From Quinella sp. 1Q7 (GTDB lineage Bacteria > Bacillota > Negativicutes > Selenomonadales > Selenomonadaceae): a stretch of DNA of 36,419 bases. Shown piece after piece: positions 1 to 36,419 of this stretch. The translations under genes and the position numbers were made by a program. The notes under the pieces are model-generated. The model was not told the DNA's origin, ran no database searches, and worked only from the letters and a program-made list of their open reading frames with translations. Positions within the stretch are counted from its first letter, which is position 1; each line of letters begins with the position of its first letter. The stretch is taken from the NCBI GenBank assembly GCA_015206805.1, contig JADEZP010000015.1:1-36419 (forward strand), read 5' to 3'.

Positions 1-132
1 GAGTGAAATTTTTGCAGCGACTTTAGCGACGCGTACCAGCTCCGATTTGTGGCGGACTTGTCTGCACGCGACGCACCGACGCATTTCAATCTGCTTAATC
101 GCCGTGCCCGCGACCGTTCGGCTTTTGGACAA
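1..132 (-). CDS. rnpM: RnpM/YlxR (DUF448) family protein, partial (runs off window start)
   Basis: Minus-strand translation from a TTG: MSKSRTVAGTAIKQIEMRRCVACRQVRHKSELVRVAKVAAKISL...; RRCVACR...K.ELVRV is typical of YlxR; directly follows nusA with a GAGGAG SD overlapping the nusA end. Confidence 0.8.
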   Translation of the reverse strand, partial: MSKSRTVAGTAIKQIEMRRCVACRQVRHKSELVRVAKVAAKISL

Positions 133-137
133 ATCAA

Positions 138-1307
138 TCACTCCTCAAGCTGTCGAGGTGCGAAATTTTTCTTGAATTTTTTCTGGCGCGGCTTGAAGAC
201 TGCCATTGCATCCGAAATGTCGACTTCGTGCATGTTCGGGGGCAAGGTGTCGCCCTTCGACTGACGGACGCTTTTGATGTCAATCTTCCAGCCCGTAAGT
301 CTGGCGGCAAGTCGCGCGTTCTGACCTTCCTTGCCGATAGCCAAGCTCAACTGATTGTCGGGCACAATGACGCGGCAATTTTTATCGTCGTCGGCAAGCG
401 CGACGCTGACGATTTTCGACGGGCTTAGCGCGTTGGCAATGTAAACGCCGACTTTCGGGCTCCATTCGATGATGTCAAGTTTTTCCTCGCCGAGTTCGTC
501 AAGCACGGGCTGAATACGCGTGCCGCGCTGTCCGACGCATGAGCCGACCGCCTCGACGTTGGGATCTTTGGAAATGACGGCGACTTTTGCACGAGCACCG
601 GCTTCACGCGCCACGCCCTTAATTTCGATGATGCCGTCTTGAATTTCGGGAACTTCCAACTCAACGAGCCGCCGCACAAAATTCGGGTGCGTCCGCGACA
701 GGTAAACTTGCGGACCTTTGCCGCCCTTACGGACTTCGATAATGTACGCGCGCACGAAGTCGCCGATTTTGAAGTTGTCGTTGGGAGTTTGTTCGCTGGG
801 GACAAGAATCGCTTCCGTCTTGCCGACCTCGACGATTAAATTTTCGTCCTCCACGCGAACGACTTTGCCGCGAACCAAGTCGCTGTCGCGGTTTGTGAAT
901 TCGTCGTAGATGACGCCGCGTTCAGCCTCGCGAAGTTTCTGCACGACGATTTGTTTGGCAGCCTGCGCGGCAATGCGACCGAAATTTTTCGGCGTGACTT
1001 CAATTTCGACCACGTCATCAATTTCGCAACCGGGGCTGATTTGTTCGGCGTCTTCTTTGGAAATTTCGATAATCGGGTCTTCGACGACCTCGACGACGCT
1101 TTTGAGCGAATAAACATGAAAACTGCCGTCCTCGTGATCAATCGTGATTTCGACGTTATCATCTTGATTGAAATTTTTTTTGTATGCGACCTTGAGCGCG
1201 GACTCGACCGCCTCGAAAAGCACGTCGGGTGCAATTTCTTTTTCGGCGCACAAATCTTTGAGCGCGTCAATCAAACTAAGTTCGGGTTTCTTCCTTCTGC
1301 CTGCCAA
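138..1307 (-). CDS. nusA: Transcription termination/antitermination factor NusA
   Basis: 389 aa; NusA N-terminal domain (ALKVAYKKNF), S1 and KH regions (GSCVGQRGTRIQPVLDELGEEKLDIIEWS; LAIGKEGQNARLAARLTGWKIDI). Confidence 0.97.
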   Translation of the reverse strand: MAGRRKKPELSLIDALKDLCAEKEIAPDVLFEAVESALKVAYKKNFNQDDNVEITIDHEDGSFHVYSLKSVVEVVEDPIIEISKEDAEQISPGCEIDDVVEIEVTPKNFGRIAAQAAKQIVVQKLREAERGVIYDEFTNRDSDLVRGKVVRVEDENLIVEVGKTEAILVPSEQTPNDNFKIGDFVRAYIIEVRKGGKGPQVYLSRTHPNFVRRLVELEVPEIQDGIIEIKGVAREAGARAKVAVISKDPNVEAVGSCVGQRGTRIQPVLDELGEEKLDIIEWSPKVGVYIANALSPSKIVSVALADDDKNCRVIVPDNQLSLAIGKEGQNARLAARLTGWKIDIKSVRQSKGDTLPPNMHEVDISDAMAVFKPRQKKFKKNFAPRQLEE

Positions 1308-1342
1308 GTAAATTCTTCCTCCTCCGTAAGCTCCCCTGTAAA

Positions 1343-1786
1343 CTAAAAATCTATGTGCAATCTGACCTGCGCGACTTTATCACGCGGCAACGGCGCAAAG
1401 TCTTTGAGCCGCAGAAATTTATCGTCGCGACCTTCAAGCTGACCGACGAAAATTTTTTTGCCGTCAAGCGGTGCGTAAAGCGTCACGTCGACAAGCTTGC
1501 CCGATTCGCGCACAAAGTCTTTGTCTTTCTTCAAGATGCGGTCGATGCCCGGCGACGATACCTCCAAAATGTACGCGCTGCTAATGATGTCGGATTCGTC
1601 GAGCCGCGCGCTAAGTTGTTCGCTCAATGTTTGACAATCGTCCAAGTCGATTCCGCCCGCCTTGTCGACGAACACGCGCAGATACCAATCGCGCTCCTTG
1701 ACATATTCAACGTCGACGAGCTCATAATCCGTGCCCGCCAAAATTTCAGTCATCATGGATTCAACTTGCGCCTCAACCTTGCTCAA
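1343..1786 (-). CDS. rimP: Ribosome maturation factor RimP
   Basis: YELVDVEYVKERDWYLRVFVDKAGGIDLDDCQTLSEQLSARLDE...YILEVSSPGIDRILKKDKDF is RimP; TTG start at 1786 preceded by GGGGGTGAG; ORF track extends to 1840. Confidence 0.92.
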   Translation of the reverse strand: MSKVEAQVESMMTEILAGTDYELVDVEYVKERDWYLRVFVDKAGGIDLDDCQTLSEQLSARLDESDIISSAYILEVSSPGIDRILKKDKDFVRESGKLVDVTLYAPLDGKKIFVGQLEGRDDKFLRLKDFAPLPRDKVAQVRLHIDF

Positions 1787-1817
1787 TCGCTCACCCCCAA
1801 AATTTCCCCTTACAACG

Positions 1818-1847
1818 TGAAAGAGTGGACGCGAGCCCACTCTTTCA
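1818..1847. other. Perfect 11-bp stem hairpin in the rimP upstream region
   Basis: TGAAAGAGTGG-ACGCGAGC-CCACTCTTTCA; no T-tract on either side. Confidence 0.8.
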
Positions 1848-2104
1848 ACTAAGCTGTGTTCGTTTTAATCGTTCCCCGCCGTCGCGAGGACTGTGGCAAC
1901 CGTACAATCGACAACCCCCGAAAAAGTTTTGCAATGACTTCGCGGCATATTCTAAACAAAATTTCGCGTGTTGGCAAGTTTTTTCTTCGCGCGGCAAAAA
2001 ATTTCGGCGACGTGAATTTGTAAGCGTGCACAGCTTTGTGCGGCAGGAAAATTTTCGCGGCGGCAGAATCAACTTCCACGAACGATTGCAAAGGCTGTGA
2101 TGTT

Positions 2105-2899
2105 ATGTTCAAGAAAATTTTTCTAATCGCGCTGATTGTCGTCGGAGTCGGCTTTTACAGGTCGCAGGCGCAAAGTGCTGACGAAATAACCGCCATTGCC
2201 GAAGGTCCGAAAATTTTGGTGCTCAACTATCATCAAATCGACAACAAGAGCGCGTATCTTGCCGTGCCGATAAGCGATTTCGAGGCGCAGATGAAATTTC
2301 TTGTCGACAGCGGCTGCGTGACGATAACGCCCGACGAACTTTATGCGGGACTGCGCGGAGAACTGCAACTTCCGCCAAAGCCCGTGCTGATTACGTTCGA
2401 CGACGGCTATCTGGACAACTACACGAACGCATTCCCGATTCTCAAGAAGTACGGCTTGCACGCGACGATTTTCATAATTCCGGCGTTCACGGGCGTTTAT
2501 CCAGGCTACATGACGTGGGATCAGCTCAAGGAAATGGAGGCGGCGGGAATTACCGTCGAGTCGCACACGTTGACTCACCCGAAACTTGAAGAACTTCCCG
2601 ACGACGAAATTCGCAACGAACTGCTCAACTCCAAGAATATGCTTGAGCAAAATCTCGGTCACCCGATTGAATTCCTTGCATACCCGACGGGCACTTACAA
2701 TCTGCATATCGCGGGCATTGCGCAGGATATCGGCTACAAGGGCGCGTTCACGATTAAGTACGGCATTGTCGACGGCGGCAGTAATTTTTTCGCATTGGAG
2801 CGCGTGCCGATTTTCCATTCGCCCACGACCATGAAAGATTTTTACGAGCGGATTGCGTGGCGGCAAAGTTTCGAGGAATTCGGTTGGCAAAAAAAATAG
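2105..2899 (+). CDS. Polysaccharide deacetylase family protein, secreted
   Basis: Signal peptide MFKKIFLIALIVVGVGFYRSQAQ then LNYHQI, LITFDDGYLDNYTNAFPILKKYGLHATIFII, ESHTLTHPKLEEL: NodB-type motifs. Confidence 0.92.
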   Translation: MFKKIFLIALIVVGVGFYRSQAQSADEITAIAEGPKILVLNYHQIDNKSAYLAVPISDFEAQMKFLVDSGCVTITPDELYAGLRGELQLPPKPVLITFDDGYLDNYTNAFPILKKYGLHATIFIIPAFTGVYPGYMTWDQLKEMEAAGITVESHTLTHPKLEELPDDEIRNELLNSKNMLEQNLGHPIEFLAYPTGTYNLHIAGIAQDIGYKGAFTIKYGIVDGGSNFFALERVPIFHSPTTMKDFYERIAWRQSFEEFGWQKK

Positions 2900-3028
2900 C
2901 GCGTGCTTAATCCGACGCGTCAATCGTTGCCGCGAGCTGAAAAATTTTTCTTGCCAAAATTTTGCGCGTCGAATATAATTTCGTCGGCAAACAAAAAATT
3001 ACCCCGCGCAGTTCACGCGAGGTTGTGC

Positions 3029-3056
3029 TTGTCAAGGCGGTTTTGCCCCCTATATA
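3029..3056 (+). promoter_or_regulatory. Candidate sigma-A-type promoter
   Basis: TTGTCA (3029-3034), 16 nt, TATATA (3051-3056). Confidence 0.45.
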
Positions 3057-3109
3057 TCTTGATAGAAAATTTTGGTAAATCTAGGTTTCAGCTGCTAGCC
3101 CTGGGAAGC

Positions 3110-3196
3110 TCAGGCGGCTGTTCCGCTCATTGCGAGGAGCAATGCCCCCGTCATGGCGATCGTTCGGATTATGAACCAAACAATGCGCTTCTTCAT
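3110..3196 (-). CDS. Candidate 28-aa hydrophobic small protein
   Basis: ATG with upstream AAGGGGG: MKKRIVWFIIRTIAMTGALLLAMSGTAA*; shorter than the ORF-track cutoff. Confidence 0.4.
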   Translation of the reverse strand: MKKRIVWFIIRTIAMTGALLLAMSGTAA

Positions 3197-3202
3197 GAGC
3201 GT

Positions 3203-3234
3203 AACCCCCTTCCGTGGGGGCTTTCTGGTTTAAA
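3203..3234 (+). terminator. Possible intrinsic terminator on the + strand
   Basis: AACCCCC-TTCCGT-GGGGG followed by CTTTCTGGTTT; short stem, imperfect T-tract. Confidence 0.4.
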
Positions 3235-3277
3235 ACCGCCTTTGCCGCAACGGCGACAAGCACGAACGAATTATAAA

Positions 3278-4585
3278 TCATGAGCCGTCCGAATTCAAGG
3301 CGGCTGATTTTTTTTGCGCGGACGATGAAATTTCCATTGCCGCACATGTCAGCGCGAAGACCGCCACTGCGAGCCCGCGATATACGAAGAATGCGTGAAT
3401 GTGAGAATGACCGCTTGCAAGCGCGACCCATACGAACGGCAACATTGCGGGCAACAGGTACGGCAAAATTTTTCGCGGTGACAACGAAATTTCACGCCTC
3501 CGACGAATCAGCGAGACCGTCAGCAAAATTATCGCGGCGAATAAAAAAATTCTTATCGGACCGTGCCCGCCGACCGCGACGATTCGTTGTAGCGCGTCCG
3601 CCGTCGTGATTTGCCAGCCCGCCGCCGTCAACGCGTCGCTGATTTGCAGGTACGACATCACTTGCCCCAGCGCGTCCGACAAAACGTCCCGACCCGTCAA
3701 AATTTGCGCGACGAGCCATTTGCCCGACCACATGCCGAAATAGCCCGTGCCCCACGCCGTCAAAAGTCCGACCATTGACTTGAGCACGTGCGCCAAATTT
3801 TTTTCGAGCAGTGCCCGCCGATTCAGCAGGTACCACGTCGTCAGCGGCAATCCGACGGAAAATATCGGGTACGTCAATAAATCCGTGAACGCCACTAAAA
3901 TTCCGACCACCGCGAAAAAATATTCATACAGCGCGTCGTCGAACAGGCGGCGATTTTTTTTGAGCATGACAATCAACGCGGACAGCGTCACTGCGTAAAC
4001 CGTCGAAAATTGAAACGACATCGACACCGACACTAAATTTATCGTCATTACGGCGGCGGCGAAGGCGACTGCAATTCGCGTGCCCAAAATTTTTTGGAAC
4101 ATCAGCAACGCCGTCACGAACAGGATAAAGTCCGCATAGGCGACAATCATGCGCACGTGATTTACTTGCGTCGCGATTAACAGCGGCTTGAGTATCAGCA
4201 ATGCTCCGTGCCAATATCGCGGGTAATTTATTTCCGCCAAGCCCGTTGTGTCGCCGCGCAGGGCTTGAATCAGTGCGTCGACGGGCTTTTCGTCGGCAGT
4301 CAGTCCGTAGCGCGGATTGAGCATTGCCGAGTTTATGACGCCGTCAATCGGGTGCGTGACCTCCAGCAAAAATATCGCGTCGGTGAAGTTGTCCAGCCGC
4401 GAATGTTCGCCCAGTGCCCACGACGGATAATTGCCTTCGCGCTCGTAAAGTTCAAGTCCCGCGCGGACGTTTCGCACGACGCGATCGTTCGGCAGGGCGT
4501 AAACAAAAATCATCGCCGCCGTGCCGAGCAAAACACTCAACGCGACGCCGATGACGATTCGCAAAAATTTTTTCGGTTCAAACAT
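3278..4585 (-). CDS. Multi-pass membrane protein, GT-C/ArnT-like architecture, function unknown
   Basis: Many hydrophobic segments; internal ATG (MFEPKKFLRIVIGVALSVLLG) overlapping the mqnA stop is the likely start; ORF track extends to 4615. Confidence 0.65.
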   Translation of the reverse strand: MFEPKKFLRIVIGVALSVLLGTAAMIFVYALPNDRVVRNVRAGLELYEREGNYPSWALGEHSRLDNFTDAIFLLEVTHPIDGVINSAMLNPRYGLTADEKPVDALIQALRGDTTGLAEINYPRYWHGALLILKPLLIATQVNHVRMIVAYADFILFVTALLMFQKILGTRIAVAFAAAVMTINLVSVSMSFQFSTVYAVTLSALIVMLKKNRRLFDDALYEYFFAVVGILVAFTDLLTYPIFSVGLPLTTWYLLNRRALLEKNLAHVLKSMVGLLTAWGTGYFGMWSGKWLVAQILTGRDVLSDALGQVMSYLQISDALTAAGWQITTADALQRIVAVGGHGPIRIFLFAAIILLTVSLIRRRREISLSPRKILPYLLPAMLPFVWVALASGHSHIHAFFVYRGLAVAVFALTCAAMEISSSAQKKSAALNSDGS

Positions 4586-5399
4586 CAGCAAACACCAACT
4601 CCGGTTCGCGGTCAATCAAATTCAACGCCGCCGCCTTGCGATAATACAACTTGAGCGCGTCGAGCCCGTCGCCCGTCAAATCCCACTTGATGACGCCGCC
4701 AAGGTAATTGTCGAGTTCTGCGGCGGTAAAGGGCTTTGTCGGTAGGACAGCGGCAATCGCGTCGGACTTGTGCTCCAGCCCGTAAGCAAGCGCGTGCGAA
4801 ATTTTTTCATACGCCGCCCGCAAGTGCGCGGGATTTTTTTCGGCAAAGTCGCGTCGGACAGCCCACAGCGCGTAAACCATCTGCCTGCCCGTGAGTTTGT
4901 GCCACTCGCCGCCGACGTCGTACACGTGAAAATTTTTCGGCGGGTGCAGATAAATTTGCAACGCGTCGTCGCCAATCAACAGCGCGGCAGTCGCGTCGTC
5001 GTCAACGGGCTTTTCGACGGCAACGGCTCGCGTTTCGTAGTGCGGCGCGGCGTCGTAAGCGTCGTGCAGGATAATTTTCAGCAGGCGTTGCGCAGTCGCG
5101 GACTTCGACGTTAAGATAATTTTGTCGTCGCGCAGTTCGTCAATCGGCTTGCGTGAAACTAAAACAATGCTCGTAACGTTGCCTTCCGCGCGGACGCACA
5201 GCCTCGGCAGAATCAACAGCTTGTCGCTTTGCCGCGCATATTCAATCGACGAAATGTTGCTGATGTCCAGTCGCCCCGCCGCAAGTTCGCCGTTGAGGAA
5301 CGTCGGCACGCCTCGAACAATCGGCAAATTCTGCGCGGCGTAACCGAAACTTATCGGCAGGACGTTCAGAAAATCAATATGACCAATTTTAGGAGACAT
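4578..5399 (-). CDS. mqnA: Chorismate dehydratase MqnA (menaquinone, futalosine pathway)
   Basis: MSPKIGHIDFLNVLPISFGY...GVPTFLNGELAAGRLDISNISSIEYAR...ALLIGDDAL...W; typical MqnA; GGAGG SD before ATG 5399. Confidence 0.85.
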   Translation of the reverse strand: MSPKIGHIDFLNVLPISFGYAAQNLPIVRGVPTFLNGELAAGRLDISNISSIEYARQSDKLLILPRLCVRAEGNVTSIVLVSRKPIDELRDDKIILTSKSATAQRLLKIILHDAYDAAPHYETRAVAVEKPVDDDATAALLIGDDALQIYLHPPKNFHVYDVGGEWHKLTGRQMVYALWAVRRDFAEKNPAHLRAAYEKISHALAYGLEHKSDAIAAVLPTKPFTAAELDNYLGGVIKWDLTGDGLDALKLYYRKAAALNLIDREPELVFADV

Positions 5400-5412
5400 A
5401 TCGCCGCCTCCG

Positions 5413-6930
5413 TCATTCAAATTCAATCGTCGCGGGCGGCTTACTGGTGCAGTCGTAAAGCACGCGGTTGACGCCCTTGACCTCGTTGACGATTCGATTC
5501 GCGACGCGGCTCAACACGTCCCACGGAATTTGCGCCGCCTCCGCCGTCATAAAGTCGCTCGTCAGCACGGCACGCAACGCAATCGCAAAATCATACGTGC
5601 GCCCGTCGCCCATTACGCCGACCGAACGCATATTCGTCAGCGCGGCAAAATATTGCGCCAAATTTTTATCGACGCCCGCACGCGCAACTTCCTCGCGGTA
5701 AATGGCGTCGGCGTCCTGCACGAGACGAACTTTTTCCGCCGTGACTTCGCCGATAATTCGGATGCCCAGTCCCGGTCCGGGGAACGGTTGCCGATTAACG
5801 ATGTGTTCGGGCAAACCAAGTTCACGACCCGCCTGCCGCACTTCGTCTTTGAACAGCAGGCGCAACGGCTCAACAATTTCCTTGAAGTCCACGAAGTCGG
5901 GCAGCCCGCCAACGTTGTGGTGACTTTTGATGACGGCGGATTTGCCCAAGCCGCTTTCAATGACGTCGGGATAAATCGTGCCCTGCACAAGATAATCGAC
6001 CGCGCCGATTTTTTTGGAGACCTCCTCGAACACGCGAATGAATTCCTCGCCGATAATCTTGCGTTTGCGTTCGGGATCGGTCACGCCGCGCAGTTTGTTC
6101 AGGAAACGTTCTGCGGCGTCGACGGCGACAAAATTCAAGTCAAAGCCGCTGAAAACCGCCTTGACTTCCGCCGCCTCATTCTTGCGCAAAAGTCCGTGGT
6201 CGACGAATACGCACGTCAAATTTTTCCCGACAGCCTTGCTCAACAGAACTGCCGCGACGCTCGAATCAACGCCGCCGCTCAACGCGCATAAAACCTTGCC
6301 GCCGCCGATTTTGGACTTGAGCTCGGCAACGGTCTTCGCGACGAACGAACTCATTTGCCAATTGCGGGCGCAGTTGCAGATGTCGACGAAGTTTGAAAAA
6401 ATTTTCATGCCCTCGACGGTGTGGACAACTTCGGGGTGGAATTGCACGGCGTAAAGCTTGCGCGACGCGTCCTCCATTGCGGCGACGGGACAATCTTTCG
6501 TGACGGCGGTCACGGTGAAATTTTCGGGCGCGGCAAAAATTCTGTCGGTATGGCTCATCCACGCGACGGATTTTTTTTCGACGCCCGCAAACAGTTTCGA
6601 CGCGCCGTCAACAACTTCAACATCGGTTTTGCCGTATTCGCTGACGGTCGCGGGTTTGACGGTGCCGCCGAGAACGTGAGCCATTGCCTGTGCGCCGTAA
6701 CAAATGCCCAAAATCGGAATGCCCAGCTCGAACAGTTCACGCGGAGGCAAGCTTACGTCGGAGCCGTAAACACTTTGCGGACCGCCCGTCAAAATAATTC
6801 CTTCGGGTCGGAGTTCGCGCACCTTGTCGAAATTCGACGCCGCGTGCACTTCGCAGTAGACGTGATTTTCGCGCACGCGCCGCGCAATCAGCTGATTGTA
6901 TTGCCCGCCGAAGTCCAAAACCAAAATCAT
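5413..6930 (-). CDS. guaA: GMP synthase (glutamine-hydrolysing)
   Basis: [54 protein letters not shown]-terminal [53 protein letters not shown]. Confidence 0.98.
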
Positions 6931-6931
6931 A

Positions 6932-7786
6932 TCAATCACTCCTAATCGTCTTAAAGACGCCGAGATTTTTCAGCCAAATGCTTTTGTCGTAGACGGCGCG
7001 AATCGCCTCGCGCAAGGCGTCGTCGCCGGAGTCGGTCTCCAGCTCGAAGAAAAAAATATACGCGCCGAGAATCGTGCGTGCGGGTCGCGACTCGATGCGC
7101 GTCATGTTGACGTTGCGCCGCGCGAATTCCGTCAACACGTCGCAAAGCGAACCTGCGCGGGAGCCGTCGATTTGACAGATAATCAAAACTTTGTCGCCGT
7201 CGAAAGTTTCAACGGGCGCGGCATTTCGCGGGCGATAATGTATCTCGAAAAAGCGCGTGGCGTTATGCGGATTGTCCTGAATATTTTTCGCGGCGACGGT
7301 CAATCCGTGAAGTTTGCCTGCGCGTTCGGTGCATATGGCGGCGAAATTTTCGGCGGATTCGGCGACAAGTTCGGCGGCGCGTGCAGTGGAGGTCGTCGCG
7401 ACAATTTCGGCGGCGGGAAAATTTTCGCGCAGGAACTTTCGACATTGGGCAAGCGGTTGCGCGTGCGAAAATATTTTCGTGACGGCGGCGGTGTTCGTGA
7501 GCGGTCGCGCCATCAAAAAATTTTTCACGGGCCAAATCAATTCGCGGACGATAGTCAACGTGTCGGAGCGTGCCAGCGTGTCGAGCGTGATGTTGATTGA
7601 GCCTTCAAGCGAATTTTCCACGGGTACAAGCGCGGCGTCGAGTTCGCGTTCCTTGACGGCGTTCAGTGCGTCGAAGATGTCCGCGCAAATTTGCAGTCGC
7701 CAATCTTCCCGCAAAAAATTTTTCAGCCAAAGAGCCGCCTCCTCGGAGTGCGTGCCCTTCGGCCCCAAAATCCCGATTGTTTTCAT
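6932..7786 (-). CDS. pheA: Prephenate dehydratase with ACT domain
   Basis: [38 protein letters not shown]-terminal [22 protein letters not shown]. Confidence 0.95.
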
Positions 7787-7795
7787 GATGATTCC

Positions 7796-8116
7796 TCAAT
7801 GCGTTCCGAAAAAATTACACAGTACGACGCCGACGACGATTAAAATTATTCCGATAAGTCCCGGCGTCGAAATTGTTTCGTGGAAGAAAATTTTTGCGAC
7901 GACTGCCGCGAGCACGATACCCAGTCCGCTCCACGTCGCGTAGGCAATGTTCAGTCGGACGGTTTTCAGCGACAGCGCGAAAAAATAAAAACAGCCGCCG
8001 TAAAAAGTCAGCGTGCCCGCCGCGAAAAGTTTGTTGCCGAATCCGTCCGATAACTTCATGCACGTTGTCCCGCACAGCTCCAAAATTATCGCCGCCGTCA
8101 AGTAAACGTAACCCAT
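7796..8116 (-). CDS. Small multidrug resistance (SMR) family transporter
   Basis: 106 aa, four TM: MGYVYLTAAIILELCGTTCMKLSDGF...NIAYATWSGLGIVLAAVVAKIFFHE...GIILIVVGVVLCNFFGTH. Confidence 0.93.
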   Translation of the reverse strand: MGYVYLTAAIILELCGTTCMKLSDGFGNKLFAAGTLTFYGGCFYFFALSLKTVRLNIAYATWSGLGIVLAAVVAKIFFHETISTPGLIGIILIVVGVVLCNFFGTH

Positions 8117-8134
8117 ACGAATTGTCCGCGCCGT

Positions 8135-8788
8135 TCAATCGAATTTCAGCTTGCTCAATTCGGGGAACAGGTCGCCGATTGACTGCGACAGCTGCTTCGG
8201 GCGGAGCAGGTCGATTACGGGCTGCATGACGCGGAAAAATTCTTCGTCGTCCTGCAACAGCGACAGGATTGCCGCCGTATTCGCCGCGTCGGCAAGCGCG
8301 CTGTGTTGCATGCCCTCGAAGTCGCGATTCATTGCGCCGATTGCGTGCTTGAGTGCCAAACTTGAATGCAGTCCGAGTCTGTCGTCGAACGCCTTTTGCA
8401 AATCCTTCCACTGCCGCTCAAGCCGCGCAATGTCGTATTTCGGCATCTTGAAGGCGCATTCGTCTTTGAGCTGATTTATATCGGAGTTGCTCCACGAATA
8501 CAGCGTCATATCCCACGTGCCGATCCAGTCCATAAAATTTTGGAAGGCTTCGGGGAACGTCGGCTTGTCGGCAACCATCTCCTGCGTTATGTTCGTCAGC
8601 TTGGTTATGTGCTTGGTTATCTCGCCGTATTGCGGACGAACGTAGCATTGGAATTCGTCAATCTGCTTGTAATTTTCGTCGAGCTTGACCGCGCCAAATT
8701 CTATGACCTCGTCCGTCGTAAAGCGGCGAACGTCTTTGAAAGTTTTGCTGACGGGATTCATTTCCAAATCAATTACGATGTGAACCAA
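8135..8788 (-). CDS. DEDDh-type 3'-5' exonuclease
   Basis: VIDLEMNP...EVIEFGAVKLDENYKQIDEFQCYVRP...HSALADAANTAAI: ExoI/II/III motifs; TTG start with GGAGGAGGG SD. Confidence 0.85.
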   Translation of the reverse strand: MVHIVIDLEMNPVSKTFKDVRRFTTDEVIEFGAVKLDENYKQIDEFQCYVRPQYGEITKHITKLTNITQEMVADKPTFPEAFQNFMDWIGTWDMTLYSWSNSDINQLKDECAFKMPKYDIARLERQWKDLQKAFDDRLGLHSSLALKHAIGAMNRDFEGMQHSALADAANTAAILSLLQDDEEFFRVMQPVIDLLRPKQLSQSIGDLFPELSKLKFD

Positions 8789-8866
8789 AAGTTTTGCCCT
8801 CCTCCAAAAGAATTTGTGCTGATTAATTCTGGTTGCGTTTGAAATTATCCTGCCGCCGAAAAATTT

Positions 8867-9736
8867 TTAGCGTGCCGTGCCGACTTCGTCGAGCAAAGTC
8901 AGATATGCCGCGTAACGTTCGCGCATGATGTCGCCGCGCTCAACCGCCAACTTAACGCCGCAATCAGGCTCGTGGCTGTGACTGCACACGTTGCGAAATT
9001 TACAGCCCGTCGCAAATTCCGTGAACTCCTTGAAACAGTGGCGCAGATTATTTTTGTCGAGACCCGCCTCCGCCAAATCAACCGCGCTGAATCCGGGCGT
9101 GTCGACCAAAAATCCGCCGCCGTATTCAATCAACTCCGCGACGCGTGTCGTATGTTTGCCGCGCAGAATTTTTTCGCTGACGGTGCCGACTTTGAGCCGC
9201 AAATTTTTGTCGACGGCATTAAGCAGTGACGACTTGCCGACGCCGCTCGGTCCCGCCAATACCGTCACGCCCGCCGACAAAATTTTTCGCAACTCCGCCA
9301 CGCCTGCGCCCGTCATTGCCGAAACGCGTACCACTCGATACAGCGGCTCGTATTCCGACAAAAAATTTTCGTCCGCCGACAAGTCCGTTTTGTTCACGCA
9401 GATTATCACTTCGCCGATTGCCGACTGCTCCGCCAGCACCAAAAATCGATTCAATAGCAGCGGGTGGAGTTTCGGCGCGTCGACGGCGAAGGTCAGCAAC
9501 ACGCGGTCGACGTTTGCGACGGGCGGGCGAATCAAAAAATTACGGCGCGACTGAACATTTTCAATCACGCCGCTCCCGTCTTTCAGTTGCGAAATTTTCA
9601 CGAAATCTCCGACGCAGACTGCACTGCCGACTTTCTTGTCGCGCTTGAGCAGTCCGCGCAGTTTGCAGGGGATGAGTTTGCCCTCCGCCCGCACAAAGAA
9701 AAAACTGTTGTAAAATTTTATTACACGTCCAATCAT
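8867..9736 (-). CDS. rsgA: Ribosome small-subunit-dependent GTPase RsgA
   Basis: VNKTDL, AGPSGVGKSSLLNAV, GKHTTRVAEL, VDTPGFSA and CxxxCxHxxxxxC (CKFRNVCSHSHEPDC); internal ATG at 9736 is the likely start. Confidence 0.95.
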   Translation of the reverse strand: MIGRVIKFYNSFFFVRAEGKLIPCKLRGLLKRDKKVGSAVCVGDFVKISQLKDGSGVIENVQSRRNFLIRPPVANVDRVLLTFAVDAPKLHPLLLNRFLVLAEQSAIGEVIICVNKTDLSADENFLSEYEPLYRVVRVSAMTGAGVAELRKILSAGVTVLAGPSGVGKSSLLNAVDKNLRLKVGTVSEKILRGKHTTRVAELIEYGGGFLVDTPGFSAVDLAEAGLDKNNLRHCFKEFTEFATGCKFRNVCSHSHEPDCGVKLAVERGDIMRERYAAYLTLLDEVGTAR

Positions 9737-9737
9737 G

Positions 9738-11585
9738 TCAACGCCCCTTTGATTGCTCGTCGTCGCGGCTCGGTTCGCTGTCAAGATTCGGAATATCGGG
9801 GAAGTCGCTCGACGTTGCCGACTCGCGCGAAGGTTCGGGCTCGGTTGAAGGTTGCGGTTCGGGCTCCGGTTCAGGTTGCGGCTCGGGACGACGTGCGACG
9901 ACCAAATCGACGGCAGAGCCAAGCTCGACTTCCGAATCGGGCGACGGATACTGCGATATGACGGTGCCTTCCGCCTGTGAGCTGTCCTGCATGGTGACGG
10001 AGCCGACAGTCAATCCGCGACCGATTATGCCGTCTTCGGCGACGGACAAGCTTGCGTTCTCGACATCGGGCACGCGGGTAACTTTGCGCGTCACGCGGAC
10101 TTCCTCGACTTTATGTTCGGGCTCGCCGCGCGAAACGACCAAATCAATCACTTGCCCGCGATTAATTTTCGTGCCCGTCGTCGGGTCGTGCGAAAGGACT
10201 GTACCGGGCTCCGAAGGCGAATCTTTTTCGTAGACGCTGCCCAAATTCAAGCCGAGCTTTTGCAAACGTTCAATCGCCGCAGACTTCGCAAGCCCCGCAA
10301 GGTCGGGCATGTCGATAGCCTCGCCGCCTTTGCTGACGTAAATCGTGACGAGTCTGTCGCTTTTGACGGTTTTGCCGACGTCGGGGTCTTGCGATACGAC
10401 TTGACCTGCGGGGACGTTCGCGTCGTAAGTTTCGGCAATGTTGACGCGCAGGCGATTGTCCTCAAGAATTTGTCGCGCAAGTGCCAACTGTTTGCCCTTG
10501 ACTTCGGGGACGGTTACGGTCTCTTCGTTGCCCAAAACTTTGCCGAACGCCGCGAATATTCCGACGCCGAAACCGATTATCAGCACGAAAACCATCATCG
10601 CCATAAAAAATTTCGACTTGTAAAACGGCTTGGTCTCGGCGACGGGTTCGGGAGTGCGTTCTTCAGGCTTGACTTGCGTACCCAAACCTTGACGGACGGT
10701 GCGGCGCGGCGGAATTTCGGGACGTTTGATTAGTTGCGTCGCGTCGGGATCGCTTTTAATCGTCGTGCTCAAGACTGATTCGACGTTCGACAATTCCTGC
10801 ACCAGCTCGAAACTCGACGGGCGAATTTCGGGACTTTTGCTCATTGCGCGGCAAACGATTGCCTCAAGCATCGGCGGAATTTGCGGGCGGTAACGGCTCG
10901 GAGAAATTGCCTCCTCCTCGACGTGCTTCATTGCGATTGCAACGGGGTTGTCGCCCGTGAACGGCAATTTGTTCGTCAGCATTTCGTAAAGCACAATGCC
11001 CAGCGAATACACGTCGGATTTTGGAGTTATCGCGCCGCCGCGTGCCTGTTCGGGCGAAAAATAATGCACGGAGCCGATAACACTGCCGCCGTAAGTCAAC
11101 GTCGATTCGGTGACTGCGCGGGCGATACCAAAGTCCGTTATCTTCGCGTGCCCGTCCGCCGTCATCAAGATATTGTGCGGTTTAATGTCGCAGTGAACAA
11201 TATTATTGGCGTGAGCGTGAGTAAGTCCGTTTGCAATGTCCTTGGCAATGCGCGTCGCCGTGAGCAGGTCGAGCGGACCTTCGTCCTGAATTTTTTTCTT
11301 GAGCGTGCTGCTTTGAACGTATTCCATAACGATGTAATGGTCGTTGCCCGCGACGCCGACGTCGTAAATGCTGACGATATTCGGGTGCGACAGTCGCGCC
11401 GCAGATTTCGCCTCGCGGTGAAAACGTTCGATAAACTCCACGTCCGCACGGTAAGCTTCGTGGAGAATTTTTACTGCAACGGGACGCGCAAGAAGTCGGT
11501 CGTGGGCTTTGTAAACGTCAGCCATCCCGCCGCTGCCGATTTTCTCTTCGAGCTCATATCGCCCGCTCAAGACTCGCTGAATCAT
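9738..11585 (-). CDS. prkC: Hanks-type Ser/Thr protein kinase with PASTA repeats (PrkC/StkP family)
   Basis: RYELEEKIGSGGMADVYKAHDRLLARPVAVKIL, HCDIKPHNIL, DFGIAR; TM; three PASTA-like repeats; PEPQPEPEPEP-rich tail. Confidence 0.95.
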   Translation of the reverse strand: MIQRVLSGRYELEEKIGSGGMADVYKAHDRLLARPVAVKILHEAYRADVEFIERFHREAKSAARLSHPNIVSIYDVGVAGNDHYIVMEYVQSSTLKKKIQDEGPLDLLTATRIAKDIANGLTHAHANNIVHCDIKPHNILMTADGHAKITDFGIARAVTESTLTYGGSVIGSVHYFSPEQARGGAITPKSDVYSLGIVLYEMLTNKLPFTGDNPVAIAMKHVEEEAISPSRYRPQIPPMLEAIVCRAMSKSPEIRPSSFELVQELSNVESVLSTTIKSDPDATQLIKRPEIPPRRTVRQGLGTQVKPEERTPEPVAETKPFYKSKFFMAMMVFVLIIGFGVGIFAAFGKVLGNEETVTVPEVKGKQLALARQILEDNRLRVNIAETYDANVPAGQVVSQDPDVGKTVKSDRLVTIYVSKGGEAIDMPDLAGLAKSAAIERLQKLGLNLGSVYEKDSPSEPGTVLSHDPTTGTKINRGQVIDLVVSRGEPEHKVEEVRVTRKVTRVPDVENASLSVAEDGIIGRGLTVGSVTMQDSSQAEGTVISQYPSPDSEVELGSAVDLVVARRPEPQPEPEPEPQPSTEPEPSRESATSSDFPDIPNLDSEPSRDDEQSKGR

Positions 11586-11597
11586 TTCATCCGCCCC

Positions 11598-11696
11598 TCA
11601 AATCAACGCGTCGTGCGCAATGCGGAAGGCACAATTCAACGCGCCTCGCAACGCGTGATAAAAATTCAACGCACAATCAAAAATTTCGCGGCACAT
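11598..11696 (-). CDS. Candidate 32-aa small ORF between prpC and prkC
   Basis: MCREIFDCALNFYHALRGALNCAFRIAHDALI*; ATG 2 nt past the prpC TAG, GGAG in the last prpC codons, ends just before the prkC start region. Confidence 0.3.
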   Translation of the reverse strand: MCREIFDCALNFYHALRGALNCAFRIAHDALI

Positions 11697-11698
11697 GG

Positions 11699-12409
11699 CT
11701 AATCAACTCCTGCGACGATAACGGTAACATTGTCCCTGCCGCCGGCGGCTAATGCGGCGTCAATCAAGACGTCAGCGGGATTTTCGGCGGTCTGCAGAAT
11801 TTTGGCGATTGTCGCGTCGTCAACCATGTTCGTCAAGCCGTCGGTGCACAGCAGGAAAATATCGCCGCCTTGCACGGGGAAATTGCCCGCGTCGACTTGA
11901 ATATCGTCCATTGCGCCGACTGCCTGCGTCAAAACATTTTTCATCGGGTGAGTGCGTGCCGCCTCCGCCGACAGTTCCCCGCGCCGCACAAGCGTTTCAA
12001 CATACGAATGATCTTCCGTCAGCTGTCGCAAAGTTCCCGACCGCAGTAAATACAGCCGACTGTCTCCGACGTGCGCGAAGTAACCTTGCGCTCCGTTCAG
12101 CGATAAAATCGTCGCCGTCGTGCCCATGCCGCGATATTCCGCATTTTGCCGCGCAGTGTCCAAAATTTTTTCGTTCGCCGCCAAAATTGCCCGTGACAAA
12201 ATTTTTTCGTCCCACGGCGCGGGAATTTCCGCCAAAACGATTTTCACGACCTCGACGAGCAGTTGACTGGCAACTTCGCCCGCTTGAGCACCGCCCATGC
12301 CGTCCGCCACTACAAACGTTTGCGGCTCTATCACTGTCAGCGAATCTTCGTTGTTGCGCCGAATTTTGCCCACGTGCGTCGCTTGAAATACCTTCGCCAA
12401 GACGTTCAC
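11699..12409 (-). CDS. prpC: PP2C-family protein phosphatase (PrpC/Stp1)
   Basis: THVGKIRRNNEDSL, VADGMGGAQAGEVAS, GTTATILSL, HVGDSRLYLLR, LLCTDGLTNMV, GGRDNVTVIV. Confidence 0.95.
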   Translation of the reverse strand: MNVLAKVFQATHVGKIRRNNEDSLTVIEPQTFVVADGMGGAQAGEVASQLLVEVVKIVLAEIPAPWDEKILSRAILAANEKILDTARQNAEYRGMGTTATILSLNGAQGYFAHVGDSRLYLLRSGTLRQLTEDHSYVETLVRRGELSAEAARTHPMKNVLTQAVGAMDDIQVDAGNFPVQGGDIFLLCTDGLTNMVDDATIAKILQTAENPADVLIDAALAAGGRDNVTVIVAGVD

Positions 12410-12503
12410 CTCTTAAACAATCCGACCAATGAATTCTGCGATTGATTGTAGCAAATCATTATCTTTCAGTCAATATTCAGGTTGGTTTCGTGCAAATAAA
12501 AAT

Positions 12504-12523
12504 CCGCCAAATAAAATCGGCGG
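12504..12523 (-). terminator. Intrinsic terminator downstream of the chemoreceptor gene
   Basis: Minus strand CCGCC-GATTTTATTT-GGCGG-ATTTTTATTT. Confidence 0.6.
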
Positions 12524-12591
12524 CAAGAACGCTCACGACAGGCGGTGACGAATCATGAGCAACGTTAAAAATTTTTTCGGCGCGGACAAGC

Positions 12592-14562
12592 TCAAATTCT
12601 GAACTGACCGACGGCGTCCTGCATATCCTCCGCCATCTTCGACAGGGCTTGACTGGCGGCGGCAATTTCTTCGTTGGCGGCGGATTGTTCCTCGGTCGAA
12701 GCGGAAATTGTCTTCATGTTGTCGGCAGTCTTTTTGCTTATGGCGTCGATTGAATCAACCATCTTGACGATTGCCGACGCCTCGCGCGACACGGTCTGCA
12801 CGGAAGAATTAATTTCGTCCATCTGCGTTTTGATGCCGTTGACCATCGAAAGAATTTGCCCGAATTGTTCGCCGACCTCGTGAATCGCGCCCGTACCGGT
12901 TTTGACTTCGTCGGTGCCCGACTGCATTGCCTCGACGGCGGCGTCGGTGTCTCGCTGAATGGTGTCGATACGGACTTTGATTTGTTCGGCGGATTCCTGC
13001 GACTGCGCGGCAAGCTTGCGAACTTCCTCCGCGACGACCGCGAAGCCTTTGCCGTGTTCACCGGCGCGCGCCGCCTCGATTGCCGCGTTGAGTGCAAGCA
13101 AATTCGTCTGCTCGGAAATGGCGGAAATTGCGTCGACAATCTGTCCGATTTGCCGACTGTTCTCGCCAAGTTTCTTGACAACGTCCGCCGAAGCCATAAC
13201 GCTCGACTCAATCCGCCCCATGCTGTCAACGGCGTTGCTCATAAGTTTGGAGCCCGTATGCGCCGCTTGCGCCGTTTGATTGGACGTTTGCGCGACGACG
13301 CGGGATTTTTCTTCGACGGCTTGAATGTCCGTAAAGATGATGTCGATATTTTTTTTGGCGGCGTTGATGTCGTTCATTTGATTGTTGACGGCGTCGGAAA
13401 CTTCGTTGACGGTGCCCGCCACGTGAACGGAAGCGTCGGCGGAAGACTGTGAACTTGCCGTCAACTCTTGTGACGACGCGGCGACCTGTTCGGAATTCGT
13501 CGACATTTTCGCGATAAGTTTGCGCAGATTTTCCTTCATGGTGTTGAAGTCACGAGTCAGCGCGCCGATTTCGTCGTCGGAACTTATCGGCAGGTTCGCC
13601 ATTGACAAGTTGCCCTTCGCAAGCTGAATCGAGTACTCCTCAAGCTTTGCGACGGGCGTCGTGATTTTTCCCGCGAATATCAGACAAATTCCGAATGCCG
13701 CGACAAATCCCAGCACAATCAGCACCGCGAACAGTATCCGCAAATTTTTCAGCGGCGCGAAAACCGATTCGGCGGGCACCGTCATTCCGATAAGCCAACC
13801 CGTCGCGGGAACTGTCGCGTAAGCAAAAACCATGTCCTCGCCGTCAACCGTGACCTCGAAGTAGCCGTCGCCCGACTTGACCATTTCGTCGAAGTGTTTG
13901 CCCAAGCCGTCAATGTCGCGGAAATTTTTCGTGGGCTCGCCGAACTGCGCGGTCGCCAAAATATTTCCGTTCGCCTCGGTGATGATGCCCGCGCCTTCGC
14001 CGTGATACTTCATCGATTGCGCTTGCGCCGCCAAAACGTCCAGCGACAGGTCAAGGCAATTCGCGCCGATAAATCTGCCATTCGCCTTAATCGGCGCGCC
14101 GATTGACACAATGAACGCCTGCGTGTTCACGTCGATGTACGGCTCCGTGAAAAGTGCCGTGTCGAATTCGCGGGAATTTTTATACCACAGCCGACCCGTC
14201 GGATCGAGTTTGCCGGTAATGTCGCCCGCGTAGTAGCAGTAAAAGTAGCCGTCCTCCAGCCCGATTGCCATTTCGAGAATTTCTTTGTCGGAAGTTATCG
14301 TGCCGAGAATTTCGCGCGACTTGAGCAGTGACATATTCCCGTTGACGCTCGTAAGTTCATTCGCCGTGCTCACCGCGAAGGCGCGTTTAGTTTCAAGCCA
14401 ACCGTTCAACTGCGCGGACTCTTTAGCCGCCGTCATGCGCAGTTCGCTGTCGACGCTACGTTGAAGTTCGTCGCTTGCAAAGTAGTAGCTGATTGCGCAC
14501 ACGCCGACGATTGCCATTGCCATAAGCCAAGCCAGCGTCATGAATTTTTGTTTGAGTCTCAT
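12592..14562 (-). CDS. Methyl-accepting chemotaxis protein (dCache-like sensor, HAMP, MA domain)
   Basis: N-terminal TM, periplasmic sensor, second TM, HAMP and signalling hairpin [37 protein letters not shown]. Confidence 0.95.
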
Positions 14563-14635
14563 TGCACGTCCCCCATACGAAAATTTTGCTGTAACGGGAA
14601 ATGCAATTCGGCTCGGCGAAAATTTTTCCTGCAGA

Positions 14636-14675
14636 CAAAATAAAACGCCGACAAGCTTTAAACTCGTCGACGTTT
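14636..14675 (-). terminator. Intrinsic terminator of lysS
   Basis: Minus strand AAACGTCGACGAG-TTTAAAG-CTTGTCGGCGTTTTATTTTG: 13-bp stem (with G-U pairs) and T-rich tail. Confidence 0.65.
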
Positions 14676-14693
14676 GGTTTGCGAAACTGTCAA

Positions 14694-16190
14694 TCAGTCC
14701 GCGATGATTTTCATTGTCGGGAACAGCAACACGTCGCGGATTGACGGCGCGTCGGTCAAAAGCATAACGAGCCTGTCGACGCCGATACCCAATCCGCCCG
14801 TCGGCGGCATACCGAATTCCAACGCGCGAATAAAATCTTCGTCCATAACGTGAGCTTCTTCGTCGCCCGCCTCGCGTGCCTTGAGTTGGTCCTCGAAACG
14901 CGCACGCTGATCAATCGGGTCGTTGAGCTCCGTGAATCCGTTGGCAAGTTCGCGCCCGTAAACAAAAAACTCGAATCTGTCGGTGACTCGCGGGTCGTCG
15001 AAATTTTTTTTGGCAAGCGGCGAAATTTCCGTCGGGTGGTGCGTGATAAAAATCGGCTGAATCAAGTCGTCCTCGACTTTAGCCTCGAACGCCGCGTTCA
15101 AAATGCCGCCGATACCGAAACGCTTTTCGTAAGCGACGCCGATTGAATCCGCCAAAGCTCGCGCCTCGTCGACTGTCGCGCAGGCAAGGAAGTCGCAACC
15201 GGTTTTCTGCTTGACGGCGTCGTTCATGCTAAGGCACGGTGCTTGCGACAAGTCCATTTCGACGCCCTGATAAGTGACGGTCGTCGTGCCGTTGACAGCC
15301 TCCGCCGCCGTGCAGACAATTCCGCGTGTGACCTCGATAAGGTCGCGGTAGTCGCCGTAAGCTTGATAAATTTCGACGCTGGTGAATTCGGGATTGTGGC
15401 GCACGTCCATGCCCTCGTTGCGAAAGACGCGTCCCATTTCGTAAACGCGCTCGAATCCGCCGACAATCAGCCGCTTGAGATTAAGCTCGGTGGCGATTCG
15501 CAGGTACAAGTCGGCGTCAAGTGCGTTGTGATGCGTGACGAACGGTCGCGCCGCCGCGCCGCCCGCAATCGTCGACAAAACGGGCGTTGCAACCTCCAGA
15601 AAGTCGCGCTCGTCCAAATATTTTCGTATCGCCTTGATGACTTTGTTGCGCTTTAGGAACGTGTCGCGCACGTCGGGATTCATAATCAAATCCAAGTAGC
15701 GTTGACGGTAGCGAATTTCAACGTCCTTGAGCCCGTGAAATTTTTCGGGGAGCGGTCGCAGGGACTTCGCCAGAATCTTGAAGTCTTCGACGCGCACGGT
15801 TAGTTCTCCGCGCATTGTCTTGAAAACCTGCCCGCGCAAACCGATAATGTCGCCGATGTCAAGCAGTTTGAATTCGCCGTATTTGTCGTCGCCCAAAATG
15901 TCGCGCTTGAAGTAAATTTGTATGGAGCCGCTTTTGTCGGCGAGCGTGGCGAAGGCGGCTTTACCGTGCCCGCGAATCGCCATGAGCCGTCCCGCGATTG
16001 AAACTTCGCCCGCGTCAGTTTCGCCCGCAATGTCGCCGAATTCGTTGCGAACGTCCGCCGCGTGATGCGTGACTTCAAAACGGCTGCCGAACGGTTCGAC
16101 GCCGCGTTCGACGAAACTTTTGAGCTTGTCGCGCCGAATCTTTATCAAGTCGTTTTCGTCAAGTGTCTGCTGCTGAAAATTTTTTGCCAT
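14694..16190 (-). CDS. lysS: Lysyl-tRNA synthetase, class II
   Basis: [88 protein letters not shown]; start [15 protein letters not shown] at 16190. Confidence 0.97.
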
Positions 16191-16272
16191 GTAAAAACCT
16201 CCTTGAATTGCGGGCATTGTATCAGAAAAAATTTCATTGCTCAACCTGCGCGGGCAATCGGCAAGGTTTCGT

Positions 16273-16301
16273 TTGACGGTGAAAAAATTTTTTGCTAGAC
16301 T
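16273..16301 (+). promoter_or_regulatory. Cassette 1 promoter
   Basis: TTGACG-17 nt-TAGACT. Confidence 0.75.
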
Positions 16302-16360
16302 GCGTAACGAAATCGAAACTCCAACGTATAAGTTACAAAACATTTTGGAGGCTGATAACA

Positions 16361-16744
16361 ATGGCAACACGTGAGGACAACTTGAAAAAAATCAATGCCG
16401 AACTCGAAGCTATGAGCGACGACGAACTTTCGATGGTCGCCGGCGGCACAAAGGATCAAACAGGAGGTGACAGTAGATTACTTTATGAACGTGGACTTGT
16501 TAATAAATGGTACTACACTACTGAAATTGGTAGTGATTGGATAGAGAAAAGCGCGGAAATCGATGCAGGCTGGGCGAAAGCCGGAATTACTTGCGTAACA
16601 AAACCTGGTGCCGATAATCTATATTTTCTCAATGGCAAGCAAATTTCACGCGACGAAGCTTGGAATCATGTGAAAGCGAATTTTAAAAAGATTAACACTA
16701 TCGTTGAAGAAATTGATATGTTTCCAATTCCTGATGAATTTTAA
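16361..16744 (+). CDS. Double-glycine-leader secreted peptide/protein, cassette 1
   Basis: 127 aa; leader [37 protein letters not shown] 9 nt before ATG; hydrophobic residues at -4 V, -7 L, -12 M, -15 L relative to GG. Confidence 0.85.
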
Positions 16745-16770
16745 TTAAAAAAGCGTCTCGACAGCAAATA

Positions 16771-16802
16771 AAAATCCTTCGGCGGTATGTCGGAGGGTTT
16801 TT
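16771..16802 (+). terminator. Cassette 1 terminator
   Basis: CCTTCGG...TCGGAGG then TTTTT. Confidence 0.8.
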
Positions 16803-16805
16803 CGT

Positions 16806-16834
16806 TTGACGTTGAAAAATTTTTCTGCTAAACT
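16806..16834 (+). promoter_or_regulatory. Cassette 2 promoter
   Basis: TTGACG-17 nt-TAAACT, immediately after terminator 1. Confidence 0.8.
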
Positions 16835-16893
16835 GCGTAACGAAATCGAAACTCCAACGTATAAGTTACAAAACATTTTGGAGGCTGATAATT

Positions 16894-17277
16894 ATGGCAA
16901 CACGTGACGAAAATCTCAAAAAAATCAATGACGCACTCGAAGCAATGAGCGACGACGAACTTTCGATGGTCGCCGGCGGAACGAAGAGCCAAACAGGAGA
17001 TGACAGTAGATTACTTTATGAACGTGGACTTGTTAATAAATGGTACTACACTACTGATATTGGTAGTGATTGGATAGAGAAAAGCGCGGAAATCGATGCA
17101 GGCTGGGCGAAAGCCGGAATTACTTGCGTAACTAAACCTGGTGCCGATAATCTATATTTTCTCAATGGCAAGCAAATTTCACGCGACGAAGCTTGGAATC
17201 ATGTGAAAGCGAATTTTAAAAAGATTAAAACTATCGTTGAAGAAATTGATATGTTTCCAATTCCTTATGAATTTTAA
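16894..17277 (+). CDS. Double-glycine-leader secreted peptide/protein, cassette 2
   Basis: 127 aa, about 9 substitutions from cassette 1; leader ...[15 protein letters not shown]. Confidence 0.85.
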   Translation: MATRDENLKKINDALEAMSDDELSMVAGGTKSQTGDDSRLLYERGLVNKWYYTTDIGSDWIEKSAEIDAGWAKAGITCVTKPGADNLYFLNGKQISRDEAWNHVKANFKKIKTIVEEIDMFPIPYEF

Positions 17278-17306
17278 TTAAAAAAGCGTCTCGGAAGTAA
17301 AAAAAT

Positions 17307-17334
17307 CCCTTCGGCACACGGTCGGAGGGTTTTT
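17307..17334 (+). terminator. Cassette 2 terminator
   Basis: CCCTTCGGCACACGGTCGGAGGG then TTTTT. Confidence 0.8.
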
Positions 17335-17337
17335 CGT

Positions 17338-17366
17338 TTGACGCTGAAAAATTTTTCTGCCGGACT
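17338..17366 (+). promoter_or_regulatory. Cassette 3 promoter (degenerate -10)
   Basis: TTGACG-17 nt-CGGACT; -10 differs from the TAAACT/TAGACT of the other cassettes. Confidence 0.6.
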
Positions 17367-17425
17367 GCGTAACGAAATCGAAACTCCAACGTATAAGTTA
17401 CAAAACATTTTGGAGGCTGGTAACC

Positions 17426-17791
17426 ATGGCAACACGTGAGGAAAAGCTCAAAAAAATCAATGCCGAACTCGAAACTATGAGCGACGACGAACTTTCTATG
17501 GTCGCAGGCGGCACAAAGTCCGAAACTGCAAATGACAGTCGCTTTCTTAACAGTTTGAACGGCTCATGCGACCGCTACGGAGAATATAAAGTTGGTGAGC
17601 CTTTTGGTGGGGATTCTAGATGCGCAGAAATTAGAGAGGCGTGGCGTACAGTCGGTATAGAGACACGCTTTAGTGACAATAATATGAACCGTTATCTTCT
17701 TAATGGAAGATATATCTCACAGGAAGAGGCTCGCCAGCACGCAATGAAAGTCACAGGTCACTACATGACGGAAAAAGATTGGAACTGGTAA
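17426..17791 (+). CDS. Double-glycine-leader secreted peptide/protein, cassette 3
   Basis: 121 aa; leader [30 protein letters not shown]; core DSRFLNSLNGSCDRYG...EARQHAMKVTGHYMTEKDWNW. Confidence 0.85.
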   Translation: MATREEKLKKINAELETMSDDELSMVAGGTKSETANDSRFLNSLNGSCDRYGEYKVGEPFGGDSRCAEIREAWRTVGIETRFSDNNMNRYLLNGRYISQEEARQHAMKVTGHYMTEKDWNW

Positions 17792-17810
17792 ACCGAATCA
17801 CGTAATCACA

Positions 17811-17840
17811 AGCCCTTCGGCACACGTCGAGGGGCTTTTT
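17811..17840 (+). terminator. Cassette 3 terminator
   Basis: AGCCCTTCG-GCACACGT-CGAGGGGCT then TTTTT. Confidence 0.8.
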
Positions 17841-17842
17841 GA

Positions 17843-17871
17843 TTGACGAAGGAAAATTTTCTTGCTAAACT
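17843..17871 (+). promoter_or_regulatory. Cassette 4 promoter
   Basis: TTGACG-17 nt-TAAACT. Confidence 0.8.
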
Positions 17872-17930
17872 TCGTAACGAAATCGAAACTCCAACGTATA
17901 AGCTACAAAACATTTTGGAGGCTGATAACC

Positions 17931-18299
17931 ATGGCAACACGTGAGGAAAAGCTCAAAAAAATCAACGACGAACTCGAAGCAATGAGCGACGAAGAACTTT
18001 CAATGGTCGCCGGCGGCACAAAGTCCGAAACTGAAAATGACAGTCGCTTTCTGAACAGCTTGAACGGCTCTTGCGACCGCTACGGAGCATTTAGGGTTTG
18101 CAATGAAGATAGTTGTGTTCCGGAGATTGAAAACGCGTGGGCAACAGTCGGGATAAAAGCAAAATTGAAGGTCAAGCCCGGTATCGGCTCTGAAAACGAA
18201 TATTATCTTGACGGCAAAGAAATTACGCAGGAAGAGGCTCGCCAGCACGCAATGAACGTTACCGGTCACCACATGACGGAAAAAGATTGGAACTGGTAA
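17931..18299 (+). CDS. Double-glycine-leader secreted peptide/protein, cassette 4
   Basis: 122 aa from ATG 17931; [30 protein letters not shown]; core ends GHHMTEKDWNW. Confidence 0.85.
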   Translation: MATREEKLKKINDELEAMSDEELSMVAGGTKSETENDSRFLNSLNGSCDRYGAFRVCNEDSCVPEIENAWATVGIKAKLKVKPGIGSENEYYLDGKEITQEEARQHAMNVTGHHMTEKDWNW

Positions 18300-18330
18300 G
18301 CTAAAAATCGTCTCGACAGCAAATAAAAAT

Positions 18331-18357
18331 CCTTCGGCGGTATGTCGGAGGGTTTTT
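18331..18357 (+). terminator. Cassette 4 terminator
   Basis: CCTTCGGCGGTATGTCGGAGGGTTTTT, same hairpin as cassette 1. Confidence 0.8.
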
Positions 18358-18360
18358 CGT

Positions 18361-18389
18361 TTGACGCTGAAAAATTTTTCTGCTAAACT
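18361..18389 (+). promoter_or_regulatory. Cassette 5 promoter
   Basis: TTGACG-17 nt-TAAACT. Confidence 0.8.
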
Positions 18390-18448
18390 GCGTAACGAAA
18401 TCGAAACTCCAACGTATAAGCTGTAAAACAAATTGGAGGCTGATAATT

Positions 18449-18826
18449 ATGGCAACACGTGAGGACAAGCTCAAAAAAATCAACGACGAACTCGAAGCTA
18501 TGAGCGACGACGAACTTTCGATGGTCGCCGGCGGCACAAAGGAAGAATGTGCAAATGACAGTCGTTTTCTGAACAGTTTGAACGGCTCGTGCGACCGCTA
18601 CGGAACATATAAAGTTAGTCCGTCTACTCCCGGTAGTGATGCAAGACGCGAAGAAATTAAAAATGCGTGGGCGACAGTCGGTATAGATGCATACTTATAT
18701 ACCGATGCGTATGGCTATTTTAACGCATATTATCTTAACGGTCGGTCAATCACGCAACAGCAAGCCCGCGAACATGCAATGAACGTCACCGGACACCACA
18801 TGACCGAATCCGACTGGAACTGGTAA
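18449..18826 (+). CDS. Double-glycine-leader secreted peptide/protein, cassette 5
   Basis: 125 aa; [30 protein letters not shown]; core ends GHHMTESDWNW. Confidence 0.85.
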   Translation: MATREDKLKKINDELEAMSDDELSMVAGGTKEECANDSRFLNSLNGSCDRYGTYKVSPSTPGSDARREEIKNAWATVGIDAYLYTDAYGYFNAYYLNGRSITQQQAREHAMNVTGHHMTESDWNW

Positions 18827-18850
18827 GTTAAAATCGTCTCGACAGCAAAA

Positions 18851-18882
18851 AAACCCTTCGGCGGTATGTCGGAGGGTTTTTT
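18851..18882. terminator. Cassette 5 terminator, probably bidirectional with purA
   Basis: AAACCCTTCGGCGGTATGTCGGAGGGTTTTTT; A and T tracts on both sides, between convergent cassette 5 and purA. Confidence 0.8.
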
Positions 18883-18901
18883 CATTGCGTTTGTCGACGT
18901 A

Positions 18902-20185
18902 TCAGAAAATATTTTTGAGCACGATTGTTTGATCGCGATTCGGTCCGACGCTGACGATACCGAGCGCAATGCCCGTGACTTGAGCCATGCGCTCAAGATA
19001 GCGGCGGGCGTTAAGCGGCAAATCTTCGTAGCGGCGGATTTTGCTGATGTCAGTCTTCCAGCCCGCGAAGGTCTCGTAAACGGGCTCAACCTGCGCCAAA
19101 ATTTTCAGCGACGCGGGAATTTCATTGAGCACCTTGCCGTTGACGCGATAAGCCGTGCACATTTTAATTTCGTCGAAGTCGTCCAAAATGTCCAGCCGCG
19201 TGACAGCCATATAATCGGTGCCGCTAAGTGTTCCCGCGTATTTGACGACGCAAGCATCAAGCCAACCCGTCCTGCGCGGACGACCTGTGACGGTGCCGAA
19301 TTCGTGACCTGCGGTGCGGAGTTTGTCGCCGATGTCGTTGAGTTGTTCGGTCGGGAAGGGACCTTCGCCGACGCGCGTGCAATAAGCTTTGACGACGCCG
19401 ACGACGGTATCAATTTTTTTCGGCGCGACGCCCGCTCCAATGCCGACGCCGCCGCTAATCGGGTGGCTGCTCGTGACGTAAGGATAAGTGCCGTAATCGA
19501 TGTCGAGCATTGTAGCCTGTGCGCCCTCGAAGAGAATTTTTTTGCCCGCGTCGATTTGCTCATTGAGCAGGGTGATTGTATCGCAGACGAACGGGCGAAT
19601 TCTGTCGGCGTAAGATTCGTATTCGCGGATAATTTCGTCGGCGTCAAGCGGCGCGTGATTGTAAACGTTTTGCAGGAGCGAATTTTTCACGGCAAGGACG
19701 CTGTGAACTTTTGCGGCGAAGTCTTCGCGGTCGATAAGGTCGCAGACGCGAATTCCGATTCTGTCCGCCTTGTCGATGTAGCACGGACCGATACCGCGTT
19801 TGGTCGTGCCGATTTTGTTTGAGCCGCGTTGAGTTTCGTTGAGCTCGTCGATAAGTTTGTGCCACGGCATGACGACGTGCGCACGGTTTGAAACTCGGAT
19901 GCCCGACGTATCGACGCCGCGCGCTTGCATGGAGTCAATCTCCTCAAGCAGACATTGCGGGTCGACGACGACGCCGTTGCCGATAACGCAGGTCGTGCCC
20001 TTGTACAAAATACCCGACGGCAACAGCCGAAGTTTGTATTCTTCGCCGCCGACGGTGACGGTGTGACCGGCATTGCTGCCGCCCTGAAATCTGACAACCG
20101 TGTCTGCTTGTTGCGCGAGGTAGTCGACGATTTTGCCTTTACCTTCGTCGCCCCACTGCGCACCGCTGATAACGACCGTTGACAT
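18902..20185 (-). CDS. purA: Adenylosuccinate synthetase
   Basis: MSTVVISGAQWGDEGKGKIVDYLAQQADTVVRFQGGSNAGHTV...; GRPRRTGWLDACVVKYA. Confidence 0.98.
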   Translation of the reverse strand: MSTVVISGAQWGDEGKGKIVDYLAQQADTVVRFQGGSNAGHTVTVGGEEYKLRLLPSGILYKGTTCVIGNGVVVDPQCLLEEIDSMQARGVDTSGIRVSNRAHVVMPWHKLIDELNETQRGSNKIGTTKRGIGPCYIDKADRIGIRVCDLIDREDFAAKVHSVLAVKNSLLQNVYNHAPLDADEIIREYESYADRIRPFVCDTITLLNEQIDAGKKILFEGAQATMLDIDYGTYPYVTSSHPISGGVGIGAGVAPKKIDTVVGVVKAYCTRVGEGPFPTEQLNDIGDKLRTAGHEFGTVTGRPRRTGWLDACVVKYAGTLSGTDYMAVTRLDILDDFDEIKMCTAYRVNGKVLNEIPASLKILAQVEPVYETFAGWKTDISKIRRYEDLPLNARRYLERMAQVTGIALGIVSVGPNRDQTIVLKNIF

Positions 20186-20206
20186 TTTGCGAATCACTCC
20201 TTTGCA

Positions 20207-20283
20207 GGGACTAGGGGTTAGGGATCAGGGATCAGTTGCGGCTGCGCCGCCAAAAATTTACTAGTCCCCAGTCCCCAGTCCCT
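20207..20283. repeat. Imperfect G-tract/C-tract inverted repeat
   Basis: GGGACTAGGGGTTAGGGATCAGGGATCAG ... ACTAGTCCCCAGTCCCCAGTCCC. Confidence 0.8.
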
Positions 20284-20638
20284 ATCTGTTCTCGTTGACG
20301 TATTTGCGCATGAACTTAATCGTCGCGTCGCTGATAACGTTGTCTTTCTTTTCGTAGTTGATGATTCGGAAAAGCATGCCGACGCGCTCGATAATGGGCT
20401 TGTTGCGCGTGCGGAAAGTTTCGCCGTTAATCGTGAGGTCGACGCTGTCAACGGAGCGCATACGGTACGACACGCCGAGTAAGTCTTTGCCTTCGGTGCC
20501 GTCGGGCAAAATTTCTTTGATGATGTAACGATACTCCATGTCGCCGACAGCCGTCGTCCACGTCAGTTCGCGATTAAGTGCCTGGTGCGTCAGCACGCCG
20601 ATGTACTCGCGAATAATTTCATGTGTCCTGGTATTCAT
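20282..20638 (-). CDS. Conserved-looking protein of unknown function (118 aa), coupled to purE
   Basis: [50 protein letters not shown]...; 4-nt overlap with purE. Confidence 0.7.
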   Translation of the reverse strand: MNTRTHEIIREYIGVLTHQALNRELTWTTAVGDMEYRYIIKEILPDGTEGKDLLGVSYRMRSVDSVDLTINGETFRTRNKPIIERVGMLFRIINYEKKDNVISDATIKFMRKYVNENR

Positions 20639-21117
20639 GATAAAACCTCCCGTTTAATTTTGTCGTCTTTGAGCTCAATCGCCGCCGCCATTTGTTCACG
20701 GTAAGCGGTGATTTTTTTTGCAAGCGCGTCGTTTTGGAGCGCAAGTATCTGCGCGGCGAAGAGTGCGGCATTTTTCGCGCCGTTGATTGCCATTGTCGCG
20801 ACGGGCACGCCGCCCGGCATTTGCACGGTGCTTAGCAGTGAATCAAGACCTTTGAACGGCTCGGAGCTGATTGGCACGCCGATAACGGGTTTTGTCGTCA
20901 AGCTCGCCGTCACGCCCGCAAGGTGCGCCGCCATTCCCGCCGCCGAAATGAAAATTTCCGCGTCGGAATTTTTAACGAAGTCGTGAACTTTTTGCGGAGT
21001 CCTGTGCGCCGAAGCAACCGTAACTTCCACATCGACGCCGAAATTTTTCAGCGTATCGACCGCCGACTTCATGACGCGCCAATCGCTGTCGCTGCCCATG
21101 ATAACTGCAACTTTCAT
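20635..21117 (-). CDS. purE: N5-carboxyaminoimidazole ribonucleotide mutase
   Basis: [39 protein letters not shown]...[11 protein letters not shown]...PVIGVP...[10 protein letters not shown]. Confidence 0.97.
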
Positions 21118-21135
21118 GTGTGAATCAACTCCAAG

Positions 21136-22029
21136 TCATTTTATTCTGACCGCCGCCTGTTCGTAATCGGTGCGGGCAATATATTCAAAATCAATATCGT
21201 TTTCCTCGACGAACTCCATAAAAGCTTTGTACTCGTATTCCTGCCAGCCGGGGTAGTTAAAATATTCGTCAAAGGCAATGATCGTTCCCGCGCCGATTTG
21301 ATGTTTCAGGTTGTCGAAAATGGTTTTCGTCGACGAATACAGGTCGCAGTCCACGTGAATGTACGCGCACTTTTGCGGATGAGTTTTGACGAACGGCGGC
21401 AAAGTTTCATTGAACCAGCCCTTAATCAAGCGGACATTGTCGGGAACAATCGGCTCGACGCCGCGCATGTCGAAGGAGCCTTTTGCCCAGTCGTAGCGGA
21501 AATTTTCGGGCAAACCCTCGAAGCTGTCGAAGCCGTAAATAATTTTGTCGGGCATTGCCCACGCGCTCAAAGTTATGCTCCTGCCCGCGAAGACGCCGAA
21601 CTCCAGAAACAAATCGTCCGCGCCCGCATTGACCTGCGACAGCACGTAGCGCAAATATTCTTCCGCGACGACAAAGCAATCGGCGGACTTGTTTTCAAAA
21701 GCTTTGACGGTCGGCATTTTGTCGACGATGAATTGAGCCGTCTGCATTCCCGCAAGCTCGCGCAAGTAGATTCGCAACGTTTGCGTGACGGCACTTTTTC
21801 CGCCGAATAACGTCAAAAGCTCGTCGCTCATGGCAAGGTGCTGTTTGTTAAGCGCGTTGCAGAGCTCGGCGTTTTGTTCGCGCAGGGAAAGAATTTGTTC
21901 GCACAAAGTTTTATTTTGCCGCGTCAGCTCGTTGTAAAGCGTGATGTTTTCATTGCGCAGGTTATGGACTTCCTCGCGCAGTAAATTCAATTCGTCAAGC
22001 AAAGTTTTCGTCGCGTCCAAAATTTTCAC
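21136..22029 (-). CDS. TylF/MycF-like SAM-dependent O-methyltransferase with N-terminal coiled coil
   Basis: LFLEFGVFAGRSITLSAWA...YGFDSFEGLPENF...AYIHVDCDLYSSTKTIFDNL...GTIIAFDEYFNYPGW. Confidence 0.8.
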   Translation of the reverse strand: MKILDATKTLLDELNLLREEVHNLRNENITLYNELTRQNKTLCEQILSLREQNAELCNALNKQHLAMSDELLTLFGGKSAVTQTLRIYLRELAGMQTAQFIVDKMPTVKAFENKSADCFVVAEEYLRYVLSQVNAGADDLFLEFGVFAGRSITLSAWAMPDKIIYGFDSFEGLPENFRYDWAKGSFDMRGVEPIVPDNVRLIKGWFNETLPPFVKTHPQKCAYIHVDCDLYSSTKTIFDNLKHQIGAGTIIAFDEYFNYPGWQEYEYKAFMEFVEENDIDFEYIARTDYEQAAVRIK

Positions 22030-22034
22030 CGCCG

Positions 22035-22685
22035 TTAAATTTGTCCGTGTTCAATGGCGCGTTGAGCCTCCGTCAAGCTCGTGAAGACCGCGCAAATTTT
22101 TTTGATGTCGTCGGTCGGCTGAACAGTATCGGGAATCATAATCGCCACGCCGCCCGAAGCCGCCGCCGCGCGTATGCCGTTGAAGCTGTCCTCGAAAATG
22201 TAGCAGTCGCTCGCGGGCAGATTGAGCCTTTCTGCGGCAAGCAGGAATATATCGGGCGCGGGCTTGCCGTGCGTGACAAGGTTGCCGCCGATTAAAACTT
22301 CGAAGTAGCCGCGCAGATTTGCACGCGTCAAATTTTCTTCAATGACGGCGACGGGTGCGGAACTTGCAACAGCCATAGCGACGCCCGCCGACTTGAAGAA
22401 CGCCAAAATTTCTTCGACGCCCGCCATAAGCTCAAGCCGTTGAGTGCGCCACGTGTCGACGACTTCAAGCACGCGGGCAATGTAAGCTTTGGCGTCGATG
22501 TTCGGATAAAATTGCCTGACGATTCGTTCGGACTCCGCGCCGAGATTCGTGCCGCTTATCGCCTTTGGCAGATCGAAATTTTTTTCGACGCCGAATTGTG
22601 CGGCAACGTCGAGCCACGCCCGCTGATAAAGCTTTTCCGTGTCGAAAAGCGTGCCGTCCATATCGAAAATTGCTCCGCGTTTCAT
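22035..22685 (-). CDS. HAD-superfamily hydrolase, beta-phosphoglucomutase-like
   Basis: MKRGAIFDMDGTLFDTEKLY, VASSAP, GKPAPDIFLLAAERL, IFEDSFNGIRAAAASG; internal ATG 22685 is the likely start. Confidence 0.9.
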   Translation of the reverse strand: MKRGAIFDMDGTLFDTEKLYQRAWLDVAAQFGVEKNFDLPKAISGTNLGAESERIVRQFYPNIDAKAYIARVLEVVDTWRTQRLELMAGVEEILAFFKSAGVAMAVASSAPVAVIEENLTRANLRGYFEVLIGGNLVTHGKPAPDIFLLAAERLNLPASDCYIFEDSFNGIRAAAASGGVAIMIPDTVQPTDDIKKICAVFTSLTEAQRAIEHGQI

Positions 22686-22710
22686 TGAGCAGACCTCCAA
22701 AATTTTTTGC

Positions 22711-22889
22711 GCGACGGTTAATCGCGGCGTCGACCGAAATTTTTTGCGACGGTTAATCGCGGCGTCGACAGAAATTTTCGCGACAGTCAATCGCGTCGTC
22801 GACCGAAATTTTTCGCGACAGTCAATCGCGGCGTCGACCGAAATTTTTCGCGACAGTCAATCGCGGCGTCGACCGAAATTTTTTGCGAC
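22711..22889. repeat. 34-35 bp tandem repeat, five copies plus a partial sixth
   Basis: Unit GCGACAGTCAATCGCGGCGTCGACCGAAATTTTTC starting at 22711, 22746, 22780, 22815, 22850 and partly 22885. Confidence 0.95.
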
Positions 22890-23118
22890 GTTGCACGCAG
22901 GAATAATATCAGATTTTTTTTTGGACTGTCAATGCGTGAAAATTTTTTCTGCCGCGCCGCGTCGAAATTTTATCGTCGGATAGGAGGTCAGCGAATGACG
23001 GTGCTTAAATCCCGTCGTATTCGTTGTTGCCGCCTGCAGAATTCTTGCCGCGAATCAGCACGACAGATTTTTGAACAACTGCGCGGTCGTCTTCGTGAAG
23101 TAAGCGGGAAGTTGCGGC

Positions 23119-23838
23119 ATGAAAAAATTTTTTGCGACGGTGCTTGCGATAATTTTTATTGTCGTTGCCGACGTTTCGGCTGAACAGCTCAAGGCGCAGA
23201 TCGAGAAATTTTGTCGGCGAGGAAATTTTACGTTGAATGCGACGACAAGAACGTCAAGCGAATCATTGCGCATGGCACGCTTTAAATTCCGCCGAAGGTT
23301 AGGCGACGATTTATCAATCGCTGTCTCTGCCGAATGAGTTGGCGGTTTTTAATTGGCACCTTTTGTCACCGGCACGAAAAAAATTATCGGCAGCAATGAT
23401 TTTCTCCGCGAGATTGTCAGCGACGGCGACGACCGCTGCGAGGAAGTCGATTACGCGGATTTTTTCCGGTTTCGACTGCTCAAAGGCGGCGATAATTGAA
23501 TTTTCACGCGCTACCCCGCTAAAGTCGGCGGCGTGGAATATTTCGGAGACAGCATGAAAAGTTTCGCGCAACGCAGATACAAATTCGCGACGGACGGAGT
23601 GCTTGACGACGGCTTGACTTACGAAGACTTCAGCGCACGCGACGGCGAAATTGTCAGCGCGATTCGTTGCCACTTCGACGGCGACGAGCTCAAGAAAATT
23701 GCCTTTGCCGCTTACAGTCGCGAAAACTCTCATATACACGCCGGCAAGTGTATCGTGAAAATTTTGGCGTTCACGGATTCGCCCGACAAAAATCTTTTAA
23801 GCTTGCCTGCGGGACTTACCGACACGACCAAGCGTTGA
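23119..23838 (+). pseudogene. Decayed secreted-protein gene
   Basis: Signal peptide MKKFFATVLAIIFIVVADVSA; coding sense then moves between frames (ECDDKNVKRIIAHGTL; ELAVFNWHLLSPARKK; MEYFGDSMKSFAQRRYKFATDGVLDDGLTYEDFSARDGEIV...) with internal stops. Confidence 0.55.
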
Positions 23839-23847
23839 GGTGGCGTC

Positions 23848-24540
23848 ATGAAAAAAATTTTTTGTATTGGTTACCGCGCTGTTGATGATGATGTCTTCGG
23901 CAAGCCTCACTTGTATCCTGATGAAATTCACGGACGATACGCGCTTCAACCCGCTTTTCGAGGGCGTGGGCTTCGACGAGAGTAAGGCGCAGTCAATCGC
24001 CGCCGCGCAGGTCGGACAGATAACCACGCCCGAAATTACTTCGACAATCGGTCAAGCTCACGACGCGGAATATCTGATTCAAGGCACGATTATAAATCTC
24101 GGCACGGGTGCTTGGTGGAGCGACGATTACGCAGCTCAATCAACGGCGACTCAATCAACGGCAACTCAATCAACGGCAACTCAATCAACGGCAACACGTA
24201 CAATTTGCTTTTCAACGCCGACACCTGCTACGGAAATTTAATCGGCAACCAAATAATCTTGAACGGCACAAATTTATTGTTCGGCATCGAGGGCGACGCC
24301 CCGACTTACATCGGCGAAATTGTCGACGCGGCGGGCAACGCCTTGAACGTCAACGGCGTCGGTTACAGCGATTCGTCGCCCGCCTTCGCGGGACATGTTC
24401 GCGGCGGCAAATTGCAACGTTTCGACAAAAATAATCTCATGCACATTTACGGCGTTTACTCACACACGCACGTAAACGGCATGGACAAGACATTTTCAAC
24501 GGGCAAACGTTACTTGATTCGGTCGACAACGGGACGTTCT
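23848..24540 (+). pseudogene. Frameshifted secreted protein gene carrying a 15-bp tandem repeat
   Basis: ATGAAAAAAATTTTTTG: removing one A gives MKKFFVLVTALLMMMSSASLTC joined to ORF 23867-24241 (FTDDTRFNPLFEGVGFDESKAQSIAAAQVGQITTPEI...); the sense frame then appears to change at the repeat. Confidence 0.5.
24135..24194 (+). repeat. 15-bp tandem repeat, four copies
   Basis: CTCAATCAACGGC(A/G)A at 24135, 24150, 24165, 24180; encodes SINGN in one frame, QSTAT in another, LNQRQ in the third. Confidence 0.9.
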
Positions 24541-25046
24541 GAAAAAATTTTTCGTCGCGCTGATTGTCGCCTTGAGTCTTTGCACGTCCGCCGCCGCTCA
24601 AATCCAATATCGCGATAATGGACTTGAGCACTCACGAAGGCGCAGTTCCCTTCAACATCAACATTTTCAACGCGGGCAAGGCGGCAAACGAATATCGGAT
24701 TCAACATCTCGTGCAATACGGCAAGTTCAACGTCCCGAACAGAATTTTGATCGAGGATAAAATTCGTGCGTCGAACTTGAACACGACGGGAATTATCGAC
24801 CCCGACACGGCGAAAAAAATCGGCGAATTGCTCGGCGCGGATTATTCGGTTTACGGCAATGTCAACGACGTGACTTTGAGCGAAACCGGCACGAATACCG
24901 GCGGCGTCGGCTTGGAAATTTCAACCGTAACCGTCAAATCGCACATTACGAAAGTCACGCAAGACAGCGTCCACAACGCCCTGCAAAAGGCGGCGTTTCA
25001 AACGGTCGACATCTTGATTAAGCGGCTTTACGACATCGGCAAATAA
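24541..25046 (+). pseudogene. Lipoprotein/CsgG-like secreted protein, frame-disrupted near the N-terminus
   Basis: KKFFVALIVALSLCTSAAAQIQYRD lacks an ATG (CTG) and is out of frame with the long ORF MDLSTHEGAVPFNINIFNAGKAANEYRIQHLVQYGKFNVPNRILIEDKIRA...AKKIGELLGADYSVYGNVNDVTLS...ALQKAAFQTVDILIKRLYDIGK. Confidence 0.5.
24967..25046 (+). repeat. 80-bp direct repeat, copy 1
   Basis: GCGTCCACAACGCCCTGCAAAAGGCGGCG...CGACATCGGCAAATAA, in frame as the 3' end of the CsgG-like ORF. Confidence 0.95.
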
Positions 25047-25136
25047 ATTTTTCTCGGGCAGTCGTCGGAGGCTGTCCGCTAATTTTTTTCGGGAGGCTTC
25101 GTCATGAGGTGGAGAAATTTTTTCGCCGCGACTGCC

Positions 25137-25216
25137 GCGTCCACAACGCCCTGCAAAAGGCGGCGTTTCAAACGGTCGACATCTTGATTAAGCGGCTTTA
25201 CGACATCGGCAAATAA
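25137..25216 (+). repeat. 80-bp direct repeat, copy 2
   Basis: Same sequence, offset 170 bp, out of frame behind a new ATG (MRWRNFFAATAAST...). Confidence 0.95.
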
Positions 25217-25633
25217 TCGTGCGCGGCGGGTTATGGCGCAACATCGGCGGCAACAAATTCAAATTGCTTGATACGGGCTTGAGTCGTTCGCGTGACGAGC
25301 CGGACTGCAAGATTTCGACACGGACAAAATTATCGGCGAGTTTCATGCGGCGGGTAATTCGTTGCGCGTGCAGTTGGTCGGCTTGACGAGCATAACGCTT
25401 GATATTTCCGTGAGGTGACGACATGAAAAAATTTTTTGTACTGACGGTGCTGTTGAGCCTGTGCATTATGACCACGCTCAACGGCGGCACACAACTCAAG
25501 CTCAAGACGGGCTTGACGCGCGAAAAAATTTTTCTGCCGCGCCCGCCGTGCGATATTTGCAATTCAGAAAATTTATGCTATGATTGGCGCGGAAATTTTT
25601 TTCAGCGGGTATTTAGGCAGGAGGGATTCGGTT

Positions 25634-26596
25634 ATGTTGAAAAGTATCGCAGTAATGACATCGGGCGGCGACAGCCCCGGCATGAACGCGGCGGTTCGCG
25701 CAGTCACGCGCACGGCACTCCATCAAGGCGTTAAAGTCTGGGGAATTCGCGGCGGCTATCACGGCATGCTTGACGAAGACATTTTCGAGATGCAATCCAA
25801 GGACGTCAGCGACATCATTCAGCGCGGCGGCACATTTTTGGGCACGGCTCGTTGCAAACGCTTCGCCACGCCCGAAGGTCGCATGCTCGGCTATAAAAAT
25901 CTGGTTGACCGCGGCATTCAAGGTCTGGTTGTCGTCGGCGGCGACGGCTCACTGCGCGGCGCGTCAATCTTGAGTCAGGAAACGGGTATCCCGATTGTCG
26001 GACTGCCCGGCACAATCGACAACGACGTTTGGGGCTCCGAATACACAATCGGTTGCGACACCGCTGCCAATACAATCATCGACGCAATAAACAAACTGCG
26101 CGACACAGCCTCGGCTCACCGCAGGACAATCGTCCTTGAAGTCATGGGGCGCAATTCGGGCTGGCTCGCAATGGTTTCGGGCATTTCAGGCGGCGCGGAA
26201 TATATCCTCGTTCCCGAAGAAGAATACGACCTCGACGAAATGTGCGAAGAAATGAAAACCGCCTACGAAGCCGGCAAACGCTATATCCTCGTCGTCGTCG
26301 CTGAAGGCGCGGGCAAAGGTCACGAAATCGGCAAAATCATCGCCGAAAAAACCGGACTCGACACGCGCGTTTCCAAACTCGGTCACATTCAACGCGGCGG
26401 CTCGCCTTCCGTCATCGACCGCGTCAACGCAAGCCGTCTCGGTGAACACGCGGCACTTGCAATCATTTCGGGCTTGTCGGATATCGTTTTCGGATTCAAT
26501 CGCGGGCACGTCGTATCAATTAATCTACACGACGCCGTGAACAACAAGAAACGTCTCAATCCCGAATTCATGCGTCTGGCACGGGTGCTCGCCTAA
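25634..26596 (+). CDS. pfkA: 6-phosphofructokinase
   Basis: MLKSIAVMTSGGDSPGMNAAVRAVTRTALHQG...VVGGDGSLRGA...GLPGTIDNDVWGSEYTIGCDTAANT...EVMGRNSGWLA...LGHIQRGGSPSVIDR; 320 aa. Confidence 0.97.
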   Translation: MLKSIAVMTSGGDSPGMNAAVRAVTRTALHQGVKVWGIRGGYHGMLDEDIFEMQSKDVSDIIQRGGTFLGTARCKRFATPEGRMLGYKNLVDRGIQGLVVVGGDGSLRGASILSQETGIPIVGLPGTIDNDVWGSEYTIGCDTAANTIIDAINKLRDTASAHRRTIVLEVMGRNSGWLAMVSGISGGAEYILVPEEEYDLDEMCEEMKTAYEAGKRYILVVVAEGAGKGHEIGKIIAEKTGLDTRVSKLGHIQRGGSPSVIDRVNASRLGEHAALAIISGLSDIVFGFNRGHVVSINLHDAVNNKKRLNPEFMRLARVLA

Positions 26597-26608
26597 GGAG
26601 GTCACAAC

Positions 26609-27070
26609 ATGAAAATCGCTATGGCTAACGACCACGCCGGCACCGCGCTTAAAAATCAAATCAAAGCCTACCTTGAATCGCAAGGTCACGAGGTCAAAGA
26701 CTTCGGCACCTACGACGAGGAAGGTTGCGACCTGTCGGACTTCGTTTATCCCGCCGCACTTGCCGTTGCCAAAGGCGAATGTGAGCGCGGAATTTTCGTC
26801 GACGGCGTCGGTTACGGCAGCGCACTCATCGCCAACAAAATTTACGGCATTTACGCGGCTGTTTGCCAAGATCCCTTCTGCGCGCAACTTTCACGCGAAC
26901 ACACCGACTCCAACGTCCTTTGCATCGGCGGAAAAATTATCGGCTCTGCAATCGCAATGGAAATCGTCAAAACGTGGATGGCGACCGAACCTTTGACGGC
27001 GGAAAAATATCGTCGTCGCGTTCAAAAAGTCGCCGACATCAACAACAAACACTGCGTCCCCGTCAAATAA
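26609..27070 (+). CDS. rpiB: RpiB/LacA/LacB family sugar-phosphate isomerase
   Basis: MKIAMANDHAGTALKNQIKAYLESQGHEVKDFGTYDEEGCDLSDFVYPAALAVAKGECERGIFVDGVGYGSALIANKIYGIYAAVCQDPFCAQLSREHTDSNVLCIGGKIIG. Confidence 0.88.
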   Translation: MKIAMANDHAGTALKNQIKAYLESQGHEVKDFGTYDEEGCDLSDFVYPAALAVAKGECERGIFVDGVGYGSALIANKIYGIYAAVCQDPFCAQLSREHTDSNVLCIGGKIIGSAIAMEIVKTWMATEPLTAEKYRRRVQKVADINNKHCVPVK

Positions 27071-27091
27071 ATCAATCGACATAAAAATTTC

Positions 27092-27120
27092 GCCCGTCAA
27101 TCATCGGCGGGCATTTTTTA
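27092..27120 (+). terminator. Intrinsic terminator after rpiB
   Basis: GCCCG-TCAATCATCGG-CGGGC-ATTTTTT. Confidence 0.7.
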
Positions 27121-27295
27121 TTGCGGCGGCGGCAGTTTGAAATTTTGTCGCGGCGTTCAACGTCGGGCAGGATTTACGGGCGTCGCGGCGAAAATTTGTT
27201 GCAAATGCCACGGCGGATTTTTTCGCGGCGTGTTAAAATTTTTTCGGAACTCATTCATTGCGAATCACTCATCAAATTTTGAGGAGGGGCGAACA

Positions 27296-28375
27296 TTGGA
27301 AACTAGGGAGAGCTTATGGGAGGCATATCTCAAGCGCGGCTTCAGTCGTCGGAGCTTCTTGAAAGGCTGCGTCGCGCTGACATCGCTTATGGGCTTGAGC
27401 ACGGATATGTTCTCGAAAGTCGTGGAGGCGGCGGAAACTAAACCGCTTCCCGTCGTAATCTGGATTCACGGGCACGAGTGCACGGGTTGCGACGAATCGT
27501 TTATCCGTTCGGGCGCACCGCTTGCTTCGGACGTGGTGTTGTCGTCAATCGCGCTTGAATACGACCACCTTTTAAGCGCGGCTTGCGGAGCACCGTTTGA
27601 GGCGCATCTCGACGAAACAATCGCCAAATACAACGGGCAATACATTCTTGCCGTCGAAGGTGCCATTGCCACGAAAGACAGCGGCGTCTATTGCATGTCG
27701 GGCGGGCACACGTTCACTCACCTGCTCGAAAAGGCGGCTAAGGGCGCGGCGGCGATTATCGCTTACGGCAGTTGCTCGGCTTACGGCGGCATTCAGGCGG
27801 CTAAACCGAATCCGACGGGCTCGGCGGGCATTGAACGTTTCGTCGGCGGCAAACCGGTCGTCAAAGTCCCCGGCTGTCCGCCGATTCCCGAAGTCATGAC
27901 GGGCGTCGTTATGCACGTCGCGTTGTTCGGAACAATTCCGCCCGTTGACGGCGACGGTCGCCCGAAACAATTCTACGGCAACAGAATTCACGACACGTGC
28001 TATCGCCGACCGTTCTTTGATGCGGGCATGTTCGCGGAAACTTTCGACGACGCCGGCGCGAAGGCAGGTTGGTGCCTTTACAAGCTGGGCTGTCGCGGAC
28101 CGGAAACTTACAACTCCTGCGGCAACCTTCGCTGGTGGCAGGGCATGAGCTATCCGATTCAATCGGGTGCTCCGTGTATCGGTTGCTCGAACTCGAATTT
28201 CTGGGACGAAGACCCGTTCACCGCTCGGCTGCCGCAATACGGCAAACTCGGCGACGCTGACAAAATCGGCGTCGGACTCGGCGTGTTGACTGCGGCGGGC
28301 GTCGTCGGTCATGCCGTGGCAAGTATCGTCCAGCGCAATCAGCGCGACAATTTGATTGACGAACATCACGAATAA
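27296..28375 (+). CDS. [NiFe]-hydrogenase small subunit with Tat signal
   Basis: TTG start after GAGGAGGGG; Tat motif FSRRSFLKGCVALTSLMGLS; HGHECTGCDES; GSCSAYGGI; VPGCPPIPEV; cysteine-rich C-terminal FeS region; C-terminal TM. Confidence 0.93.
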   Translation: METRESLWEAYLKRGFSRRSFLKGCVALTSLMGLSTDMFSKVVEAAETKPLPVVIWIHGHECTGCDESFIRSGAPLASDVVLSSIALEYDHLLSAACGAPFEAHLDETIAKYNGQYILAVEGAIATKDSGVYCMSGGHTFTHLLEKAAKGAAAIIAYGSCSAYGGIQAAKPNPTGSAGIERFVGGKPVVKVPGCPPIPEVMTGVVMHVALFGTIPPVDGDGRPKQFYGNRIHDTCYRRPFFDAGMFAETFDDAGAKAGWCLYKLGCRGPETYNSCGNLRWWQGMSYPIQSGAPCIGCSNSNFWDEDPFTARLPQYGKLGDADKIGVGLGVLTAAGVVGHAVASIVQRNQRDNLIDEHHE

Positions 28376-28389
28376 CGAGGTGAATTTTT

Positions 28390-30291
28390 ATGCAACACGT
28401 TGTAGTAGACCCTATCACGCGGATTGAAGGGCACTTGCGCGTTGAAGTCACTGTCGACGAAACGAACGGCACCGTTACCGACGCAATATCAAGCGGCACG
28501 GCGTGGCGCGGACTTGAACTGATTTTGCGCGACCGTGACCCCCGCGACGCTTGGGCGTATATTCAGCGCATTTGCGGCGTCTGCACCACGGCTCACGCGC
28601 TCGCCTCCGTCCGCGCAGTTGAAGACGCACTCGGCATTTCAATCCCGAACAACGCGAATTATATCCGCAACATCATGGCGGCGACGTTGACCGTGCAAGA
28701 CCATATCATACATTTTTATCATCTGCACGCGCTCGATTGGGTAAGCCCCGTCGAAGCACTTGCCGCCGACCCCGCGAAAACCGCCGAACTGCAAGTTGCC
28801 GTGCTCAACGCTTACAGGCTCGACCTCAAGGTTCCGAATGAAGTTGCGACCGAAGCCTTCCCGCACGACTTCCCCGCCGCCACGCCGCAATATTTCGCGG
28901 GCATTAAAGCTCGTGTGCAAGCCATTGTCGAAAGCGGGCAACTCGGTATCTTCGCCGCGCAATGGTGGGATCATCCCGACTACAAACTGTTGCCGCCCGA
29001 AGTCCATTTGATGGCGGTTGCTCACTATCTGGAAATGCTCGACAAGCAACGCGAAATTATCACTCCGCACGTCATCTTCGGCGGCAAAAATCCGCACCCG
29101 CACTACGCAGTCGGCGGAATGCCCTGTTCCATATCGATGACCGACGGCAACGCACCGATTAACACCGCACGCCTTGCAATCGTCGACCGCGCAATTAATA
29201 TGGCTCGCGACCTCGTCAACAACTACTACCTGCCCGACCTCGTCGCTATCGGCGTCATTTACGCAAAGGCGGGACGCGTCGACGGCGGCGGACTGTCCAA
29301 AACCCGCGTGCTCGGATTCGGCGATTATCCGCTGACGGGCTACAAAGGCACATCAAACGGCGGCGGCTACTTCGACAATCTGCTTGTCCGCTCAAACGGC
29401 GTCGTCGAAGATTTCGGCATGGGCGTCGACAAGGCTCGGTTTACGCCCGTCACTGCCGACGACCTTAAAGCTCCCGACACCTTCGCAGAGGGCGTCGAAC
29501 ATGCGTGGTACGAATATCCGACAGGCGGCGCGAAAGACTTGCACCCGTGGGAAGGCGTCACCAAAGATAAATACACCGGTCCGAAAACCGGTACGCCGAC
29601 AATGTGGGAGACGCTCAACGAGGCGGGCAAATATTCATGGCTCAAAACGCCCAAGTGGAAGGGCAAACTTTGCGAAGTCGGTCCGCTGGCGCATTACATC
29701 ATCATTTACACGAAAGCCGCGAAAGGTTTGCTCCCCGACCCGACTTGGGCTGAACAAATGATGCTCAAGCAGATTGAGGCTGTCTCGACGGTGCTGGGTG
29801 TCAGCGCGGAAATTTGGATGCCGACGATGCTCGGACGCACTGCCTGCCGTTGCCTCGACGCACAGCTTGCCGCAGAGATTAACAAATTTTTCTTCGACAA
29901 ACTCATCGCCAACATCAAAATGGGCGACACCGCCACAATGAACAACGAAAAATGGTTCCCCGAAACGTGGGCGCGCGAATGTCACGGCGTCGGCTTGTAC
30001 GAGGCTCCGCGCGGCGCATTGAGCCATTGGGTTTGCATTAAGGACGGCAAAGTCGACAACTATCAGTGCATTGTTCCGACGACGTGGAATGCTTGTCCGC
30101 GCGACGATCAAGCCGGTCACGGTGCTTACGAACTCGCAATGATGACGACGCATGTTGCCGTGCCCGACAAGCCGCTTGAAATCGCGAAGGTTATCCGCTC
30201 CTTCGACCCGTGCATGGCTTGCGCGACGCACATGTTCAACGCCAACGGTGAGGAAATCAACATCATTTCGACCGACCCTTACGGGAGGTGA
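28390..30291 (+). CDS. [NiFe]-hydrogenase large subunit
   Basis: VDPITRIEGHLRVEV, RICGVCTTAHALASVRAVEDALG, C-terminal DPCMACATH followed by a 14-aa extension. Confidence 0.97.
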   Translation: MQHVVVDPITRIEGHLRVEVTVDETNGTVTDAISSGTAWRGLELILRDRDPRDAWAYIQRICGVCTTAHALASVRAVEDALGISIPNNANYIRNIMAATLTVQDHIIHFYHLHALDWVSPVEALAADPAKTAELQVAVLNAYRLDLKVPNEVATEAFPHDFPAATPQYFAGIKARVQAIVESGQLGIFAAQWWDHPDYKLLPPEVHLMAVAHYLEMLDKQREIITPHVIFGGKNPHPHYAVGGMPCSISMTDGNAPINTARLAIVDRAINMARDLVNNYYLPDLVAIGVIYAKAGRVDGGGLSKTRVLGFGDYPLTGYKGTSNGGGYFDNLLVRSNGVVEDFGMGVDKARFTPVTADDLKAPDTFAEGVEHAWYEYPTGGAKDLHPWEGVTKDKYTGPKTGTPTMWETLNEAGKYSWLKTPKWKGKLCEVGPLAHYIIIYTKAAKGLLPDPTWAEQMMLKQIEAVSTVLGVSAEIWMPTMLGRTACRCLDAQLAAEINKFFFDKLIANIKMGDTATMNNEKWFPETWARECHGVGLYEAPRGALSHWVCIKDGKVDNYQCIVPTTWNACPRDDQAGHGAYELAMMTTHVAVPDKPLEIAKVIRSFDPCMACATHMFNANGEEINIISTDPYGR

Positions 30292-30297
30292 ACGGCA

Positions 30298-30996
30298 ATG
30301 GCAAGTAAATCAGTCAAAGACGTTCAACGCAAGGAGTATTACATTTTCAGCCCGTTCCTGCGAATTTTCCACTGGATAATGGCGTCGCAGATTGTAATTC
30401 TCTTCGCGACGGGACTGCTCATTACAAAGCCGATGAACGTCGCGATAACCGAGCCCGTCTTTTCGATAACGTCAATGGATTTGGTGCGCGACATCCACTT
30501 TACCAGCGCGTTCATACTGTGTGCGTCGCTGATTCTGCGCATGTACGGCTTCATCATCAACAAGGGCGACCGCCTGTTCCCGCGTGTCTGGGAAGGTCAT
30601 TTCTACGAAGAGACCGTCGACGTCGCGCTGCATTACATGCTGATAAGACCGCATCACGCGTCGTTCCTGCGCAATCCGTTGGCACGCGGCTCATACGCGG
30701 CACTGTATCTGTTGCTCGCGATTGAGATTCTGACGGGCTTCGCAATGTACTTCATGACAAATCCGTCGTCGACGGGCGGAATGCTTTTCGGCTGGGTCAA
30801 CGTGCTTGTCGGCTCGGAAATGATGGCGCATTACATCCACCATTACGTTGCGTGGTTTATAATTCTGTTCGCAATCGGACATTTGTACATGGTCATTCGC
30901 GCCGAATTCATGGAAGGCGAAAGCGAAATTTCCAGCATGTTCAGCGGCAAAAAAATTCTTGCGCACACGCCGAAAGATGCAAACGAACTCGATTAA
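30298..30996 (+). CDS. Ni/Fe-hydrogenase b-type cytochrome subunit (HyaC-like)
   Basis: Multi-TM: FSPFLRIFHWIMASQIVILFATGLLI...DIHFTSAFILCASLILRMYGFI...MMAHYIHHYVAWFIILFAIGHLYMVIRAEFMEGE. Confidence 0.93.
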   Translation: MASKSVKDVQRKEYYIFSPFLRIFHWIMASQIVILFATGLLITKPMNVAITEPVFSITSMDLVRDIHFTSAFILCASLILRMYGFIINKGDRLFPRVWEGHFYEETVDVALHYMLIRPHHASFLRNPLARGSYAALYLLLAIEILTGFAMYFMTNPSSTGGMLFGWVNVLVGSEMMAHYIHHYVAWFIILFAIGHLYMVIRAEFMEGESEISSMFSGKKILAHTPKDANELD

Positions 30997-31015
30997 ACAT
31001 ATCCGATAAAAAAAT

Positions 31016-31049
31016 TTTTCCCCGCCACGTGACGGGGAATTTTTTTTGG
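31016..31049 (+). terminator. Terminator after the hydrogenase operon
   Basis: TTCCCCGCCACGTGACGGGGAATTTTTTTT. Confidence 0.75.
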
Positions 31050-31061
31050 AGGCGAATTGCT

Positions 31062-32036
31062 TTGGACGTTAAAAAAATTTTGTGCGGCGACGAATACAAC
31101 TTCCTGCGCGACGACGTGCGGCTCGGAAAAAATATCGCGTACTTGACGGTGGCGGGCTCCATTGCTTACGGCACGAATAACGCCGACTCCGACGTCGACC
31201 TGCGCGGCTTCGCGATTGAGCCGATTGATTCGTTGCTGACGGACACGGCTTTTGAGCAGGTCGCGGACGACAAAACCGACACGGTCATTTACGGACTGCG
31301 AAAATTTTTCAAGCTCTGCGCCGACTGCAACCCGAACGTTTTGGATTTGCTCGGCACGAAAGACGAACATATCCTGCACATGAGCGACGCGGGGCGCAAA
31401 GTTCGCGACAACGCCGAAATCTTCCTGTCGAAACGGGCGTACAAAAGTTTCGTCGGTTACGCGACGGCTCAACTGCGGCGACTGCAAAACGCTTTGGCTC
31501 ACGACAGTTATCCGCAACACGAAAAAAATTTGCACGTGCTCAAGTCGATTCGCTCAATGATGACGGCTTGTCGGCGGGAATACGGCTTGCAAAATTCCGC
31601 GATTGATTTCGACTTGTCGGGCGACGAAATTTTTGTGACGATCTCCGCCGAAAAAATCCCGCTCGAAAAATTTTTGGCAATGAATTCCGACTTGCAAACC
31701 ATGTTGCGAAATTACGCGAAACTCAATAACCGCAACCGCAAAAAAGACGACAATCACCTGCACAAGCACGCGATGCACCTGATTCGGCTGTATCTGACGG
31801 GCATTGACATTTTGGCGGGGCGCGGAATCGTGACGTATCGCGAAGACGATTTGCCGCTGCTGAAAAAAATTCGGGCGGGCGAAATTCCGTTCGATGATGT
31901 CTTCAAGTTGGCGGACGAATGCGGCGAAAAAATTTCGGCGGCGTACAAAAGCTCCACGTTGCCCGACACGCCCGACGTCGCAAAAATTCACAGGCTCCTG
32001 CTCGAAATTTACCGTCAACACGCGGTGCAAGCTTGA
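31062..32036 (+). CDS. DNA polymerase beta-superfamily nucleotidyltransferase (COG3541-like)
   Basis: TTG start after GGAGGCG; YLTVAGSIAYGTNNADSDVDLRGFAIEP (GS...DxD) motif; 324 aa. Confidence 0.8.
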   Translation: MDVKKILCGDEYNFLRDDVRLGKNIAYLTVAGSIAYGTNNADSDVDLRGFAIEPIDSLLTDTAFEQVADDKTDTVIYGLRKFFKLCADCNPNVLDLLGTKDEHILHMSDAGRKVRDNAEIFLSKRAYKSFVGYATAQLRRLQNALAHDSYPQHEKNLHVLKSIRSMMTACRREYGLQNSAIDFDLSGDEIFVTISAEKIPLEKFLAMNSDLQTMLRNYAKLNNRNRKKDDNHLHKHAMHLIRLYLTGIDILAGRGIVTYREDDLPLLKKIRAGEIPFDDVFKLADECGEKISAAYKSSTLPDTPDVAKIHRLLLEIYRQHAVQA

Positions 32037-32044
32037 CAAAAAAA

Positions 32045-32084
32045 TTTCTCCCCGCCGCTTACGTGAGTGACGGGGAGTTTTTTT
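32045..32084. terminator. Hairpin terminator between convergent genes
   Basis: AAAAAAATTTCTCCCCGCCGCTTACGTGAGTGACGGGGAGTTTTTTTA. Confidence 0.7.
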
Positions 32085-32949
32085 ATGTCTCGACGATTCG
32101 GAAGGTGTCGCCGAATTTTTCAATGCGCCGTTCGCGGAAAAGATGTCCGACAGCACGCTTGAACGCCGCCTTGCTAAGCTTGAGCGCGGCAAAAATTTTT
32201 TCGGGCGGACTTTTGTCGGTTAGCGGCAGTAAGCCGTCGTTCGACTGCATGAGCTTGAAAATCCGTTCCGCGTCGCCGTCAAGGGCAGTTTCTTTGATTT
32301 CGCGCAGTGAGCCGTTGAGCCGCCCGTCGCCACGCAGGAAGGTTATTCGCACGTCGACGACCTCGCCGACACGCAACGCACGCGGAATTTCTTTCTGCGG
32401 GATAAAAATTATGTACCGCTCGTTGCTGAAGACGAACGCGCCTTTCTCAATGATGTTGAATATCGCGCCCGTGAGCATGTCGCCGATTTTGACGCCGTCA
32501 GCAGGTTTCGACGCGCGGCGAATTTCGTCCGAAACGTTCATTGACACGGCAAGGCGTCCGGATTTGTCGCGGTAAAGTTTCGCCCAAACGACTTCGCCGA
32601 CACGCGGACGCCCGCGCATTTCAGCGAACGGCATAAAAATTCCGCGCTCGGCACCCGCGTCGACAAAGGCACCGTCAGCCGTCACGTTGATGACTTTGAG
32701 CCGTGCGATTTGACCTTCGCGCATACGCGGCACCCGCATACTTGCCGTCAGCCGCCGTTTCGGGTCCAGGTACAGGAAAACTTTCACGACGTCGCCGATT
32801 GAAACGTCCGCAGTCTGTTGCGCCTTGTGCAGTAAAATGTCGTCGGAAGTGTTGCCCGTGCCCGCGTCAAGGAATGCGCCCATATCGCTCACGCGCACGA
32901 CTTTAAGTTCGGCAACCGTCATCGGCTTCAGTGGAAAATCAGTCTTCAT
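32083..32949 (-). CDS. cvfB: S1-domain RNA-binding protein (CvfB family)
   Basis: MKTDFPLKPMTVAELKVVRVSDMGAFLDAGTGNTSDDILLHKAQQ...RLTASMR...WAKLYRDKSGRLAVSMN...FKRAVGHLFRERRIE; start 32949, ORF track extends upstream through rsfS. Confidence 0.82.
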   Translation of the reverse strand: MKTDFPLKPMTVAELKVVRVSDMGAFLDAGTGNTSDDILLHKAQQTADVSIGDVVKVFLYLDPKRRLTASMRVPRMREGQIARLKVINVTADGAFVDAGAERGIFMPFAEMRGRPRVGEVVWAKLYRDKSGRLAVSMNVSDEIRRASKPADGVKIGDMLTGAIFNIIEKGAFVFSNERYIIFIPQKEIPRALRVGEVVDVRITFLRGDGRLNGSLREIKETALDGDAERIFKLMQSNDGLLPLTDKSPPEKIFAALKLSKAAFKRAVGHLFRERRIEKFGDTFRIVET

Positions 32950-33283
32950 AAAGTTTAATTTTCGCCTCGCTCCAGAGTTGCTCCAGCGCGTAATATTGGC
33001 GGCTCTCCTCACGGAAAATGTGCGCAACAACGTCGCCGTAATCAAGCAGAATCCATTCGCCCTCGTGATAACCTTCGCGGTGCGTGGCGTGAATGTCGTC
33101 CTTGTCGAGTTCCTCTTGAATGTTGTCGGCGATTGCGCGAACTTGCGTTGCCGTCTGCGCCGAACACACGACAAAATAATCCGTCGAAAACATGACGCCG
33201 CGCATGTCCATCGTAATAACTTCGCTCGCCTTCTTGTCGGAAGCGGCTTTGCAAATCCTCTTCGCCAAATCGGATGTCTTCAA
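32939..33283 (-). CDS. rsfS: Ribosomal silencing factor RsfS
   Basis: SDLAKRICKAASDKKASEVITMDMRGVMFSTDYFVVCSAQTATQVRAIADNIQEEL...GEWILLDYGDVVAHIFREESRQYYALEQLW; TTG 33283 after GGAGGG. Confidence 0.95.
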   Translation of the reverse strand: MKTSDLAKRICKAASDKKASEVITMDMRGVMFSTDYFVVCSAQTATQVRAIADNIQEELDKDDIHATHREGYHEGEWILLDYGDVVAHIFREESRQYYALEQLWSEAKIKLYED

Positions 33284-33303
33284 GTTACGTCCCTCCAAAA
33301 AAT

Positions 33304-34335
33304 TTATTCGTCGGCTACTTCGCCGATTGGTTCACTGTCGGCGTCGCCCGCCTCCGATTGTTGCACAATGTCTTGCAACGGGAAAAGTTCGCTGATTCGC
33401 GCCTCAAGCTCCGCAGTGTTCGGCACCCATGCTCCGTCGACGTTCTCCGAGCCCGGCAACATAAGCGTCGTCGGCGGGTCGGAACTCATTTTGCGCAGGA
33501 CGTTCGCCAAGTGCGCCGAGTCGAAAATTTCTGCGCTGGTCTCCATCTTGTTGCGGAAAAGGTCGGCAATCGCGGGCAACTTAGGTATCGTGTCGAGCTG
33601 CAAAACTTTCGTGTACAGTGCCTTGATGAATTTCTGCTGACGTTGCACGCGTCCGACGTCGCCGAGTTTTTCGCCGCGATAACGCAAATATTTCTGAACG
33701 TCTTCGCCCGACAGGTGCTGATAGCCTTGCCCGATGTGAATCGACAAGCCCGACGTTTCGTCGTCGTAGTCCATGTTTTCTTCGACGTAAATATCAAGCC
33801 CGCCCAAAACGTCAATCAGCTCCGCGAACGTCGACATGTCAATCACAATGTACTGATGAATCGAAATGCCCAGCAGTCGCGAAATTTCGCGGACAAGCGT
33901 CGGTGCGCCGCCGAAGTGATAAAGCTTGCCGAGCCGTCCCGAATTACTGCGCGACGTTATCCACGTGTCGCGGGGAATGGAAATTATTCGGCTCTTGCCC
34001 GTCTCGTTGGAAAAACTCAACAGCAAAATCGTGTCGGCTTCGGGACGTTCATTGTCGTCCACGCCCAAAATCAAGATGTTCGTGTAGCCGTCGAATTTCG
34101 GATCGGTCGGACCCATACGCGCAGTCCTTCGGTCGTTGTAGCCCTGATACAAGTCCGCGAACTCATTATAGACGCGACTGCCCGCGTTGTACACCGTGAA
34201 TCCGACAAACAGAATCGCGGAACCGATTAAGCCAAAAATCACCAACACGAAAACCAGGCGGAAGAATTTAATCCTGCGCCTGCGTCTCATGGATTTGCGT
34301 TTCTTATTGATGTTGTCTTGAGTCGTATTAGCCAT
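33304..34335 (-). CDS. LytR-CpsA-Psr (LCP) family protein
   Basis: TM anchor then NILILGVDDNERPEADTILLLSFSNETGKSRIISIPRDTWI...GGLDIYVEENMDYDD...LSGEDVQKYLRYRGE. Confidence 0.93.
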   Translation of the reverse strand: MANTTQDNINKKRKSMRRRRRIKFFRLVFVLVIFGLIGSAILFVGFTVYNAGSRVYNEFADLYQGYNDRRTARMGPTDPKFDGYTNILILGVDDNERPEADTILLLSFSNETGKSRIISIPRDTWITSRSNSGRLGKLYHFGGAPTLVREISRLLGISIHQYIVIDMSTFAELIDVLGGLDIYVEENMDYDDETSGLSIHIGQGYQHLSGEDVQKYLRYRGEKLGDVGRVQRQQKFIKALYTKVLQLDTIPKLPAIADLFRNKMETSAEIFDSAHLANVLRKMSSDPPTTLMLPGSENVDGAWVPNTAELEARISELFPLQDIVQQSEAGDADSEPIGEVADE

Positions 34336-34353
34336 AACGGTTCCGCTTTCCAA

Positions 34354-34920
34354 TCATCTGTTGAGCAATAGAAAATTTCTGGCGGCGACGGTGTCGGGGT
34401 GCACGAGCGAATTTTTTTGCACGACGAAAATTATCGACTCGCTTAGTGCCGTCAACAAAATTTCGTCGAGCGTCGCGCTCAAGGCAAGGTCGCGCAACTT
34501 TTCGACGCCGGGATAATTTCTGTGCGGCTCAATCATGTCCGCGAAGTAAATAATTTTGTCGAGCGTCGTCATATCCGCCGCGCCGACAGTGTGCCGCCAT
34601 ATCGCCTGCGAAATTTCCGCGTCGTCCACGCCGTAAACTTCTCGAATCATCTTCGCGCCGATATACGCGTGCAAAAGCAGGGGCATCGCCCGCTCCACGG
34701 GGTCAATCGCAATGCCGCGAATTTCAGCCTGCGCGGGGAGTTCGTCGTTTTCAAATTGGCGCGCGCAATCGTGCAACAGTCCCGCGACATAAGCTTTTGT
34801 CTCGTCCGCGCCGAAACGTTTGGCAAGCTTGACGGCAGTATTCGCCACGCCGACCGAATGCACGAATCTGCCGCGCTTGAGCCGCCGTTGAAGTTCGCGT
34901 GCCATTTCGTTTATGTTCAT
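34354..34920 (-). CDS. yqeK: YqeK-type HD-domain protein (predicted symmetrical Ap4A hydrolase)
   Basis: RFVHSVGVANTAVKLAKRFGADETKAYVAGLLHDCAR...AYIGAKMIREVYGVDDAEISQAIWRHTVG...IIYFADMIEPHRNYPGVEKLR. Confidence 0.9.
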   Translation of the reverse strand: MNINEMARELQRRLKRGRFVHSVGVANTAVKLAKRFGADETKAYVAGLLHDCARQFENDELPAQAEIRGIAIDPVERAMPLLLHAYIGAKMIREVYGVDDAEISQAIWRHTVGAADMTTLDKIIYFADMIEPHRNYPGVEKLRDLALSATLDEILLTALSESIIFVVQKNSLVHPDTVAARNFLLLNR

Positions 34921-36110
34921 GATATGTTCACTCCGTAAGCCGTCAGTAAGTCTTCGCGCCGCTTGAGTTGCGCCAAAAAATCCGTGAGCGTGTCGCCGTA
35001 ATAATCGCCCGCCGCGTTGAAGGTCAGCCCTGCATTGACGGAACGCTTTGCATACTCCAGAAACGTTCGGAAGTCGTCGTCGCCGTAGCCGCTGAAGTCG
35101 TCGCCGAAAAATTTCTTGAGCTGCGGACTGATTATGAAGCAGTACGGACCGTTTTGCGTGTCGAAGGTCGACAGCGATGAATCAACGTAATTTGCGTTCG
35201 ACGTGTGCACTTGGTCAATCTGCGGCTGATAGGCGGTGAATCGATTGGCGGCGCGGGGAATCAAGATGACTTCGGCACCGTCGCGCAGGAAGATTGAATT
35301 GTGCGAACATGATCCGAGCGTCGACGCGAAACTTTCCGCGTTAATCAGCACGTTAAGCTGTTCGTCAGTCGTCAGCTTTTCGGGCGAAAAAATTTCGTAG
35401 CCCTTGCCGCGAAAATATTGCGCAAGCCGTTCTTCGCCGACCTGTAACCTGCCGTAAAGGTAATAAACTTTTTTGGCGGAGGGCGTCCGATTTTTGAGCG
35501 CGAAATTTCTCACGCGGTCGACAGTCTCGCGGTAAGCGTCGGTGAATCGCTCCTGCCCGTCGGTGCCGTCCATGAAAAACGATTCGTCGGGCACGATGAT
35601 GTTTTCAAACTGCGTTGGCCGGTCAATCGGCGTAAGCTTGTCGACAGCGACGCCCGCAAGCTCCATAAGCCGCTGAAAATTTTTATTGGAGTCGACGTAA
35701 TATTTGAGTTCGCAGGGCACGTAAGCAAGTGTACAGTCGCCGAAAAATTTGCGGAAGGCGGCATTGCTCAACGCCCAAAAATATCGCAAACCCTCGGTGA
35801 TGAAATGTCCCCAAATCGGATAGAACAGCCCGCAGTAAATGACGGTCGACGGATTGTACGCAACGTCACATTGCGGCGTGTAAACGGTCTCCGCGCCGAA
35901 TTTGCCGACGCTGCTTTTGATGAATTTGCCGTTGCCGTCGACGACGCCGCCGAATTCCCAAACGCGTCTGTCGCCTTTGCTGATGTTGACGTAAGGGACA
36001 ATCATGCCGCGTTCAATGATTCGCAAGCCCAAATTTTTGTAGACGAAATAATTTTTGTAGAAGGTACTGCGGGCGGCGTCGCGATTGTACAGATAATCAA
36101 TATTGGTCAT
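34917..36110 (-). CDS. Glycosyltransferase family 61 (DUF563-like) protein
   Basis: YPIWGHFITEGLRYFWALSN...KKVYYLYGRLQVGEERLAQYFRGKGYEIFSPEKLTTDEQLNVLINAESFASTLGSCSHNSIFLRDGAEVILIPR; start MTNIDYLYN at 36110. Confidence 0.75.
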   Translation of the reverse strand: MTNIDYLYNRDAARSTFYKNYFVYKNLGLRIIERGMIVPYVNISKGDRRVWEFGGVVDGNGKFIKSSVGKFGAETVYTPQCDVAYNPSTVIYCGLFYPIWGHFITEGLRYFWALSNAAFRKFFGDCTLAYVPCELKYYVDSNKNFQRLMELAGVAVDKLTPIDRPTQFENIIVPDESFFMDGTDGQERFTDAYRETVDRVRNFALKNRTPSAKKVYYLYGRLQVGEERLAQYFRGKGYEIFSPEKLTTDEQLNVLINAESFASTLGSCSHNSIFLRDGAEVILIPRAANRFTAYQPQIDQVHTSNANYVDSSLSTFDTQNGPYCFIISPQLKKFFGDDFSGYGDDDFRTFLEYAKRSVNAGLTFNAAGDYYGDTLTDFLAQLKRREDLLTAYGVNIS

Positions 36111-36419
36111 GAGTTGTGTCCTTTGTCCTCCGCCGAATGAACAGCCGCTTGTAAATATCCTTGCCGTCAATCTTCGCGCCCCACGGTGTGCCGAACTTGT
36201 GACAGCCGCAGTCGCCGTAAACATACGTGCAGCCGAGAATTTCAAATTGCGCGGGATTGTATTTGTCGAGGAAAGTTATCGGGACGCCCATAACTCCGAA
36301 ATAGTCGCAGGGTATGTCGACGGTCTTGCTGACTTCGATAGCGTCGTAGTTGTCGTAGTGCGGATAACGTTCGGGCTCCTGTTCGTAGCGGCGCACCAGC
36401 AAAATATCTTCGTGCCGCT
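36097..36419 (-). CDS. C-terminal part of an EcoRI-family adenine-specific DNA methyltransferase (partial, runs off window end)
   Basis: RHEDILLVRRYEQEPERYPHYDNYDAIEVSKTVDIPCDYFGVMGVPITFLDKYNPAQFEILGCTYV...GKDIYKRLFIRRR; frame is open to the window edge. Confidence 0.7.
   Translation of the reverse strand, partial: RHEDILLVRRYEQEPERYPHYDNYDAIEVSKTVDIPCDYFGVMGVPITFLDKYNPAQFEILGCTYVYGDCGCHKFGTPWGAKIDGKDIYKRLFIRRRTKDTTHDQY

Follow-up and report, generated by a model that had tools for sequence, protein, structure and literature searches.

Five tandem cassettes in the genome of Quinella sp. 1Q7 probably belong to a Selenomonadaceae-specific family of exported small folded proteins, which would be controlled by an ECF sigma factor and form a shuffling repertoire that most probably serves competition. 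The cassettes lie in a window of 36,419 nucleotides (the whole stretch of DNA that was analysed), and each would comprise an ECF-sigma promoter and ribosome site, a double-glycine leader of 29 residues, a folded core some 90-98 residues long and a terminator. An earlier, sequence-only reading had placed all five units correctly on the + strand, with ATGs at 16361, 16894, 17426, 17931 and 18449 (spacing of 533, 532, 505 and 518 bp). The ORFs are 127, 127, 121, 122 and 125 aa long and encode cores of 98, 98, 92, 93 and 96 aa behind a leader whose residues 1-29 are, as had been described, near-invariant in all five units and end in VAGG. The features of the array are:

16273..16301, + strand: unit 1 sigma-70-like boxes TTGACG-N17-TAGACT (9/12 consensus matches; secondary, less widely conserved)
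16304..16331, + strand: unit 1 ECF-type promoter GTAAC-N16-CGTATAA (motif search: 27 sites in the genome, none in control)
16361..16447, + strand: unit 1 double-glycine leader, residues 1-29 (from the sequence)
16448..16744, + strand: unit 1 core, type 2, 98 aa plus stop (sequence; AF2 model A4)
16776..16797, + strand: unit 1 terminator-like hairpin (seen in the sequence, below scan threshold)
16837..16864, + strand: unit 2 ECF-type promoter (motif search)
16894..16980, + strand: unit 2 leader (sequence)
16981..17277, + strand: unit 2 core, type 2 (DNA 97% identical to unit 1)
17307..17329, + strand: unit 2 terminator hairpin (terminator scan)
17369..17396, + strand: unit 3 ECF-type promoter (motif search; sigma-70-like -10 degenerate, CGGACT)
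17426..17512, + strand: unit 3 leader (sequence)
17513..17791, + strand: unit 3 core, type 1 (sequence)
17810..17837, + strand: unit 3 terminator hairpin (terminator scan)
17874..17901, + strand: unit 4 ECF-type promoter (motif search)
17931..18017, + strand: unit 4 leader (sequence)
18018..18299, + strand: unit 4 core, type 1 (sequence; AF2 model A3)
18331..18352, + strand: unit 4 terminator-like hairpin (3' region shares 93% identity with that of unit 1)
18392..18419, + strand: unit 5 ECF-type promoter (motif search)
18449..18535, + strand: unit 5 leader (sequence)
18536..18826, + strand: unit 5 core, type 1 (sequence)
18848..18882, + strand: unit 5 terminator hairpin (terminator scan)

The region 5' of each start codon had been read as a TTGACG-N17-TAAACT-like promoter followed by a 53-nt 5'UTR. 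Such boxes are present in four units, unit 3 having CGGACT where the -10 box is expected, and the supposed UTR holds a second, more strongly conserved element, GTAAC-N16-CGTATAA, in all five. An alignment of upstream regions from this genome and its relatives identifies the latter as the strictest upstream block, about 30 nt 5' of the start codon, and its layout of GTAAC, 16 nt and CGTATAA is typical of ECF sigma promoters. It occurs at 27 sites in the Quinella sp. 1Q7 genome, against none in a reversed control; 25 precede genes with a double-glycine leader, one (on contig C138) precedes a gene for a small peptide with a VAAAG ending, and the remaining one (C77) resembles a chance match. Across the 66 genomes of the genus there are 436 sites against 23 in the control, and family size and motif number rise together (Spearman 0.82). 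The spacer is exactly 16 nt at all 22 own sites and at 73 of the 74 sites in relatives that have the element. Of 111 genes from relatives, 83 have the element within 110 nt in any of three forms and 5 more have a near form; among the other 23, many come second after an ORF, and in several others a conserved UTR insert separates the gene from an element lying further 5'. The sigma-70-like box is found at 18 of 22 own sites but only 31 of 74 sites in relatives, and a simple sigma-70 promoter was rejected as the main control because this box is less constant and the ECF element is stricter. Since most units nonetheless have a sigma-70-like promoter, transcription may not hinge on the ECF sigma alone. 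The proposed autonomy of the units therefore needs to be amended, in that they are not merely autonomous and appear to form one genome-wide co-regulated set with an ECF-type main promoter.

Terminators had also been assigned to all units. Hairpins were found by scan in three of the five and a weaker version of the same hairpin is visible in units 1 and 4 (that of unit 1 scoring below the scanner threshold), although the scan count did not exceed that in shuffled sequences. No riboswitch was found in the 5' region (no Rfam match at E<1), and a suspected CTCCAA/TTGGAG pairing was abandoned, as relatives do not have it in common and a promoter accounts better for the conserved part. In several species, single cassettes have a conserved stretch of about 60 nt, ACAGAGCCGCAAGGGACAAGCTGAATNGACAGCA, inserted 3' of the ECF promoter and 5' of the ribosome site (L046:7926, L052:7932, L058:6838, L060:7297, L072:7928, L074:7215 and L079:7927); the one copy examined had no Rfam match.

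The double-glycine nature of the leader was borne out by VAGG in 5/5 units, hydrophobic upstream positions and conserved L and M positions, and a C39 exporter, sought genome-wide, was found twice as TIGR03796 proteins above cut-off, one of them adjoining family members. Both lie in complete NHLM-type export clusters with a C39 peptidase/ABC, a second ABC, HlyD and MFP, one having TolC in addition. The order on contig C145 is family member with a damaged leader, family member, MFP, HlyD, C39-ABC, second ABC and TolC, and on contig C18 it is MFP, HlyD, C39-ABC, second ABC and ECF sigma. Scores for TIGR03796/03797/03794 are 1010.5/749.8/216.3 bits on C18 and 974.5/739.3/220.1 bits on C145, all above the curated cut-offs (853.3/709.4/156.2 bits). 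One or both of these exporters would recognise the precursor by its leader and cut it after GG, and the core would then cross both membranes via the C39 peptidase/ABC, second ABC, HlyD, MFP and TolC. We infer that the cores are released by cleavage after GG and exported, and their export as a regulon appears well supported by the sequence data. It could be argued, given that export of the cores is deduced from sequence, that they are duplicated cytoplasmic proteins in which GG is coincidental, but this is extremely improbable, as the VAGG leader end stands on many unrelated cores, the leader DNA is common to both core types and family members lie beside an exporter. On C145, a family member at L141:15777-16028 has an internal deletion in which the GG site is lost and the leader is joined to the core, and tandem short repeats encoding HPHWAALG-type proteins (L141:16153-16942) lie upstream of the exporter-linked cargo.

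A further alternative is that the cores are precursors of the NHLP or Nif11 type, chemically modified and then exported by exporters of the NHLM kind. The NHLM trio was defined with such precursors (PMC2887384), and genes with Nif11-like leaders are present just downstream of exporter and sigma in genome G087 (contig C94). The leader, however, scores 15.6 against a cut-off of 32.3 with the Nif11 model TIGR03798 and has no match to the NHLP model TIGR03793, there is no modification enzyme in the two export clusters, and the cores are long, predicted to fold and lack conserved Cys, all of which leaves modified precursors very unlikely. The row in G087 (L147:6016-8070), directly downstream of the NHLM exporter and ECF sigma, encodes very short cores.

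If the cassettes are indeed exported cargo, the ECF sigma of the C18 export operon, or a paralogue of it on contig C118, would transcribe all of them together. The sigma gene passes the ECF domain model TIGR02937 (116.1 against a cut-off of 42.9), and on C18 it stands at the end of the export operon, starting about 9 nt past ABC2. The order ABC1-ABC2-sigma is also found in G068, G084, G085, G086, G087 and G094 and, read from coordinates only, in G058, G080 and G081, while a C118-type sigma faces the exporter operon in G051, G053, G056, G070 and G102. Three genomes (G075, G079 and G097) have the family and a divergent sigma with the canonical motif absent, and contain GTCAT-N16-CATATA 18, 22 and 17 times, respectively (control 0); in G097 this variant promoter abuts the sigma gene. 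Similarly, TTAAY-N16-CGTATAA precedes both cargo and a sigma-linked peptide gene in G083. Sigma and promoter thus presumably belong together, this co-variation being the best evidence short of experiment, and the genomes would offer a natural set of matched sigma-promoter variants. Five genomes with at least three motifs gave no sigma match (G066, G069, G099, G101 and G110), and four with at least seven family members have at most two motifs of the canonical or GTCAT kind (G057, G058, G083 and G098); draft assemblies and a third promoter variant may explain some of these mismatches. No classical anti-sigma gene was recognised beside the sigma.

The cassettes would be copied, moved and recombined as modules. 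DNA identity between units is 85-93% in promoter and UTR and 90-95% in the leader, while that of the cores is 97% between units 1 and 2, 67-70% among units 3-5 and 38-44% between these two groups, and the 3' regions of units 1 and 4 are 93% identical despite different cores. The units are therefore mosaics of modules, and the diversified core of the sequence-only reading, although truly diverged, comes in two types rather than five independent ones. Between the two types, synonymous divergence reaches about 3 in the core against about 0.5 in the leader, from which it follows that leader and promoter were shared via recombination or conversion once the cores had split; codon constraint close to the start could add to the low value in the leader. 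Modular copying would keep promoter and leader alike, and divergence would fall on the cores, mainly in two hypervariable segments. The insertion between lysS and purA, and the reshuffling of cassettes, had both been anticipated and agree with these mosaic identities and with an empty site in ten relatives, purA and lysS being direct neighbours in G053, G056, G070, G078, G085, G087, G099, G102, G108 and G113. The gap is variably filled, by one cassette in G052, two in G112 and five in Quinella sp. 1Q7, and neither G052 nor G112 has cores related to those of the window. By this comparison, the purA-lysS site is one where cassettes are gained and exchanged. A YefM/YoeB-type toxin-antitoxin-like gene pair lies between two cargo cassettes on contig C44 (L038:3438-4045).

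Both core types gave confident AlphaFold2 models, with core blocks mostly at pLDDT 75-93 and lower loops. In the unit 1 model (A4) pLDDT is mostly 75-91 to about residue 110 with a low C-terminal tail, and in the unit 4 model (A3) most blocks reach 87-93, falling to 70 and 76 at variable loops. The predicted fold is alpha/beta, with helices, a short strand and hairpin, then a helix. The core had earlier gone unrecognised, and it matched no known family or fold, cytoplasmic families included: nothing significant was found in Pfam, NCBIfam, PHROGs or a PDB sequence search, nor by Foldseek against PDB and BFVD. Variation in type 1 cores peaks at residues 55-66 and 79-90 (pN about 0.5). Positive selection on the cores was considered and dismissed, as pN is below pS everywhere and there are only these two hypervariable segments; a site-wise pN/pS below 1 gives no direct sign of it.

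The cores would most likely interact with other microbes, with competition the most likely form of this by our inference, and protection would not be encoded beside each cassette. They may be bacteriocin-like killers sensu stricto, though the balance is against it. Were they classical class II bacteriocins or microcins, they would kill related bacteria and producers would hold matching immunity, a reading favoured by the GG leader, the C39 exporter, the array layout, weak leader matches to Bacteriocin_IIc, lantibiotic and CTB models, and variable arrays that resemble the bacteriocin region of pneumococci. In that region (blp), variable arrays of GG-leader cargo likewise have a common leader and regulatory promoter, but it differs in its two-component control, interspersed immunity genes and short peptides. 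The bacteriocin identity proposed earlier could not be upheld, however, as every model score is far below cut-off (PF10439 at most 14.1 against 27.1; NF038167, for CTB, 17.4 against 32) and no immunity gene was found beside each structural gene. Gaps between neighbouring cassettes across the family have a median of 150 nt and are 250 nt or less in 90 of 99 pairs, and such gaps are filled by terminator and promoter; the lack of room for immunity genes argues against classical bacteriocin/immunity pairs. The cores also exceed typical bacteriocins in size and are predicted to adopt an alpha/beta fold, and the classical reading is rather doubtful.

The repetition is far beyond chance, as a profile of the five units finds 28 places in the genome (best E=3.5e-65), with tandem rows on three contigs, C147 (the window), C165 and C109; C66, C44 and C145 have smaller groups, and C130, C135 and C163 distant relatives. 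At least 23 family members at about nine loci are present in this genome, which is a draft MAG of 169 contigs with 5.7% contamination. Among the comparison genomes, also drafts, the family occurs in 48 of the 66 of the genus, and a class-wide search found it in 87 of 380 Negativicutes genomes, the matches listed all being Selenomonadaceae. All 42 named loci in public genomes are from Selenomonadaceae or Selenomonadales MAGs, many of them ruminant and including Quinella. If the reading of an exported family holds, Selenomonadaceae, a major rumen family that includes Quinella, would deploy a large, shuffling secreted repertoire from a single regulon under sigma control, with new core families that match no known fold, and promoter, leader and exporter would provide simple sequence handles for listing all cargo in any genome.

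Three further described systems show partial likeness. NHLM/NHLP systems (TIGR03794, TIGR03796, TIGR03797; Haft et al. 2010, PMC2887384) share the exporter trio, paralogous precursors with common leaders and the GG site, but the leader here is neither NHLP nor Nif11 by model score, the promoter is of the ECF type (the word sigma is absent from Haft et al. 2010), and the cores are long with a predicted fold, neither of the two clusters having modification enzymes. In microbisporicin biosynthesis, the ECF sigma of MibX/MibW drives genes for an exported ribosomal peptide from the motif GAACC-N15-GCTAC (PMC4973701). Control of exported ribosomal product genes by an ECF sigma would be common to both; that system, however, is one cluster with an anti-sigma partner and a precursor operon that is not a sigma target, whereas in the present genome the ECF motif precedes dozens of scattered cargo genes and a classical anti-sigma gene was not recognised next to the sigma. 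According to its abstract, a study of Treponema denticola describes tandem duplicated GG-leader proteins with a bacteriocin-type signal domain, encoded near a C39-type exporter and secreted, with no killing detected; the genes there are three, paired with lipoprotein genes, and an ECF promoter and dispersed cassettes are not described in that abstract (PMC11879956).

The sigma is accompanied by a strongly conserved gene, present in single copy, that encodes a peptide of about 62 residues and lies 3' of the C118-type sigma under an ECF promoter. The peptide consists of DFSKFSKIKDSLLxRLKLRRRAINEEMSLDELDxVAAAGN and a variable tail, its VAAAG end resembles an export leader, and it has no match in Pfam or NCBIfam. 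Its loci are:

C138:5703-5963 (L135:2204-2467): own peptide gene
L142-L146, L153-L155, L162-L185: further peptide-gene loci

Peptide and sigma co-occur in the genus (45 genomes with both, 15 with neither, 2 and 4 with one; Fisher p = 1.7e-9), and the two genes adjoin in most inspected loci. In other genera, a peptide homologue is the divergent neighbour of the exporter MFP gene, and in G009, G145, G146 and G166 the peptide gene adjoins an exporter gene but has no copy of this sigma close by, which weakens the case for a dedicated anti-sigma; a signal or exporter partner fits better. It is quite unlikely that the cassettes themselves are secreted signals for cell-to-cell communication. Pheromones are also secreted by C39 exporters, and the regulon has its own sigma with an adjoining single-copy, exported-looking peptide gene, but the cassettes are multi-copy, their folded, divergent cores of about 90 aa are unlike known peptide pheromones, and the sigma-linked peptide is the better signal candidate. 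One conceivable, if unlikely, arrangement is that ECF sigma, NHLM exporter and peptide form one circuit, in which the peptide is maybe a pheromone or an exported sigma inhibitor (as FlgM is in flagella), coupling cargo transcription to free exporter. It would provide a testable case of an exporter coupled to the transcription of its own cargo.
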